A stretch of 64,000 nt of DNA, taken from positions 75,655 through 139,654 of the forward strand of contig JAFUHI010000001.1 of NCBI GenBank assembly GCA_017468925.1, written 5' to 3'. Each line of letters begins with the position of its first letter. Positions within the stretch are counted from its first letter, which is position 1. Source of the stretch: Bacilli bacterium (GTDB taxonomy: Bacteria > Bacillota_I > Bacilli_A > RFN20 > CAG-826). Under the pieces are notes generated by a model. It had not been told where the DNA came from and searched no databases. It was given only the letters and a program-made list of their open reading frames with translations. Position numbers and translations under genes: made by a program. Below, piece by piece: positions 1-64,000 of the stretch.

Positions 1-704
1 AAGAATGCTTTGCGGCTGCTTCTTTAAACAACCCTCATATCGTCAAAGTCTACGATAATGGAGAAATTGATGGCAGGCCGTACATGGTAAACGAATATGT
101 GAAAGGCCAGACACTAAGAGACAAATTGAATTTCACCTCAATCCATCGTCTTTCGCCGCGCGAAGCCTGTGAAGTGATGGAGCAACTAACTAGTGGTATC
201 CAATACGTCCATGAGCATGGCATCGTCCATCGCGATATAAAACCGGATAATCTTTTCTATCTTCCTGATGGTTCGATAAAAATCGCAGACTTCGGAATCT
301 CTTCATCCACTGATGAAAAAGAGACAGGAGATGCGATTGCGGGAACCGTATATTACACCGCCCCAGAAATATTAATGGGTGGGCAAGCCACCCCCCAAAG
401 CGACATATATTCAATGGGCATCGTCTTTTTTGAGATATTGACCGGCCGCGTTCCTTTTGAAGGCAAAAATGCGCAAGATGTGGCAGTGGCTCATATCAAA
501 TCCCATTTCCCTGAGCCTAGTAGAATCCAACCAGGCATCCCCAAGGCGCTTGATAGGATAATAATCACTGCCTGCCGCAAAAGGCAGAATGAAAGATATA
601 AAAGCGCCAAAGAGATGCATGATGATATAGTTGCCGCTTTAAGCAACAATGAGGACTTTAAAGAAAAGAAGTCGTTTTTAGCAAGGATTTTCGGATTCAA
701 ATGA
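1..704 (+). CDS. Ser/Thr protein kinase, PrkC-like, 5' truncated by window edge
   Basis: The reading frame is open from base 3, so this is the C-terminal 233 residues of a Hanks-type kinase; the ATP-binding glycine loop lies outside the window. Visible motifs are the catalytic loop HRDIKPDN, the Mg-binding DFG and the APE motif of the activation segment. The protein ends soon after the kinase domain (ending FLARIFGFK), with no membrane segment and no PASTA repeats, whereas PrkC of Bacillus is a long membrane-anchored receptor. rpe follows with a 4-base overlap, matching the prpC-prkC-rsgA-rpe order of Bacillus except that rsgA is absent between them. It is therefore probably a soluble PrkC relative phosphorylating cytosolic proteins (inference). 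Confidence 0.9.
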   Translation, partial: ECFAAASLNNPHIVKVYDNGEIDGRPYMVNEYVKGQTLRDKLNFTSIHRLSPREACEVMEQLTSGIQYVHEHGIVHRDIKPDNLFYLPDGSIKIADFGISSSTDEKETGDAIAGTVYYTAPEILMGGQATPQSDIYSMGIVFFEILTGRVPFEGKNAQDVAVAHIKSHFPEPSRIQPGIPKALDRIIITACRKRQNERYKSAKEMHDDIVAALSNNEDFKEKKSFLARIFGFK

Positions 705-1384
705 TAGATTTAAGCAAAATTAAATACCCTGCCATTTCCCCATCTCTTCTATCTGCTTCAAAAGATAGGATGGATGAAGAATTAAGCATCGCTATGAAAG
801 CCGAAGCACCATTTATCCATATTGATATAATGGATGGCATTTTCGTCCCAAACGTTTCCTTGTCAATAAAATTTGTTGGCGACATTAAACCAAAACACAA
901 TATGATAAGCGACGTCCATATAATGGTGGCGGATCCTATTAACTGGGTTGAAGGCTTAGTTAAAAATGGCGCGGATATAATCACATTCCATTATGAAGCT
1001 TGCTCAACTAAAGAAGAGATATTAGGTCTTATAGACTTGATTCACAAAAACAACGTATTATGCGGCATCTCCATAAAGCCAAATACCCCAGTCGAAGTCC
1101 TTTTGCCATTCATCAATCTTGTCGATATTGTCTTGCTCATGAGCGTGGAACCTGGCAAAGGCGGGCAGAAATTCATCGAATCATCTTTGGAAAGAATGGA
1201 ATCGATTAGAAAGATGATAAGAGACAACAAAAGCAAGGCGCTTATCGAAGTCGATGGGGGCATCAATAATGAGACCGCCCCGAAAGCGCTAAATAACGGC
1301 GCAGATATACTTGTGGCAGGAAGCTATTTATTCGGCCATGAGGATTTTGTGGAAAGAGCAAAAGGCTTAATAAATGGAAATTAG
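701..1384 (+). CDS. rpe: ribulose-phosphate 3-epimerase
   Basis: 227 residues, the normal length for the family, a TIM-barrel enzyme interconverting ribulose 5-phosphate and xylulose 5-phosphate in the pentose phosphate pathway. Visible family motifs are the N-terminal SPSLLSAS, the metal-binding HIDIMDGIFVPN and the C-terminal phosphate-binding VDGGIN followed by VAGSYLF. It starts with ATG inside the kinase stop codon (ATGATAG context), so the two are translationally coupled, and its end overlaps the next gene by 11 bases. It belongs to the same operon as the kinase. Confidence 0.95.
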   Translation: MIDLSKIKYPAISPSLLSASKDRMDEELSIAMKAEAPFIHIDIMDGIFVPNVSLSIKFVGDIKPKHNMISDVHIMVADPINWVEGLVKNGADIITFHYEACSTKEEILGLIDLIHKNNVLCGISIKPNTPVEVLLPFINLVDIVLLMSVEPGKGGQKFIESSLERMESIRKMIRDNKSKALIEVDGGINNETAPKALNNGADILVAGSYLFGHEDFVERAKGLINGN

Positions 1385-2054
1385 CTTACTAATCTCCTAC
1401 ATAATAATCTCTGCAGTTTCCATTGTTTGTCTTGGTTTTGCAGGGATTTTTATTAAGAAAAACAACAAAGAAGAATTCAGTTTTGCTTCGTTTTTCCCGT
1501 ATGAGCTATTTGAGGTTTCGGGCAAACAAAATATTATTTTGAGGGCTATTCATATTGTTTCTTTGCTTTCCCCTTTGGCGATGGCTTCTTATCTTATCGC
1601 TTATCTATCAATGGGCAGCATAACCTACAATACATTTTCTATCCTTCTTGCATTCGCTTTAACTTTATCTTCGATCTCTTATTTGCTCATAACGATCATT
1701 AAGCCGAAATACTACAAAACATTCATCTTCTTGTTTTTGCTTCTCGCTGGCTCGATAAGCATTGAATGCGTCGTTTTCGCTTTACTTATCTCTAAACATG
1801 GGGCGATGGTGGCGAATCCCGATATGGCATTCGCATTCTCTATGATCCTCTATGTTTTATCTGTGTTGAATTTGATATTTTTATTCAACCCAAAACTTAA
1901 AAACTGGGATAAGTTAGAGAAAGAAGAAGATGAGCAAGGTACCATCCATTATCTTAGACCTAAGGTTTTGTTTTTGGCGATGCACGAATGGATTCTTATC
2001 GTCTATAAAACCGTTATTGAGATATTGGCGTTCATCTTAATATTTCTTTTGTAA
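1374..2054 (+). CDS. uncharacterised polytopic membrane protein
   Basis: 226 residues with about six or seven strongly hydrophobic segments, starting at residues 5-27 (ISYIIISAVSIVCLGFAGIF) and ending with a final helix at the C-terminus (EILAFILIFLL). A short acidic cytosolic-type stretch (KLEKEEDEQ) precedes the last helix. I recognise no catalytic motif or transporter signature. It overlaps rpe by 11 bases, so it is the last gene of the kinase-rpe operon, and it is followed by a terminator-like hairpin shared with the convergent rpmB. Function unknown. Confidence 0.8.
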   Translation: MEISLLISYIIISAVSIVCLGFAGIFIKKNNKEEFSFASFFPYELFEVSGKQNIILRAIHIVSLLSPLAMASYLIAYLSMGSITYNTFSILLAFALTLSSISYLLITIIKPKYYKTFIFLFLLLAGSISIECVVFALLISKHGAMVANPDMAFAFSMILYVLSVLNLIFLFNPKLKNWDKLEKEEDEQGTIHYLRPKVLFLAMHEWILIVYKTVIEILAFILIFLL

Positions 2055-2061
2055 AGAAAAA

Positions 2062-2077
2062 AGCCCCAAAAAGGGCT
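2062..2077. terminator. bidirectional intrinsic terminator
   Basis: AGCCC/GGGCT stem with a CAAAAA loop, flanked by an A-run on the left and CTTT on the right, between the convergent membrane-protein gene and rpmB. It can serve both strands. Confidence 0.7.
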
Positions 2078-2098
2078 CTTTCATAATTCAAAAAACAA

Positions 2099-2296
2099 TT
2101 AGTCCGCTTTCTTTTCGGATTTCATCAAGGCACGATGGGCTCTGGCCGACATTCTGATGGTGCATTTTTTACCATTGATGACGACGGTGTATTTTTGCAA
2201 ATTGACATTCCATCTTGTGCGGGTGGCTCTCATTGAGTGGCTGCGATTATTGCCGCTTAATGGTCCTTTGTTTGTGATTGGGCATACTTTTGACAT
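2099..2296 (-). CDS. rpmB: 50S ribosomal protein L28
   Basis: 65 residues beginning MSKVCPITNKGP, with the family features SGNNRSHSMRAT and the basic core. The frame extends 19 codons further upstream, but the ATG at 2296 is chosen because it gives the standard L28 N-terminus and is preceded by a GAGGTG ribosome binding site. Only one cysteine (Cys5) is present, so this looks like the form that does not bind zinc. It is a single-gene unit with its own promoter, divergent from glgC and convergent with the membrane-protein operon. Confidence 0.95.
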   Translation of the reverse strand: MSKVCPITNKGPLSGNNRSHSMRATRTRWNVNLQKYTVVINGKKCTIRMSARAHRALMKSEKKAD

Positions 2297-2331
2297 TGTT
2301 ATCACCTCTTTCGCTAGAAAACGCGATAATG

Positions 2332-2360
2332 AATATAACATAAAGTAAGCCATATGACAA
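2332..2360 (-). promoter_or_regulatory. rpmB promoter
   Basis: On the minus strand: -35 TTGTCA at 2355-2360, 17-base spacer, -10 TATATT at 2332-2337. This is a near-consensus housekeeping sigma promoter reading into rpmB. Confidence 0.75.
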
Positions 2361-2388
2361 AGAAATAATTATATGAAATAAAAAATAG

Positions 2389-2424
2389 AAATGATGCAAG
2401 CATTTCTTTGTGTTGTGATAAAAT
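2389..2424 (+). promoter_or_regulatory. glgC operon promoter with adjacent dyad
   Basis: An extended -10, TG-A-TAAAAT, lies at 2416-2424 with no good -35. A small dyad GAAATG/CATTTC (2389-2407) occupies the -35 region and contains TGCAAGCA, loosely like a catabolite-responsive element. Promoter by inspection; the operator role is speculative. Confidence 0.5.
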
Positions 2425-2466
2425 TATCTTAAAGATAAAATTATGTAGTTAGCGGAGGGCTTCTTG

Positions 2467-3606
2467 ATGGGTGTTAAATTAGCTGCAATGATTTTGGCTG
2501 GCGGCAAAGGAACAAGGCTTCTTGATTTAACAAGAAGAGTCGCCAAGCCAGCTGTAAGTTATGGCGGGAAATATCGTATTATTGATTTCCCTTTGTCCAA
2601 TTGCGCGAATAGTGGAATAAATAACGTTGGCGTTTTGACACAATATGAATCAAGTGAACTAAATTCATATGTCGGCAACGGAGAGAAATGGGGACTAAAT
2701 GGGGTAAGGTCTCTTACTTCTGTATTGACTCCAAAACAAACTGAAGAAGGAAGTAACTGGTATTTAGGCACCGCGGATGCCATATATCAAAACCTTGACT
2801 GGCTTGATAGGGTGAATCCTACTCACGTTTTGATTTTATCTGGCGACCATATTTATTCCTGCACATATAACGCGATGCTTAAGCGCCATATCGACACCGA
2901 TGCTGATTGCACGATTTCAGTGTATGAAGTACCAATTGAAGAGGCCTCAAGATTTGGAATTCTAGTCACCGATAATAAAGGTATCATCACCGATTTCGTC
3001 GAAAAGCCTAAGAACCCGATAAGCAATCTCGCCTCAATGGGCATCTATATTTTCTCCTATAAGAGATTAAGGTCCGCTTTGATAAAGGACCACGCTGACC
3101 CGAAAAGCGATCACGATTTCGGCAAAAATATCATCCCGACCATGCTAAAAGAGAAAAGGAGGATGGTCGCCTACAATTACAAAGGATATTGGAAGGATGT
3201 AGGCACCGTTGCAAGCTTGCACACTGCCAATATGGATTTATTGATGTCGGGGAATCCTGACGAAAACATCTACACGGTTTTAGCGGGAAACAAAATATAT
3301 TCAGAGGATGCTCATTCAGCCCCGCAATATATCGGTAAGAAAGCCAAGGTCTCTGATTCTTTGATTAACCAAGGGGCAACTGTTCTAGGAGAAGTAAAAC
3401 ATTCCGTCATCTCTGGCGGAACCTTGATAGAAGAAGGTGCGGTGGTCGTGAATTCCGTTGTCATGAATGGAGCGATCATTGAAAAAGGCGCGAAGGTATA
3501 CGATGCGATTGTCGGAGTTGATACTCTAGTTGGTAAAGACATGGTCATTAACAAAGATAAGAAAGATATTGTTTTGTTTGTTAACGGAAAGGCGGCGAAA
3601 AAATGA
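2467..3606 (+). CDS. glgC: glucose-1-phosphate adenylyltransferase
   Basis: 379 residues. Makes ADP-glucose from ATP and glucose 1-phosphate, the first committed step of glycogen synthesis. The nucleotide-binding signature AAMILAGGKGTRL is intact at the N-terminus, followed by PAVSYGGKYRIIDFPLSNC, the YLGTADAI substrate segment and LSGDHIY; the C-terminal third has the hexapeptide-like repeats of a left-handed beta-helix. A TTG three bases upstream is also possible, but ATG at 2467 sits 7 bases after GGAGGG and is preferred. The stop TGA overlaps the glgD start (ATGA). First gene of glgC-glgD-glgA-leuS. Confidence 0.96.
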   Translation: MGVKLAAMILAGGKGTRLLDLTRRVAKPAVSYGGKYRIIDFPLSNCANSGINNVGVLTQYESSELNSYVGNGEKWGLNGVRSLTSVLTPKQTEEGSNWYLGTADAIYQNLDWLDRVNPTHVLILSGDHIYSCTYNAMLKRHIDTDADCTISVYEVPIEEASRFGILVTDNKGIITDFVEKPKNPISNLASMGIYIFSYKRLRSALIKDHADPKSDHDFGKNIIPTMLKEKRRMVAYNYKGYWKDVGTVASLHTANMDLLMSGNPDENIYTVLAGNKIYSEDAHSAPQYIGKKAKVSDSLINQGATVLGEVKHSVISGGTLIEEGAVVVNSVVMNGAIIEKGAKVYDAIVGVDTLVGKDMVINKDKKDIVLFVNGKAAKK

Positions 3607-4724
3607 AAGGCGTAATTGGTTTTATTGATTGTCATATCTCCCCTGAATTGGGTGTTTTAACTAATGATAGGCCTTTGGCCTCCTCATCATTCTTGGGAAG
3701 ATATGCTTTTATTGATTTCGCTTTGAGCAATTATTGCAATAGCGATATCGACAACGTCGGTATTTTGGTCAAAAACCACCAGAGATCAATCCTAAAGCAT
3801 TTAGGGAACATGATGAGCTGGGTCGAGAACACCAAAATCGGACATGAGACGATTTTCTATAACGAAAAAGGCATTTTGAACCCTGCCTACAACAGCGATA
3901 TCAATAACATTAAGCAAAACGACTGGGTGATCTATGACACCGATGCGGATTATCTAGTCTTTATGCCAGTCCACATTATCATGAGAATAGATTTAAGACC
4001 TATTTTAGAAGAACACATCCTGAATGGAGAAGACATAACTGTCGTTTATAAGAAGATAGAGAACGCCGACGAATCGTTCGAAGGCGAGAATCTATTTGAT
4101 ATCGGAAAAGATGGTTACGTTAAAAAGATTTACAAGAACAAAGGAAAGAAGAAAATTGCTAATGCTTCTCTATCGACCTGGATCATAAGCCGCAAAGTGT
4201 TAAGCGACATAGTCAATGTATACCACGGAAGAGTGGATGCATCATTTGGCATGAAAGAAATGATTGCCTATCTATTAGATAACAACATCTATAAAGTCAA
4301 AGCCCATGAATTCACCGGCTTTGCTAGATGCTTCAACTCACTCAACAAATACGTCGATTATTCTTTCGAGATGCTAGATCACAAAAAGGCCTTGGAATTA
4401 TTCAACACCGATTGGCCAATCTACACTTGCACCCATGATACCACCCCAGCCTTATATGGCGAAAAAGCCACGGTCAAGAATTCATTTGTATCAAATGGTT
4501 GCATAGTCGAAGGAAGAGTAGAGGACTCCATATTATGCCGCAACGTCAAAATCGGCAAAAAGAGTGTTATCAAAAATAGCATCGTCCTTTCTAACGTCAC
4601 CGTCTCCGATTCAGTTAACCTCAATTATGTCATCATCGATAAATATGCGACAATTCATCCAAATAGGACATTAGAAGGGAAAGAAGACGATGTCCTTTAT
4701 GTCCCACAAGGAGGAAAAATATGA
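3603..4724 (+). CDS. glgD: GlgD, non-catalytic partner of glucose-1-phosphate adenylyltransferase
   Basis: 373 residues, a paralogue of the preceding GlgC. It keeps the fold landmarks (GRYAFIDFALSNYCNSDIDNVGI and a C-terminal beta-helix) but the N-terminus lacks the GGxGTRL nucleotide-binding motif, so it is probably catalytically inactive. In Firmicutes with a GlgC/GlgD pair, GlgD acts as a regulatory subunit that raises GlgC activity (family knowledge). It overlaps glgC and glgA by 4 bases on either side, implying translational coupling and fixed stoichiometry. Confidence 0.93.
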   Translation: MKGVIGFIDCHISPELGVLTNDRPLASSSFLGRYAFIDFALSNYCNSDIDNVGILVKNHQRSILKHLGNMMSWVENTKIGHETIFYNEKGILNPAYNSDINNIKQNDWVIYDTDADYLVFMPVHIIMRIDLRPILEEHILNGEDITVVYKKIENADESFEGENLFDIGKDGYVKKIYKNKGKKKIANASLSTWIISRKVLSDIVNVYHGRVDASFGMKEMIAYLLDNNIYKVKAHEFTGFARCFNSLNKYVDYSFEMLDHKKALELFNTDWPIYTCTHDTTPALYGEKATVKNSFVSNGCIVEGRVEDSILCRNVKIGKKSVIKNSIVLSNVTVSDSVNLNYVIIDKYATIHPNRTLEGKEDDVLYVPQGGKI

Positions 4725-6157
4725 AAATAGCTATGTTTGCATCCGAATCCAATCCTTTGGTAAAGACCGGAGGCTTGGCGGACGTCATCTTTTCTTTGAG
4801 CGAAGAATTAGCGGAAAAAGGCAATGAAGTCGTAATCGCTTTGCCATACTACAAAACCATAAAACCCGAATATAAGAAATCTTTCTCTAAGATCGGAAGT
4901 TTCACTGTCTCTATGTCTTGGAGAAGGCAAATCGCGAATATCTACAGGGGCAAAATAGGCAAGATTACCTTTTATTTGATTGGCAATGATTTCTATTTCG
5001 GAAGAGACAGAGTCTATGGCTATAACGATGATGGCGAAAGATTCGCTTTCTTTGATTTATCATGCCGCGCCTTATTGCCTTTCATCTCTTTTAAAGCGGA
5101 TATCATCCACGTCCATGATCATCAGGCTGCGATGATTCCAGTACTAATCAAAGAGAAAGATATGGCGAATCCAATCTATCGCGATGCTAAATTCGTCCTC
5201 ACCATTCATAATCCTGCCTTCAAAGGATTGCTCGATAGATTCTTCGTCTCCGATTATTTTGGACTAGACGACTCCTTATATGATTCTGGCAAACTAAGAT
5301 TCGAAGGAGCTTTCTCCACCTTGAAAAGCGGAATAATATACGCTGATAAAATAACAACTGTTTCCCCATCGCATAGAAATGAGCTTCTAGAAAGCGATTC
5401 GGGGCACGGTCTGCAAGACATCCTCAGATTAAGAGAGATGGATTTTGCAGGGTTTTTGAATGGAATCGACTATGATGAATGGAATCCTGCAACCGATAAG
5501 AAGATTGCAAAAACCTATACGGCAGAGACCATAAGAGAAGGAAGGAAAGCCAACCAAGAAGCCCTTCTAAAGAAATTAGGCATCGTCTTTAAAGGCGGCC
5601 CGGTATATGGCCTTGTCTCTAGACTCACCTGGCAAAAGGGAATCGACCTAGTTCTAAGAAGCGGAAGAAAAGCTCTAGAAAGAGGGGCAAATCTAATAAT
5701 CCTAGGCTCTGGCGAATACAAATACGAAGCTGCTTTTGAGGATTTGAGAAGAGAATTCCCGGATACCTGCGCTATCTATATCGGCTACAGCGACCTATTG
5801 GCCCATGAAATCTATGCTGGATGCGATTTCTTCTTGATGCCTAGCCTATTCGAGCCATGCGGAATATCCCAACTTATATCAAAGAGATATGGTTGCCTCC
5901 CAATAGTTAGATACACAGGCGGTTTGAAAGACACGGTCAATGGCTATAATTACGATAACGAAGATACCGCCGATGGAGTCGGATTCATCAATTATGATGA
6001 GCAAGGCTTAGATTACGGCATCGAGGTTTCAAGAAACATCTACGCAAACGAGGAACTATATTATAAAATAATCGCCAATGCTATGGCCGCTGACCATAGC
6101 TGGAAAGCGACATCCGAATTATATCTAGGGATGTATCGCGAATTAACTGGAAAATAA
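4721..6157 (+). CDS. glgA: glycogen synthase (ADP-glucose type)
   Basis: 478 residues, GT5 family length. It extends alpha-1,4-glucan from ADP-glucose. Visible motifs are the N-terminal VKTGGLADV (ADP-glucose binding), HVHDHQAA, the second Rossmann domain opening [13 protein letters not shown], and the C-terminal EPCGISQL acceptor/donor motif. The start overlaps glgD in an ATGA junction. leuS follows after 4 bases. The branching enzyme and phosphorylase lie about 42 kb away at 48513-52787. Confidence 0.96.
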
Positions 6158-6161
6158 AATT

Positions 6162-8561
6162 ATGTACGACTACCAAAGAATTGAACAAAAGTGGAGGAAA
6201 TATTGGGAAGACCATAAAACTTTCTATTGCGACACCCACGATTTCTCCAAACCAAAATATTATGTGATGGATATGTTTCCATATCCTTCAGGACAAGGGC
6301 TCCATGTAGGACACCCAGAAGGTTATACCGCGACCGATATCGTCTCAAGAATGAAAAGGATGCAGGGGTATAACGTTTTGCACCCGATGGGCTGGGACGC
6401 TTTCGGTTTGCCAGCCGAGCAATTCGCAATTGCAAATAACACTCATCCAGAAGGCTTCACCCGCGCTAACATCGCCCATTTCAAGGATCAAATCCAATCA
6501 TTAGGTTTGTCTTATGATTGGAGCAAAGAATTCGCCACAATCGATCCTTCATATTACAAATGGACCCAATGGATTTTCGCCAAGATGTTTGAAAACGATT
6601 TGGCGTATGTCGATAACATCCCTGTTAATTATTGCCCAGAGCTAGGAACGGTTTTGGCCAATGAAGAAGTGATTGATGGCAAATCGGAAAGAGGTGGATT
6701 CCCGGTTATCAGAATGCCAATGAGGCAATGGGTATTAAAGATTACCGCCTACGCCGATAGGCTTGAAAAAGATCTCGATGGTCTAGATTGGCCAAAATCC
6801 ACAATCGAGATGCAAAAGAATTGGATTGGCGCCTCTTCCGGCGTAGAGATTACCTTCGATATAGTGGGTCATAAAGAAAGCTTCAAAGTATTCACAACTA
6901 GAGTTGATACCTTATTCGGCTGCACTTACTGTGTTTTAGCCCCGGAACATCCTCTTGTGAAGAAACTAGTAAGCGAAGGCCAAAGAAAAGAAATAGAGAA
7001 ATATATAGAGGAATCAAGCAAGAAAAGTGACCTATTAAGAACCGCTTTAGCCAAAGAAAAGACAGGCGTTCCGCTGGGGATTTTCGCCATTAACCCAATA
7101 AACGGCAAGGAAATTCCTGTATATGTAGGAGACTATGTTCTTGGCTCCTATGGCTCTGGTGCGGTTATGGCAGTGCCTTGCCATGACGAAAGAGATTATG
7201 AATTCGCCAAAAAGCACAACATCCCGATGATTCAAGTCCTAGAAGGAGATGTAAGCGAAAAAGCATTCGTGGATGATGGGAAACACATCAATAGTGATTT
7301 CGCAAACGGAATGAATATTTCCGAAGCGAAAAAAGCCATCACCGATAGACTTATTTCAATCGGAAAAGGAAAAGTCGTCACCAATTATAAATTGAGGGAT
7401 TGGATTTTCTCCCGCCAACGTTATTGGGGTGAGCCCATCCCAATTTTGCTTGATGAAGAAGGTAAACCAAGAGCAGAAGATTTGTCTTTGCTCCCAGTCG
7501 TTTTGCCCGAAATGGATGAATATTCTCCTTCAAAAGATGGCAAACCTCCATTAGCCAAAGCACCTAAGAGCTGGCTTGAAGTCGAAAAAGATGGAAAGAA
7601 ATACACTAGAGAAACCAACACCATGCCTCAGTGGGCGGGATCAAGCTGGTATTATCTAAGATACATCGACCCAAATAACGATAAAGAACTCGCTGATCCT
7701 GCTTTATTGAAGCATTGGCTCCCAGTCGATTTATATATCGGTGGGCAAGAGCATGCCGTATTGCATTTGCTTTACGCCCGTTTCTGGCATAAATTCCTTT
7801 ATGATTTGGGGGTTGTTGATTGCTTGGAGCCATTCAAGAGGCTTTATCATCAAGGCATGATATTGGGCGCCAATGGCGAAAAGATGAGCAAATCGAGGGG
7901 AAATGTCGTAAATCCTGATGATATCGTTAGGGATTATGGTGCCGATTCTCTCCGCTTATTCGAGATGTTCGCTGGTCCTTTGAATGAATCCAAGCCATGG
8001 AGCGACACTGGGATAAATGGATCTCACCGCTTCATTGAAAGATGTTATCGCTTAGTGGATGAGGAGACATATTTCTCTCGTATATCTACCACTAATAGCG
8101 GCGAGCTTGATTATTCTTATAACGCTTTAGTCAAGAAAGCTAATGAAGATTTCGATAACCTTTCTTTTAATACCACAATCGCCCAGATGATGGTCTTCAT
8201 CAATGATTGCTATAAAGCAAAATCGCTATACAAACCATATATCGAAGGCTTCGTCCAAATATTCTCATGCATTTGCCCGTTCGTTGGCGAAGAGATGTGG
8301 GAGAAACTAGGCCACAACGAATCAATCGCTTATTCCTCCTGGCCGACATTCGATGAATCAAAATTGGTTTTGGAAAGCGTCAATATCGCCGTTGCGATAA
8401 ATGGAAAGACTAGAGACGTTATATCAGTTTCGAAAGACGCCAGCGAAGAAGAGGTTAGCAAGATTGCTTTATCTTCACCGAAAGTCGCCGCCTTCATCGG
8501 TGATCACCCATTAAGAAAAACCATATTCGTCAAAGGCAAAATCATCAATTTCATCATCTAG
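6162..8561 (+). CDS. leuS: leucyl-tRNA synthetase
   Basis: 799 residues, typical bacterial LeuRS length. The class I HIGH motif appears as HVGH within [15 protein letters not shown], and KMSKS is intact ([11 protein letters not shown]). The CP1 editing region contains the conserved TTRVDTLFG stretch. It begins 4 bases after the glgA stop with its weak ribosome binding site inside glgA, so it is cotranscribed with the glycogen synthesis genes. I see no T-box or separate promoter in front of it. Confidence 0.96.
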
Positions 8562-8607
8562 TAAACAAATATAAATATTGTTTAGTGGAACTGTTTTCAT
8601 TTTGTTT

Positions 8608-8654
8608 TATAATTTATTCGCTCCTCACTTGCGTTGGCAAGAAGGAAGCGGAGG
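8608..8654 (+). promoter_or_regulatory. coaX promoter -10 and structured ribosome binding site
   Basis: TATAAT at 8608-8613 without a clear -35. Downstream, CTCC (8621-8624) can pair with the GGAG of the coaX ribosome binding site (8650-8653), with an inner TTGC/GCAA hairpin (8629-8640). Translation control is possible but unproven. Confidence 0.4.
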
Positions 8655-8660
8655 AAAAAT

Positions 8661-9434
8661 ATGCTCCTAGCAATTGACATTGGCAACACTTTGACTAATT
8701 TTGCCATCTATGACGACAAAGGCTTGGTTGAATCATTCAAAATGGAAAGTTCAACCAGCAAAAGCCTTGATGAAGTAAAGGTATTATTCACTTTTTACTA
8801 CAATTCCATCAAAAGGGATAATTTTCTGATTGACCAGATAATCATCTCCAGCGTTGTCCCTTCTTTGACATCCCATTATCGAAGCATCGCCTTCAGCGTT
8901 TTCTCTTTGAGGCCTTTGATTCTTTCTCCTGGTTTAAAAACTGGATTGCAATTAAAGGTAGATGAGCCAAAGACGGTTGGAAGCGATATAATCGCAGCAG
9001 CAGTGGGTGCAAGAAAGAAATATGGCAATTCGCTTTTTGTCGCGGATTTAGGAACCGCTAATAAATATATTTATATAGATAAGGATGGAGCCTTCTCCGG
9101 TTTGGTTATCTCCCCAGGCATGATGATTTCCTACGAGGCTTTGACCAGCAAAGCCGCTTCACTAATGGAGACATCTTTGATAATGCCAGAGAAAGTCATA
9201 GGCAAAAACACTGCGGAATGCATCAATTCCGGCGTATTGAATGGCACAATCTACGAGATAAAAGGATTCTTGGAAGCGTTCGAGAAGCAGACAGGAACAA
9301 AACTTAAACCAATAATCACAGGCGGCAATTCCTCCAAAATCAAAGATCATATAGATGGATTTACCTATGATCCAAATCTAGTCTTAGACGGATTATTTGA
9401 AATCGCTACCTTGGTGAAGAATAGGAGAAAATAA
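8661..9434 (+). CDS. coaX: type III pantothenate kinase
   Basis: 257 residues. Phosphorylates pantothenate, the first step of coenzyme A synthesis. Motifs of the ASKHA fold are visible: the phosphate loop AIDIGNTLTNFAIYD at the N-terminus, PKTVGSDIIAAAVGA in the middle and ADLGTANKYIYID followed by GLVISPGM. The frame runs nine codons further upstream, but ATG 8661 is chosen because it follows GGAGG by 6 bases and gives the standard MLLAIDIGNT start. It is followed one base later by an ECF S-component gene, which suggests substrate uptake and activation are coupled. Confidence 0.93.
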   Translation: MLLAIDIGNTLTNFAIYDDKGLVESFKMESSTSKSLDEVKVLFTFYYNSIKRDNFLIDQIIISSVVPSLTSHYRSIAFSVFSLRPLILSPGLKTGLQLKVDEPKTVGSDIIAAAVGARKKYGNSLFVADLGTANKYIYIDKDGAFSGLVISPGMMISYEALTSKAASLMETSLIMPEKVIGKNTAECINSGVLNGTIYEIKGFLEAFEKQTGTKLKPIITGGNSSKIKDHIDGFTYDPNLVLDGLFEIATLVKNRRK

Positions 9435-9435
9435 T

Positions 9436-10134
9436 ATGGATTGGCGGATGATTATATTTTGGGTTATCGCAATAGCCTTAGGCCTTTTCGCTTTATTTTT
9501 ATCTAGTGGAGGAGATAAAAAGGAAGAGAACAATTCCATCATCAGAAGGATGACTGTCGATGCGGCTTTTATCGCCATAATAATCGCCATGTCATTCATT
9601 CCTAATTTTGGATATATCACCGTTGCCCCAGGAGTGTCATTAACTCTTATTCATATACCTGTTTTATTGGGGTGTTACCTATATGGACCAAAAAGAGGGC
9701 TTATCTATGGGGCGGCTTTTGGAATCACTTCCTGGATTCAGGCCAATATCAACCCAGTAGGCTTTAATTTCTTCTTCATCGTTCCTTGGGTATCGGTTCT
9801 GCCAAGATTAATTTTTGCTTTTATTGCAGGGTTGGTCTTCACTATCGTGAAGAAAAACAATAAGATATATAAGAGCAATCTCGCAATAGGGGCGTTATCC
9901 TTATTGCTAACATTGCTCCATACAATATTGGTGTTTGCTTGCCTATATATATTCTACTATTCCTCCATCAGTGAAATGATGGCGAGTGAGATAAGCGGGG
10001 CGATAGTAGGAACAGTAGCGGGAGTGATATTAGTTGGCGCGGCAGGAGAAAGCGTATTAAGCGCCATATTAATCCCACTAATTGGCAAAGCAACAAGATC
10101 ATTTGCAACTAAGAAGAGGAGACAACATGCCTAA
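9436..10134 (+). CDS. ECF transporter S-component (vitamin uptake; pantothenate suspected)
   Basis: 232 residues with one N-terminal helix, a charged loop (GGDKKEENN) and about five further helices. The segment GYITVAPGVSLTLIHIPVL followed by GPKRGLIYGAAFG resembles S-components of energy-coupling-factor transporters, which bind the vitamin and dock on a shared EcfT-EcfA module not present in this window. Its position directly after coaX suggests pantothenate as substrate (inference from context); folate, riboflavin or another vitamin is not excluded by the sequence. Preceded by a GGAG ribosome binding site; its end overlaps pepV by 8 bases. Confidence 0.75.
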   Translation: MDWRMIIFWVIAIALGLFALFLSSGGDKKEENNSIIRRMTVDAAFIAIIIAMSFIPNFGYITVAPGVSLTLIHIPVLLGCYLYGPKRGLIYGAAFGITSWIQANINPVGFNFFFIVPWVSVLPRLIFAFIAGLVFTIVKKNNKIYKSNLAIGALSLLLTLLHTILVFACLYIFYYSSISEMMASEISGAIVGTVAGVILVGAAGESVLSAILIPLIGKATRSFATKKRRQHA

Positions 10135-11500
10135 TTTCAAGAAACTAGCTAAGAATTATGAAAACAATGCGACCGTCGCTTTACAGCAATTTGTCCGTAT
10201 AGATTCACATTACGATGCGACTACCATCAAAGAGAATCAGCCATACGGAGCAGGTGTAAAGAAAGCTTTGGATTATTTTGCTAAACTCGGCACGGATTTT
10301 GGCTATAAAGTCGATAAATGCAACGGATATTGCACTGAGATAACAATCGGAGAAGAAGGACCAATCATTGGTATATATGGACATAGCGATGTCGTTCCAG
10401 TCAGCGGGAAATGGAGCGTCCCTCCTTTCGGCGCAACCATCAAAGATGGGAAATTGATCGGAAGAGGGGCGATCGATGATAAAGGACCATTAATCGCCGC
10501 GTTATATGGCGCTAAATTATTAAAAGATAATGGATTAGTCAAAGGATATCGCATTAGAGTGGTCTCTGGAGGAGATGAAGAAAGAGGCTCAAGCTGCCTT
10601 AAATATTATTTCCATACTCTCAAGAAAGAGGATTGCGATTTTGGCTTCACTCCAGATGCGGATTTCCCTCTTATTTTCGCCGAAAAAGGGATGCTTGGAT
10701 ATAACGCCGTATTAAAAGATGATTTATCGCCGATTATCGCAATGGATGGAGGAGTCGTCGCGAACGCTGTCTGCGATAGGCTTTTGGTCACCATCAAGAA
10801 AGACCCAGAATTCGAGAAATTCATCGAGGGATTGGGCAAAGAAGCGGATGTCGAGAATCTTTCTTCCTCCCTTTTCACTATGATTGCCTTCAAAGGAAAG
10901 ACCGCCCACGGCAGCACCCCAGAAAAAGGTGATAACGCAGCATTAAAAGCCTTCAAGATTCTTGGCAAATTCTACAAGAAAGAGAGCCTATTAAAGCTCG
11001 CTGACACCTTAAGCGATTGCAATGGTAGAAACTTTAATGGTTTCAATGAATCAAAAGTTCTTGGCAAAACAACATATAATTTCGGAATCTTCAATTACGC
11101 GAATGGCGTTTTGAGCTTCACAATCGATTTTAGATTCGGAGAAGAATGCGATGGCGAAAAGATGATTGCTAATCTTGCAAAAGCTTTGCCTTTAGAATTG
11201 GTGAAGAGAAGCGAGCATCAACATTTGCTCTATGATTTGAGGAGCCCTCTAGTGGCAACTTTGATGAAGTCATATAAGAAATCCACCCACAAATTCTTTG
11301 CAAAACCCCTTGCAATTGGGGGAGGAACATACGCAAAAGAGGCAAAAAATACAGTTGCCTTTGGTGCTTGCATTGATGGAGATGAATGCAACATGCACTC
11401 ACCTGATGAATATATAATTCTAAAGAATTTCTACGACGATATAGAGATATACGCTAGAGCGATTTATATGCTTGGCGAAATGGCTAAGAAGAGGAAATAA
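10127..11500 (+). CDS. pepV: dipeptidase, PepV-like (M20 family)
   Basis: 457 residues. Zinc-dependent dipeptidase of the M20/PepV type, cytosolic. Metal and catalytic motifs are visible: GIYGHSDVVPVSG (His and catalytic Asp), GRGAIDDKGP (bridging Asp), SGGDEERGSS (catalytic Glu pair) and TPDADFP; HGSTPEKG falls in the lid region. The frame extends 15 codons upstream, but ATG 10127 has AGGAG in front and gives a standard N-terminus. It overlaps the S-component gene by 8 bases and precedes trmB by 3 bases. Confidence 0.9.
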   Translation: MPNFKKLAKNYENNATVALQQFVRIDSHYDATTIKENQPYGAGVKKALDYFAKLGTDFGYKVDKCNGYCTEITIGEEGPIIGIYGHSDVVPVSGKWSVPPFGATIKDGKLIGRGAIDDKGPLIAALYGAKLLKDNGLVKGYRIRVVSGGDEERGSSCLKYYFHTLKKEDCDFGFTPDADFPLIFAEKGMLGYNAVLKDDLSPIIAMDGGVVANAVCDRLLVTIKKDPEFEKFIEGLGKEADVENLSSSLFTMIAFKGKTAHGSTPEKGDNAALKAFKILGKFYKKESLLKLADTLSDCNGRNFNGFNESKVLGKTTYNFGIFNYANGVLSFTIDFRFGEECDGEKMIANLAKALPLELVKRSEHQHLLYDLRSPLVATLMKSYKKSTHKFFAKPLAIGGGTYAKEAKNTVAFGACIDGDECNMHSPDEYIILKNFYDDIEIYARAIYMLGEMAKKRK

Positions 11501-11503
11501 TTA

Positions 11504-12115
11504 GTGAGAAGTCGTCGCAAGAAGTGGGCTGCCCCATATCTAGAAGCGCATAAAGAGATCGTAATCGAAAAAATCGACGCTCAGGATAAGTTTTTCTTAT
11601 CTCGCCCTCTAGTTTTAGAAGTTGGCGCGGGGAAAGGTGACTTCGCTATTGCGATGAGCGAAAGATTAGGTGGCTCATATCTAGCCATCGAAAGAGATGT
11701 TTCAATCGCCGGAACCATGGCAAGAAGACTAGAGAACAAAGAAACGAATATCAGAATAATTAATGATGATTTCGATAATGTCTTTTCGGAGGATATCTCC
11801 CTTAGATTTGATGCGATATATCTAAATTTTTCTGATCCTTGGCCCAAGAAAAAACAAGGGAAAAGGAGATTGACCGCTTCATCTAGGCTAGATAAGTTTT
11901 ATTCTCTTTTACTTGATGAAGGCAAATTATATTTCAAAACTGACAGCGACATTTTATACGAATCTACATTAGAGAATATCGAATCGTCAAAATTCAAAAT
12001 TCTTGAAAGATATGATGTTTATGTCTTTGATGAAAAAGAGGACGCTATGAGCGAATACGAAAGAAAGGCAAGAGATAAGGGTCTTGCCATCCATAAGCTT
12101 GTTTTGGGAAAATAA
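11504..12115 (+). CDS. trmB: tRNA (guanine-N7-)-methyltransferase
   Basis: 203 residues. Adds the m7G46 modification to tRNA using S-adenosylmethionine. The SAM-binding motif VLEVGAGKGDFAIAMSE and the family signature NFSDPWPKKKQGKRRL are clear. The start is a GTG nine bases after GAGG, giving MRSRRKKWA. It sits between pepV and ytpR in the same operon. Confidence 0.94.
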   Translation: MRSRRKKWAAPYLEAHKEIVIEKIDAQDKFFLSRPLVLEVGAGKGDFAIAMSERLGGSYLAIERDVSIAGTMARRLENKETNIRIINDDFDNVFSEDISLRFDAIYLNFSDPWPKKKQGKRRLTASSRLDKFYSLLLDEGKLYFKTDSDILYESTLENIESSKFKILERYDVYVFDEKEDAMSEYERKARDKGLAIHKLVLGK

Positions 12116-12130
12116 GAGGAGGCCAGCATT

Positions 12131-12733
12131 ATGTATAGGTTATTCTACAACTACAAAATATCAGGCGATGTTTTATTCGTCTTGATTGATCCAGAAAAAG
12201 AAGTCACAAGAAAAGAAAGAAAAGGCGATGTTGTCGCCTTATATAGCGAAGATAAATTAGTTGGCATTAACATCTTCAATCTTCTCCCAATCGCCAAAAT
12301 CAAAGCCAATGGCATGATCGCGACCCCAGAAGATTCCTTGATTGACCTAATCAATTCGATTCTACTAAACGCAGGGATGGAAAAATTACCATACGCTAGA
12401 GAAAGTGGCTATAAGGTAGGCAAAATAACAAAGCTCGAAGAACATCCGATAAACGAAAAAGCCCATATCGTCACCATTTCGCTAGGTGATAAGGAATTAA
12501 CAACAGTCTCTTATTACAAGAACCTGAAAGAAGGAATGCTTGTGGTCGTGGCTTTAGAAGGAACGATTCTATACGATGGAAGTGTTTTCCATTCTTTCGT
12601 AAGCCGCAACATCCCAAGTGAATGCAGCATCTTAGAAGCGAAAGAACTAAGAATCAACGTCGAATCCGCTGGAGCGTTTGAAGTCGGAGAAGGATATGTC
12701 CCAGGAGACGATTTCTTCTATGGAGGAAAATAG
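12131..12733 (+). CDS. ytpR: YtpR-family tRNA-binding protein
   Basis: 200 residues in two parts: an N-terminal DUF4479-like domain (about residues 1-90) and a C-terminal tRNA-binding OB fold of the EMAP-II/Arc1p type (YKVGKITKLEEHP through KEGMLVVVALEGTILYDG). This arrangement is that of YtpR, a Firmicutes protein often found near trmB. Exact role is not established; tRNA binding is family knowledge. A strong GAGGAGG site precedes the ATG. Confidence 0.85.
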   Translation: MYRLFYNYKISGDVLFVLIDPEKEVTRKERKGDVVALYSEDKLVGINIFNLLPIAKIKANGMIATPEDSLIDLINSILLNAGMEKLPYARESGYKVGKITKLEEHPINEKAHIVTISLGDKELTTVSYYKNLKEGMLVVVALEGTILYDGSVFHSFVSRNIPSECSILEAKELRINVESAGAFEVGEGYVPGDDFFYGGK

Positions 12734-12734
12734 A

Positions 12735-13838
12735 ATGGAAGAATTAGAAATAAAGCTCAAGGAAGAAGGGAAAATCTCCCGCCTCACCAACAAGACATTC
12801 AAATTCGATCCCCGAATCAAAGATGGCTTCTATAGCGCCAATTATTTTCTCAAAAGCAGAAAGATAGTTTTGGAGAACGCCCCAGGACATATCGTAACCG
12901 AGCAATGGTTTCAAAGAAAAGACGGGGCAATGCTATGCGGCATCGATGAATCAATTGCCATTTTGCATGAATTCGCCACCAATCCAGCCTCTTTAAAAAT
13001 CGAAGCGCTCAATGATGGAGACATCATAAACGCAAACGAGCCAGTTTTAAAAGTAACGGGGAAATACGAGGATTTTGGCTATCTTGAGTCGTTAATCGAT
13101 GGGATTTTGGCCAGAAGAACCTCGGTCGCCACCAATGTCCATGAAGTGGTTGAAGCGCTTAATGGGACCGCAACATTCTCGATGGCGGATAGGCAAGATG
13201 ATTATCTAACCCAAGCAGGGGATGGATATGCTACATACGTTGCAGGCATTAAGAAATATTCTACCGATGCCCAAGGCCAATGGGTTGGGGTCAAAGGAAT
13301 GGGAACAATGCCTCATGCATTGATACAGATATGTGGAGGAGACATAGTCAAAGCCGCCAAAATGTATTTGAATACATTCCCAGAAGAAAAAGTGACTTGC
13401 CTAATCGATTACCACAATAATGTCGTAAGAGATTCGCTCCTTGTTGCCAAAGAACTTGGCAGGAAATTGAATGGCGTGAGAGTCGATACCTCCAAATCCC
13501 TCATCGACCATTATTTCGACGACAAAGACACCAGTGGTTTCGACCCACATGGCGTCTGCAAAGAATTGATTTACGCCTTAAGAAGCGAATTGGATAAAGC
13601 TGGATTTGATTTCGTTAAAATCACCGTTTCCAGTGGATTTACCGCCGAAAAGATCCGTGAATGGGTGAAAGAAGGAGTGCCAGTCGATATGTATGGAGTT
13701 GGCTCCGCTTTAGTGGTCAATGACACGGTAGGCTTCACGGGTGATCTTGTGGTTTTGGATGGCAAAAACGAAGCAAAAGAAGGCAGAAGCGATATTCCTA
13801 GCACCAGACTAAAAGAAGTCAAATATCCTATTTATTGA
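12735..13838 (+). CDS. nicotinate phosphoribosyltransferase
   Basis: 367 residues, belonging to the shorter (non-PncB-long) class of nicotinate phosphoribosyltransferases. It makes nicotinate mononucleotide for NAD salvage. Visible features include TSVATNVHEVVEA, the MADRQDDYLTQAGDGYA stretch, KGMGTMPHALIQICGGD and the phosphate-binding VPVDMYGVGSALV. Start choice: ATG 12735 is placed properly behind GGAGG (12722-12726); longer frames overlap ytpR substantially. It ends the coaX-to-NAPRT operon. Confidence 0.9.
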   Translation: MEELEIKLKEEGKISRLTNKTFKFDPRIKDGFYSANYFLKSRKIVLENAPGHIVTEQWFQRKDGAMLCGIDESIAILHEFATNPASLKIEALNDGDIINANEPVLKVTGKYEDFGYLESLIDGILARRTSVATNVHEVVEALNGTATFSMADRQDDYLTQAGDGYATYVAGIKKYSTDAQGQWVGVKGMGTMPHALIQICGGDIVKAAKMYLNTFPEEKVTCLIDYHNNVVRDSLLVAKELGRKLNGVRVDTSKSLIDHYFDDKDTSGFDPHGVCKELIYALRSELDKAGFDFVKITVSSGFTAEKIREWVKEGVPVDMYGVGSALVVNDTVGFTGDLVVLDGKNEAKEGRSDIPSTRLKEVKYPIY

Positions 13839-13862
13839 TATATTTTTTTGTAAAATTTTTGT

Positions 13863-13880
13863 AAAATTCATGCAAATTTT
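13863..13880. promoter_or_regulatory. inverted repeat upstream of LacI-type regulator
   Basis: AAAATT-CATGCA-AATTTT dyad just upstream of the regulator gene, preceded by two tandem copies of TTTTTGTAAAAT. Position suits an autoregulatory operator, but AT-richness makes chance possible. Confidence 0.3.
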
Positions 13881-13934
13881 GTGAAAAAGATTGAAAAATC
13901 TTTCACAGGTGTTTTTATTATGGTGGAGGCACTT

Positions 13935-14936
13935 ATGGAAAATCTAAAGAATAGAGTCACTATTTATCAAGTATCCAAAGCATCAGGCTATAGCATTGCT
14001 ACTGTTTCTAGAGTAATCAGCAAAAAGAGCAATGTCGCGGAAGAAACCAGATTAAAGGTTGAGGAGACCATCAAGAGGCTTGGGTATAAGCCATCGGCCT
14101 TGGCCCAAGCTTTAGCGACGAACAAATCCACGAACATCGGGGTTGTCATCCCTAACGCCAACTATGTCTATATCGCAAACATGCTCAATGGCATTAACGA
14201 AGTTGCAAATAAAAAAGGCTTTGTTTTGACTCTTTTCACGACCGCTCATAGCCGTGATGAAGCGCTACTAGCGATAGAAAAAGTCATCACTACACATGTT
14301 GATGGGGCAATCATTTTCGATGATGAGTTGGATGAAGAAGACGTTGCGAAAATCAATTCATATTCAGTGCCAACAATCGTAGTAAATTCGAATGTATCCG
14401 GAGAAAGAGTCGGCTCAATCATTTTCTCCTATAGAAACGTTTTGGAGAAAACGATCAAGAATTATTATGAGCAAGGCGGGAAGAGGGAAATGACTTTCAT
14501 CCACGTCCACGATTCCGGAAGATTATTAACGAAATGCGAGAAGAAATTCGTTGAAACCCATAAAGAAATAGGTAGGCCATATCACATAATCAACTGTGAT
14601 GATAGCTATACGAGGACATACAATGATTTTGTGGAGCATTTCAAAACCAATAAGAACGGATATTTCATCGCTTACCGCGATTCAATTGCCGCGGCTATAG
14701 AAAACGCCGCCACAGACGTTGGATTAAAAGTGCCTCAAGATGTAGAAGTATTGTCATTAGTTGGAACCAAATACGCCCACATAGTGAGGCCAACCCTTTC
14801 CTCCATGCAAATAGATATGCAGGAAGTGGGTAAGCGCAGCATGTATATGCTAATTGATTTGATTAATGAAAGTCTCGAGAACAAGAGCTATAAATTCGAG
14901 GCGCAATTCGTTAAGAGAAACTCAACCGAATATTAA
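13935..14936 (+). CDS. LacI/CcpA-family transcriptional regulator
   Basis: 333 residues. N-terminal LacI-type helix-turn-helix with hinge (VTIYQVSKASGYSIATVSRVI ... YKPSALAQALATNKS), then a periplasmic-binding-protein-like effector domain starting IGVVIPNANYVYIANML. The ATG at 13935 follows GGAGG by 7 bases; longer frames begin in AT-rich leader DNA. Overall look is nearest to CcpA-like catabolite regulators, but no residue proves HPr binding, so target and effector are left open. No sugar operon adjoins it; tyrS follows behind a terminator. Confidence 0.9.
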   Translation: MENLKNRVTIYQVSKASGYSIATVSRVISKKSNVAEETRLKVEETIKRLGYKPSALAQALATNKSTNIGVVIPNANYVYIANMLNGINEVANKKGFVLTLFTTAHSRDEALLAIEKVITTHVDGAIIFDDELDEEDVAKINSYSVPTIVVNSNVSGERVGSIIFSYRNVLEKTIKNYYEQGGKREMTFIHVHDSGRLLTKCEKKFVETHKEIGRPYHIINCDDSYTRTYNDFVEHFKTNKNGYFIAYRDSIAAAIENAATDVGLKVPQDVEVLSLVGTKYAHIVRPTLSSMQIDMQEVGKRSMYMLIDLINESLENKSYKFEAQFVKRNSTEY

Positions 14937-14950
14937 TCCAAACTCAACCT

Positions 14951-14968
14951 ATGGACTTATAGGTCCAT
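14951..14968 (+). terminator. intrinsic terminator after LacI-type regulator
   Basis: Perfect ATGGAC/GTCCAT stem with TTATAG loop followed by TGTTTTGATT, between the regulator gene and tyrS. Confidence 0.6.
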
Positions 14969-15026
14969 TGTTTTGATTACTTTATTCTATCTATGGTGTA
15001 AAATACTAAAGCCAAAGGGGTCAAAT

Positions 15027-16274
15027 ATGAACATTATCGACGAGCTTAATTACAGAGGATTGATTGAACAATACTCAGATGAAGAGAATTTGAGAAAGCT
15101 TTTCTCATCCAAACAAACCATTTATTGTGGCTTTGATCCAAGCGCTTCATCAATGCATATAGGCAATTTCGTAATGATTTCTACATTGATGAGACTCCAA
15201 AGAGCGGGGCATAGGATAATCGCAGTAGTCGGTGGAGGCACCGGCATGATTGGCGATCCAAGCGGTAAAAGCAAAGAAAGAAACCTTCAAACTGCTGAGC
15301 AAGTCGCCAAAAACACAGAACTTATTAAGAACCAACTCGAAAGATTTTTGGATTTAAGCGATCCGGAAAAAGGAATCATATTGAACAATTATGATTGGCT
15401 TTCTAGCATCTCATTGCTCGATTACCTTAGAGATGTAGGCAAATACTTTCAAATAAATGTGATGATAAAAAAAGAAATCGTCGCTTCTAGATTAGAAAAT
15501 GGCATTTCTTTCACTGAATTCACCTATCAAACCCTTCAAGCCTACGATTTCCATCACCTATGGAAGAATTACGGATGCAAAATCCAAATCGGAGGCAACG
15601 ACCAGTGGGGAAACCTCACAGGCGGACTTGAACTCATTCGTAAAATCGAAGGCGAGAAAGCCGAAGCCGAATGCATGACCGGTAAGCTCATCAAAAGAGC
15701 GGATGGCAAGAAATTCGGCAAATCTGAAGATGGGGCTTTATTCCTAGACCCAAATCTAACTTCACCTTATAAGCTTTACCAGTATTTCATCAACACCACC
15801 GATGAAGATGCGGTCAAATACCTTAAAATATTCACTTTTTTGACTCCAGATGAGATTGAAGAAGTGGCAAAAGAGCATTTCGCAAATCCAGGCAGCAGAA
15901 TCGCCCAAAAGAAATTGGCCTATGAAGTCACCAAAACAATCCATGGACAAGATGAAGCGGAGCGCGCTTTATCAATGTCCAATGTCTTATTCACCGGTGA
16001 GGTTGCTTCGCTTGATGAAAAGGGAATCGAAGAAGTGCTTGGCTCATTAAAAGTCCAATTGGATGGAGAGATGAATATCCTTGATCTTTTGGTCAAGGTA
16101 GGCGCTGCCCAAAGTAAAACACAGGCTAAGACATTCGTTGTACAGAATTCCGTCACAATCAACGGAGAGAAGGCCTTAGATTTAACAAAATCATATTCAA
16201 AATCCGACGCCTTATATGGAAAATACCTCATCGTTAGAAGAGGCAAGAAGAATTATTTCCTAGGCTGCTTTTAA
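15027..16274 (+). CDS. tyrS: tyrosyl-tRNA synthetase
   Basis: 415 residues. Class I synthetase motifs: HIGH as HIGN in GFDPSASSMHIGNF and the KMSKS loop as KFGKS (KKFGKSEDG), typical of TyrRS. The C-terminus carries an S4-type RNA-binding domain (SKTQAKTFVVQNSVTINGEK). ATG 15027 follows AAGGGG and gives MNIIDELNYRGL. A longer frame from 14973 runs through the promoter region and is rejected. No T-box is visible in front of it. It lies about 5.3 kb from rpsD; tyrS and rpsD neighbour each other in Bacillus. Confidence 0.96.
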   Translation: MNIIDELNYRGLIEQYSDEENLRKLFSSKQTIYCGFDPSASSMHIGNFVMISTLMRLQRAGHRIIAVVGGGTGMIGDPSGKSKERNLQTAEQVAKNTELIKNQLERFLDLSDPEKGIILNNYDWLSSISLLDYLRDVGKYFQINVMIKKEIVASRLENGISFTEFTYQTLQAYDFHHLWKNYGCKIQIGGNDQWGNLTGGLELIRKIEGEKAEAECMTGKLIKRADGKKFGKSEDGALFLDPNLTSPYKLYQYFINTTDEDAVKYLKIFTFLTPDEIEEVAKEHFANPGSRIAQKKLAYEVTKTIHGQDEAERALSMSNVLFTGEVASLDEKGIEEVLGSLKVQLDGEMNILDLLVKVGAAQSKTQAKTFVVQNSVTINGEKALDLTKSYSKSDALYGKYLIVRRGKKNYFLGCF

Positions 16275-16280
16275 AATAAA

Positions 16281-16323
16281 AAAACGTGCAAATCCCGCTT
16301 ATTTTTAGGAAAACGCACGTTTT
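16281..16323. terminator. bidirectional terminator between tyrS and XRE gene
   Basis: AAAACGTGC (16281-16289) pairs with GCACGTTTT (16315-16323) across a 25-base loop, with T-runs on both strands; it serves the convergent tyrS and XRE genes. Confidence 0.65.
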
Positions 16324-16953
16324 TTATTTCCTAATTTTCATTGAATATATTAAGGCAATGACGACTTCTAGAGGCACCAAGACGGTGTATATATAGGCGA
16401 CGTTTTCTGATTTCGCTCCGTCGATAAAACGGTCTTGGAACCAGAACTGCAAAACAAAGGCGGTAATGATGCTTGCGAAGAATAAACTTAGCAAGATTGG
16501 TGTCCAAACATTTACCCCCCACAAGACTCTTTGAGCGATCCAAGCGACAAAGAAAGAAGCTGCTAAAGCCCAAATGAAGATAATCCATAGTCCTGGTAGA
16601 CCATTCTGCATCACCGTGGAAACGTAAACGCTAGCCATCACAAGCCATACGAAAGTGATAGACATTGCAAATATTGTTAATTTATTGCTTTTCGTTGCGG
16701 GGTTTTGATTCTTTTTCACTGTTTCTTCCGCCTTCGACTCGTTTCCTTCAGTTAGGAGATAATCGACAGAGACGCCATAAAAATCCGCTAATTCTTTTAA
16801 TATATCGACCGAAGGCAAGGCGTTACCAAGCTCCCATTTGGAAATGGATTTATCGCTGTAGCTTAAAGCAAAACCGACTTCTTGCTGAGTTAATTTTTTT
16901 GCTTTTCTTAAGGCAGTAAGGTTATTACCTACTATCTGGTTGATGTTTGCCAT
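16324..16953 (-). CDS. XRE-family regulator with C-terminal membrane domain
   Basis: 209 residues. Residues about 5-60 form a Cro/CI-type helix-turn-helix (LTALRKAKKLTQQEVGFAL, SDKSISKWELG), followed by a charged linker and four hydrophobic segments. This layout, DNA-binding head tethered to the membrane, recurs in the 60897-61655 gene. The start lies 6 bases after a TGG-TAATAT extended -10-like sequence with no ribosome binding site, so a leaderless message is possible. Targets unknown; the divergent exported-protein operon is not adjacent in the right orientation to be an obvious target. Confidence 0.85.
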   Translation of the reverse strand: MANINQIVGNNLTALRKAKKLTQQEVGFALSYSDKSISKWELGNALPSVDILKELADFYGVSVDYLLTEGNESKAEETVKKNQNPATKSNKLTIFAMSITFVWLVMASVYVSTVMQNGLPGLWIIFIWALAASFFVAWIAQRVLWGVNVWTPILLSLFFASIITAFVLQFWFQDRFIDGAKSENVAYIYTVLVPLEVVIALIYSMKIRK

Positions 16954-17013
16954 AGATATATATTACCACAAAAGAAAATAATAAACTTTTGGCAAAATAT
17001 TGTTAAATAATCT

Positions 17014-20000
17014 TTATTTATCGAAAGCAGCAGAGGCAGGTGACCACTCATCATTGGCGTGAGAGGTAATGTAATTTGTGTACGCTGTTTTTGCGCTAGA
17101 ATTGGTCCAGCAATCTGTGTAAACGTTGTTCTTGATGTTGTCGAGAGTTGCATCGATTGCGGCTTCTAATTTGATTACATTAATCAATTCAAGATTTAAT
17201 GTGGCGCTTAATTCGCTTAATGTCCTCATGTCTTTGTTTGCTTTCAAAGTCACATTTGCATCTTTTAATGTATCGTTATGAGCGAGTTCACCAACATTTA
17301 ATCCAATCGTCCAAACATATGTGGATGGATCGAAAGAGAATGTATTCAAGCAATCTTCGAAGTGGATTGGCTGCGCGGCTTCATCTTTCTTTGCTGTGCC
17401 TTCAAGCAATTCTTTGATGGAGGAGTTGTTGTTAAATCCCATCATATAGCCGCCGACCCAGGAAAGTAGATTGTTTCTGAAATCAGATCCACGGACTTTC
17501 TTCGGGGCGTTCTTCTCAGTGTTATCGTGGCTCCAGCCTAAATAGTCGGCATCGCGGGTGATCCAAACAGTTCCATCGAGATTATCATTGCTTGTTTGAT
17601 AATAAAGAGTAGTAGTTCTCTTACTTGATAATAATGTTGCATAACTTCCGTTTAATCCGACGATCACCGGCATTGTGATAACGCCATATAAATCGACTGA
17701 GCGACCATCCACCGCAACATAGAAATCAAACTTAATCGTGTCGTCTAACTTTAATAGAAGGTTGGTGGAGATTGATATAGAACCGGTTAGGTGGTAAGTG
17801 GATAAAGAATTTGTCTCGCTTGAGCCAAGCAAGGCGGAGCCTACAACCATATCTAGAAGCTTTCCGATTGAGGTGAAATCGGTGTAGCTATTTAGATTCT
17901 GATCTGATAATGAGAGTAATTCATCATCATTTAACGAAGTCTTGTTTAAACCGATTGACAATCTAATCTCCTTGGCTGGTCCATCTTTCGAGAATAAGCC
18001 ATCCATCGTTAAAGCGAGGTCGATGGTGGATAATCTTCCGTTTGCGAAATTGATATCAATAACAACAGGCTCGCTTGTGCCTAAAGCGTCTTTGCTTATA
18101 ACAAAGGTGTTCTTGTTTTCGTTTATGGTGACGCTATCGAGAAGAGAAGAAGCGATTAAACTTGTGTATTTACCGCTGGTTAGTGATTTTAATAAAGCCC
18201 CAGCAGCCATCGAATTGATTTGCTCGCGATACCTGGCGAAACGCTTATCATTCGAACCGATTAATCCTTTGACCAAATCGATGATGTCGTTTAAAGCACT
18301 GATGCTTGCTCTTCCTTTTAGCTTCTTGCCGCTGCTTGAGCCCGACTCATAAGTGAAAAGCATGCTATTGGCGTTACTTTCATCCTCGACTTCGTTTTCT
18401 GGTCCTTGGATGTCAATCGTGACACTGTGTTCTTGGGTGTAATCCTCTTTGTAATCGACAAAGCTTATATGTCCTGTTCCGCCTTTTTTCGTTAAATCGA
18501 AGGCGAGGTTTCCGGCAAATTCAAACCCGATTTGGTGCGTTTTGTTCGCGTTCATTTCGCCTACACTCATGATGCTTCCGTTAATGCTCATTGCAGCCTG
18601 TTTGGATGCAACTATTTCAGAGACCTGATCAAAGACACCTGGAAGATGGCTCATCTCCGCGTATTCTTCCAAATCTGGATAGGCTGGCTCGATATAACTC
18701 GCTAGTTTCAAAGTTCCATCGAATGTGAATGAAGATAGTTTTATTTCCTGGAAATCGATGGTTAGCAAAGAACCAGATGAATGATTATCCGCACCGTCGA
18801 TGACGATTTCGATCGTGCCTTCGATATTAAGTGGGGCTAAAGAAACGCCAACGATAAGCTTATTGTCGCTGTTCTTTAGATAAGCAATCATATCTACAAC
18901 AGGTTCATAAGTTCCACGCTTTATCGCGTTCAAAAGGGTGGAATCCTTAAGAAATGCAAGGATATTTGTTATTTGATCGATTGTAGAGGCGTCATCTTTA
19001 TCGCTTTCCAAATTGGCTTTGAGCTTGCCGATGAGCGAATCCATTGTGAGCTTGCTTGTTCTCATCTTGGCGATATCAGAGATGTTGATGAAAGCTTTTC
19101 CGTCCGTTGTCTCTTCATAATTTTCTCCAAAATAGGAGAGGCCTAGTTTCTGTCTAAAGAGTGTTTCGTTGTCATCATATGCAGAAACGCCTAATTCCAT
19201 CGAAGCGATGATTTCTTGCATGTTTGAGACATCAAGATCTGCTCTTAAATCAATTAAGGCCGTTTCGTGGACAGCTTCTTTACTGATGGTGCCATCGCTA
19301 TTGATTCTTGCTTCTTCATCGTGTGTTAAAGAAGCATCCATTTCGAATCCGAATTTTGGCGAATCGACATAAGGATAGATGTTATTGAATATCCCTAAAG
19401 AATTGACTAGAGGAGAATACGCTTCCTCATTCGCTGGTTTTACGATATTAACAGGCCCGATATCTATAGAGACATCAAGCGATATCTCAATCATATCGTT
19501 CAATACGAATGGGGTATCTTTGCCATCCTGCCAGGCTGGGAATCTAACATTGTTCAATGTGAAATCTTTATCACTAGAAAGGCAGATTGGCAAAACTACG
19601 TCCTTAATAGGCAATTCAAGGAAGAAATCATAGCCGTTTTCCTTCTCTTTTGAGACCATATTGCCCAATGCTTCTTGCATTTTGTCTAGTGTATCGCCTC
19701 CAGCGATTCCACCGAAATCGATATTGATATCATGCCCAATGGCTTGGACTATATCTTCATAAATAAAATCTAAATCACCTTGCTCGGCTCTGCCTAGGAT
19801 TTCTCCATCTTCATCGGTCACATCATATGGAGATAAATCGATCTTATATTTCAAATCCCAAGCAGAAGTAGAGTCGTTAACGTCAAAATAAATCATGTTA
19901 TCGACCCAAGATAAGTTCAATTCTTTTTCTTTTCCGTTGTAATTCAATGGCAAATTAAGACCGATGGAAATATCATCCAATGAATTGACGATAAGATTCA

Positions 20001-20334
20001 AAGAGCCTCCATCAAGAGAGATGATGTTTAAAGCGTCTTCATTGTTTTTGCTATGGATTTTGAAATCAGCGTCATTAAATGAAGCGGTTAGACCGGTTGT
20101 GATATCATTTTGCATTTTCAAAATGAATTTATCGGTCAAAGTCATTTCATTATCAATAATAGGTGGTTCCTCATAAGTGCTGGTTTTTGAAGTGGAAGTA
20201 GATGGTTTGGAAGGAAAATCCGAATTTATCGTTTCACTTGGTATTAACGCTAAAGTGGAAATAGCACTTCCTACAAAAGTGAAGGCTCCTACGCCTACGT
20301 ATGTTAATCTTCTAGCAAACTTATTTTTTAACAT
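17014..20334 (-). CDS. very large exported protein of unknown function
   Basis: 1106 residues. The N-terminus has a basic start and a hydrophobic segment (RRLTYVGVGAFTFVGSAIS), followed by a Ser/Thr/Pro linker (SKPSTSTSKTSTYEEPP), which indicates export with either cleavage or a single anchor; there is no lipobox cysteine. The rest is beta-rich with many alternating polar/hydrophobic strands (for example MIYFDVNDS, GRLSTIDLALTMDGLF) and no recognised catalytic motif. General pattern recalls large cell-surface proteins with repeated lipid-binding or beta-sandwich folds, but this is not assigned. It starts 11 bases after the 341-frame gene with an AGGAGA ribosome binding site, so the two form an operon. 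Confidence 0.85.
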   Translation of the reverse strand: MLKNKFARRLTYVGVGAFTFVGSAISTLALIPSETINSDFPSKPSTSTSKTSTYEEPPIIDNEMTLTDKFILKMQNDITTGLTASFNDADFKIHSKNNEDALNIISLDGGSLNLIVNSLDDISIGLNLPLNYNGKEKELNLSWVDNMIYFDVNDSTSAWDLKYKIDLSPYDVTDEDGEILGRAEQGDLDFIYEDIVQAIGHDINIDFGGIAGGDTLDKMQEALGNMVSKEKENGYDFFLELPIKDVVLPICLSSDKDFTLNNVRFPAWQDGKDTPFVLNDMIEISLDVSIDIGPVNIVKPANEEAYSPLVNSLGIFNNIYPYVDSPKFGFEMDASLTHDEEARINSDGTISKEAVHETALIDLRADLDVSNMQEIIASMELGVSAYDDNETLFRQKLGLSYFGENYEETTDGKAFINISDIAKMRTSKLTMDSLIGKLKANLESDKDDASTIDQITNILAFLKDSTLLNAIKRGTYEPVVDMIAYLKNSDNKLIVGVSLAPLNIEGTIEIVIDGADNHSSGSLLTIDFQEIKLSSFTFDGTLKLASYIEPAYPDLEEYAEMSHLPGVFDQVSEIVASKQAAMSINGSIMSVGEMNANKTHQIGFEFAGNLAFDLTKKGGTGHISFVDYKEDYTQEHSVTIDIQGPENEVEDESNANSMLFTYESGSSSGKKLKGRASISALNDIIDLVKGLIGSNDKRFARYREQINSMAAGALLKSLTSGKYTSLIASSLLDSVTINENKNTFVISKDALGTSEPVVIDINFANGRLSTIDLALTMDGLFSKDGPAKEIRLSIGLNKTSLNDDELLSLSDQNLNSYTDFTSIGKLLDMVVGSALLGSSETNSLSTYHLTGSISISTNLLLKLDDTIKFDFYVAVDGRSVDLYGVITMPVIVGLNGSYATLLSSKRTTTLYYQTSNDNLDGTVWITRDADYLGWSHDNTEKNAPKKVRGSDFRNNLLSWVGGYMMGFNNNSSIKELLEGTAKKDEAAQPIHFEDCLNTFSFDPSTYVWTIGLNVGELAHNDTLKDANVTLKANKDMRTLSELSATLNLELINVIKLEAAIDATLDNIKNNVYTDCWTNSSAKTAYTNYITSHANDEWSPASAAFDK

Positions 20335-20345
20335 AATAATTCTCC

Positions 20346-21320
20346 TTAAAAAGATTCTGGATATTCGATGACATCGTTTAGCTCAGGAATTTTGAAGTCG
20401 CCATCAGTCTCAAATTTAATAGACATTGTCGCTTCCAAATCGCTTCCAAGAACCGCAGAAGTCTTTGCGTAATATTTTTCTTTTACATGCATGAATTTGA
20501 TTTCCAAAGAGGAATCAAGTTCGAATGTGAGATGAACATATTCAAAAATAGGGTATTGATATAGGTTCGATATACCCTTCATCTGTTTGACGTAATTCTT
20601 AACGCCATAAAGATTGTCTAACTCTAGCTCAACTTTATAGCCATCTTCGACCTTGGTCATTGAAGTGGGGATGCCGCTGTTTTTGTTTTTCCTATTCAAC
20701 GCACCATCTTTGATAACGGTGTTTTCATTTATATAGTAAATGCAGGGATTGGAGACGTTTCTGCCAAGGAATTCGGCATATTCTTCATTGGAGATGGTGA
20801 CGCCCTTTGAATTTGCGAAGTCGCCCTCGGATGGATTTCCTTCATAAGGTGTGCCAGTGAAATAGTATGTGGTGGAATCGCCTTCTTGGTACATACGATC
20901 ATGGATTGCGACAACGCTACTCTTCGACTTAGATTCTTCGAAAAATCTAGCTCCCTCTCTTATGGACATCGCCCAGATGTTTTGTCTGACACCAATTGTG
21001 GCAACGCTCAAACCAAGAGAAGTGACTCTAGAATTCTCATGTAAGTCAAAAAGATATAGAGAAAGGTTTGCAAGTTCTTGCTCGGAGAAAACGGTGGTGA
21101 AGTCATCCGTTTTGTCCTTTATTGCTTTATATCTATCAAAAAGAGAATCAGAGTCAGTCATTTCAACGCTTGCTAAATTGGCATACGCATCATCGCCGAC
21201 GTCTTTTTTGAATAAGCCCAAGCCGTGAATGGTAAGTCCTGCCCCGATTCCTAGCCCGATGCATACCGAGCCGATTATTGATAGGGTTATTATTGTTGTT
21301 TTCTTTGTGGGTTCTTTCAT
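20346..21320 (-). CDS. membrane-anchored extracytoplasmic protein, unknown
   Basis: 324 residues from ATG 21320 (MKEPTKKTTIITLSI). One N-terminal transmembrane helix (about residues 9-31, IITLSIIGSVCIGLGIGAGL) precedes a long soluble domain with no family I recognise; it has mixed alpha/beta character and a motif-poor sequence. The frame continues 17 codons upstream but that extension is low-quality and the internal ATG puts the helix at the N-terminus. It is the first gene of an operon with the 1106-residue exported protein. Confidence 0.75.
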   Translation of the reverse strand: MKEPTKKTTIITLSIIGSVCIGLGIGAGLTIHGLGLFKKDVGDDAYANLASVEMTDSDSLFDRYKAIKDKTDDFTTVFSEQELANLSLYLFDLHENSRVTSLGLSVATIGVRQNIWAMSIREGARFFEESKSKSSVVAIHDRMYQEGDSTTYYFTGTPYEGNPSEGDFANSKGVTISNEEYAEFLGRNVSNPCIYYINENTVIKDGALNRKNKNSGIPTSMTKVEDGYKVELELDNLYGVKNYVKQMKGISNLYQYPIFEYVHLTFELDSSLEIKFMHVKEKYYAKTSAVLGSDLEATMSIKFETDGDFKIPELNDVIEYPESF

Positions 21321-21538
21321 TTTCTCTATTTTCCCAACAAATAATATATTTATTTGGCAAACAAAAGGCACTCTACTCTTATATATGCGTATCGTAGAAT
21401 TTGACTCTCGAGTTAGTAGAATTTGTTTTATTCGATGAAACCAATGTTAAATTTTATAAATGTAAAGAAAGTTTGTGTCACAGTAGATAAAAAATTTAAC
21501 AAAAAAGATTTATTTTTGCGGGGTTTTTAAAACAAAAA

Positions 21539-21559
21539 CCAGGTGTTCGTCACACCTGG
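21539..21559 (-). terminator. rpsD terminator
   Basis: CCAGGTGT/ACACCTGG stem with a TCGTC loop; read on the minus strand it is followed by TTTTTGTTTT, a good intrinsic terminator for rpsD. Confidence 0.8.
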
Positions 21560-21584
21560 CTTAGCTACTATGTTCAGCCTTAGA

Positions 21585-22193
21585 TTAGAGCTTTCTGTTG
21601 TAGTATTCAATAATCTGGGCTTCGTCGATATCTTTTGGAAGCTCGTTTCTTTCCGGCATACGTTGGAATGTTCCTTGATATTTTTCAACATCGACGGTGA
21701 CGTAGGCTGGGATGTTTGGCTTGCCTTCAAGAGATTCTTTGATGACCTTCAAAGGTGAATCGGCTTTCAAAGCAATGACGTCATTAACTTTGCAGAGATA
21801 AGATGGGATATCAACCTTCTTGCCATTGACTGTGAAGTGTCCGTGATTGACGAGTTGTCTAGCTTGGGCACGAGTCCTAGCAAATCCCATTCTGTAGACA
21901 AGATTGTCCAAACGGGATTCGAGCAAGCGGAAGAAGGCGGTACCAGTAACTGTGGTGGTATCTTTTTTGGCGATTATGAATAGACGTCTGAATTGTCTTT
22001 CATTAACACCATAAAGCTCTCTTAGTTTCTGCTTTTCAATGAGCTGTGAGCCGTACTCAGATGGTTTTCTCTTACGATCCTGACCATGTTGACCAGGACC
22101 ATAAGGCCTTTTCTTGGTTTCATCACCTGTCTCTAAAAGAGAAAAATTAAAACGGCGCGATTGCTTCCATTTTGATCCAGTGTACCTTGACAT
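21585..22193 (-). CDS. rpsD: 30S ribosomal protein S4
   Basis: 202 residues, standard bacterial S4: N-terminal MSRYTGSKWKQSRR, the family stretch YGVNERQFRRLF, and an S4 RNA-binding domain (LESRLDNLVYRMGFARTR ... VNHGHFTVNGK). No zinc-binding cysteine cluster is seen at the N-terminus. It has its own promoter and a leader of about 150 bases with strong structure, consistent with autoregulation by S4 as in other Firmicutes. Confidence 0.97.
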   Translation of the reverse strand: MSRYTGSKWKQSRRFNFSLLETGDETKKRPYGPGQHGQDRKRKPSEYGSQLIEKQKLRELYGVNERQFRRLFIIAKKDTTTVTGTAFFRLLESRLDNLVYRMGFARTRAQARQLVNHGHFTVNGKKVDIPSYLCKVNDVIALKADSPLKVIKESLEGKPNIPAYVTVDVEKYQGTFQRMPERNELPKDIDEAQIIEYYNRKL

Positions 22194-22346
22194 ATGTTTC
22201 CTTCCTTTCTTTGCCTAAACAAAGTCCGGGGCCATTCCCACATTCCGGGTGTCAGCGATTTCGGTCTTGTAGCTGAAGACTTACTTGAATTATTCAGTTG
22301 CTGACGTCAGTCGAATGCGTAATTGCCTGCTGCCTTATTTACGCGA
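22194..22346 (-). promoter_or_regulatory. structured rpsD leader, probable S4 autoregulatory element
   Basis: Between the rpsD promoter and start codon, the transcript can form an outer stem GTCAGC/GCTGAC (22305-22310 with 22251-22256) enclosing CTGAA/TTCAG, plus a CCGG/CCGG hairpin (22226-22247) nearer the start and a TTAC/GTAA hairpin at the 5' end. Bacillus rpsD is known to be repressed by S4 binding its leader; the assignment here is by position and structure, not by consensus match. Confidence 0.6.
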
Positions 22347-22351
22347 GTAAG

Positions 22352-22380
22352 AATATACATTATTTTATGGATACAGTCAA
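22352..22380 (-). promoter_or_regulatory. rpsD promoter
   Basis: Minus strand: TTGACT (22375-22380), 17-base spacer, TATATT (22352-22357). Strong match to the housekeeping consensus. Confidence 0.85.
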
Positions 22381-22484
22381 ACTATTTTCATTTCTTAGAT
22401 GAAATTTCCTTTAATTCGCGTTTTATTCACTCAAAATTATTAGAATTTTGCCTGTTTTTCATGATAAATAAGAAAAATATTTTT

Positions 22485-22510
22485 TTGATTATAATCAAAT
22501 CGCATATAAT
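22485..22510 (+). promoter_or_regulatory. ezrA promoter
   Basis: TATAAT at 22505-22510, with TTGATT at 22485-22490 (short 14-base spacer) or a weaker TTTTTG at the normal distance. The start codon is 18 bases past the -10 and no ribosome binding site is visible, giving a very short leader. Confidence 0.5.
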
Positions 22511-22528
22511 CGTGTTATCATTATTCAT

Positions 22529-24268
22529 ATGCTTAGATATCCTCTCATCACCACACTTGATTCATTGCCTCCACACATAATCATTATCATTGCTGCTTCA
22601 GCAGTGGTTCTTTTGGCACTTTTTATCGCTCTATATCTTCTTTTTATTAGGAAAAACTCATATAAGAGGAAGGTCAATGATTTAGCGGGCAGATATGAGA
22701 ACATGCATTCCACTTTAATCGGAAGCGATTATCAACTCATCAAGAAATTGGAATTGATATCTGGCACCAACATAATGTACGCCAACGTCCTTCCTAAATG
22801 GAGAAAGAATTTCGATGAGATACAGGGACTAATCGATGCCGATTGCATCAGGTATATAAATGAAGCCAAGGATCTTTTGGCGGATAAAAAATGGAAAGAA
22901 TTGAAAGCGATTCTCCCTGATGTTAAGAAGGCTGCCGATAGATACGAAGATGAATTGAACAAACTTGATCAAGGCTTGAAACTCGTATTCAAACCAGAGA
23001 CCGACGCCAATGAAAAGGTCCACGAAATCAAAGCGGCTTTTAGGGCGATGAAGAGTGATTTTTATTCCAAACAAAACGATTTATCTTTGGTAAACGCCAC
23101 TTTCACCTCTTTATTTAACAAACTAGAAAACAAGTTGCAGAATGCTGATAGAGAAATAGCTAATGGCCATTACGATACTGCATTAAATATATTAAGCGAT
23201 GAAGTTGAGCCACCTTTGGTTGAGATGACAAAAGACTTGATTCCTTTGCCAAAAATATGTGTTTTGATTCAAACTCTCATCCCAAAAAAACTCGAACAAT
23301 TGTCTCAAAAATATAATGAGATGATCGCCGCTAATTATGTGTTAAAACACATTATGGTCGCTGACGATATTTTGGTTATTGAATCTCAATTAAGCGATAT
23401 TTCAAACAAAGTCAAAGTTCTTAATTTAGTTGGTGTCCAAGAGGAAATTGATAAGATATCCAACACGATTGATTTCTTATCGGCGAGATTTGAAGAAGAA
23501 GTAGAGGCACGGCATGAATTCGAAAAGAAAAAGGATGAGGTGTTCAAAATTGAAGCGGAACTCCAAAGAGAGCAAATCAATTTGAATCACAATATGCCTG
23601 ATCTTAAAAAGATATATTCCTTCACCCCTGATGACCAAGCCTTGATAAGCGCCATAACTGTTCATGTTGCAAAATGCGCCAGATTGAAAAGAGAAGTTGA
23701 GACTTCAATCAATCAAACTAGTCTCCAGCCATATTCCGTTGTTATTAAGAAAGTGCATGAGCTAGAAGAGGAAATCAAAGCCTCTGGTCAAGCCATAGAT
23801 AATTTGAAAAAGCATGTTGCTTCATTCAAGGAATCTGCCGAGAAATCTTATAAAGCAGTGGCTTTCTACTACGCCAAAGCAAGAGATTATGAATCAAAAA
23901 TCAATTCAATCGGCAATGATAAAGTCATCGCTGGGTTCGATGAGGCTTTTAAAGAAATCTATGAAACAATTGATGAATTAAGTGCCAAAACAAAGATTAC
24001 TCCAATCGATATAAGAGCCTGTGCAACTCTAACACAAAGCCTAGAAGAAACGGCAAACGAAACCTTTACCTTAATTGATAAATTATACGAAGACAAAAAA
24101 GAAGCAGAGGAGAATATCCTTTTAGCCAATCGAGTAAGAAGCCAATCCTCTGTAGTGAGAACAATTTTAGAGCAAGCCGAAAACTTCTTTGAAGAAGGGT
24201 CATACGAAGAAGCCAAAGCCGCCTCCTCAAGCGCCATAGAGCAAGCCAGAAACAATGATCTACTTTGA
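22529..24268 (+). CDS. ezrA: EzrA-like septation ring formation regulator
   Basis: 579 residues. One N-terminal transmembrane helix (about residues 16-40, IIIIIAASAVVLLALFIALY) followed by a long, charged, mainly helical region with spectrin-like coiled-coil character, as in EzrA, the membrane-anchored inhibitor of FtsZ ring assembly. Length matches EzrA. Context supports it: rpsD is upstream and a NifS-like desulfurase and thiI follow, the same neighbourhood as ezrA-nifZ-thiI of Bacillus. It overlaps the desulfurase gene by 14 bases. Cell-division role is by family and synteny. Confidence 0.85.
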   Translation: MLRYPLITTLDSLPPHIIIIIAASAVVLLALFIALYLLFIRKNSYKRKVNDLAGRYENMHSTLIGSDYQLIKKLELISGTNIMYANVLPKWRKNFDEIQGLIDADCIRYINEAKDLLADKKWKELKAILPDVKKAADRYEDELNKLDQGLKLVFKPETDANEKVHEIKAAFRAMKSDFYSKQNDLSLVNATFTSLFNKLENKLQNADREIANGHYDTALNILSDEVEPPLVEMTKDLIPLPKICVLIQTLIPKKLEQLSQKYNEMIAANYVLKHIMVADDILVIESQLSDISNKVKVLNLVGVQEEIDKISNTIDFLSARFEEEVEARHEFEKKKDEVFKIEAELQREQINLNHNMPDLKKIYSFTPDDQALISAITVHVAKCARLKREVETSINQTSLQPYSVVIKKVHELEEEIKASGQAIDNLKKHVASFKESAEKSYKAVAFYYAKARDYESKINSIGNDKVIAGFDEAFKEIYETIDELSAKTKITPIDIRACATLTQSLEETANETFTLIDKLYEDKKEAEENILLANRVRSQSSVVRTILEQAENFFEEGSYEEAKAASSSAIEQARNNDLL

Positions 24269-25385
24269 TAACGCCGCCACATCAAAACCATATGTAGAAG
24301 CGGTTGAGGCTTTTGTTGATGTCAATAAGAATAATTTCGGCAATCCCATATCAAATCATGGATATGGTCGCAAAGCTGAAAGAATATTAGAAAAATCAAG
24401 AGAATCGATGCTTAATTTACTTTCTTTAAGCTCGTCTTTTAATTTGCTTTTCACATCTGGCGCCAGCGAAAGCAACAACATCGCCATCAAAGGAATTGCT
24501 AAGAAATATAAAAACAGAGGCAATAAAATCATTTCTTCTATCGCTGAGCATTCATCCGTTATAAACACTCTAGAAAAATTAAAAGAAGAAGGATTTGAAG
24601 TTATCTATCTTCCGATTAATGCCCTAGGATATGTCGATCCAAAGGATTTAGAAAAAGCGATTGATGATAAAACGATACTTGTTTCGATAATGTCTTCGAA
24701 TAATGAGATAGGTTCAATATCTCCTTTAGATGAATATTCAAAGATAATCAAGAAATATCCTAAATGCTTCTTCCATAGCGATATCACCCAGTCACTAGGC
24801 AAAATTAAAATGGATTATGGCTGCTGCGACTTATTATCATTCAGCTCCCATAAATTTGGTGGAGTAAAGGGAACTGGTGGCCTTGTTTTCAAAAAGAATA
24901 TTTCCTTTGAACCGATTGAAAATGGCGGCGAGCAAGAATATGGGTTTAGACCAGGCACAGTGAATGTAGCAGGTATCAAAGCCATGGAAGTCGCTTTGAA
25001 AAAATCGCTCTCAAATTTGGATGATAATCTATCTAAGATTTCAAAATTAAACCTTCTTTTGCGGGGATTTTTGGAAAATAATCCGCAATTTGCAGTTAAT
25101 TCACCACTCAATTCTAATCCATATATCTTCTCTTTCTCGACTTTGAAAAAGAAAGCCAGTGTTGTGGTTGAGGCTCTTTCCAATAAAGAGATATATGTAT
25201 CAAGTGTTTCTGCATGCAACAGCAAGAAAGAACCATTTTCTTATGTTGTCTATGCTTTGACTAACGACAAAGAAATATCCGCGAATACAATTAGAGTTTC
25301 TTTTTCTCCTGAATCAAGTGAAGAAGAGGTTAATGAATTCGTCAATGCGTTAAAACAAATAATCGTAGAGGTGAAAGACAGATGA
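24255..25385 (+). CDS. cysteine desulfurase, NifS/IscS family
   Basis: 376 residues. PLP-dependent enzyme that removes sulfur from cysteine. The N-terminal IYFDNAATSKP, the GASESNN substrate motif, the HSDITQSLGK segment and the PLP lysine in SFSSHKFGGVKGTGGL are intact; the persulfide cysteine is in VSSVSACNSKKEP. As in Bacillus NifZ, it is paired with thiI, so it probably supplies sulfur for 4-thiouridine in tRNA and possibly thiamine rather than acting as the main Fe-S cluster donor. It overlaps both neighbours. Confidence 0.92.
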   Translation: MIYFDNAATSKPYVEAVEAFVDVNKNNFGNPISNHGYGRKAERILEKSRESMLNLLSLSSSFNLLFTSGASESNNIAIKGIAKKYKNRGNKIISSIAEHSSVINTLEKLKEEGFEVIYLPINALGYVDPKDLEKAIDDKTILVSIMSSNNEIGSISPLDEYSKIIKKYPKCFFHSDITQSLGKIKMDYGCCDLLSFSSHKFGGVKGTGGLVFKKNISFEPIENGGEQEYGFRPGTVNVAGIKAMEVALKKSLSNLDDNLSKISKLNLLLRGFLENNPQFAVNSPLNSNPYIFSFSTLKKKASVVVEALSNKEIYVSSVSACNSKKEPFSYVVYALTNDKEISANTIRVSFSPESSEEEVNEFVNALKQIIVEVKDR

Positions 25386-26551
25386 ACGATAGATATATAA
25401 TGATCCACTATGGCGAACTTGGCACAAAGGGAAATAACAAAAAAGCCTTTGTGGCCCAATTAAACAAAAACATCCGTCACGCCTTGAAGAATTTCGATGT
25501 GAATGTGACTTATGACCATGACCATACTTTCGTGGATTTTTCTGGTGAGGCGGAACCAATAATATCTCGCTTGAAAGATGTTTCTGGCATTCAAAGAATA
25601 TCACTTGTCTATAAACTCCCTAGAGATTTGGAAATCTTAAAACAAAAATCTCTTGAATTGATAAAAGAAGCTGAGGGCAAAACATTTAAGGTTGAAGCGA
25701 AAAGAACAGATAAAACCTATCCTCTTTCTTCTCCAGAAATCGAAAGGGCTATTGCCTCAATCATTTTAAAAAACACTTCATTCAAAGTGGATGTCCATAA
25801 TCCGGATATCAAAGTGTTCGTCCAAATGAGAAACGACGCTTCATACGTTTATCTAAATACGGTTAGTGGGGCAGGGGGTTACCCTTTGGGGATGAATGGT
25901 AAGGTCTTGATGCTATTATCGGGAGGGATTGATTCCCCTGTAGCGTCATACCTTCTATTAAGAAGAGGCATCAAAATAGAATGTCTCCATTTTGCTTCTC
26001 CTCCTTATACATCCACCGCGGTGATAGACAAGTTAGAGGATATAATCGGAAAGCTTTCGTATTATCAAGAGGACATTAAACTCCACATTGTTCCATTCAC
26101 AAAGCTCCAAGAAGAGATATATAACCATGTGGATGAGCCTTATTGCATAACGATAATGAGAAGAATGATGGTTAGAATCGCTTCAATATATGCAAAAAAG
26201 ACCAACTGTTTAGCAATAGCGACCGGCGAAAGCGTAGGCCAAGTCGCCAGCCAAACATTGAATTCGATACAAGTTATTAATTCTGTGACCAATTTCCCGA
26301 TACTTAGACCTTTGTGCACCTTAGATAAATTAGATATCATAAAAATCTCTAAGCAAATTGGGACTTATGACATATCCATAAGGCCGCATGAGGATTGCTG
26401 CACGATCTTCGCGCCTAAAAAACCCAAAACCAAACCAAAAGAAGAAGAATGTCTCTATTATGAGAAGCGTTTTGATTATGAAACGTTTGTGAATGAATGC
26501 GTTGAAAACATCGAGACCATTCAATTCAAATCTGGAGAAAAAGTCGAATAA
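25382..26551 (+). CDS. thiI: tRNA 4-thiouridine synthase
   Basis: 389 residues. N-terminal THUMP RNA-binding domain followed by a PP-loop ATPase domain with LLSGGIDSPVASYLLLRRG. It lacks the C-terminal rhodanese domain of E. coli ThiI, as is usual in Firmicutes, where sulfur comes from the partner desulfurase encoded just upstream (4-base ATGA overlap). The protein ends soon after an HEDCCTIFAPKKPK stretch. Confidence 0.94.
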   Translation: MNDRYIMIHYGELGTKGNNKKAFVAQLNKNIRHALKNFDVNVTYDHDHTFVDFSGEAEPIISRLKDVSGIQRISLVYKLPRDLEILKQKSLELIKEAEGKTFKVEAKRTDKTYPLSSPEIERAIASIILKNTSFKVDVHNPDIKVFVQMRNDASYVYLNTVSGAGGYPLGMNGKVLMLLSGGIDSPVASYLLLRRGIKIECLHFASPPYTSTAVIDKLEDIIGKLSYYQEDIKLHIVPFTKLQEEIYNHVDEPYCITIMRRMMVRIASIYAKKTNCLAIATGESVGQVASQTLNSIQVINSVTNFPILRPLCTLDKLDIIKISKQIGTYDISIRPHEDCCTIFAPKKPKTKPKEEECLYYEKRFDYETFVNECVENIETIQFKSGEKVE

Positions 26552-26552
26552 A

Positions 26553-26574
26553 AAACAGGCCTTTCGACCTGTTT
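26553..26574. terminator. bidirectional terminator thiI/rplT
   Basis: AAACAGG/CCTGTTT stem (26553-26559 with 26568-26574) with a CCTTTCGA-type loop, between convergent thiI and rplT. Confidence 0.7.
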
Positions 26575-26590
26575 GATTGGTTAGATTTCC

Positions 26591-26959
26591 TTAAGCTTTT
26601 TTAGCGATTTCGCAAAGCTCTGTGAAGGCTTTTTCATCGTTTATTGCCATTTCGGAAAGCATTTTTCTATTCAAACCCTCTCCGTTCGGTCCGATGACAC
26701 CGGCTTTCTTTAACCCATTCATGAATTTTGAATAGGAGATACCGTTTAATCTGCATCCGGCATTGATACGCTTAATCCATAATTTGCGGAAATCGGATTT
26801 GCGATCTCTGCGGCTGATGTAAGCATATTGATAAGAATGGAGAACCTGCTCTTTAGCGGTCTTGAAGAGAAGATGCTTTGAGCCAAAATAACCTTCGGCT
26901 GCTTTTAATATCTTCTTACGTGATTTTCTGGTGACTGTTCCACCTTTAACTCTTGCCAT
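26591..26959 (-). CDS. rplT: 50S ribosomal protein L20
   Basis: 122 residues. Standard L20: [38 protein letters not shown] and [16 protein letters not shown]20 is also the regulator of this operon in Firmicutes, binding the infC leader to promote premature termination. Last gene of infC-rpmI-rplT; an AGGAGG-type site precedes the ATG. Confidence 0.97.
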
Positions 26960-26973
26960 TGCTCGTGTCCTCC

Positions 26974-27177
26974 TTATTTAGCGTTGAAGTCGATCATATC
27001 GCGGATACGCTTGTAATCGGTCTTGTCAACCCAACCGTATTGAGCGAGATGCTTCTTTTGTTTGCGTGTTTTGTTTGGGGCCAAATGTCCCATATAAGCG
27101 TGTTTTCTTTTGATTCTTCCAGAACCAGTGACTTTGATACGCTTCATCAAAGTGCGACTTGATTTCATCTTTGGCAT
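26974..27177 (-). CDS. rpmI: 50S ribosomal protein L35
   Basis: 67 residues, [20 protein letters not shown] with the basic [15 protein letters not shown] core of L35. Sits between infC and rplT with short gaps (11 and 14 bases) and a clear AGGAGG ribosome binding site. Confidence 0.96.
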
Positions 27178-27188
27178 GATGCTTCCTC

Positions 27189-27743
27189 CTATTGCTTCTT
27201 CTTTTTTGGTGCCAGTATGCTGTTATACCATTTGCCTTCCCAATAAGGCGGTTTGTCGACTTGTGATATATCAGCAAGCAAGTTAACGAATCTTTGCATT
27301 AATTCCTCGCCCAATTCCTGGTGTGACATCTGTCTTCCGCGGAAGACGACGCAGACCTGAACTCGATCTCCATGCTCTAAGAACCCTCTGGCGTGACGTG
27401 CTTTTGTTTCCAAATCATGCTGTCCGATTTGCGGGGTCAATTGAACTTGCTTTAGTTCGGCGTTGTGCTGGCTTTTTCTCTTTTCCTTTTCGGCTTTCTG
27501 CTTTTCGAAGCGGTATTTGCCGTAGTTAAGGATTTTGCACACTGGTGGATTAGCGTTTGGGGCGACGCAGAAGAGGTCGAGATCGTAACGCGCTGCTAAT
27601 TCGTTAGCGGCTTTAGAACTCATTTTGCCCAATTGCTCACCTTCAGGGCCGATTACAAGAACTTCCGGATAACGGATGTTCTCATTGATGGGGTCGTTTT
27701 TCTTTTCTGGACGACGATTGTCTCTTGGATTGAAATTTGCTAT
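27189..27743 (-). CDS. infC: translation initiation factor IF-3, probable AUA start
   Basis: 184 residues counted from an ATA codon at 27743. IF-3 landmarks are the N-terminal NDPINENIRYPEVLVIG, the linker rich in Lys/Glu, and the C-terminal domain with LTPQIGQHDLETK and GDRVQVCVVFRGRQM. No ATG, GTG or TTG lies in frame between the ribosome binding site AGGAGG (27753-27758) and the conserved N-terminal domain; the only alternative, a GTG further upstream, falls inside the attenuator hairpin. ATA is 9 bases after AGGAGG. E. coli infC uses AUU, and IF-3 discriminates against such codons, giving autoregulation. Confidence 0.93.
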   Translation of the reverse strand: MANFNPRDNRRPEKKNDPINENIRYPEVLVIGPEGEQLGKMSSKAANELAARYDLDLFCVAPNANPPVCKILNYGKYRFEKQKAEKEKRKSQHNAELKQVQLTPQIGQHDLETKARHARGFLEHGDRVQVCVVFRGRQMSHQELGEELMQRFVNLLADISQVDKPPYWEGKWYNSILAPKKKKQ

Positions 27744-27887
27744 GGTTCGTTTCCTCCTATTTCGATAAAAAATAGTGCGGCAATTCCGCACCACTGACTC
27801 TCAAGATATTTTAATCTTTTGGTAGCCTTTGCCAATCACCCTAAGCGATCTGGCGAGTTCGTGCGAACTGCTTTCTATCTATCGACG
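27744..27887 (-). promoter_or_regulatory. L20-type leader with attenuator in front of infC
   Basis: About 144 bases of leader. Near the 5' end is an AGTTC/GAACT hairpin; near the 3' end a GTGCGG/CCGCAC stem (27775-27791) with a five-base loop is followed on the minus strand by TATTTTTTATC, an intrinsic terminator ahead of the infC ribosome binding site. Architecture and genes match the L20 leader of Firmicutes, in which L20 stabilises the terminating fold. Confidence 0.75.
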
Positions 27888-27893
27888 TCAATT

Positions 27894-27921
27894 ATTATCC
27901 ACGTATTTTTCATTTCGTCAA
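27894..27921 (-). promoter_or_regulatory. infC operon promoter
   Basis: Minus strand: TTGACG (27916-27921), 16-base spacer, GATAAT (27894-27899). Confidence 0.7.
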
Positions 27922-27954
27922 CAATATTTTGCGCACACGCATATATAAATAATT

Positions 27955-27963
27955 TGATATAAT
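27955..27963 (+). promoter_or_regulatory. ABC transporter promoter, extended -10, leaderless geometry
   Basis: TG-A-TATAAT at 27955-27963. Only 8 bases separate it from the ATG at 27972, so transcription should begin at or beside the start codon; no ribosome binding site exists. Confidence 0.65.
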
Positions 27964-27971
27964 TGTGGGCA

Positions 27972-28904
27972 ATGGAAAATATCGAAAGAAAAACAATAGT
28001 GGAAGTAAGGGGATTATCGAAGCAATACGGTAATTTCTATGCTCTTAAAGATTTGGATTTGAGCATCAAAGAAGGGGAGATTGTTGGCCTTGTTGGTAAA
28101 AACGGGGCGGGCAAAACCACGCTTATTAGACTAATAGCGGGCTTAATAGAACCAACTAGTGGCACGATGTCATTATTTGGAGAGAACGACAAAAGCAAAT
28201 TGACGAGAATGAGAGGGGGAATTGCAGCGATGGTGGAAACACCCGCCCTCTATTTGAACATGAACGCTCACGACAATTTGATGACTAGATGCATCTTGGA
28301 GAATATGCCTAAAGCGGGCCTAGAACAATACATAAAAGACCGCCTCGAATATGTCGGTTTAGGGGATTATTATAAATCAAGCAAGAAGGTTAAAGATTTC
28401 TCGCTTGGAATGAGGCAAAGAATCGGAATTGCTATGGCGCTTACTGGCGATCCCAAACTTCTTATTTTGGACGAGCCAACCAATGGATTAGATCCAGAAG
28501 GGATTAAACAAATCCGCGAATTGCTCCAAAAGATAAACAAAGAGCAAGGGGCAACCATTATCGTATCCAGCCATATTCTTTCTGAATTAGGCAAATTTGC
28601 CACCTCATATGTTTTCTTGGATCAAGGCGAAAAAATCAAAGAAGCAACTGAGCAAGAACTAGAATCCAACGGTGGCAAAATAATCAAAATCACCGCAAAA
28701 GACAATAAAAAAGCCTGCAAAGCCTTGACGGATTTGAAATATGAGCATGTAGAAAAAGATGACACAATCATCATCTCTAACGTTAATAATGTCGCCGAGG
28801 CGATAAACAAAATGGCGAAAGCGGGAATCGAATTCGTCTCATTCAAAGAAGAATCTTCCGATCTCGAACAATTCTTTGTCGATTTGTTGGAGGAGCTACA
28901 ATAA
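27972..28904 (+). CDS. ABC transporter ATP-binding protein (BcrA-like)
   Basis: 310 residues. Walker A is GLVGKNGAGKTTLIRLIAG, the signature is FSLGMRQRIGIAMAL and Walker B is LLILDEPTNGLDPEG. The C-terminal 80 residues after the nucleotide-binding domain are typical of exporters of the bacitracin/lantibiotic-resistance or uncharacterised ABC-2 type. The gene is followed at once (1-base overlap) by its permease. Substrate unknown. ATG 27972 is taken as the start because a TATAAT lies 8 bases before it; a TTG three codons upstream overlaps the -10 box. Confidence 0.92.
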   Translation: MENIERKTIVEVRGLSKQYGNFYALKDLDLSIKEGEIVGLVGKNGAGKTTLIRLIAGLIEPTSGTMSLFGENDKSKLTRMRGGIAAMVETPALYLNMNAHDNLMTRCILENMPKAGLEQYIKDRLEYVGLGDYYKSSKKVKDFSLGMRQRIGIAMALTGDPKLLILDEPTNGLDPEGIKQIRELLQKINKEQGATIIVSSHILSELGKFATSYVFLDQGEKIKEATEQELESNGGKIIKITAKDNKKACKALTDLKYEHVEKDDTIIISNVNNVAEAINKMAKAGIEFVSFKEESSDLEQFFVDLLEELQ

Positions 28905-29833
28905 TGGAAAACAATATCAAATCAATTGAATCACGTTCCTCCTTCTCTCATATGAAGGATTTATTCAAGATGTTCTTATTCAGAATGTGGAGAGACTCAT
29001 CTTTATACGTATTGCTAGGTATTGATGTGGTGGTCTCTGCTATTTTCTTTATCGTGATAGGCGCAATATCATCCGATTTGAATAACAATTCCGGGGCGGA
29101 CTTCTCCTATTATTTCGTTTGGTGCCAGATAATGGCTTCGGGCTCGATAGGCTTAATCATGATACTAATGTTAGGTTTGCTTTTCTCCACCAATTTCTTT
29201 GCCCGTGAATTTAATTTCGGCACTATAAGAAACATATTTTTAGCAGGAAAGAAGAGGATTGAGCTTTATGTGTCGGTTCTATTGATGACTGCGATAATCA
29301 CTTTAGTTTTCTTTTTGATTCCTTTTGTCATTGCTTCATTAACGTCTGTTATCTTCTCCGTACCTTTATTTGCAGAAACCACTGACTACGCTAAATTCTT
29401 TCTCGGCGCGGCTTTGATATTATTATTCGGTTTATCGTGCGTATGCTTTGTCGTTTCCATCACCTTTATGATGGGAAGGGGTGGCCCAGCCTATTGGATA
29501 TTCTATGGCTCATTCCTCTTGATCTATGTCGGATTCACCATCATGAATCTTATCCAAGGATTGCACGTCCCTGGTGATGAAGCGGAAAGAGTGAAATATT
29601 TAGAAACATGGACCAAGATAAACGAACTCATACCAACCTATCAGCTATCCTATTTTAGAGCGATGTGTGATTTTGATAATCTAGGCGAAGCGTCTATGGC
29701 ACTTTTTGGCAACACTTATTCGCTTGATCAAATGCCTTCAATCATCACCAAAGCCGTTCTTGAATACACCTTATGGGGTGGCCTTTGGACATTCTTAGGC
29801 ATATTTACATTCAATCGTAAAGATTTGAAGTAA
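28904..29833 (+). CDS. ABC-2 type transporter permease
   Basis: 309 residues with about six hydrophobic segments beginning near residue 35 (YVLLGIDVVVSAIFFIVIGA). A long extracytoplasmic-type loop lies between the last helices (HVPGDEAERVKYLETWTK). Pairs with the ATP-binding protein upstream, one base of overlap, making a two-gene exporter. Substrate not predictable from sequence. Confidence 0.85.
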   Translation: MENNIKSIESRSSFSHMKDLFKMFLFRMWRDSSLYVLLGIDVVVSAIFFIVIGAISSDLNNNSGADFSYYFVWCQIMASGSIGLIMILMLGLLFSTNFFAREFNFGTIRNIFLAGKKRIELYVSVLLMTAIITLVFFLIPFVIASLTSVIFSVPLFAETTDYAKFFLGAALILLFGLSCVCFVVSITFMMGRGGPAYWIFYGSFLLIYVGFTIMNLIQGLHVPGDEAERVKYLETWTKINELIPTYQLSYFRAMCDFDNLGEASMALFGNTYSLDQMPSIITKAVLEYTLWGGLWTFLGIFTFNRKDLK

Positions 29834-29894
29834 ACCCATTTGCTAACACAACATTATTTAAGTACTCTTTGTTTTTTTGATAAAAGAGTTAAAA

Positions 29895-29900
29895 TATAAT
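29895..29900 (+). promoter_or_regulatory. ogt promoter -10
   Basis: TATAAT 20 bases before the ATG at 29921, with a T-rich -35 region; the leader would be about 14 bases and shows no clear ribosome binding site. Confidence 0.45.
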
Positions 29901-29920
29901 CAACAAACGGTATTAATAAT

Positions 29921-30397
29921 ATGGATGAGATTCTTTATTCGATTTATGATACTAAACTTGGCGATGTGACAATCTCTGCGAAAGAAAAAGCAGTCGTGGG
30001 TCTTTTATATGGCTCCAACGATCCAGAGAATCAGACATTCGGCGAGAACACCCTTTTATTGGACACAATCGTAGAAGTCAATCGTTTCTGCTATGGCCAA
30101 TTGAAGAATTTCACCATCAAAGTGGAATTATCCGGTACTGAATTCGAGAAAAAGGTCTATGAATACGTCATGAGCATTCCTTATGGCGAAACAAGAAGCT
30201 ATCAAGATGTCGCAGTGGCGATAGGCGAACCGAATTCTGCGCGCGCTGTTGCAGTCGCCTTAAACAAGAACCCAATACCAATCATCATCCCATGCCACCG
30301 AGTAATCGGAAAAGATGGTGATCTAGTAGGATACGTCGATAGCCTTGATAAAAAAGAAAAGCTTCTAGAAATAGAAAGAGAAACATTGAGGAAATAA
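29921..30397 (+). CDS. ogt: methylated-DNA--protein-cysteine methyltransferase
   Basis: 158 residues. Repairs O6-alkylguanine by suicidal transfer to cysteine. The active site IPCHRVIG is intact, with the helix-turn-helix YGETRSYQDVAVAIG and the asparagine hinge region ARAVAVALNKNP preceding it. Single gene between the ABC exporter and convergent thrS. Confidence 0.94.
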   Translation: MDEILYSIYDTKLGDVTISAKEKAVVGLLYGSNDPENQTFGENTLLLDTIVEVNRFCYGQLKNFTIKVELSGTEFEKKVYEYVMSIPYGETRSYQDVAVAIGEPNSARAVAVALNKNPIPIIIPCHRVIGKDGDLVGYVDSLDKKEKLLEIERETLRK

Positions 30398-30400
30398 AAA

Positions 30401-30427
30401 AATCTGGCAGGGGTTAACCGCCAGATT
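30401..30427. terminator. bidirectional terminator ogt/thrS
   Basis: AATCTGGC/GCCAGATT stem followed by CTTTTTTTG on the plus strand and preceded by an A-run, so both ogt and thrS can terminate here. Confidence 0.8.
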
Positions 30428-30436
30428 CTTTTTTTG

Positions 30437-32335
30437 TTATAGATAACGCAATTTCTCTTCAACCGACTTCGTTATGAGTTTCTTGAACTCTTCTAAGGAG
30501 ACGCTTATCTGTTCTTTTTCTCCAAAGACACGATAGGTGACGGATTTGGAATCCCTCTCCTTGTCTCCCAAGACCAAAGTGAAGGGGATTTTATTGACTT
30601 GAGCGTTTCTCATTCTGTAGCCAAGTTTCTCATTTGAATCGTCGATTTTGCAGCGAATCCCCACTGAAACGAGGGAATCATACACTTCTTTAGCATATTC
30701 ATTCTGCGCGGAAGAGACAGGCAATATCGCACATTGGATTGGTGCGATCCATGTTGGGAAAGCCCCTCCATAGTTCTCAGTGATAATGCCGATGAATCTT
30801 TCGACCGAACCAAAGACTACGCGGTGAAGTAAATATGGTTCTTTCTTTTCTCCATTCTCATCGATGTAGAAGCAGCCGAACCTGTGTGGGAGATTAACAT
30901 CGAGTTGAATCGTTCCACATTGCCAAGTACGGCCCATAGAGTCTTTTAGCTTGAAATCTAGTTTAGGACCATAGAAGGCTCCATCGCCTTCATTGATGGA
31001 ATATTCATGTCCTGAATCGATACACGCTTGGGCTAAAGCCGCTTCGCTTCTCTTCCAGAATTCTTCGCTTCCGATATGATCTTCTGGCATGGTTGAAAGA
31101 ACGATGCGATAGCTTAAGCCAAATACGTTATATACCTCATCCATCACTCGCATAATGGCTTTGACCTCGCTTTCGACTTGGTCAGGTCTAATGAAGGTGT
31201 GGGCGTCGTCTTGGGTAAAGGCCCTAACTCTAAATAAACCATTTAAGGCGCCAGATGCTTCGTGTCTATGAACGTGGCCTAACTCTGCAAACCTTAAAGG
31301 CAATTCCCTATAGGAGTGGATGTCGTTTTTATAAACCAATATTGCGCCTGGGCAATTCATAGGTTTAATGGCGAAATCTTTCTCATCAATCTTAGTAGTG
31401 TACATATTGTCTCTATAATGATCCCAATGTCCTGAAGTCTCCCACAAATCACGGGAAAGCATGGTCGGAGTCTCGACCTGGACATAGCCATTTCTTAGAT
31501 GCACTTTTCTCCAATAATCTAATAAAGCGTTCTTCAAAAGCATTCCATTTGGCAAGAAGAAGGGGAAGCCAGGACCATAATCGGAAATCATGAACAAACC
31601 TAAATCTCTTCCGAGTTTGCGGTGGTCATTCGCTTTTCTCTTCTCTAATATCTCTAAATAAGAGGCAAGCTCTTCCTTGCTCCACCATGAGGTGCCATAG
31701 ATTCTTGTTAATTGTTTGTTTTTGCTATCGCCTCTCCAATAGGCACCCGCTAAAGAAAGCAATTTGAAATTCTTTATGAATCCGGTTGAGGGGACGTGAG
31801 GTCCGCGGCATAGATCAACAAATTCACCCTGTTCATATAAAGATATATTGTCTTCAATGCCTTCAATCAATTCGAGTTTGTATGGATTGTCTACAAAGAC
31901 TTTTTTGGCCTCTTTTGCATCGACATCTTTTCTAATAAAAGGAACATTTTCCTTCGAAATCCTTGCCATTTCCGCCTCAATCGCGGCAAAATCATTCTCC
32001 GTAAGTGATTCATCTCCGAAATCTACATCGTAATAGAATCCCTCTTCAATTGCAGGTCCATAACCGAATTTGGCCTGTGGATGAAGCCTCTTTATCGCCT
32101 GGGCCATAAGATGGGAGGTGGAGTGGTTTAGTATCTCGAATGCCTCTTTATCGCTTGTGTGGATAAAGACTATTTCTTCATTCTCCAGAAGAACTCTTCT
32201 CATGTCGAATGTCTTTTCGCCAACCTTATAAGCGATGATTTTGTTTTTGTTTTCTGGCTCTAGAGTTTTCGCTGCGACAAAACCATTCGCATTTTCTTCG
32301 ATTTCCCTTGGCTTTCCTTGATAGATGATTTTCAT
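30437..32335 (-). CDS. thrS: threonyl-tRNA synthetase
   Basis: 632 residues. N-terminal TGS and editing domains (HSTSHLMAQAIKRLHP carries the editing-site histidines), then the class II core with MNCPGAILVYK (zinc cysteine), HRHEASGALNGLFRVRAF (motif 2) and GSVERFIGIITE (motif 3), and a C-terminal anticodon-binding domain. ATG 32335 follows AGGAGG; a longer frame would run back into the T-box terminator. Regulated by the T-box leader immediately upstream. Confidence 0.96.
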   Translation of the reverse strand: MKIIYQGKPREIEENANGFVAAKTLEPENKNKIIAYKVGEKTFDMRRVLLENEEIVFIHTSDKEAFEILNHSTSHLMAQAIKRLHPQAKFGYGPAIEEGFYYDVDFGDESLTENDFAAIEAEMARISKENVPFIRKDVDAKEAKKVFVDNPYKLELIEGIEDNISLYEQGEFVDLCRGPHVPSTGFIKNFKLLSLAGAYWRGDSKNKQLTRIYGTSWWSKEELASYLEILEKRKANDHRKLGRDLGLFMISDYGPGFPFFLPNGMLLKNALLDYWRKVHLRNGYVQVETPTMLSRDLWETSGHWDHYRDNMYTTKIDEKDFAIKPMNCPGAILVYKNDIHSYRELPLRFAELGHVHRHEASGALNGLFRVRAFTQDDAHTFIRPDQVESEVKAIMRVMDEVYNVFGLSYRIVLSTMPEDHIGSEEFWKRSEAALAQACIDSGHEYSINEGDGAFYGPKLDFKLKDSMGRTWQCGTIQLDVNLPHRFGCFYIDENGEKKEPYLLHRVVFGSVERFIGIITENYGGAFPTWIAPIQCAILPVSSAQNEYAKEVYDSLVSVGIRCKIDDSNEKLGYRMRNAQVNKIPFTLVLGDKERDSKSVTYRVFGEKEQISVSLEEFKKLITKSVEEKLRYL

Positions 32336-32357
32336 AATTAACCTCCTAAAAAATAAA

Positions 32358-32522
32358 GAAACGCCCCATATAAGGACGCTTCCGCGTGGTACCACCTTAT
32401 TTCGGAATATAATTCCGCTCTTTCTCGCCTTAACGCGGCTGAGTTACGCTTGACTCATCGCCAAGAGCTCCGGAGTGGTACTCCATATGGCTATAGCCAT
32501 TTGAGCATGTCTCCTTCATAGC
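32358..32522 (-). promoter_or_regulatory. T-box riboswitch controlling thrS
   Basis: The T-box core GGTGGTACCACG is present on the minus strand within 32382-32396, followed by a terminator stem (32374-32381 with 32360-32367) and a T-rich run before the thrS ribosome binding site. In the 5' part, GGAG (32511-32514) pairs with CTCC (32472-32475), leaving an internal loop that displays ACC (32477-32479 on the complement), a threonine codon followed by A, above a second stem CTC/GAG and a small ATGGC/GCCAT hairpin. Stem I is unusually short. Confidence 0.9.
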
Positions 32523-32550
32523 GTATTAATAATAATCTAATGAAATATAT

Positions 32551-32556
32551 AGTCAA
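32551..32556 (-). promoter_or_regulatory. thrS promoter -35
   Basis: TTGACT on the minus strand, just inside the end of pyk's downstream spacer; the -10 is ambiguous (ATTATT or TATTAA at 17 to 19 bases). Transcription from here would start near 32522. Confidence 0.45.
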
Positions 32557-32562
32557 GCAACA

Positions 32563-34020
32563 TTATTCCAAATCTTCGATTGGGTTGACTGTTAATATTC
32601 TCATGAAATTGGTCTTCCCAGATCCTGTTGGGGTGCCGCCAGATAGAACGATATAATCACCGACTTTCATGCCTAAATCTCTAGCAATTTTAATTGCTAA
32701 GACTTCCATTTCCTCAACGAAGTCAGGCATCGTGGTTTTGATAAGAACACTATAAACACCCCACATCCATCCAGAATTCAAAGCGCTTTTTCTCCTATTG
32801 GTGACGGAGATTATTGGGCAGCAGGGTCTAGCTTTGGAGATGCGGTTTGTCGATTTGCCGGTTTCGGTGAAATTGACAATCAATTTAGCGCCGATTAATA
32901 AAGCGGTAGTGGCAACCGCATTAGCGATCGCATCATTGTTTTCTCTTTCAGATGTTTCATAAGCTTCTCTAGCCAATTCATCATAATGGAGATATTTTTC
33001 GGCGGTGCTAGCGATAGCGGATTGCATCCTAACTGATTCAACTGGATATTTTCCTGAAGCCGATTCGCCAGAAAGCATAACGCAGTCGCAGCTTTCATTA
33101 ATCGCCGTGGCAACATCACCGACCTCCGCTCTAGTGGGGCGAGGATGGGTGCACATCGAATCAAGCATCTGGGTAGCGACGATGACTGGTTTACCAACCT
33201 TTCTGCATAAATCACAGATTTGTTTTTGGACGTGTGGGACATCTTGAGGAGGAATCTCATCGCCCAAATCACCTCTAGCGACCATGACTCCATCAGCAAG
33301 AGAAATAATCTCTTCAATATTGCTTAATCCTTCGGGGTTTTCGATTTTGGCGAAAATAGGCATATCAGGTTTGCCATATTTTTTGCAGATTTCTTTTAAA
33401 TCGATTACGTCTTGCGGCCTTCTTACAAAAGAAGCAAATACGCAATCGATATCTTGCTCGCAGCCGAATTTGATATCGAGTTCATCTTGTGGGGAAATGA
33501 AATCCATCGTTAATCTAGAAAGAGGGACATTCATCCCTTTTTGGTCTTTGATGTAGTGGTCGTTTTGGGCAACACAGACCAATTCACGATTCTTTGAATC
33601 TTTCTCGACCACCTTCAATTCAAGATTGCCGTCATCAATAAGGATGATCTCATTGACTTTGATATCATCATATAGACCTTTGTATGTGCAATAGAATTTC
33701 TCTTTGGTGCCAAGTATCTTTTCGGAAGTGATTCTGATTTTATCACCGGTCTTGATATCGACTTTGCCATTTTCCATATAACCCGTTCTGATTTCTGGGC
33801 CTTTGGTGTCTATAGCAACAGGGATGTAGATTCCGTATTTCTTTTCAAAATCACGTGCGATTTTGATTTTCTGCAACTGTTCTTCGTGAGTGCCATGCGA
33901 AAAATTGATACGCATGACATTCATCCCTTCTTTGTAAAGTTTATAAACCATTTCCTCGTTATCGGAGGCGGGGCCGATTGTCGCGATGATTTTTGTTTTC
34001 TTTTGAATGTGTAATTCCAT
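32563..34020 (-). CDS. pyk: pyruvate kinase
   Basis: 485 residues. Converts phosphoenolpyruvate and ADP to pyruvate and ATP. N-terminal TKIIATIGPASDNEE, the substrate/metal motif IFAKIENPEGL, VMVARGDLGDEIP and the signature following Lys in KPVIVATQMLDSM are present. The C-terminal domain ends shortly after GGTPTGSGKTN, so the extra phosphotransferase-like domain of Bacillus Pyk is absent. Follows pfkA by 12 bases. Confidence 0.96.
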   Translation of the reverse strand: MELHIQKKTKIIATIGPASDNEEMVYKLYKEGMNVMRINFSHGTHEEQLQKIKIARDFEKKYGIYIPVAIDTKGPEIRTGYMENGKVDIKTGDKIRITSEKILGTKEKFYCTYKGLYDDIKVNEIILIDDGNLELKVVEKDSKNRELVCVAQNDHYIKDQKGMNVPLSRLTMDFISPQDELDIKFGCEQDIDCVFASFVRRPQDVIDLKEICKKYGKPDMPIFAKIENPEGLSNIEEIISLADGVMVARGDLGDEIPPQDVPHVQKQICDLCRKVGKPVIVATQMLDSMCTHPRPTRAEVGDVATAINESCDCVMLSGESASGKYPVESVRMQSAIASTAEKYLHYDELAREAYETSERENNDAIANAVATTALLIGAKLIVNFTETGKSTNRISKARPCCPIISVTNRRKSALNSGWMWGVYSVLIKTTMPDFVEEMEVLAIKIARDLGMKVGDYIVLSGGTPTGSGKTNFMRILTVNPIEDLE

Positions 34021-34032
34021 GGTTTCTCTCTT

Positions 34033-35027
<995 letters not shown>

Positions 35028-35101
35028 TCCCTTTTGAATATCCTTAATAAAGGATAAAGAAATCTAAAAAGTAAAAAAAGAGCAAATTAAATATATTTTT
35101 A

Positions 35102-35136
35102 AATGTGGAAAACTATCTTTATGAATGTGGAAAACT
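35102..35136. promoter_or_regulatory. two DnaA-box-like direct repeats upstream of dnaB-dnaI
   Basis: AATGTGGAAAACT occurs at 35102-35114 and 35124-35136, exactly 22 bases apart. The core TGTGGAAAA differs by one base from the complement of the DnaA box TTATCCACA (TGTGGATAA). Position upstream of replication-initiation genes makes DnaA control plausible. Confidence 0.5.
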
Positions 35137-35221
35137 TGAAAAAGAGTAGGAAATAAGGTTAATAATTGAAACAAACGTAGATGTTAAAAAATCAAAAAAG
35201 CTAGAAATTACCGAAACTTTT

Positions 35222-35252
35222 TTAACAAATCCGCAAATTAATGTGCTACAAT
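35222..35252 (+). promoter_or_regulatory. dnaB-dnaI promoter, leaderless geometry
   Basis: Extended -10 TG-C-TACAAT (35244-35252) with TTAACA at 35222-35227 (19-base spacer). Seven bases separate the -10 from the ATG at 35260, and no ribosome binding site exists. Confidence 0.65.
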
Positions 35253-35259
35253 TCTTCTC

Positions 35260-36531
35260 ATGAATAAAACCATATCCCCCTCAGATATATTCGAAATAAG
35301 ACAAATGTCGCTTGTTTCAGAACTAGACAAGCAGATATTGATGGATTTCTACGCTCCAATAATTGGGATGCGCTCTTTCGCCTTATATACCTTTCTTTTG
35401 GATTTAAGAAGAAAATCCATAAACTCATTCGATAAATTGCTTAATAGGACCGCGATGACGATAAAAGAAATAAGCGATTCTTTTTCATCTTTGGAAGCGC
35501 TTGGGTTAGTGGATTCGTATTTAAGCGAAAAAGACGGAGTGTCCTATTACATTTTCTGCCTCTATTCGCCAAAAATGCCAAATGAGTTCCTGAAGAATCC
35601 TTTCTTATTGCAATTGCTTCTTTCGATGGTTGGGGAAGAAGGGATTAGGTCTCTAGCGAAAAAATACGATTTGGATGATGTTCCTCCCGCTGGATATAAA
35701 AGGATAAGCACATCATTCAAAGAATATTTCAACCCAGATAGCACTTCAACTTTGCCTCGTTCGGTTCTTGATTTAGTAAGCGGCACTAAAAAGACGAGAG
35801 AAATAGGGGAGATGATTGACTTCAATAAACTACTCGCCGAACTGCATAAAATCGACCACAGGTTTATGAGAGAATCGTTCTCTGAAGAGGAGCTTCTTAA
35901 AATCTCTTCATCCGCCTCATTATTTGGCGTCTCATACGAGGATGTTGCCTTTGCTATAACCGATTCATTTGATTTTGATAAAAGGATAGGGGCGAGACTT
36001 GACGTTAATACATTCTCCTCATCGCTTTTATCAAAAAACAAAATACCTTCTTTATCTACTCCATCGATAAGCGACCTTAATGTCAATGAGCTTGGAGATA
36101 GCAGAAACGCTTTGTTCTTAAAGGACATGGAAACTATTAGACCAGTCCAATATCTTTGCAAATTGCAGGGAAATCATAAACCATCCAGCTATGATTTAAG
36201 GATAATCATGATGCTTAAAAACGATATCGGGCTAGCCGAACCTGCGATAAATGCTTTAATCAGCTATGTCCTCCAAAACAATAACAATATCCTTGCGAAA
36301 GGTTTATGCGAGATGCTTGGGGCAGAGCTCGTCCGAGCGAAAATATCTTCATCAATCGACACGATTAATTATTTGAAGAACCGCAAGAAGACAATCGCTT
36401 CAAAGAAGACTAATAATTATAAGAATAAAGATAAACGAGACATCGCCCCCTCTTATATAAAGAATGAAGGAAAAGAAGAAGAGATGAGCGATGAGGAATT
36501 TAAGAAAATGATGGAGGATATCGCCAAATGA
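35260..36531 (+). CDS. dnaB: replication initiation and membrane attachment protein DnaB (Firmicutes type)
   Basis: 423 residues. In Firmicutes DnaB, together with DnaD and DnaI, loads the replicative helicase. N-terminal winged-helix part (LDKQILMDFYAPIIGMRSFALY, LEALGLVDSYLSE) and a C-terminal DnaD/DnaB2-like helical segment (LAEPAINALISYVLQNNNN ... LGAELVRAKI), then a basic/acidic tail. The gene is directly coupled to dnaI by a 4-base ATGA overlap, the conserved Firmicutes arrangement. It appears to be translated from a leaderless mRNA. Confidence 0.88.
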   Translation: MNKTISPSDIFEIRQMSLVSELDKQILMDFYAPIIGMRSFALYTFLLDLRRKSINSFDKLLNRTAMTIKEISDSFSSLEALGLVDSYLSEKDGVSYYIFCLYSPKMPNEFLKNPFLLQLLLSMVGEEGIRSLAKKYDLDDVPPAGYKRISTSFKEYFNPDSTSTLPRSVLDLVSGTKKTREIGEMIDFNKLLAELHKIDHRFMRESFSEEELLKISSSASLFGVSYEDVAFAITDSFDFDKRIGARLDVNTFSSSLLSKNKIPSLSTPSISDLNVNELGDSRNALFLKDMETIRPVQYLCKLQGNHKPSSYDLRIIMMLKNDIGLAEPAINALISYVLQNNNNILAKGLCEMLGAELVRAKISSSIDTINYLKNRKKTIASKKTNNYKNKDKRDIAPSYIKNEGKEEEMSDEEFKKMMEDIAK

Positions 36532-37412
36532 AAAGCACCAGAGATATAAATGCTGCAAATGTAGACAAAGATATCGAATCTTTGATTGATTTCTCTTCTT
36601 ACGATATCCAAACTTTAATGCAAGAACATGACTTATCGAAAGAAGAGGTCATCAAATACTACAACCTGATTGAATCCTATCTTTTGGATAAAAAAGTTTG
36701 CGATAGATGTCCAGGGTTATCTATGTGTCCAAAGGCTGATCAATATATCCAAGCCACATTAGAAAAGAAAGATGGAGAATTGACTAGAAAAGTCGGGTAT
36801 TGCACCCCATATAGAGAAAAGCTAAAGGTTGATTCCTTGTTTTTGCTAAGGGATTATCCAGAAGAATTCTCCAACGTCGTCGCATCTAGTTTAACCAAAA
36901 CAAAAAGAGTAATGTCTCTATTCAAATCTTTAGCGGATACCAGGCAAAACGAAACCAAACCATTCCTTTATGTCCATGGACAATTAGGAAGCGGAAGAAC
37001 ATATCTTCTTTCGGCTTATGCGAATACATTCATCCAAAGCGGAAGAACCGCGGCATTCATGGATTGCAACACAAGAATCGATGAGCTAAAAAGCATGACA
37101 ATAAGCGATAAAGCCCAATTTGAAAGAGCGATTAAAGTTTTATGTGAATGTGATTTGCTGATTTTAGATGAATTTGGAAATTGGTATTTAAGCGAATACA
37201 CGATTGCAAATGTTTTATACCCATTAATCGCATATCGCGCAAAAAATAAGAAATTCACCGTCATATCAAGCGATTATTCATTAAGTGATGTCGCCTTCAC
37301 CTTTGGTGACACGCAAAGCGCTAAAGTTAGAGGCAAACAAGTAATAAGCCTAATCAAAAGCGCACTTAATGAAGAGGTTGTGGTGCAAAAAGGCGTTGAG
37401 CAGAAGCTCTAA
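36528..37412 (+). CDS. dnaI: primosomal helicase loader DnaI
   Basis: 294 residues. N-terminal zinc-binding region (C58, C61, C67 in VCDRCPGLSMCPKA, C92) and C-terminal AAA+ domain. The Walker A reads GQLGSGRTYLL, so the invariant lysine is arginine (AGA at 36996-36998, residue 157). Walker B LLILDEFGNWYLS and the sensor stretch TVISSDYSLSD are normal. The rest of the protein looks fully functional, so either Arg supports nucleotide binding or loading here depends less on ATP. Converges on the mutM-coaE gene. Confidence 0.9.
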   Translation: MKSTRDINAANVDKDIESLIDFSSYDIQTLMQEHDLSKEEVIKYYNLIESYLLDKKVCDRCPGLSMCPKADQYIQATLEKKDGELTRKVGYCTPYREKLKVDSLFLLRDYPEEFSNVVASSLTKTKRVMSLFKSLADTRQNETKPFLYVHGQLGSGRTYLLSAYANTFIQSGRTAAFMDCNTRIDELKSMTISDKAQFERAIKVLCECDLLILDEFGNWYLSEYTIANVLYPLIAYRAKNKKFTVISSDYSLSDVAFTFGDTQSAKVRGKQVISLIKSALNEEVVVQKGVEQKL

Positions 37413-38794
37413 AACAAATTCAAAGAATCGAGCTTAGCAATAAGCTCTTTTTTTGTACCATTTGTATCTATAACTAGACCACTATGAGCGATGGTTTTTC
37501 CTCTTTGGAATGTTTTATTTAATTTAAATGCTTTTTCGGGGTCTTTTCCTCTTTCGATAAGTCTATTTTTTCTGACTTCCTCTTTGGCGTCCGCCATAAT
37601 GATTAGGTCGCACAATTCTTCGATAGGGGAAGGGACAAGCAGAGGAACATCTAAAACGATTTTGTCGCTTTTTGATTTGCTAATTTTATCTTTAATGATG
37701 GAGAAAACTCTATTATGGATTCTCGTCTCAAAGTCTTTTTTGAAGGAAGCATCCTCAATCATTTTATCTAATAGTTTTGTGCGGTTGATTTGGTTGTTTT
37801 CGTAAATATCGCCTAAAAATACCTGCAAATCTTGGCCGAAATCATTATTTTTATAAATCGAATCAACGATTTTGTCCGCATCTATCACCTCATATCCCTT
37901 GTCTTTCAAATAAGAAGAGATGGTGCTTTTGCCTGATGCTATAGGACCTGTAATTCCAATGATTAATGGTTTGCCTTCTTCCTTCTGGCATCTAGGGCAA
38001 TAGACAGTTCCTCTTCCTCCAATGAATATCTTTCTTAAAGGGAAAGAGCAACGGGAGCAAGGCTCATTCCCGTGTCCATAAGCAAGAAGGTTATTTTGCA
38101 TCAAGCCATTTACGCCTTCCTTGGGATGATAGCTTTTTATGGTGCTGCCACCATTTTTTATCGCAATATTTAGTATTCTAATTGATTCATCAATGATGGC
38201 TTGACATTGCTCCAATGTGACTTTATTCGCCTCCATCTTTGGATTGATTTTTGTGGCGAAAAGCACTTCATCATCGTAGATGTTCCCAAGTCCAGCGATT
38301 AGACTTTGATCTAACAAAGCTTCTTTTATCGGTCCGGATTTCTTTTTCAACCCTTCATATAATTCTTCTTTTGTTATCGAGAATGGTTCTGGCCCAACAT
38401 TATCAATTGGAGGTTCGTTTAAATAAGTATCCTCTTTTGATAATTTGATGATGCCGAATTTTCTAACATCGTTATATCTTAAAGTTGTTCCGTCGGTGAA
38501 TTCATAGATGCATATATCATGCTTCTCTACTGGATCGCCTACTTTTCCTTCAAAATATTTCCCTTCCATCCTTAGATGAGAGATTATCACCAAAGAAGAA
38601 GTGAGGTGGAAAATAAGGAATTTGCCGATTCTAGAAACATTTAAAAATGTTTGCCCCACTAAAGAGGAAACGAAAAATCCAGGATCATTAAGGATATTCT
38701 TATCTCTTAATATCTTTATGGATTTGATCGTTTTGTTTTTAACGATGTCATCCAATATCGTTTTGATTGTTTCTACTTCTGGTAATTCTGGCAT
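37409..38794 (-). CDS. fused formamidopyrimidine-DNA glycosylase and dephospho-CoA kinase
   Basis: 461 residues. Residues 1 to about 272 are a complete Fpg/MutM: catalytic N-terminal MPELPEVETI, the beta-hairpin lysine in RIGKFLIFH, the SLIAGLGNIYDDE helix and a zinc finger with CSRC and CPRC. From about residue 276 a full dephospho-CoA kinase follows: P-loop ITGPIASGKST, EVIDADKIV and LDVPLLVPSPIEEL. In Bacillus mutM and coaE are separate genes of the same operon downstream of polA, so a fusion of neighbours is the simplest history. The two activities (8-oxoguanine repair, last step of CoA synthesis) are otherwise unrelated. Starts 3 bases after polA. Confidence 0.93.
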   Translation of the reverse strand: MPELPEVETIKTILDDIVKNKTIKSIKILRDKNILNDPGFFVSSLVGQTFLNVSRIGKFLIFHLTSSLVIISHLRMEGKYFEGKVGDPVEKHDICIYEFTDGTTLRYNDVRKFGIIKLSKEDTYLNEPPIDNVGPEPFSITKEELYEGLKKKSGPIKEALLDQSLIAGLGNIYDDEVLFATKINPKMEANKVTLEQCQAIIDESIRILNIAIKNGGSTIKSYHPKEGVNGLMQNNLLAYGHGNEPCSRCSFPLRKIFIGGRGTVYCPRCQKEEGKPLIIGITGPIASGKSTISSYLKDKGYEVIDADKIVDSIYKNNDFGQDLQVFLGDIYENNQINRTKLLDKMIEDASFKKDFETRIHNRVFSIIKDKISKSKSDKIVLDVPLLVPSPIEELCDLIIMADAKEEVRKNRLIERGKDPEKAFKLNKTFQRGKTIAHSGLVIDTNGTKKELIAKLDSLNLF

Positions 38795-38797
38795 AAA

Positions 38798-41398
38798 TTA
38801 GTCCTTTGCATCGTACCATGTCTTTCCTTCGTTAGGCTCCGCGGTCAAGGCGACTGGCATAGAGACTGCCGAAGTCATGATTTTCTCGATTTCTTTCTTC
38901 ATTATTTCTTTTTCTTCGCTTGGCACGGCGAAAATAAGTTCGTCGTGAATTTGAAGAACCATCTTGGTTTTATATTTTCCTTTGGAGAGGAATTCATCAA
39001 TCTTTACCATAGCGATTTTGATTAGATCCGCAGCAGATCCTTGGACTGGAGCGTTTAAAGCGGCGCGTCTAGCCGCTTCCCTTTTGATGTAATTTGGATC
39101 GTTGACGTCTCTAAGATAACGCCTTCTCCCGAACATCGTTGTGACATATCCTTTTGTGATCGCATCATCGATTATCTTTCTAGATAATTCTCCTACTTCC
39201 GGATAATGTTCATAGAACGCATCGATTATCGCCCCGGCTTCAGCAGGGGAAGTGCCAATCTGTTCTGATAACCCCCAGATTGTGGAGCCATATATTATTG
39301 CGAAATTGACCGCTTTGGCTTTTCTTCTCATTAATGAGGTGGGGGCATCGGTCTTGAATATCTTTTTAGCGGTTTCTGTATGAACGTCTTCGCCTGAATT
39401 AAAGACATCAATATAGGCTTTGCAGTTAGATAAGGCCGCTAAAATCCTCAATTCGATTTGGCCATAATCGAAAGAAAGCAAAGAGATATTGGGATCATCA
39501 TAATAGAAGGCTTTCCTTATTTGTTTCCCTTCCTCGTCTCTAGCCGATATGTTTTGAAGATTTGGGCAGGAGCTGGATAATCTTCCGGTCGTAGTTTGGG
39601 CTTGGTTGAAATAAGAATGGATCTTGTTATCTTCCTTGATATGGGGGATAAGCCCCTCGACATATGTGCCTATTAATTTCGCGTATTTCCTATATTCCAA
39701 AATCAAAGAAACGATAGGATATTCATCTTTCAATTTGTCCAAAATCTCCACAGAAGTCGAACGGTTTTTAGGAGATGGTATTTTTAAATCATCATATAAA
39801 ACCTTGGCGATTTGGCTAGGGGAGTTGATGTTGAATTTGCTTCCTGAAAGGGCGTAAATTTCTTTCTCAAGCATCTCTTTTTTCTTCTCAAAGACCTCGC
39901 CATATTGCTTTAATATCTCTTGGTGGACTGGGAATCCTTCAATCTCCATCTTCGATAAGACTTTCATCAAAGGCATTTCGATTTCTCTATATAAAGAATA
40001 TGCTTCAGCGTTCTTTAACGCACTTTCGCCTTTTTCCACTAAAGAGGAGGAGAAATACGCCATCTTGCCAATCTTTTCGTAATCGGAAGAATCTAGAAGC
40101 GATAAATCATTATTGCTTCCAATATCAACCCCGAAGGAAGAGAAGACGACAAGAGGATCGCTAGAGATGGAAGAATCGAGCAGATATGAAATAAGAAGCA
40201 TATCGTTTTCGATTCCTTCTAATTTAATTCCAACATCGTTTAAAGCGTATATAGAGGCTTTCCCATCATATACGTTTTTCTTGATTTCACCGTTCTCTAA
40301 AATGTTTTTCAAAGCGTTATCTTTTCTGATATCGTCAATTGCTTCGTAATAGACTTTGTCCTTGCTAGAAATAGCAATTCCTTTTAATTGATCCTCATGG
40401 TATTTGGAATAATCGATATCCAAGGCTAAACCAATTGGAGAGGTGATTTCTTTGTTTTCAAAAGAAGTAATGGTTTCTATTTTTATTTCTTTTTGGGATG
40501 TGTTGCTCTTTTTCCAGGAAGGAGGTAAACGATATAAGAATTGCTTCAATTCATATTTAGTTGCAAAGTCGCTTATTTCCTTGAATTCGTAGCCTGTATA
40601 GACCAATTCATCTAAGGTAAATGGCAATTCCACATCGGTTTTGATGGTGGCAAGACGATAGCAGATTCTTCCTTGCTCGGCGTTTGTCCGTATCGATTCG
40701 CCGACCTTGCTTTTCATGGTTTGAGCGGCTTCGATTATTTTCTCTAAACTCCCATATTCCTGAATTAATTTGACCGCGGTTTTTTCTCCTACCCCAGGGA
40801 TTCCAGGTAGGTTATCGCTAGAATCTCCTCTTAATCCTTTGTAGTCGATTATCTGTAGAGGGGTGAAGCCAAATTCTTCGATCATTTTTGCTTCATCCAT
40901 CACGTTCATATTGGATAAGCCAGTCTTTAATAAGGAGACTTTGGTGTTTTCATCTATCAATTGAAGGTAATCTTTATCGGATGTATATATCATTACCTCA
41001 TATCCTGCTTTAGAGGCTTTCTTTGCGACTGTGCCGCATAGATCATCTGCCTCAACCCCATGCAATTCAAAAGAGACTATGCCTAAGGCTTTAACTAAAT
41101 CTCTCGATATTGGGAATTGGGTCTTTAGTTCCTCTGGACATGGTTTCCTATTAGCCTTATAGGCATCGAATTCTTCTTTCCTAAAAGTGTCTTTATCCGC
41201 GTCAAACCCAATGAAAATCGATTCTCCCTCCTTAAAAGAGGAGATGATTTTGCATAGCATATTGGCGAAAGCAAATATCGCATTTGTGGGGATTCCGCTT
41301 TTTGTCCTCATGATGGAGGAGGGGTCTCCATAGGCGGTCGCGTAATAGGCTCTAAAAAGGAGACTATTGCCATCGATTATGCATATCTTCTTTTTCAT
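38798..41398 (-). CDS. polA: DNA polymerase I
   Basis: 866 residues. N-terminal 5' nuclease domain (IDGNSLLFRAYYAT, GVEADDLCGT, GLRGDSSDNLPGIPGVGEKTA), a degenerate 3'-5' exonuclease region (LALDIDYSKYH instead of a DxE motif), and the polymerase domain with SFDYGQIELRILAALS (motif A), RRKAKAVNFAIIYG (O-helix) and QIHDELIFAVP (motif C). The proofreading domain is probably inactive, as in Bacillus. Its start overlaps the dnaE stop (ATGA). Confidence 0.96.
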   Translation of the reverse strand: MKKKICIIDGNSLLFRAYYATAYGDPSSIMRTKSGIPTNAIFAFANMLCKIISSFKEGESIFIGFDADKDTFRKEEFDAYKANRKPCPEELKTQFPISRDLVKALGIVSFELHGVEADDLCGTVAKKASKAGYEVMIYTSDKDYLQLIDENTKVSLLKTGLSNMNVMDEAKMIEEFGFTPLQIIDYKGLRGDSSDNLPGIPGVGEKTAVKLIQEYGSLEKIIEAAQTMKSKVGESIRTNAEQGRICYRLATIKTDVELPFTLDELVYTGYEFKEISDFATKYELKQFLYRLPPSWKKSNTSQKEIKIETITSFENKEITSPIGLALDIDYSKYHEDQLKGIAISSKDKVYYEAIDDIRKDNALKNILENGEIKKNVYDGKASIYALNDVGIKLEGIENDMLLISYLLDSSISSDPLVVFSSFGVDIGSNNDLSLLDSSDYEKIGKMAYFSSSLVEKGESALKNAEAYSLYREIEMPLMKVLSKMEIEGFPVHQEILKQYGEVFEKKKEMLEKEIYALSGSKFNINSPSQIAKVLYDDLKIPSPKNRSTSVEILDKLKDEYPIVSLILEYRKYAKLIGTYVEGLIPHIKEDNKIHSYFNQAQTTTGRLSSSCPNLQNISARDEEGKQIRKAFYYDDPNISLLSFDYGQIELRILAALSNCKAYIDVFNSGEDVHTETAKKIFKTDAPTSLMRRKAKAVNFAIIYGSTIWGLSEQIGTSPAEAGAIIDAFYEHYPEVGELSRKIIDDAITKGYVTTMFGRRRYLRDVNDPNYIKREAARRAALNAPVQGSAADLIKIAMVKIDEFLSKGKYKTKMVLQIHDELIFAVPSEEKEIMKKEIEKIMTSAVSMPVALTAEPNEGKTWYDAKD

Positions 41399-44300
41399 CG
41401 TTCTTCCTCCAAATTTTCCATTGTGTCGATTATGTATCTTTTTCTCATGTTTCTATCGATTCTTGCACCGATCAATACAGGGCTGTTTTCTTTTAATAAA
41501 GAAGAATATTCCTTATATTTATCGCTGAATAAAGTGAACTCCACCTCATTATCGTTGTCATATATGGAGACAAAAGCCATCGTCTCTCCTTTTTTGGTGG
41601 TTATTTCTTTGATTTCTTTGATTAATCCCGCGACCAAGAAATAGTTTTCTTTCACTTCATCGATTGAAATTAGGGAATAAGCTTTTTTGCTCTTGAGGTA
41701 TGAAGAATATTTTTCTAGTGGAGAGCCGCTTATAGATATCTTTAAGACAGCTTTCTCTTTAGCTAGATTTTCAACCAAGTCATCTTCCTTCTTTTCGATA
41801 TATGGCTTAAAGACTAGATTCTCATCAATCACAATGCTTTTGCCATCTTTTGAATATAGCAAAGATACGTAGTCTAGCATCTGCTCCAAAGAATCTCTCA
41901 TGGTGGTTCTAGAATAAGATAGACCATCAAGAGCCCCTCCATCGATTAGAGGCAAGAGGTTCTTTTTATTAAGCCCATTTGGATACATCCTTTTGATGAA
42001 ATCCTCATAATCCACAAAAGGACCATTTAACGTTCTTTCATCGATTATCCCTGCAGAAAGCGATTGATTTACCCCATTAATTGAAGATAAAGGCATATAA
42101 ATATCCTTGCCTTTTGACTTATGATTCGCTTCACTTTCATTAACTGAGGGGTTTTTGAGGTTGATTCCAAATCTCCTCATTTCTTTTCTTATGACGTTAT
42201 ATTTGCTATCGCCTGGAGAGGTTGTGTCTAATATTGCGGCGAAGAACTCTGAAGGATAATAACGTTTTAAATAAGCCATGCGGCAGGTGATTATCGCATA
42301 GCATAAAGCATGGCTCTTATTGAATCCGTATTCAGCGAATTTGAAGATCAATTGGTAAATCTCTTCACCTAGAGATTCGCTTTTGCCGTTATTAACGCAG
42401 CCTTTGATGAAGGAATCGTGAAGTGAAGCTAATTTATTGCTGTCTTTTTTCGATATAGCGCGTCTAAACAAATCAGCTTGGCCATAGGAGAAACCTGCTA
42501 AAGATCGCACAATCTGCATGATTTGCTCCTGATAGACTATGATGCCATATGTCTCTTTCAATATTGGCTCTAATTCAGGGCAGAGATAGGTGATTCTTTC
42601 CTCTCCATTCTTCCTGCGGCTGAAGGTGGGGATATTATCAGACGGACCAGGCCTAATCAAAGAAATCAAAGCGATCATATCTGATAAAGAAGAGGGTTTT
42701 ATCTGAGGTATTGCCCAAGAAGAAGTCCTTTGCTCGACTTGGAATAATCCAGCGGTATATCCTTTCGCGATTATTTCTATCGCTCCTTTATCATCAAACG
42801 GTATCTCACTTTGCTTTATGTCTTTACCTTGATTCTTCTTTATGGAAGCAAGGCATCTATCAATCGTAGTCAAATTGGATAAAGATAAGATATCGAACTT
42901 AAGGAATCCTTGCTCTTCTAGATAATCTTTCTCTAAGCAGGCTACGGTGCCTATCCCTTCTTGATAAATGATTGGAAGAACATCTTCAAGAGACTCGTTA
43001 TTGATGACGATACCTGCCGCGTGTAAGCCGGATTGTCGAGGAAGTCCTTCGATTTTCGATGCTAATCTAACATAATTCAGATAATAAGAATCACTATCAA
43101 CGAGATTGCGGAATTCTTTGGAGATGCGATAGTTGTCTCTTAAGGTTTTTCTATCATCCTTCAAAGAAGAGATTAATAAATCCACAGTTCTTTCTGGGTA
43201 TTTATACACTCTAGCGATATCTCTTAAAGCTTCTTTAGCCATAATGGTTTGAGAAGTGATGATATGAGATACCCTATTTTCGCCGTATTTCTTGATTAAA
43301 TAATCAACAACCATGTCTCTATCGCTATCGGCAAAGTCAACATCGATATCAGGCATCGATTGTCTCTCTGGATTGAGGAATCTTTCAAAAAGAAGGCCGT
43401 ATTTTAGTGGGTCCGCTTCAATTATTCCTAAAGCATAAGCGACTAAGCTCCCTCCTGCCGATCCTCTTCCTGGGCCTACGCTTATAGAGTGACTTCTAGC
43501 GTAGTCAATATAATCCTTGACCAACAAGAAGTAGTCGGCGTATCCCATCTTGATAATGACGTCTAATTCGTAATTGAGTCTTGATATATATTCGTCGTTT
43601 GGATTAGGGATTTTGCTATTTATCCCTGCAAAAGCCACCTCTTTTAGGTAGATATCGCTGCTTTTCCCTTCATTATTTGGATAGATCAAAAGGCTTCCTC
43701 TTTTCTTAATCAATTCGAAAGAAGAAGCAAAAGAAGTGGCGTCAATCTCTTCCCTGGTGTAATAACTTTCAACCGTTTCCAGATCTAAGAAATATTCATT
43801 TCCTTTTTTGTCTAGGATGTCGAGATTGTTCTTTTCTTCAATCGCTTTGGCTATCTCCAAAGTTATGGCGTCGTCTTTATCTTTATAAGCGATTTTTGGG
43901 AAAGCGATGGTTTTATAAGAATGGGAAGAAGCGAATTCCCTAATAAAGGAAATGTACTCTTTATCATCTGGGAGGTATGGTATCCCCAAATAGACATCAC
44001 CTAACCCTCTTAGAAAGGATGTTAGCAAAGAAACAAAATCATCGTTTTGATAATCAAAGTTAATGCTATCCATTGGGCAAATTATCTTTAACCCACCAAT
44101 GTATTTCTTTAGCTCTTCCTTGTTCAAGGTCTTTTTGGAAGACTCATAAACAATCTTTAAAGCGTTCCTATATCCTTCTTCGTTCAAAACAAAGAAGCTT
44201 AAAATGCCTTCTTCGAATTCGATATCAAATCCAAATACGGGATTTACTCCAATTCTTTTGCATTCATGGAAGAATGGAGCGTACCCATTCATTGTTCCAA

Positions 44301-44424
44301 TATCGCATAAACCAACGGATGAAAACCCCTTAGTTTTGGCGATTGAAGGGATCTTATTCAAAATTAAGCCGGATTTGAGATAAGAATAACCAGAATATAT
44401 ATGAAGTGGAGTAAAGGAATTCAC
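41395..44424 (-). CDS. dnaE: DNA polymerase III subunit alpha, DnaE type
   Basis: 1009 residues, somewhat short for DnaE (about 1100 in Bacillus). Polymerase motifs GRGSAGGSLVAYALGI and PDIDVDFADSDRD (catalytic Asp pair) are present, with the helix-hairpin-helix and C-terminal OB fold (YFLVAGLIKEIKEITTKKGE). The PHP domain is degenerate: LHIYSGYS and LCDIGTMNG lack metal-binding histidines, so it has no predicted exonuclease. GTG start chosen because it begins the conserved N-terminus. First gene of dnaE-polA-mutM/coaE; a TATAAT ends 6 bases upstream of GTG. Confidence 0.93.
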   Translation of the reverse strand: MNSFTPLHIYSGYSYLKSGLILNKIPSIAKTKGFSSVGLCDIGTMNGYAPFFHECKRIGVNPVFGFDIEFEEGILSFFVLNEEGYRNALKIVYESSKKTLNKEELKKYIGGLKIICPMDSINFDYQNDDFVSLLTSFLRGLGDVYLGIPYLPDDKEYISFIREFASSHSYKTIAFPKIAYKDKDDAITLEIAKAIEEKNNLDILDKKGNEYFLDLETVESYYTREEIDATSFASSFELIKKRGSLLIYPNNEGKSSDIYLKEVAFAGINSKIPNPNDEYISRLNYELDVIIKMGYADYFLLVKDYIDYARSHSISVGPGRGSAGGSLVAYALGIIEADPLKYGLLFERFLNPERQSMPDIDVDFADSDRDMVVDYLIKKYGENRVSHIITSQTIMAKEALRDIARVYKYPERTVDLLISSLKDDRKTLRDNYRISKEFRNLVDSDSYYLNYVRLASKIEGLPRQSGLHAAGIVINNESLEDVLPIIYQEGIGTVACLEKDYLEEQGFLKFDILSLSNLTTIDRCLASIKKNQGKDIKQSEIPFDDKGAIEIIAKGYTAGLFQVEQRTSSWAIPQIKPSSLSDMIALISLIRPGPSDNIPTFSRRKNGEERITYLCPELEPILKETYGIIVYQEQIMQIVRSLAGFSYGQADLFRRAISKKDSNKLASLHDSFIKGCVNNGKSESLGEEIYQLIFKFAEYGFNKSHALCYAIITCRMAYLKRYYPSEFFAAILDTTSPGDSKYNVIRKEMRRFGINLKNPSVNESEANHKSKGKDIYMPLSSINGVNQSLSAGIIDERTLNGPFVDYEDFIKRMYPNGLNKKNLLPLIDGGALDGLSYSRTTMRDSLEQMLDYVSLLYSKDGKSIVIDENLVFKPYIEKKEDDLVENLAKEKAVLKISISGSPLEKYSSYLKSKKAYSLISIDEVKENYFLVAGLIKEIKEITTKKGETMAFVSIYDNDNEVEFTLFSDKYKEYSSLLKENSPVLIGARIDRNMRKRYIIDTMENLEEER

Positions 44425-44430
44425 TTCTCT

Positions 44431-44447
44431 ATTATACCTAAAGGTAT
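44431..44447 (-). promoter_or_regulatory. dnaE promoter -10 overlapping a perfect palindrome
   Basis: TATAAT (minus strand, 44431-44436) overlaps the 14-base perfect palindrome ATACCTAAAGGTAT (44434-44447). The palindrome is operator-like. Leaderless geometry: 6 bases from the -10 to the GTG start. Confidence 0.55.
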
Positions 44448-44466
44448 CGAAACAAATAATAAAAAT

Positions 44467-44489
44467 CGCCTGATTTTAATTATCAGGCG
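44467..44489 (-). terminator. intrinsic terminator containing the stop codon of the DHH gene
   Basis: CGCCTGAT/ATCAGGCG stem with a TTTAATT loop; on the minus strand it is followed by ATTTTTATT. The TGA stop of the upstream DHH gene lies in the stem (44483-44485). Confidence 0.85.
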
Positions 44490-45475
44490 AATAAATCATC
44501 TAAATCTTTGATGAAGGAGGGGAGATCGTCTAGGCTCTTGATTTTCGCGCCAGACGCTTGAGCGTGTCCTCCGCCCTCCCATTTCTGGGCCACTCCAGAG
44601 ATATCTTTCTTTTTGCTTCTGATCGATATCCTCCAGCAATAGTCCTTGGGGTTATTGTCTTCCGCGAAAGAGCACCAAGCATTTACGCCTTCGATATTTG
44701 AGAATAGATTGACGTTTTCTTTGACTCTTTCAGATGTTATGTTGAGTTTAGTCTGCAAATCTTCTGGAATCACGTAATAGGCAACTCCATGAGGAGAGAC
44801 TGAGAAGTTGTTTAAAATATAGGCAGTGACTTTCAAATCATCTAATTTCTTCTCATACATATTTAGATAGATATCACTGATCTTGATATCGCAATCAAGA
44901 AGTGCTTCAGCGATGGCGAAGGTATGCTTTGAGGTTGACGAATACATAAACCTGCCTGAGTCACCTACGATACCAATATAGAGATATGAGGCACATTCTT
45001 TTGAAATCTTGTATTTCTTGAAGCTTAATAGAATGGAGGCAACATATTCTGCAGCAGCGGATAATGACGTATCTAGAAACGATAAATTTGCGATATCTTT
45101 CTTGCATGGATGGTGATCAATTTTAACGATATAAGACCCTTTTGCAAAACGCGGATCTGCGATTCTTGGCTCATCACCTACATCGACCACTATCGATAGA
45201 AATGGTTTGTCGAACCAAGAGTCATTTTCCCTGTCAGATTCAGGGAATAATCGTGGTGTGAATGTTACGTGATTATCACCAAAACACTTCACTTCTTTAT
45301 TGGGAAAATTATCTTTGATGAATGTCGATAAACCATATTGAGAACCTAGCGCGTCATAATCAGGCTTTATGTGACGGAAAATAGCAATCCTATCATATTT
45401 CTTGATTAGGGAAAGGAGTTGCTTATATTCAAATCTTTGTCTTCTAGCGTATTCTTTTACAACTGGAGATAGCAT
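44483..45475 (-). CDS. DHH-family phosphoesterase (NrnA-like)
   Basis: 330 residues. Cytosolic DHH/DHHA1 phosphoesterase, the group including nanoRNase/pAp phosphatase NrnA and c-di-AMP-derived pApA hydrolases. Motifs are HIKPDYDALGSQYGL, VVDVGDEPRI, KIDHHPCKKD, and the C-terminal DHHA1 glycine motif GGGHAQASGAKI. ATG 45475 overlaps the ackA stop (TAATG) and has AAGGGAAA in front; an eleven-codon longer frame is rejected. Substrate among short oligonucleotides or pAp cannot be fixed from sequence. Confidence 0.9.
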   Translation of the reverse strand: MLSPVVKEYARRQRFEYKQLLSLIKKYDRIAIFRHIKPDYDALGSQYGLSTFIKDNFPNKEVKCFGDNHVTFTPRLFPESDRENDSWFDKPFLSIVVDVGDEPRIADPRFAKGSYIVKIDHHPCKKDIANLSFLDTSLSAAAEYVASILLSFKKYKISKECASYLYIGIVGDSGRFMYSSTSKHTFAIAEALLDCDIKISDIYLNMYEKKLDDLKVTAYILNNFSVSPHGVAYYVIPEDLQTKLNITSERVKENVNLFSNIEGVNAWCSFAEDNNPKDYCWRISIRSKKKDISGVAQKWEGGGHAQASGAKIKSLDDLPSFIKDLDDLFA

Positions 45476-46680
45476 TATTTGAGTTTCCCTTCTAGGAATG
45501 CCTCGCAATCCCTTGCGATCATGACTTCTTCATCAGTCGGGATTACGCATACCTTGATTTTGCTTTCTGGTTTGGAGATTAGATATTGAACACCAACGGC
45601 TTTCTCGTTCTTTTCTTCATCGACCACGATGCCTAAAGCCTCTTTGACGTTATCTAATACTAAAGAACGATAATATGCAGCATTCTCGCCTATACCGCCA
45701 GAGAAGATGATTAAATCCGCTCCGCCAAGTCTTACAAAGTAAGAACCGATATAATCAGCGACTCTTCTAGCCCATAATTTGGCGGCGAGCATGCTTCTCT
45801 TATCGCCCTTTAATATTGCGTCATATACGTCTCTGGTGTCGTTAGAAACGCCAGAAACGCCTAAGAATCCGCTTTGCTTATTGAGGATGTCATACATCTC
45901 TTCGACGCTTTTGTGTTCAACATCGCATAGATAATAGAGAACTGAAGGATCTAAATCTCCTGATCTTGTGCCCATCATAACGCCACCTAATGGGGTTAAT
46001 CCCATGGATGTTGCAACGCATTTGCCATTCTTTATCGCGCATAATGAGGCTCCAGATCCTAAGTGGCAGGTTATTATCCTTGTGTCATTTTTATCCTCTA
46101 AATAATCATGATTTCCTTTTAAGGATAAGTAGAGGTGGCTAGTTCCATGAGCTCCATACCTTCTGCAATCGTGTTTTTCACTCATTTCATAAGGAATTGG
46201 GAAGAGATAATCTTCTGGTTCCATCGTCTGGTGGAAAGCAGTATCGAATACCGCGATCGCTTTAGCGGAAGGCAAAGCGTCCTTGAACGCGTGGTAGCCA
46301 ATCAAATGAGCAGGCGCATGCAAAGGATCAAGGGGAGTCAATATCCTTATCTTTTCCTCTGTATCTTCATTGAATTCGACTGAATGGGAGAAGTATTTGC
46401 CTCCTTGGACCACTCTATGCCCAACGCAGACTATTTCTTCTAACGATTTGACGATGCCGAAATTCGTTAAGGCATCGAGGACGATTTTCGCCCCTTGGGT
46501 ATGGGAATATATAGGAAGAATCTCTTGATGAGTCTTGCCATCATATTTGATTTTGAATATTCCATCATCATGCCCGATTCTATCGACTAAGCCAGAGCAA
46601 ATGACTTTCTCCCCAGGCATTTCGAAAAGCTTGTATTTTAATGATGATGAACCTGCGTTTACCGCCATGCATTTTGACAT
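45475..46680 (-). CDS. ackA: acetate kinase
   Basis: 401 residues. Makes ATP from acetyl phosphate with acetate release. NAGSSSLKYKLFE, GHRVVQGG, FDTAFHQTM, RRYGAHGTSH (catalytic), CHLGSGASLCAI and FSGGIGENA are intact. First gene of ackA-DHH with its own strong promoter. No pta is in the window. Confidence 0.97.
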   Translation of the reverse strand: MSKCMAVNAGSSSLKYKLFEMPGEKVICSGLVDRIGHDDGIFKIKYDGKTHQEILPIYSHTQGAKIVLDALTNFGIVKSLEEIVCVGHRVVQGGKYFSHSVEFNEDTEEKIRILTPLDPLHAPAHLIGYHAFKDALPSAKAIAVFDTAFHQTMEPEDYLFPIPYEMSEKHDCRRYGAHGTSHLYLSLKGNHDYLEDKNDTRIITCHLGSGASLCAIKNGKCVATSMGLTPLGGVMMGTRSGDLDPSVLYYLCDVEHKSVEEMYDILNKQSGFLGVSGVSNDTRDVYDAILKGDKRSMLAAKLWARRVADYIGSYFVRLGGADLIIFSGGIGENAAYYRSLVLDNVKEALGIVVDEEKNEKAVGVQYLISKPESKIKVCVIPTDEEVMIARDCEAFLEGKLK

Positions 46681-46709
46681 AATTAATAACCTCTTTTTCT
46701 AACTGCTAG

Positions 46710-46738
46710 ATTTTATATCTAATCTATATTTACTTCAA
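46710..46738 (-). promoter_or_regulatory. ackA promoter
   Basis: Minus strand: TTGAAG (46733-46738), 17-base spacer, TAAAAT (46710-46715), with AGAGG ribosome binding site near 46690. Confidence 0.75.
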
Positions 46739-46770
46739 ATAAATGCGCTCTTTCAAAAAGCCAAAGAACT

Positions 46771-48222
46771 TTATTCGAATAAGTCGTCCAAAACTATTAC
46801 GTTTTTATAAATATCGCTATAAATATTCTTATTGAGCCCGAAAGTCGTAATTAAGACGTGGTGGATGATTGAACGTTTGCTTAAACTATTCGCCAAAGCA
46901 TTTTCATGACGTACCAACTTATCATAGTCGTCTTTATCGATTGAATACTCGCTACTATAGAATTTAGCCTCGCACATATCGACGATATTGTCTTTTCTTT
47001 CGATTATCAAATCGATCTGTGAGCCTTTTTCCCCATCCTTTCCTCTAGAGAACCATAAGGATTCGTTTGACGATAACCCTTCAATCCCTATTTTTTTCTT
47101 AATCTGTTGAATGTGGTTGAAACAAATGTTTTCAAAATTATTTCCCTGCCATGCTTTGATGCTTGGGCTTAGAAAATTCTTGCTCCAGAAATATTCATCT
47201 ATTGATTGATGGTTCTCGACGAATTTCAAATAGAAGAGGCAGAAGGGATCCACTAGCTTGTATTGCCAAGATCTTTCTTCGGTCTTGAACGACTTATATT
47301 TCAAAACAAAGCCACTTTCTATTAAGGCGTTAAGCGCCATAGTTATGTTATTTCCACTGGATTTTTTTAATCCGTTACATATTTCGGTTCTAGAAAGCCC
47401 GATTTTATTCATAGAAAGCATTTTGACGATTTTCATGATGGTTTCTGGGCTATCGAATGTGGACTTGAATAGTTCCTCGAATTCCGTTCTTAATTTCGCG
47501 TCTTTTGTAAAAAACAATTCATCGATGTTTTCTTCCAAAGTGAGATCTTCGTCCAAATACTTCAAATAGAAAGGTATCCCCCCAAGTATCATATAGGTTT
47601 GGGTTATTTGATACCTTCTCCATTTGATTCCGTTTTTATTTAGAAGCTCTTCGCATTCTTTTAAGTTGAATGGCTCCAACCTAATCTCGTGGCTGACACG
47701 CTTATATAAATCCGCTTTATTTTTTAATAACTTATTATTCACCCATGTGGCCGCGCTGCCGCATATGATGAGGAAGAGGTCGTCTCTAGTGCAACCAAAA
47801 TCATTCCAGAAATGAGCAAAGGAAGAAATGAATAGAGATCCCTTTGTATCAAGCCAAGGCATTTCATCGATGAACACTACTTTTCTTTCTTCTGATTTCG
47901 ACTCGGTTATTAGTTTTTCTAATTCATTGAAAGCATCTCTCCAAGATGTCAGCTTTCTATCTAACTTAGAACCGTATTTCCTAAGAGAATCAGCAAAGAA
48001 ACCTAATTCTATTTCAAGCATCTCTTCGTTGGTCTTGTTTTTGAATTCAGTGCTGGATACACCAGTGTGTTTAAAAGTAAATTTGTTTTTGAAGTATTCG
48101 TTGATTAAATATGTCTTACCAACTCTCCTTCTTCCATATACTGCAAGAAAAACCGGATCTTGCTTCTCATACAATTTTTTGAGTTCTTTTTGCTGTTTTT
48201 CACGCCCTATAATTTTTCCCAT
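46771..48222 (-). CDS. AAA ATPase with C-terminal nuclease-like (DUF234-type) domain
   Basis: 483 residues. Walker A is YGRRRVGKTYLI (residues 30-37 GRRRVGKT) and Walker B VVFIDEMPW. A winged-helix part follows (KIGLSRTEICNGLKKSSG), then the domain seen in archaeal-type ATPases with SQIDLIIERKDN and CEAKFYSSEY, matching a PD-(D/E)xK-like spacing of Asp, Glu and Lys. Such proteins are common accessory genes in gut bacteria and their job is not settled. It sits alone between ackA and glgB; a GAGGTG site lies 5 bases before the ATG, and a palindrome lies immediately upstream of that. Confidence 0.85.
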   Translation of the reverse strand: MGKIIGREKQQKELKKLYEKQDPVFLAVYGRRRVGKTYLINEYFKNKFTFKHTGVSSTEFKNKTNEEMLEIELGFFADSLRKYGSKLDRKLTSWRDAFNELEKLITESKSEERKVVFIDEMPWLDTKGSLFISSFAHFWNDFGCTRDDLFLIICGSAATWVNNKLLKNKADLYKRVSHEIRLEPFNLKECEELLNKNGIKWRRYQITQTYMILGGIPFYLKYLDEDLTLEENIDELFFTKDAKLRTEFEELFKSTFDSPETIMKIVKMLSMNKIGLSRTEICNGLKKSSGNNITMALNALIESGFVLKYKSFKTEERSWQYKLVDPFCLFYLKFVENHQSIDEYFWSKNFLSPSIKAWQGNNFENICFNHIQQIKKKIGIEGLSSNESLWFSRGKDGEKGSQIDLIIERKDNIVDMCEAKFYSSEYSIDKDDYDKLVRHENALANSLSKRSIIHHVLITTFGLNKNIYSDIYKNVIVLDDLFE

Positions 48223-48235
48223 AAAAACACCTCAT

Positions 48236-48268
48236 GCCCATTTCGGCAAAAAAATCGGTGAAATGGGC
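48236..48268. repeat. palindromic element, copy 1
   Basis: Perfect nine-base arms GCCCATTTC (48236-48244) and GAAATGGGC (48260-48268) around a 15-base A-rich loop. Lies in the 5' leader of the ATPase gene. Near-identical to copy 2. Confidence 0.85.
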
Positions 48269-48349
48269 GAATACAATTATAATGTATAAAAATTAAAACT
48301 TATTTTCAATAAAATCTTATAATTTCGATGCAAAAATAAATAAGCGTTC

Positions 48350-48382
48350 GCCCATTTCGAGCAAAAAAACGGTGAAATGGGC
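48350..48382. repeat. palindromic element, copy 2
   Basis: Same arms GCCCATTTC (48350-48358) and GAAATGGGC (48374-48382), same 15-base loop length, loops differing at a few bases. 114 bases from copy 1, same orientation. Not followed by a T-run, so not terminators. Confidence 0.85.
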
Positions 48383-48512
48383 AAAAAGATGACCTTCTTT
48401 GCTACATATCACTAGGCATCTTTGAAATAAGAAATTTAATGGTTCGTAGGAGTATAGACTATCTTTTGTTTTCCTTAATGAAAAACAATCGCGATTGAAG
48501 GATAATATACCT

Positions 48513-50357
48513 ATGGCGTACGGACTCTTCTATGATTATCTAAACGGCTACTGCATCGACGCATTCAAATATCTAGGCCATCACTTTGAAACAAGAGATG
48601 GGGTTAAAGGAGTGGTCTTTAGATTATACGCTCCTCTGGCGGAAGATGTATCCGTCATCGGTGATTTCAATTCCTGGAATATATACGCCTCTAAAATGAA
48701 CAAGATTGATGAGGCTGGGCTATATGAATTATTCATTCCAGGCGTTAACGAATATCAATCATATAAATTCCATTTTAAAAACGCGAAAGGCAAATATGTC
48801 GATAAGATAGATCCTTTCGCCTTCTTTTCGGAATTAAGGCCACAATCTTGTTCTAGGACATTCGATATCGAAGGATTCCCTTGGGATGATTATTTCTATA
48901 TGAACAAAAGGGATAGGAATTTCTCCTCCCCGATGGCGATATATGAATGCCATTTAGGAAGCTTTAAGGGAAAGGATGGGGAAAGATTCTTCTCTTACGA
49001 GGAGATGGCGGATTCCCTCATTCCCTATCTAAAAGAAATGGGTTATACCCATATAGAATTACTCCCCATCGTCCAACATCCATTCGATGGCTCCTGGGGA
49101 TATCAGGCTACAGGCTTCTATTCCGCTGATTCTAGATATGGTAACCCAAAGCAACTAATGTCTTTCGTCAACAGGATGCATCAAGAGAATATCGGGGTAA
49201 TAGTAGATTTCGCCCCAGTCCATTTCGCATCCGATAACTACGCTTTAAAGAATTATGATGGCAGCCCTCTATATGAATATAGCAACCCCAAGATGAGGAT
49301 ATCCTCCTGGGGCAGCCGCCAATTCGATTTGGGGAAAGACCCCGTAAGGTCATTCTTAATCAGCGCGATGAATTATTTTGCCACCTATTTCCATATCGAT
49401 GGCATCAGGGTGGATGCCGTCTCCAATATCATCTATCCCGATGGCGATTCCTCCAAAGGGATAAACCAAGGGGCGATAGAATTCACCAAACGAATGAATT
49501 CCTTGCTCCATAATAGGCATTCTAGCCTTATGATGATCGCTGAAGATTCTTCCTCCTTCTATGGTGTCACCAAGCCTCTAGAATATGGAGGACTAGGGTT
49601 CGATTACAAATGGGATCTGGGCTGGATGAATGATACTTTGAAGTATTATTCCTTAGACCCTATATATAAGAAGTGGGACCATAATAAGCTCACTTTCTCA
49701 ATGGCCTATTTCTATAATGAGAACTTCTTATTGCCTTTATCCCATGATGAAGTGGTCCATTTAAAAGGATCTCTCATCAATAAGATGCATGGCACTTATG
49801 AAGAGAAATTCGCTTTGCTTAGGAATCTAATCGCCTATCAATATGGCCACCCTGGCAAGAAACTATCATTCATGGGGAATGAGATAGCCTCATTCGATGA
49901 ATGGAACGAGAAGAAGAGCCTCCCCTGGGAGGTGCTTAACTACCCCCTCCACCAAGGATATAAGAGGATGGTTAGAGACCTCAATCTCATATATAGGCAT
50001 GAAAAAACAATGTATCTAGACGAATACAATCCTTCATCTTTTTCCTGGACTATGGTGGATAACGCTTCCCAAAGTGTATTCGCTTTCATAAGAAAGAACC
50101 AAGATGAGACACTGCTTTTCGTATATAATATGACACCGGTATTCTATGAAGAATATGATGTTGGAGTTGAAGAAAAAAGCGTATACGAAGAAATCTTCAA
50201 TAGCGATAAAGCCGTATATGGAGGGGATGACCAATATAATGGACTTCCGTTAACCGCATACAAAGGCGGGCCAGAGAATAGGCCATACCACATCAAGATA
50301 AAGCTAGGCAGCTTTGCTGCAATGATATTCAAGAAGAAAAAGAAAAGCCGCAAATAG
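48513..50357 (+). CDS. glgB: 1,4-alpha-glucan branching enzyme
   Basis: 614 residues. GH13 enzyme creating alpha-1,6 branches in glycogen. An N-terminal CBM48 (VFRLYAPLAEDVSVIGDFNSW) precedes the barrel: IELLPIVQHPFDGSWGYQATG, nucleophile in DGIRVDAVSN, acid/base in MIAEDSS, and LSHDEVVH. ATG 48513 follows GAAGGA by 10 bases; a TTG six codons upstream overlaps that site. glgP follows after 12 bases, so this is the degradation/branching arm, physically separate from glgC-D-A. Confidence 0.95.
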   Translation: MAYGLFYDYLNGYCIDAFKYLGHHFETRDGVKGVVFRLYAPLAEDVSVIGDFNSWNIYASKMNKIDEAGLYELFIPGVNEYQSYKFHFKNAKGKYVDKIDPFAFFSELRPQSCSRTFDIEGFPWDDYFYMNKRDRNFSSPMAIYECHLGSFKGKDGERFFSYEEMADSLIPYLKEMGYTHIELLPIVQHPFDGSWGYQATGFYSADSRYGNPKQLMSFVNRMHQENIGVIVDFAPVHFASDNYALKNYDGSPLYEYSNPKMRISSWGSRQFDLGKDPVRSFLISAMNYFATYFHIDGIRVDAVSNIIYPDGDSSKGINQGAIEFTKRMNSLLHNRHSSLMMIAEDSSSFYGVTKPLEYGGLGFDYKWDLGWMNDTLKYYSLDPIYKKWDHNKLTFSMAYFYNENFLLPLSHDEVVHLKGSLINKMHGTYEEKFALLRNLIAYQYGHPGKKLSFMGNEIASFDEWNEKKSLPWEVLNYPLHQGYKRMVRDLNLIYRHEKTMYLDEYNPSSFSWTMVDNASQSVFAFIRKNQDETLLFVYNMTPVFYEEYDVGVEEKSVYEEIFNSDKAVYGGDDQYNGLPLTAYKGGPENRPYHIKIKLGSFAAMIFKKKKKSRK

Positions 50358-50369
50358 GAGATAGCATAT

Positions 50370-52787
50370 ATGTTTCAGAACAAGATGGAATTCAAACAGG
50401 AATTCGAGAAAAGATTAAGCGAGAAATATGGCAAATCGGTGCCCGATAGCCATATCACCGAAAGATATGACATATTAGGGGAGATGGTCCGCGATTACAG
50501 CGGTTACTACTGGAGAAATTCTAGAGAAGACATTCTCTCCCACAACAAGAAGCAAGTCATCTATTTCTCGATGGAATTCCTCATTGGAAGGCTTTTATTA
50601 AACAACATGCAGAATCTAGGCATCTATAAGATCGCTAAAGATGGATTAGCCGAATTAGGCATCGACATAAATGAATTAGAAGATAGGGAGCCAGACGCTG
50701 GATTAGGGAATGGTGGATTAGGTAGACTGGCCGCCTGTTTCTTAGATTCCTCCGCCTCCTTAGGCTATCCAGTGCATGGCAACACCATCCGTTACCAATA
50801 TGGCTTCTTCCGTCAGAAATTCATCGATAACAAGCAGATAGAATTACCAGACCAATGGCTACGCAACGGTTTCCCTTTCGAAGTGAGAAAAGAGAAGCAT
50901 TCAGTCGAAGTCAAATTCTTTGGGAACGCTGAAACATATATGAGGCCTGATGGCTCATATGCTATGAGATTAGTGAACGCTAGAGCAGTTAAAGCGGTGC
51001 CATACGATGTATCGGTCGTAGGATATAGGAATGGGGTCGCCAATTCCTTAAGGCTTTGGAGCGCCGAGCCAAGCGAAGACAATCTCCCAGACGATATCTC
51101 CTTCACCGATTATCTACGCGACCTCCAGGAACTATCATTTGGCTTATATCCCGATGATTCGACGGAAAAAGGCAGGATGCTGCGTCTCCGCCAGCAATAT
51201 TTCCTTGTCTCCGCCGGGCTGCAATCTTGCATGAGAGGCCATGTGAGAAGATATCATAACCTCGATGATTTCTCTTCCTATTATTGTTTCCAACTTAATG
51301 ATACCCATCCAATCCTAGCCATCCCTGAATTAATGAGGCTGATGATGGATGAATATGGATATGGCTGGGATAAAGCCTGGGACACCGTCAAGAAGTCTTT
51401 TGCCTACACCAACCACCCGGTCATGCCAGAAGCCTTGGAGAAATGGCCTGTATCTTATGTCCAGATATTATTGCCTCGCGTCTATATGATAATCGAGGAG
51501 ATAAATAGACGATTCAATCAATTTTTGATTGAGCAAGCCATCCCCGATGATAAGCGTTACCAGATGCAGATAATAAAAGATGGGCAGATCCATATGACCA
51601 ATATGGCGATATACGCTTCATTCTCCGTCAATGGAGTGGCTAGGATACACACGAATATCTTGAAGAATTATACCTTCAAGAATTTCTATGAATTATTCCC
51701 CTCCAAATTCAATTCCAAGACCAATGGGGTAACCCATAGGAGATGGCTATTATATAGCAACCCCCGTTTAGCGAAATTCATCACCTCCAAAATCGGTGAA
51801 GGATGGATAAGACATCCAGAGAAGCTTGTCGAATTCGAGAAATACATAGACGATGAGAAAACAATCGATAAGCTTTATGAGATAAAGAAGAAGAACAAAG
51901 AGGATTTCGCCGCATTTGTTTTAAAAACCTACGGGATAGAAATAGATACAGACTCGATATTCGACGTCCAGATAAAGAGGTTGCACGCTTATAAGAGGCA
52001 ATTATTAAATCTTTTCCACATAATGCATCTATATCTAACGTTCAAGAATGACCCATCATCCTTCAAGATGGTGCCTCATACCTATATATTCGGGGCGAAA
52101 GCCGCGCCATCGTATTATTATGCAAAAAGCATAATATACCTCATCAATTCAGTCGCAGAAGTCATCAACAATGATCCTGATTTCTCCAAATACGTAAAGA
52201 TTGTCTTCGTCGAGAATTATGGTGTCTCTTTAGCGGAAAGGATCATTCCTGCCGCGGATATATCTGAGCAGATATCTACCGCTGGAAAAGAGGCTAGTGG
52301 CACGAGCAATATGAAACTAATGATGAATGGGGCCTTGACCTTAGGGACATTAGATGGGGCCAATATCGAGATCGCAGAGCTTGCAGGCAAAGAAAATGAA
52401 ATAATATTCGGTATGAGCGCAGAAGAGGTCCAGAAGAAAAGCGAGGAAGGATTATATTCCCCTTGGGATATATATAATAGCGATCCTCGCGTTAAAGCGG
52501 TCATCGATTCTCTTTTCTCCGGCCCGTGGGCGTTAAAGACAAGAGATGGATTCAAAATGATATTCGATGAGGTTATGAATAGGGGAGACCAATTCTATAT
52601 CCTCGCCGATTTCTCTTCATACTGCGATGCTTGTAGTAGAGCGGAAGCTTTCTATCTAGATAAGAAAGCCTGGGGCAATTCGGTTATCAAAAACATCGCC
52701 CAATCAGGCTTCTTCTCAAGCGACCGCACCATCGAAGAATATAACCGCGACATATGGCATTTAGAAAGGCTTAACGAAGATGAATAA
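50370..52787 (+). CDS. glgP: glycogen phosphorylase
   Basis: 805 residues, full GT35 length. Releases glucose 1-phosphate from glycogen. Visible: DAGLGNGGLGRLAACFLDS, GYPVHGNTIRYQYG, VFVENYGVSLAERIIPAADISEQ and the PLP-lysine stretch GKEASGTSNMKLMMNGA with LGTLDGANIEI. A ribosome binding site (AGGAG) precedes the ATG, and the end overlaps the dUTPase gene by 8 bases. Confidence 0.96.
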   Translation: MFQNKMEFKQEFEKRLSEKYGKSVPDSHITERYDILGEMVRDYSGYYWRNSREDILSHNKKQVIYFSMEFLIGRLLLNNMQNLGIYKIAKDGLAELGIDINELEDREPDAGLGNGGLGRLAACFLDSSASLGYPVHGNTIRYQYGFFRQKFIDNKQIELPDQWLRNGFPFEVRKEKHSVEVKFFGNAETYMRPDGSYAMRLVNARAVKAVPYDVSVVGYRNGVANSLRLWSAEPSEDNLPDDISFTDYLRDLQELSFGLYPDDSTEKGRMLRLRQQYFLVSAGLQSCMRGHVRRYHNLDDFSSYYCFQLNDTHPILAIPELMRLMMDEYGYGWDKAWDTVKKSFAYTNHPVMPEALEKWPVSYVQILLPRVYMIIEEINRRFNQFLIEQAIPDDKRYQMQIIKDGQIHMTNMAIYASFSVNGVARIHTNILKNYTFKNFYELFPSKFNSKTNGVTHRRWLLYSNPRLAKFITSKIGEGWIRHPEKLVEFEKYIDDEKTIDKLYEIKKKNKEDFAAFVLKTYGIEIDTDSIFDVQIKRLHAYKRQLLNLFHIMHLYLTFKNDPSSFKMVPHTYIFGAKAAPSYYYAKSIIYLINSVAEVINNDPDFSKYVKIVFVENYGVSLAERIIPAADISEQISTAGKEASGTSNMKLMMNGALTLGTLDGANIEIAELAGKENEIIFGMSAEEVQKKSEEGLYSPWDIYNSDPRVKAVIDSLFSGPWALKTRDGFKMIFDEVMNRGDQFYILADFSSYCDACSRAEAFYLDKKAWGNSVIKNIAQSGFFSSDRTIEEYNRDIWHLERLNEDE

Positions 52788-53271
52788 AATAGATGTATCA
52801 TCCCTTTTTCCTTTGCAGGAAGCACTGGATAGAAGAATCCAGAGTGAGCATAAAGTCACCTATGAAGAAACAGTCCATAAAAGAATACTCGCTCTTCTTG
52901 TGGAATTAGGGGAATTCGCCAATGAGACTAGGTGCTTCAAATTCTGGTCATCCAAAGGCCCCTCCCCAAAAGAAATCGTGTTAGACGAATATGCGGATGG
53001 ATTGCATTTTCTTCTTTCCTTAGGAATCGTATTGGGTGTAAAAGAATATATCCACGAGATAAAAGAGCCATACGACCTGACAGAGATGATATTAGACACC
53101 TATCATAAATCATCCAAATTATTAGAGACATTCGACACAAAAACATATTTAGAAGCTTTTGGCTCTTTCTTAAATATATCGGAAGCGATATCCGCCTCCC
53201 CAGAAGAAGTGATAGAGGCCTATCATAAGAAATTAGGCGTCAATTACAAAAGGCAAGACACCAATTATTAA
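52780..53271 (+). CDS. dimeric-type dUTPase (all-alpha NTP pyrophosphohydrolase)
   Basis: 163 residues. All-alpha pyrophosphohydrolase of the dimeric dUTPase type, with LLVELGEFANETRCFKFWS (metal-binding ExxE) and DEYADGLHFLLSLG (ExxD). It removes dUTP and keeps uracil out of DNA. It is cotranscribed with glgP by overlap, with no functional link apparent. Confidence 0.85.
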   Translation: MNKIDVSSLFPLQEALDRRIQSEHKVTYEETVHKRILALLVELGEFANETRCFKFWSSKGPSPKEIVLDEYADGLHFLLSLGIVLGVKEYIHEIKEPYDLTEMILDTYHKSSKLLETFDTKTYLEAFGSFLNISEAISASPEEVIEAYHKKLGVNYKRQDTNY

Positions 53272-53273
53272 TA

Positions 53274-53301
53274 TTGAAAGAGTTCATCTTTTCAATATAA
53301 T
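53274..53301 (+). promoter_or_regulatory. lipoprotein gene promoter, leaderless geometry
   Basis: TTGAAA (53274-53279), 16-base spacer, TATAAT (53296-53301). Six bases then the ATG. The spacer contains an imperfect ATTGAAAG/CTTTTCAAT inverted repeat. Confidence 0.75.
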
Positions 53302-53307
53302 TGCCTT

Positions 53308-54300
53308 ATGCAGAAAAAGGCTCTCTATTTTCTTATATCATTCCCCTTGTTATTTTCTTGCGCCTCAATGCATGCGGAACTAGGGAGGAAAGTGGACGCG
53401 GAGGAGGCTTTCCCCTCTTTATTAAACGCGATTGGCTTTGAGAAGAAAGAGAAGGATTTCTTCGGCTATAACCTAGATGGCTCTATATCCTGCAGAAAGC
53501 TTTTTTCTGGAGAGAATGTAGAATCATCCTTCTCTATCTCTTCACTAGACTCCACCTTAAAGATATTCCCTTCCTCCAATATAGAAGAAGTAGAAGGATA
53601 TGCGAATGTCAAATTCTCTTCTCTAAAATACAAAGGCGATAGAGATGAATTAGGGGGCCTATCCCCAATCCTAGATAAATTAGATATCGATTTATCTTTT
53701 TTATCGTCTTTCTTGGATAAAGAAGTGAATGAAGATATATCTTCTTTCTTTTCAGAAGCCTATCTAAAAGAAGATACCGCTTATATAGATATATCTTCAT
53801 ATTCTTCTTTTTCCTCTAAAGGCACCCCATCGAAGAAAGCCTACCCAAATATCTCCCAATACAAGGGGATAAGTCACCTAATAGATAACAATGATGGCTT
53901 TTATCATTCTGCGGTGGAGAAAATCGATTCTTTCGTTAATGAAAACGAAGATAAAATCAAATCCATCGCGACATTTTATAGGAACCCCAAGGGACAGCTC
54001 ACAATAAACTTTGATTTGGATGCGAAGGCTTTATCTTCCTTCTTGGACGATAATGATGAAGTGGACGCTTTAACAAGGATTAATAAAGCATTCACCATCA
54101 ATCATCTTTCATTTAATCTAAGATACACCGACCTAAGGTTTGTCACTTCTTCATTGGATGCGGATCTAGTATACCGTCATTATGAAGAAGAGGAGGATAC
54201 CACCCCGGTGTACACCACATACTTTAAAGCGGATCTAGACTTATCTTTCATTGGTGAAAGCCCAATTGTCTATCCTTCTTCATTTGATGAATATAACTAG
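53308..54300 (+). CDS. lipoprotein, unknown function
   Basis: 330 residues. N-terminus MQKKALYFLISFPLLFSCAS is a clear lipoprotein signal with lipobox LFSC (Cys18). The remainder is beta-rich with repeating strand-like motifs (AYLKEDTAYIDISSYSS, GQLTINFDLDAKAL), resembling in style the exported proteins at 17014-21320, but no family is recognised. Translated from an apparently leaderless mRNA. Confidence 0.85.
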   Translation: MQKKALYFLISFPLLFSCASMHAELGRKVDAEEAFPSLLNAIGFEKKEKDFFGYNLDGSISCRKLFSGENVESSFSISSLDSTLKIFPSSNIEEVEGYANVKFSSLKYKGDRDELGGLSPILDKLDIDLSFLSSFLDKEVNEDISSFFSEAYLKEDTAYIDISSYSSFSSKGTPSKKAYPNISQYKGISHLIDNNDGFYHSAVEKIDSFVNENEDKIKSIATFYRNPKGQLTINFDLDAKALSSFLDDNDEVDALTRINKAFTINHLSFNLRYTDLRFVTSSLDADLVYRHYEEEEDTTPVYTTYFKADLDLSFIGESPIVYPSSFDEYN

Positions 54301-54688
54301 TTTTCTTTGTGTTCAATAAAAAACGACATCTTGTTAGATATATTGATGTTTTCATTTCGCTTTGATTTTGCGTTTTTAGATTGGCAAGTGAGGAAACACT
54401 GCTTGAACATAAAACAAATATGTATTCAATTTAGATGAAAAATAATTCAGTGAAAATAAATTCATCAAAAATATATGCTCCATTGTTTCGGTGGGCGAAT
54501 CTCATATCTATACAATAAAAAAATCAAAAACAATGTGGGCTTATGATTTCAAACTATCTTGGGCATATATTGTTCAAATATCAATTCGTCATCTCAGGTT
54601 CTCATGTCGGGATGATGAAAAATCTTTTGAAACAAAAGAGTTTGCAGAACTTTTGAAAGTTATATTCGGCATTTTTAACAAATCATTA

Positions 54689-54724
54689 TTTTGGTGTCAT
54701 TTTTGGTGTCATTTTTGGTGTCAT
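54689..54724. repeat. 12-base tandem repeat, three perfect copies
   Basis: TTTTGGTGTCAT three times. On the minus strand it encodes repeating N-D-T-K, a tetrapeptide linker style also seen (as V-G-N-K) in the AlbA_2 gene at 59218, so it may be a remnant of a related gene. Confidence 0.7.
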
Positions 54725-54864
54725 CGTAATCGAGAATAGATTTTTCTTAAATGCGGGTTTGAGGGGATGAAAAATGAAAAATAACAAAAAAGTATCCTTA
54801 AACGCCAAATAACGGAATTTTTATTCCTTGAGGTTAATATCGTTGATGCTTTAAAAATGATGGG

Positions 54865-54887
54865 ATAAACATCTTTTTGATGTTTAT
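54865..54887. terminator. terminator of the AbiE-type operon
   Basis: Perfect ATAAACATC/GATGTTTAT stem with a TTTTT loop just beyond the toxin stop. The minus-strand T-run is modest. Confidence 0.55.
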
Positions 54888-54900
54888 GCGACCATATTTA

Positions 54901-56202
54901 TTAATCCTCATCCGCAGCGACTAATATATTTAAGTTATTTTTTATTGCGTATTGTGAAAGTTCTATCAGCGCATTTAGAAGTGTCGATGCTTCGCCTTCT
55001 AAATTGCGATTATTTTTATACCAAAGAAGATCGTCTAAAAATTCTTTTTTATCTTCAACTTTGTAAAAATTGTCTAGTCCGTGGCTAAAACTGCCGAAAT
55101 CGATATCGCAATATAATTTTGTTAAACCAACCAGATTATTATCCACTTGATGTGGTTTATCTATAATATCATCAACATAACATAAACACGTTCTGATGTA
55201 GTAATAACAATTGCTTTCGTTATCTTCCGCAGCAAAGAAATATCCTGGTTCGCCCTCAAAACCTTTATATAAATCTAATAATTTGGTATTCAAGAATAAT
55301 TTTGAATCTATGATTCTATTAAGCACATTAATGGCGTCTTCATACTCAACATTTTTTGTCAGTAATAGTTTTGTGACATTTTCATAATCCGATTTGAAAT
55401 AGCTCGATTCTATAATTTTCTTTAATGTTTCGTTAATATCGTATCCTTCTTTGGCGGATATACACCTGTCGTTACGTGTTCTATCTTTTCTAACAGATTT
55501 AATTAGCTCTTTTAAATTCGAATCATTTAAATCGATGATGCTAGTAATTTTGAATAAATCATATATATGACGAGAATTTCTTTCGCTTTCTTTTCTCTCG
55601 AAATAATCACAAATTGCAAACACTTTATCCACGAATGTTCTTTCCAATTTTTGGACGCTTATGCTAAATGGCAATAGATTAAATTCTTTTGCAGCGTCCT
55701 CATTGCCGTTTTCGATTAGCCAATCGCCTATGATTGAGTTTACCGGCCTAACTTCCTCTGGATAAGCTTTTTGATAGAAAGCCATTTCGACTTGCACGAA
55801 TGGTTTGACAGAAGAAGAGGAAAACGAAATTGGATATTCAATGTAATAGCGATTGAAACTTCCGTGCGAGTGCTTTATAACTTCATCCCTGTTGAGAATT
55901 TTAAAGCCGAGCCTGTCGCACACCTCAATGACCGTTTTATTTGCTTTGGTGTTGTGGCTTCTTCCAAAATGTTCGTTATTTAAACTTAGATCGATATCTT
56001 CGGAAAAACGATCGATTGCCTTATAAGCGTGGCTGCAGCACGTTCCGCCTTTGAATAACAACCCAGGTATCGCTTTATTCAATTCAGATAGAATGAGCAT
56101 TACGAAATAATCTTTCTCGATTAAAGCCTCGTTTATCTTATACGACCTCGAGGTTTCAACAATAGCATCCATGAAAGCCTCTTTATTTTTATATAATTCC
56201 AT
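54901..56202 (-). CDS. AbiEii-like nucleotidyltransferase toxin
   Basis: 433 residues. DNA polymerase beta-type nucleotidyltransferase of the AbiEii/AbiGii group, with FKGGTCCSHAY (GG-S-like motif), RFSEDIDLSL (DxD catalytic) and a downstream KLERTFVDKVFAI lysine motif; typical toxin-like fold plus a C-terminal extension of about 130 residues of unknown role. With the upstream antitoxin-like gene (14-base overlap) it forms a type IV toxin-antitoxin pair known from abortive phage infection. Target (tRNA or other) not predictable. Confidence 0.88.
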   Translation of the reverse strand: MELYKNKEAFMDAIVETSRSYKINEALIEKDYFVMLILSELNKAIPGLLFKGGTCCSHAYKAIDRFSEDIDLSLNNEHFGRSHNTKANKTVIEVCDRLGFKILNRDEVIKHSHGSFNRYYIEYPISFSSSSVKPFVQVEMAFYQKAYPEEVRPVNSIIGDWLIENGNEDAAKEFNLLPFSISVQKLERTFVDKVFAICDYFERKESERNSRHIYDLFKITSIIDLNDSNLKELIKSVRKDRTRNDRCISAKEGYDINETLKKIIESSYFKSDYENVTKLLLTKNVEYEDAINVLNRIIDSKLFLNTKLLDLYKGFEGEPGYFFAAEDNESNCYYYIRTCLCYVDDIIDKPHQVDNNLVGLTKLYCDIDFGSFSHGLDNFYKVEDKKEFLDDLLWYKNNRNLEGEASTLLNALIELSQYAIKNNLNILVAADED

Positions 56203-56812
56203 TTAAAACCTCACTTTCCACAAGATTCTTTAACGCTTGCGCCGGAAATCTCGTTGCTAATTTGATTAATGTTTTTGGGTCAATATTGTTGTCTTTTATG
56301 TATTGAATGATTCTTCTCTTAGCAAAATCATTCAATTGAGGATTGATGCCAAGATCTAAAAATAGCTGGATTATCGTGTAGTATCTGTAATTTTCTTTTG
56401 TTATCTCAAATCTAGATTTTCTTACAATAAATTTTATCCCATCGATGCTTACGACTCTTTTTCTTGTGGCCTCATTATTGGTGACTATCTCTAATACATT
56501 AGGAACTTGAGAAGTGATGCCGAATTGATTTAGTAACGCTAAACCGGAATAAACACCATACACTGTTTCACCATTGGTAACATATTTATTGTTGGCAACC
56601 ATCGAAGAAGTCATGGTTGCTTTTCCAAAAAAAGTTTTCTTCGGAAGGCAATATACACCTCTGGAGAATTTAATAATGTCTCCTTTTTCTTCGGCTTGTT
56701 TCAAGAGTCTGAAAATATATGCTTTGGTGAATTCCGGAAATAAAGAAATGATGTCTTCTGTATAGACAGGTCCGCCTGGTTTAAAGTTTTCTTTGACTCT
56801 AGAAACAAACAT
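56189..56812 (-). CDS. AbiEi-like antitoxin with winged helix
   Basis: 207 residues. N-terminal winged-helix DNA-binding domain (AYIFRLLKQAEEKGDIIKFSRGVYCLP) and a C-terminal antitoxin-type domain containing VYGVYSGLALLNQFGITSQVPN, the usual AbiEi layout. AbiEi autoregulates the operon and neutralises AbiEii in characterised systems. The promoter carries a perfect TAGTATACTA palindrome at the -10. A GGAAGGA ribosome binding site precedes the ATG. Confidence 0.85.
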   Translation of the reverse strand: MFVSRVKENFKPGGPVYTEDIISLFPEFTKAYIFRLLKQAEEKGDIIKFSRGVYCLPKKTFFGKATMTSSMVANNKYVTNGETVYGVYSGLALLNQFGITSQVPNVLEIVTNNEATRKRVVSIDGIKFIVRKSRFEITKENYRYYTIIQLFLDLGINPQLNDFAKRRIIQYIKDNNIDPKTLIKLATRFPAQALKNLVESEVLNGII

Positions 56813-56833
56813 ATATATGTTCCTTCCGTCAAT

Positions 56834-56863
56834 AGTATACTAATTTATACAATCAAAATCAAA
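56834..56863 (-). promoter_or_regulatory. AbiE operon promoter with palindromic -10
   Basis: Minus strand: TTGATT (56858-56863), 17-base spacer, TATACT (56835-56840), which lies within TAGTATACTA (56834-56843). TTGATT is duplicated at 56852-56857. Confidence 0.75.
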
Positions 56864-57132
56864 ACAAATTAATTGAATAAAGATTGGCTTGTTTAAGGCC
56901 AGAACTTCTCAATAAGAAAAAAATTTACCTTTATCTAATAATATTAACTTATAAATATATCTATAGATATTCCCGGTATTAATATTATTAATAAAGGTAA
57001 CTTTAGTGGGTCTATTGACTCATCTTTTTTCTTATGGAAATATGGTTATCGAAGGTCTATAAAAAATGAAATTATAAGCGAAAAGAATTGTTGGAAGTAA
57101 ACGGAATAGAAGAAAAGGAGGGCGATTAGACA
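56864..57132. other. intergenic region upstream of the phosphoesterase cassette
   Basis: Apart from the inverted repeat it contains a TTGACT (57015-57020) without a matching good -10, and the ribosome binding site AGGAGGG just before 57133. No protein-coding frame is visible. Confidence 0.6.
56911..57035. repeat. long nested inverted repeat between divergent operons
   Basis: Inner arms of 23 and 22 bases, 56925-56947 and 56979-57000, pair except for one extra base; the 31-base loop contains the perfect palindrome ATATCTATAGATAT (56957-56970). Outer arms ATAAGAAAAAA (56912-56922) and TTTTTTCTTAT (57025-57035) also match. A GGGTC/GACTC hairpin with a T-run lies at 57008-57030. Confidence 0.8.
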
Positions 57133-57768
57133 ATGAACAAAAAAGAAACCATTATAAAAATAAACGGAGAGCATAATTTCTTCTTGTTTCAAGATATTGT
57201 TTATTATTTCGGATTGACGCTCAAATTTGAATGGCGTTTTCCAATTGTTAGCAAATATAAAGATAAGGAAAAGAGAAGCAAATGTGCTTCAGAATTCATT
57301 TATGACTCTTGGTATGACTTATTCATTGAAAAACTAATGACGTGTCCGCGCACAGATTACTGCCGAAAGCTTATTGATGGATTTAAAGATTGGATGATCA
57401 CCACTAATATTGCTATTACTACCGCACAAGTCGGAAGAAAAGAAGAAGGCATTCCGAGTTGGGAACTAGACTCGTTAACAAAAAATAAGCCATCCTTTCT
57501 TATTGAACACAGTGATGATTTTGAAATATACACAGTCCATTTTAATGAAGAAATTGAAGTGTTATTTAACGAAGCTATTTACTTTTATCACACCATTGAA
57601 AATAGTTTTAACCCCAACTCTTTTTTAGCTTTATTAAGACGGTATTTCATCATCGAAGAAGAATATCTATCTAAAGAGATATCGGTTATTTGTGAAAGTT
57701 TTGAAGGCAAAAAAGAATTCTTTATGGGAAAAGCGATATATGAAATAGTGGAGGATAACAGACAATGA
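57133..57768 (+). CDS. protein of unknown function, partner of metallophosphoesterase
   Basis: 211 residues. I recognise no family. It begins with a short basic strand-like segment (KKETIIKINGEHNFFLF), has aromatic-rich stretches (YYFGLTLKFEWRFP, IYDSWYDLFIEKLM), contains two widely spaced cysteines around CPRTDYC, and ends acidic. No signal peptide or membrane helix. Strong AGGAGGG ribosome binding site. It overlaps the next gene by 4 bases (ATGA), so the two are translated together and are likely to act together. Confidence 0.8.
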   Translation: MNKKETIIKINGEHNFFLFQDIVYYFGLTLKFEWRFPIVSKYKDKEKRSKCASEFIYDSWYDLFIEKLMTCPRTDYCRKLIDGFKDWMITTNIAITTAQVGRKEEGIPSWELDSLTKNKPSFLIEHSDDFEIYTVHFNEEIEVLFNEAIYFYHTIENSFNPNSFLALLRRYFIIEEEYLSKEISVICESFEGKKEFFMGKAIYEIVEDNRQ

Positions 57769-59165
57769 TTTATATAACTGGTGATACACACGGAAATATT
57801 GATTTCGCAAAACTAAAGAAATATTTTTCAAATAGGTACGTTACTAAAAAAGATTACCTGATTATTTTAGGTGACGCTGGGATGGTGTGGAGTGAAGAAG
57901 ATTGTTATATTTGGGATTATGCCATGCTTGGTTTAACCGTGTTATTTATCGATGGAAATCATGAAAATTTTGAATTGCTAAATAAATTTCCGATTGTGAC
58001 TTATAAAGGGGCGAAATGTCATAGGCTATATCACAATATTTACCACATCATGCGTGGCGAAATAATAAATATCAATGGCCTATCGTTCTTTTGCATGGGC
58101 GGCGCAACTTCGATTGATAAAGCCCAAAGACTAAATCGCATTTCTTGGTGGGAAGAAGAGAATATATCAAATAAAGACATTCTTAACGGCTTAAACAACC
58201 TCGATAAATATAATTATCGTGTTGATTACGTCTTAAGCCATGCCGCGCCTTCTTTTGTGGTAAGAAAGATGTTTAATTATCAAATGGATGGCAACACAGA
58301 GATATTGGCGAGATTCCAGTCTCAAATTGAATTTAAATATTGGTATTTTGGCCATTATCACGAAAACAAGAAATGGAGTAAATATCGCTGTTTCTATGGT
58401 GATATTTTAGAAATACCTGCGATAGATAAAGGGAAAAAGAAAATCAATTTCCCATATTTATATTCGGATGATGATGGATATTTGCACAATAGAAAAACAC
58501 TTCGACGATTAAACGCCAAAGTGGAAGATTTGCCTGAATGGTATTATGAGGGCTATAAAGGTTATTATTATTCTTTAAAAGACGTTAGCGATGTCGCTTT
58601 CCGTCGCTCATTGACGGACAATCATTTAAATAAAGATGCAGTGGTTTATCTTCATTATCATGGCAAATTAAAAAAGAATAGATTTTACGAGCCACTAGAA
58701 AATGAAAGATGGGAAAAATGGGATGCCTCTACTTGGAGAGATTCTTGCAAAGATGTTTGCTTAGGCATTGAAAAATATTCCCCTCACCTTAATCTAGACA
58801 AACTAAAAGCGGCAATTAATCTTAATTACGATCACTACAATCAGTGTCATGAATTAATCGATTTTTCTTCCTATGATATTGTCGAAAGGCCTTTTGATGA
58901 TGTATTTACACCTCATTATGTTGACAAATATTCACTAGAAAAAGCGAAATACGTAGTCACTCGTGGAGATAGAGTTCTTTCTGAGTTTTTGAAATTTGAA
59001 TACGCGATGAAGTACGTATCTCTTTATATGTCTAATAAATTAAATATAAAAGTATGGACAGAAACCATCGGTGATGAGAAAACCCCATTTATCAGAGCGT
59101 TCGATACGGGCCATGACACTTCTGATTGGGTATATATCAAGGAAATAAAATATGACGAGAATTGA
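57765..59165 (+). CDS. calcineurin-like metallophosphoesterase with unknown C-terminal domain
   Basis: 466 residues. Residues 1 to about 220 hold a complete two-metal site: GDTHG (6-10), LGDAG (35-39), GNHE (64-67), SHAAP (158-162) and GHYH (196-199). The following 245 residues, aromatic- and Lys-rich (VYLHYHGKLKKNRFYE, WEKWDASTWRDSC), match no family I know. The N-terminal part resembles stand-alone phosphoesterases of gut Firmicutes; substrate may be a nucleotide, nucleic acid or protein. Translationally coupled to the 211-residue unknown gene. Confidence 0.85.
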   Translation: MIYITGDTHGNIDFAKLKKYFSNRYVTKKDYLIILGDAGMVWSEEDCYIWDYAMLGLTVLFIDGNHENFELLNKFPIVTYKGAKCHRLYHNIYHIMRGEIININGLSFFCMGGATSIDKAQRLNRISWWEEENISNKDILNGLNNLDKYNYRVDYVLSHAAPSFVVRKMFNYQMDGNTEILARFQSQIEFKYWYFGHYHENKKWSKYRCFYGDILEIPAIDKGKKKINFPYLYSDDDGYLHNRKTLRRLNAKVEDLPEWYYEGYKGYYYSLKDVSDVAFRRSLTDNHLNKDAVVYLHYHGKLKKNRFYEPLENERWEKWDASTWRDSCKDVCLGIEKYSPHLNLDKLKAAINLNYDHYNQCHELIDFSSYDIVERPFDDVFTPHYVDKYSLEKAKYVVTRGDRVLSEFLKFEYAMKYVSLYMSNKLNIKVWTETIGDEKTPFIRAFDTGHDTSDWVYIKEIKYDEN

Positions 59166-59190
59166 TTTATTACCCACAATGTAGTAAAAT
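59162..59190 (+). promoter_or_regulatory. promoter of the AlbA_2 gene
   Basis: TTGATT (59162-59167), 17-base spacer, TAAAAT (59185-59190), beginning within the stop codon region of the phosphoesterase gene. Confidence 0.75.
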
Positions 59191-59217
59191 TGAATAATAA
59201 AAATATGGGTGATAAAT

Positions 59218-60624
59218 ATGAGCAAATTGAATGATTTAATTAAAGAATGCTTAGGCTATGAAGATGAACTTGAATGGGTAGAATTCAAGGCGAATATTTT
59301 TAATATTGATGAAGTTGGCGAATATATTTCCGCATTGTCCAATAGCGCTGCTATTTTAGGAAAGCCAAACGCCTATATGATTTGGGGAATAGAAAATGAT
59401 ACTCACAAAATTATCGGCACAAACATTAATTACAACAAAGAGATTAACAATGAACCCATTCAACATTATTTGGCAAGAAAATTATCACCAAGCCTCGCTT
59501 TCTATTTTGATGAAACAAAATATGAAGATAAAAGAGTAGTGGTGTTGACTATTCCTGCTGCCAAAATCGTCCCTACCGATTATCAAGGTGTTAGATATAT
59601 TAGAATCGGCTCAAGCAAAGAGAATCTAAAAAAATATCCAGAAAGAGAAGCTTTTTTGTTCTCAATTTTAACATTCGGTTTGCCAACCATTAATAATAAA
59701 GCTTCCGAATACCAAGATTTAACTTTTAATCAACTGTTTACATATTATTCATCTAAAGGAATTGAATTGAACAAGAACAATTTCAAAACAAATCTCCACT
59801 TGCTTACTGACGATGGCAAATACAACATTATGGCGCAGCTTCTATCGGATAATTCTCATGTGCCAATTAGGGTGGCTATTTTCGATGGCAAAACCAAAGC
59901 CAGCAAAATGTATTCGGTTAAAGAATTCGGTTATAAATGTCTGTTGAATTCTTTATATGAAGTTCTAAATTACGGGGAAATATTGAATATCCCTCAGGCC
60001 GACGAAGAAGGTCGAATCATGGAAAGAAAAGAGGTCATGCTCTTTAATTATGATGCCTATAGAGAAGCCGTCATTAATGCGTTCGTCCACAATAAATGGG
60101 TTGATTTAAACGAACCAATGATCACCGTTTATAACGATAGGATAGAAATACTATCAAGAGGCGAATTAGCCCCTCTTCAAACTTTAAATGGGTTCTACAA
60201 AGGGCATTCAATTCCTGTTAATGAAAAATTGTCAGAAATGTTCTTGCAACTTCATATCAGTGAGAAAACTGGAAGAGGCATTCCAACTATTATATCGATA
60301 TATGGTGCTGACGTAATCGACATTTCGGATGGAACGATTGTTGTAACAATCCCATTCAATAGAATCAACCAGGTGGGTGATAAAGTGGGTAATAAAGTGG
60401 GTAATAAAGTGGGTAATAAAGTGGGTAATAAATCACTTAATAATTCTGAAATTAAAGTGTTGGCAGAAATTAGAAATAACCCAAATATCACTAAAGCCGA
60501 ATTGATAATCAAATGCGATTTGGGAAAAACTTCAGTTGATAATATCATCTCATTTTTAAAGAAACATGGGTTTATCGAAAGGGTCGGTTCTAAAAAGACA
60601 GGTTATTGGAAAGTTAATCAATAA
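59218..60624 (+). CDS. AlbA_2 (Schlafen-like) domain transcriptional regulator
   Basis: 468 residues. N-terminal AlbA_2 putative DNA/RNA-binding domain (EWVEFKANIFN ... SNSAAILGKPNAYMIWGIEN ... GVRYIRIGSSKENLKKYP), an ATPase-like C-terminal half of the AAA_4/HATPase-like group (AVINAFVHNKW ... NDRIEILSRGELAP), a linker of five V-G-(D/N)-K units (residues 386-405, encoded by 60373-60432), then a winged helix (SEIKVLAEIRNNPNITKAELI). Repeats of this type are known in the family. ATG 59218 is preferred to a GTG three codons earlier because it follows GGGTGAT. Role: regulator or defence-associated factor; uncertain. Confidence 0.85.
   Translation: MSKLNDLIKECLGYEDELEWVEFKANIFNIDEVGEYISALSNSAAILGKPNAYMIWGIENDTHKIIGTNINYNKEINNEPIQHYLARKLSPSLAFYFDETKYEDKRVVVLTIPAAKIVPTDYQGVRYIRIGSSKENLKKYPEREAFLFSILTFGLPTINNKASEYQDLTFNQLFTYYSSKGIELNKNNFKTNLHLLTDDGKYNIMAQLLSDNSHVPIRVAIFDGKTKASKMYSVKEFGYKCLLNSLYEVLNYGEILNIPQADEEGRIMERKEVMLFNYDAYREAVINAFVHNKWVDLNEPMITVYNDRIEILSRGELAPLQTLNGFYKGHSIPVNEKLSEMFLQLHISEKTGRGIPTIISIYGADVIDISDGTIVVTIPFNRINQVGDKVGNKVGNKVGNKVGNKSLNNSEIKVLAEIRNNPNITKAELIIKCDLGKTSVDNIISFLKKHGFIERVGSKKTGYWKVNQ
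60373..60432 (+). repeat. 12-base tandem repeat, five copies, coding
   Basis: GTGGGTGATAAA followed by four copies of GTGGGTAATAAA, encoding V-G-D-K and then V-G-N-K units. In-frame copy-number change would alter linker length without a frameshift. Confidence 0.9.
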
Positions 60625-60748
60625 ACAGATTGAAGCCATGATAGTTTTGCGACGTCTTGTCTTGAGACGAAAAGACATTTATCATTTTATTTAGCAAAGA
60701 TGAAGCAGATTGGATTTTTCGCGAAATGAAACAAAAGATGAAAATGGC

Positions 60749-60775
60749 ACTCTCTTCTCTCTCTCACTCTCTCTA
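60749..60775. repeat. CT-rich low-complexity tract
   Basis: A run of CTCT repeats downstream of the AlbA_2 gene. No other structure seen. Confidence 0.6.
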
Positions 60776-60795
60776 ATCCCTTTATTAAAAATAAA

Positions 60796-60816
60796 AGAAC
60801 CATCAGTTCTATTTTT
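60796..60816 (+). terminator. intrinsic terminator after the AlbA_2 gene
   Basis: AGAAC/GTTCT stem with CATCA loop and a following ATTTTTC, about 170 bases beyond the stop codon. A second GGCGA/TCGCC hairpin with TTTT lies at 60818-60837. Confidence 0.55.
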
Positions 60817-60864
60817 CGGCGAGTCAATTCGCCTTTTCAGTTATTTCAATATTTCGCCGAAAAG

Positions 60865-60894
60865 GTGAGTATTTTTGTTGAAAGAGGTACTCAC
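60865..60894 (+). promoter_or_regulatory. inverted repeat holding the ribosome binding site of the XRE gene
   Basis: GTGAGTA (60865-60871) and TACTCAC (60888-60894) flank a 16-base loop that includes AGAGG (60883-60887), the ribosome binding site. It could be an operator for the XRE protein or an mRNA hairpin. Confidence 0.55.
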
Positions 60895-60896
60895 TT

Positions 60897-61655
60897 ATGA
60901 CGCTTGGGCAAAAAATTAGAAAATTAAGAGAAGAAAAAGGTCTCACCCAAAAAGATTTGGCCGAAAAGATGAATGTGACTTTCCAAACGGTCAGCAAATG
61001 GGAGATGGACAAAAACGAACCGGATATCGCCACCCTAAAAGAACTATCCAGGATCTTTGAAACGACAGTTGATTGTCTAATAGATGAGAAAGAAGAGGTG
61101 CGCGATACGCATGTGGTGGCTATACCTGAGGAAGATGAAAACGAAATAGTAGAACCTAAAACCAAAAAGGTATCACACGATAAATATGAATCCGTTTCTA
61201 AAGAAAGAAGCGAGACTGAAGTCCACGGCAAGAAAATAACATTTGGTTGGGGAATCGCCGCAGGCTCTGTGGCTTTGATTGTCTCAATGCTTATATTTTT
61301 CTTAGTGCCTGAATGCAAAGAGAATATAGCCCCAGGATTATCTATTCTTTATTCGTTATTAATCTCTTACGGGATGTTTGCCTTGCTATATTGCATTCTC
61401 TCGGGCTCATATATATGCGATGTATTCACTTGGACTGCGACTAGGACCATAAAATTCCCTATCCTCATTTTCAGCTGGAGTCTCGATGGTTTTATGTGGC
61501 TTATCGCAATGAAGATATTATTCGCCATATTAGGATTTTTGATTGGCGCGTTTTTGTTTTTGTTCGGGTTGGGTTTATCAATGCTTCTAAGCGCATTCTC
61601 ATTCCCATTTATTCTTATGCACAACATCCGCACCGGATATGAAGATGCTTTCTAA
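60897..61655 (+). CDS. XRE-family regulator with membrane domain
   Basis: 252 residues. Residues 1-60 are a Cro/CI-type helix-turn-helix (IRKLREEKGLTQKDLAEKM ... VSKWEMDKNEPDIATLKELS). A charged linker (DEENEIVEPKTKKVSHDKYE) leads to four hydrophobic segments beginning about residue 119 (WGIAAGSVALIVSMLIFFLV). Same layout as the 16324-16953 gene. Next gene, a lipoprotein, starts 12 bases later behind AGGAGG, so the regulator may control or sense it. Confidence 0.87.
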   Translation: MTLGQKIRKLREEKGLTQKDLAEKMNVTFQTVSKWEMDKNEPDIATLKELSRIFETTVDCLIDEKEEVRDTHVVAIPEEDENEIVEPKTKKVSHDKYESVSKERSETEVHGKKITFGWGIAAGSVALIVSMLIFFLVPECKENIAPGLSILYSLLISYGMFALLYCILSGSYICDVFTWTATRTIKFPILIFSWSLDGFMWLIAMKILFAILGFLIGAFLFLFGLGLSMLLSAFSFPFILMHNIRTGYEDAF

Positions 61656-61667
61656 GGAGGAAATATT

Positions 61668-64000
61668 ATGAAGAAGAAAGTTTTGTTGATCCCTGTTGCC
61701 TTGAGTCTATTCCTAGTCTCTTGCGGCGGTGATAACCCTCCCAGCAGCGATTCCGCTAGCAAGGACATAACCTCCCAAAGTGGGACACAAACAAGCGAAA
61801 GCAGTGAACCAAAAAAAGATTTCACCGGGGTTTATTTTCAAAATGCGTCATTCACATATGATGGCAGCCCGCATATTCTTGGAGAAGTTACTGGTGCTCC
61901 TAGTGGCACAACGATAACCTACTCTGGAAGAAATGAATATATCAATGTCGGCACGTATGAAGCGACTGCTACACTTCAAAAAGAGGGTTATAACGACAAG
62001 GTATTGACAGCTACACTAACAATCAACCGAGCGACTTTTGAAGATTATAGCTATGAAAACAAAACCGTTAGATACGACGGAAACGATCATATCGATGATA
62101 TCCAGCTTGTCGGTGTTTTGCCCGCCGGAACCAATACAAGCGAGACTGTAAAAGATTCAAATGGCAGAGTTGTGACAAGCGCGATAGAAGTTGGGACTTA
62201 TAACTATACATGTGTTGTTACCAATAGCAATTACACTACTATGACTTTGGAGGCCACATTAACAATTGTGGCGGATAAAACATCAATGCCGGTTTTCGTT
62301 GCAAATGATGGAACTATTTATTTTGCGAACGGCTTGCATGATAGATATATCTATTCATTGAATTCATCGTCAGAATTTAAACTGATTGATTATTCGACGC
62401 CGAAAGAATTCTATAAATATAGCTCATCAAAAGCCATATTCATCGCAGGCACAACGATTCTGAACACTGTTAAAGAAGTGGGCGAAGGAAGCACCAATTC
62501 TTTATATACCGAAAGTAATATAGACGATTTCGTGAAATTTAGCGACACCATATATTATTTCTCCAAAAACTCACTTAGGTCATCAAGCTCTGGCATATTC
62601 AAAGTCGATGCGACTGACACCGAAAACGAGCCTGTTGTCACGAAAATATTCGAAGGTAAAAGTGACAATTTGACTTTATATGGTAACGAACTGTATTTCA
62701 CAAACGGGAATGACCATAATTACATCTACAAAATGAACCTATCCACTTACTCAACATCACTTGTGGCGGAGGAAAAAGTCCACGAAATGATCATAAGCGG
62801 AAACAAGCTTTATTGCACGATCAATGGAACATTGAATGACTATATAGGCTCAATCAATTTATCGTCAAGTACCTATGAAGTTGATAAATTGACCAACGCA
62901 TCCGGCGAATATTTGAAAATAAAGAACGGCTATCTTTACTACAATTACACAGATTTGTTCTCTGTCATCGACTCTTCTCTTAAAGGAATCTGGAGAATAA
63001 GCGTCAATGGGGGAACCCCAGAGCAATTGGTCGCCAATGAAGGCGTCAATGGATTTGATGTGGAATCATCATCTTCGCTTCTCTATATCGATTCAACTGA
63101 TTTGCATTTGTATAGATATAATACGACAAACAACAGGGCTACTGATTTGCTTCAAGGTTTTGTTGCGCCAGAATCAACCCCATTAAATCTAGGCGGGAAA
63201 ACGATATCTTATGGAAGCAAAACATATTATTTGGATATGTATGCGGGGAAAACATTATGTGTCTATGACGAGTCGTCAAGAAAATCACAACAGCTTACCT
63301 CCAATAAAGTAGAGGATTTCTGTATATATGATGACATCTTGTATTTCAACCAAGTCACGCTTCTGACGAACAATGATTTGTACGCTGTTAGAATCCTGAC
63401 TGGAGGAGAAGCGGAAAAGATTAACACGAATGACGTTAGAAATATGTATATCGATGGCGAATATATATACGCCACGCACTATAACTGGGCGGGAGTGTCT
63501 GGGGGCATCTCCAGGATGAAATTGGATGGCAGTGAGTATGTTAAGTTCTCTGAAGTAAACGGTGCAAAGAACTTCTCAACAAGAGATGGAAAACTATATT
63601 ACATAAACTGTGGCAACGCTCAGGATAACGGATATATCGAATATGTCTCTTTGAGTGATATAACTCCAACAACAGAAGGGTTAGCGGGGACAAGGCTATC
63701 TAGCAACATCAAGAACGTTAAACAATTTGCCTTTGATGGAAATAACATTTTCTATATTTATAACGGCCTAACAAATAATTCCGTAAGAAGAACCGATTTC
63801 TCTTCGCTAGGGGCAGGGACGGAAATAGCCAGCTCGAAAACCAATCCAAGTGAGATTATTTTGAGCGGAAACTATGTTTATTATTATTCTTACGCTTCGA
63901 CTTCGCCGAGTAACGCAGGATTCTATCGCGTAAGCAAACAGGCTACATCTGATGGCACCCAAGAGCTTTTAGCGGGTTATGAATCAAAATATTACGCTAC
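61668..64000 (+). CDS. large MBG-domain lipoprotein, 3' truncated by window edge
   Basis: The frame is open from ATG 61668 to the window end (777 codons, no stop). MKKKVLLIPVALSLFLVSCG is a lipoprotein signal with lipobox LVSC. A Ser/Thr-rich linker (PPSSDSASKDITSQSG) is followed by two MBG-type Ig-like repeats (SFTYDGSPHILGEVTGAP ... VGTYEATATLQKEGY; VRYDGNDHIDDIQLVGV ... VGTYNYTCVV). From about residue 205 come many short repeats with Y/F and D-rich strands (TIYFANGLHDRYIYSL, KNGYLYYN), resembling DUF5050-type propeller repeats. Surface-exposed; ligand unknown. Cotranscribed with the XRE membrane regulator. Confidence 0.88.
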   Translation, partial: MKKKVLLIPVALSLFLVSCGGDNPPSSDSASKDITSQSGTQTSESSEPKKDFTGVYFQNASFTYDGSPHILGEVTGAPSGTTITYSGRNEYINVGTYEATATLQKEGYNDKVLTATLTINRATFEDYSYENKTVRYDGNDHIDDIQLVGVLPAGTNTSETVKDSNGRVVTSAIEVGTYNYTCVVTNSNYTTMTLEATLTIVADKTSMPVFVANDGTIYFANGLHDRYIYSLNSSSEFKLIDYSTPKEFYKYSSSKAIFIAGTTILNTVKEVGEGSTNSLYTESNIDDFVKFSDTIYYFSKNSLRSSSSGIFKVDATDTENEPVVTKIFEGKSDNLTLYGNELYFTNGNDHNYIYKMNLSTYSTSLVAEEKVHEMIISGNKLYCTINGTLNDYIGSINLSSSTYEVDKLTNASGEYLKIKNGYLYYNYTDLFSVIDSSLKGIWRISVNGGTPEQLVANEGVNGFDVESSSSLLYIDSTDLHLYRYNTTNNRATDLLQGFVAPESTPLNLGGKTISYGSKTYYLDMYAGKTLCVYDESSRKSQQLTSNKVEDFCIYDDILYFNQVTLLTNNDLYAVRILTGGEAEKINTNDVRNMYIDGEYIYATHYNWAGVSGGISRMKLDGSEYVKFSEVNGAKNFSTRDGKLYYINCGNAQDNGYIEYVSLSDITPTTEGLAGTRLSSNIKNVKQFAFDGNNIFYIYNGLTNNSVRRTDFSSLGAGTEIASSKTNPSEIILSGNYVYYYSYASTSPSNAGFYRVSKQATSDGTQELLAGYESKYYA

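Follow-up and report, generated by a model that had tools for sequence, protein, structure and literature searches.

A Dbr1-like metallophosphoesterase fused to a mobile-element domain and paired with a partner gene in a low-GC island of a Bacilli bacterium

Dbr1, the RNA lariat debranching enzyme of eukaryotes, has been described as the sole known enzyme that selectively opens 2'-5' RNA branches (PMC10470207). Structurally, it contains an invariant Cys14 in the alpha metal pocket, a lariat recognition loop of 28 residues, which an invariant Arg stabilises, and a four-helix C-terminal domain that packs on this loop (PMC4176325). Mycobacteriophage D29 gp66, a member of the same superfamily, was reported as a 2',3'-cyclic nucleotide phosphodiesterase in a work referenced in PMC12287305, and the phosphoesterases of cluster A mycobacteriophages (A10ZJ24 gp48/Bxb1 gp47) belong to phrog_221, as judged from Bxb1 gp47 and D29 gp54.

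The cassette described here was analysed in a stretch of 64,000 nucleotides from a Bacilli bacterium (the window), in which the following features were located:

54901..56202, minus strand: AbiEii toxin, in the same low-GC island as the cassette (PF08843, E 2.5e-23; PADLOC AbiEii, E 1.9e-73)
56189..56812, minus strand: AbiEi antitoxin (PADLOC AbiEi, E 5.4e-49)
56921..57004, no strand assigned: 84-bp imperfect palindrome upstream of the cassette, a putative member of the system
57006..57023, plus strand: terminator-like hairpin with a T run (3 such in the region vs 1.3 expected)
57133..57768, plus strand: partner gene PART, 211 aa (ORF with ribosome-binding site)
57765..59165, plus strand: MPE1::CTD fusion gene, 466 aa (ORF, PF00149, AlphaFold2 model)
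57765..58415, plus strand: Dbr1-like two-metal phosphoesterase domain (MPE1), aa 1-217 (PF00149, phrog_1649, Dbr1 profile match, VIA)
58512..58919, plus strand: core of the C-terminal half (CTD), aa ~250-385, with the DLPEWY...NHxxKD motif (homology to stand-alone proteins of clostridial elements)
58920..59162, plus strand: C-terminal alpha/beta subdomain, aa 386-466 (seen in the Bacilli fusions L058, L059 and L095)
59209..60624, plus strand: SLFN AlbA_2/RecG-C type regulator (PF04326, E 7e-17; GC 0.34, like the island)

The two cassette genes lie on the plus strand, share 4 bp (ATGA) and are each preceded by a GGAGG-type ribosome-binding site, in agreement with an earlier note on this DNA, which had proposed a two-gene unit placed between a toxin-antitoxin pair (AbiEii/AbiEi on one side) and an AlbA_2 regulator (SLFN AlbA_2 on the other). 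The same note attributed to the cassette a structured upstream region of its own. The palindrome and hairpin do exist (56921-57023, MFE -45.4 kcal/mol, z -2.3), but the element is unique in its own genome and has neither a copy in 36 congeners nor a counterpart inverted repeat 5' of two related cassettes; the claim is thus borne out in part only, and a conserved RNA structure upstream is not supported. A scan of 54.3-61.0 kb for RNA elements returned none above the Rfam threshold. Within the neighbouring SLFN AlbA_2 gene, a 12-bp tandem repeat at 60361-60432 (GTGGGTAATAAA) is translated into VGNK repeats, which lie in the linker that precedes the winged helix.

The N-terminal part of the enzyme belongs to the calcineurin-like metallophosphoesterase superfamily, based on the match to Pfam Metallophos PF00149 over residues 2-200 (E 5.6e-12) and on the motifs D-x-H, GD, GNHE, H and GHxH. 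The eight metal and catalytic residues (D7, H9, D37, N65, H66, H159, H197 and H199) are all present, as the earlier note had claimed, and are conserved in an alignment of 21 relatives. Its expectation that the enzyme should be active is probably right for the window copy but does not extend to the whole group, as in a close relative (L095) the active site is gone although the remainder has been retained. The AlphaFold2 model of the 466-aa protein has a mean pLDDT of 88.6 and a pTM of 0.77. In PHROGs the enzyme is assigned to phrog_1649 (E 6.8e-34), and MPE1 is a predicted phosphoesterase family widespread in bacteria and phages: homologues were found in 20 of 193 genomes of the host's relatives, mostly as stand-alone proteins of ~220 aa, in 283 phage records, and in plasmids and mobile elements. 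The stand-alone copies of the host family are 46-50% identical to window residues 1-217, and in three loci (L008, L010 and L013) stand-alone MPE1 adjoins the ordinary genes folD/secG, a setting that counts against a conflict role. Both these gut-Bacilli proteins and the PHROG 1649 phage phosphoesterases are homologous to the window enzyme along the whole of residues 1-217 and differ from it in having neither a fused CTD nor a partner. In the viral library, a homologue from a phage already carries the name "RNA lariat debranching enzyme". The PADLOC candidate PDC-S10, a metallophosphoesterase, shows weak similarity across the domain (E 4.7e-5 for the window enzyme, 4e-8 for a relative), with a low score of 20-31 bits, and this computational candidate lacks the CTD. 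No match to a characterised housekeeping phosphoesterase was found, an outcome in favour of the earlier note, which had named such a match as a refutation. The family is also separate from the mycobacteriophage proteins mentioned above, since its profile gave E > 100 against Bxb1 gp47 and D29 gp54, and D29 gp66 falls outside it (E 8.7).

Among solved structures, the phosphoesterase domain is most closely related, both in profile and in modelled fold, to Dbr1 (Entamoeba histolytica, PDB 4peg/5k73), and the enzyme belongs to a Dbr1-like branch. When the MPE1 profile (21 members) was compared with every PDB sequence, Dbr1 ranked first (E 1.4e-6, positions 2-214) and the second match covered ~55 residues only (E 0.0044). 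Foldseek with the AlphaFold model gave 1.3e-7 for Dbr1 vs 5.7e-5 for GpdQ, and VIA gave a Z of 16.6 with 24% identity, the next family, aq_1956, having a Z of 15.6 with 10% identity. The two enzymes have in common the two-metal fold, GNHE and GHxH, a loop where the lariat recognition loop sits and an extra domain after the phosphoesterase domain. In the window enzyme, however, the loop is shorter, though alignable, with near-invariant R122, W128 and E132 and low model confidence in this region; the C-terminal half is modelled as beta-rich, with strands plus two long helices, with no detectable relation to the four-helix domain of Dbr1; and the protein is bacterial, encoded in an island and accompanied by a partner gene. 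In addition, the position of the invariant Cys of Dbr1 is occupied by Asp7 in the window enzyme and by Asp in all 21 aligned relatives. The window enzyme is not a Dbr1 itself, and an Asp at this position, which most phosphoesterases share, gives no reason to assume specificity for debranching. A reverse transcriptase match is lacking in 12 of the 20 genomes with MPE1, and a general substrate in the form of intron lariats or msDNA can therefore be discarded. A link to reverse transcriptases through such substrates (8/20 genomes with MPE1 vs 28/173 without, P 0.016) was not counted as support; above the curated cut-off P was 0.05, and no physical linkage to MPE1 was visible.

Regarding the C-terminal half, residues ~225-466 had no match in Pfam, NCBIfam, PHROGs or PADLOC, residues 222-466 fell in no Pfam family and the CTD profile found no solved structure in the PDB; the structure search itself used the whole-enzyme model and its results were dominated by the phosphoesterase domain. 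The description of this half as a novel domain therefore holds as regards the profile libraries, but it is a fused copy of a mobile-element gene that normally lies beside MPE1. Its conserved core residues (DLPEWY and NHxxKD) led to separate proteins of ~150-250 aa, encoded near stand-alone MPE1 in clostridial serine-recombinase elements. In these elements (Oscillibacter L060; viral contigs L053, L056, L075, L076 and L078) the same two domains are encoded by genes that are adjacent or one to two genes apart, overlapping as MPE1-CTD in L053 and L060, and in five element types a ~210-aa protein, PARTC, is encoded between them. The order is MPE1-PARTC-CTD in L056, L057, L075, L076 and L078 (with one extra gene in L078) and CTD-MPE1-MPE2 in L061, where MPE2 denotes a second phosphoesterase, and L052, L054 and L066 carry CTD copies with no MPE1 in the fetched stretch. 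These elements differ from the window cassette in having two genes instead of one, a different C-terminal tail and a PARTC with no detectable relation to PART. Within the family of the host itself, CTD genes that stand alone adjoin AbiE (L092) or MPE2 (L094). As the CTD recurs as a separate gene beside MPE1, the window gene is a natural fusion of two functionally linked genes.

The MPE1::CTD fusion was found in five genomes (window, L002/L058, L004, L059 and L095); a first survey gave two full-length relatives (L002/L058 and L004), and L059 and L095 were added later. The last ~80 residues (aa 386-466), which match no family, were seen in fused Bacilli forms. No match was obtained when viral_contigs was scanned with the 466-aa sequence alone. 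Two side observations concern the mobile relatives: PARTC is a family in its own right (DDYSAAAFTSFG...FCNDIFGDG) that occurs near MPE1/CTD in clostridial recombinase elements (L056, L057, L060, L072, L075, L076 and L078) and fits no Pfam or PHROG family above the cut-off, and a DUF7695 zinc-type protein is encoded immediately 3' of the stand-alone CTD genes of the host family (L092:6295-6711 and L094:5537-5914).

The partner, PART, likewise had no match in Pfam, NCBIfam, PHROGs or PADLOC, so that the placing of both proteins outside known families by the earlier note was borne out for these libraries; its structure model (pLDDT 41) was too poor for use. Conservation of the pairing across genomes, a check which that note had proposed, was observed, as a homologous partner lies upstream of MPE1::CTD in four of the five fused loci. 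The ortholog in L095 is located two genes upstream of the fusion (37% identity, E 4e-31). With a profile of the window and L095 partners, the gene upstream of the L058 fusion, which overlaps the enzyme gene as in the window, ranked first of 583 ORFs (E 1.3e-4), and hhalign of the PART profile with the L058 and L059 partners gave E 3.7e-5 over 166 columns; in L059 the contig starts within the partner gene. In the fifth locus (L004) the upstream gene encodes an unrelated-looking protein of 342 aa ending in a DUF1016_N domain, and profile comparison gave no support for homology with PART. No PART was found apart from the fusion among 279 genomes of the order, and none in viral_contigs or in plasmids. 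Comparisons by hhalign showed no relation of PART to PARTC, PARTB or the upstream gene of L049, the last being an MPE2-type phosphoesterase by its sequence motifs. Other gene associations were noted in these cassettes: L097:5333-8927 comprises three genes, namely a 342-aa gene ending in DUF1016_N, MPE1::CTD and the gene of another phosphoesterase (phrog_547), which bears its own extra domain of ~240 aa and of no recognised kind, and a gene starting MSRD, recognised by eye (RFGK...RLLY...YEF.D..G.P.G), is located between partner and enzyme in L095 (L095:6730-7341) and after MPE2 in L059 (L059:3588-4163).

L095 is the nearest relative of the window cassette both by CTD (52% identity vs 44% for L058) and by partner. 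Its phosphoesterase domain is shorter by 34 positions and lacks seven of the eight catalytic residues. Of 25 further conserved positions, 14 were kept, the 429-codon frame is intact and CTD and partner were retained; the excess of loss at catalytic sites is statistically modest (P 0.04). Catalysis thus appears to be dispensable in at least one member, and the retention of CTD and partner by a dead copy suggests, short of proof, that selection acts separately on their putative binding function.

The cassette is located in an island of low GC: values of 0.32-0.34 were calculated for AbiEii, AbiEi, the cassette and the SLFN gene vs 0.38-0.43 for the flanks. In five congeners the island genes are absent from the corresponding locus, where an ABC exporter pair comes after dUTPase with no more than one small gene (in one congener, a 482-aa gene) between them. 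Outside the window the contig continues with HsdM, HsdS, HsdR, a PDC-S31 gene, a GIY-YIG/Schlafen helicase, a MazG-like gene and an AbiH-like fragment. This large low-GC defence island just past the window (L122:15290-20000 and L123; ~68035-91800 on the window scale) was noted separately, including that PDC-S31 is DUF2971, that the AbiH-like fragment has an HTH and that a 1100-aa zinc-finger protein shows a weak Metallophos match. Within 2 kb of 23 MPE1/CTD loci in 21 genomes, AbiEii was found five times (0.11 expected) and the YhcG nuclease five times (0.10 expected), counts that come from six genera, with three YhcG loci in one genus, and whose P values ignore shared ancestry. YhcG (DUF1016) is the PADLOC phage-defence candidate PDC-S02. 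This co-location, together with the type I restriction-modification genes downstream, indicates enrichment in defence islands and strengthens the defence hypothesis of the earlier note, although the role itself is still a putative one. MPE2 genes also occur near MPE1/CTD (L004, L011, L059, L061, L094 and the clostridial elements) and belong to phrog_547, the family of D29 gp66.

The two genes overlap, their pairing recurs, the enzyme is a fusion of MPE1 and CTD and the setting is a low-GC island. Our preferred interpretation, held tentatively and at somewhat less than an even chance, is that of a horizontally acquired mobile conflict cassette of the defence type, the enzyme being an RNA- or nucleotide-directed phosphodiesterase. 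It would depend on Mn, Zn or Fe and might act on 2'-linked bonds (2'-5' or 2',3'-cyclic), with the CTD recognising the substrate or target and PART binding the enzyme to restrain or trigger it; upon attack by a phage or element, RNA or a nucleotide signal would be cut or processed by this complex. A bolder form, in which a bacterial Dbr1 relative, joined to a domain of mobile elements and served by a partner of its own, represents a new defence class that cuts or edits 2'-linked RNA or nucleotides, some members being non-catalytic, is decidedly unlikely. A toxin-antitoxin pair maintained by addiction, in which PART restrains a toxic nuclease MPE1::CTD or the reverse, would agree with the small upstream gene overlapping the enzyme gene in the window and L058 (a layout not specific to such systems), with a fast-evolving PART found only with the fusion and with the AbiE neighbours. 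We consider it unlikely: retention of the partner in L095 despite the lost active site would be odd if the partner merely neutralised catalysis, and the clostridial elements have MPE1-CTD pairs without PART.

The presence of MPE1 relatives in phages and mobile elements would fit an enzyme that degrades cyclic or 2'-linked signals, or RNA, produced by host defences. Calcineurin-like phage phosphodiesterases were predicted to counter nucleotide signals (PMC7824862), and a phage phosphoesterase lets its phage evade host immunity (PMC12287305). The latter enzyme, however, is one of the cluster A phages, and its homologues in D29 and Bxb1 (phrog_221) gave no match to the MPE1 profile; the window copy, for its part, lies on the chromosome, amid defence genes and not in a phage or conjugative module, so that such a counter-defence role is improbable here. 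The gp66-type MPE2 neighbours, and the 2',3'-cyclic ends left by toxin RNases (PMC9503650), would suit a unit that heals toxin-cut RNA with MPE1 and, in some loci, MPE2, but the inspected loci showed no recognisable RNA ligase or kinase and the window cassette has no MPE2, which leaves this function highly improbable. It is barely credible that the cassette encodes a directionality or regulatory factor of serine recombinases like Bxb1 gp47, in spite of the recombinases adjoining CTD and MPE1 genes in the clostridial elements and of the parallel between the inactive L095 copy and the reported inactivity of Bxb1 gp47 (PMC12287305): no serine recombinase was recognised among the genes near the window cassette, and as a main explanation it was ruled out by family, Bxb1 gp47 being phrog_221.

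With respect to novelty, the superfamily is known and the phage family is partly annotated, while the architecture of the fusion, the families CTD and PART, the affinity to Dbr1 with Asp for Cys and the dead variant appear undescribed in the literature searched: no account of any of these was found, in a coverage that excludes most subscription journals. CTD and PART add two protein families absent from Pfam and PHROGs. The nearest structural relatives of Dbr1 would be a family widespread in bacteria and phages, located in defence islands and combined, by fusion or as a neighbouring gene, with a mobile-element domain that appears undescribed. Through it, the chemistry of 2'-linked RNA or nucleotides in conflicts between phage and host may become accessible to concrete tests. 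Even if its function turned out to be ordinary, the cassette would still be a clear case of a gene fusion exposing a functional link.
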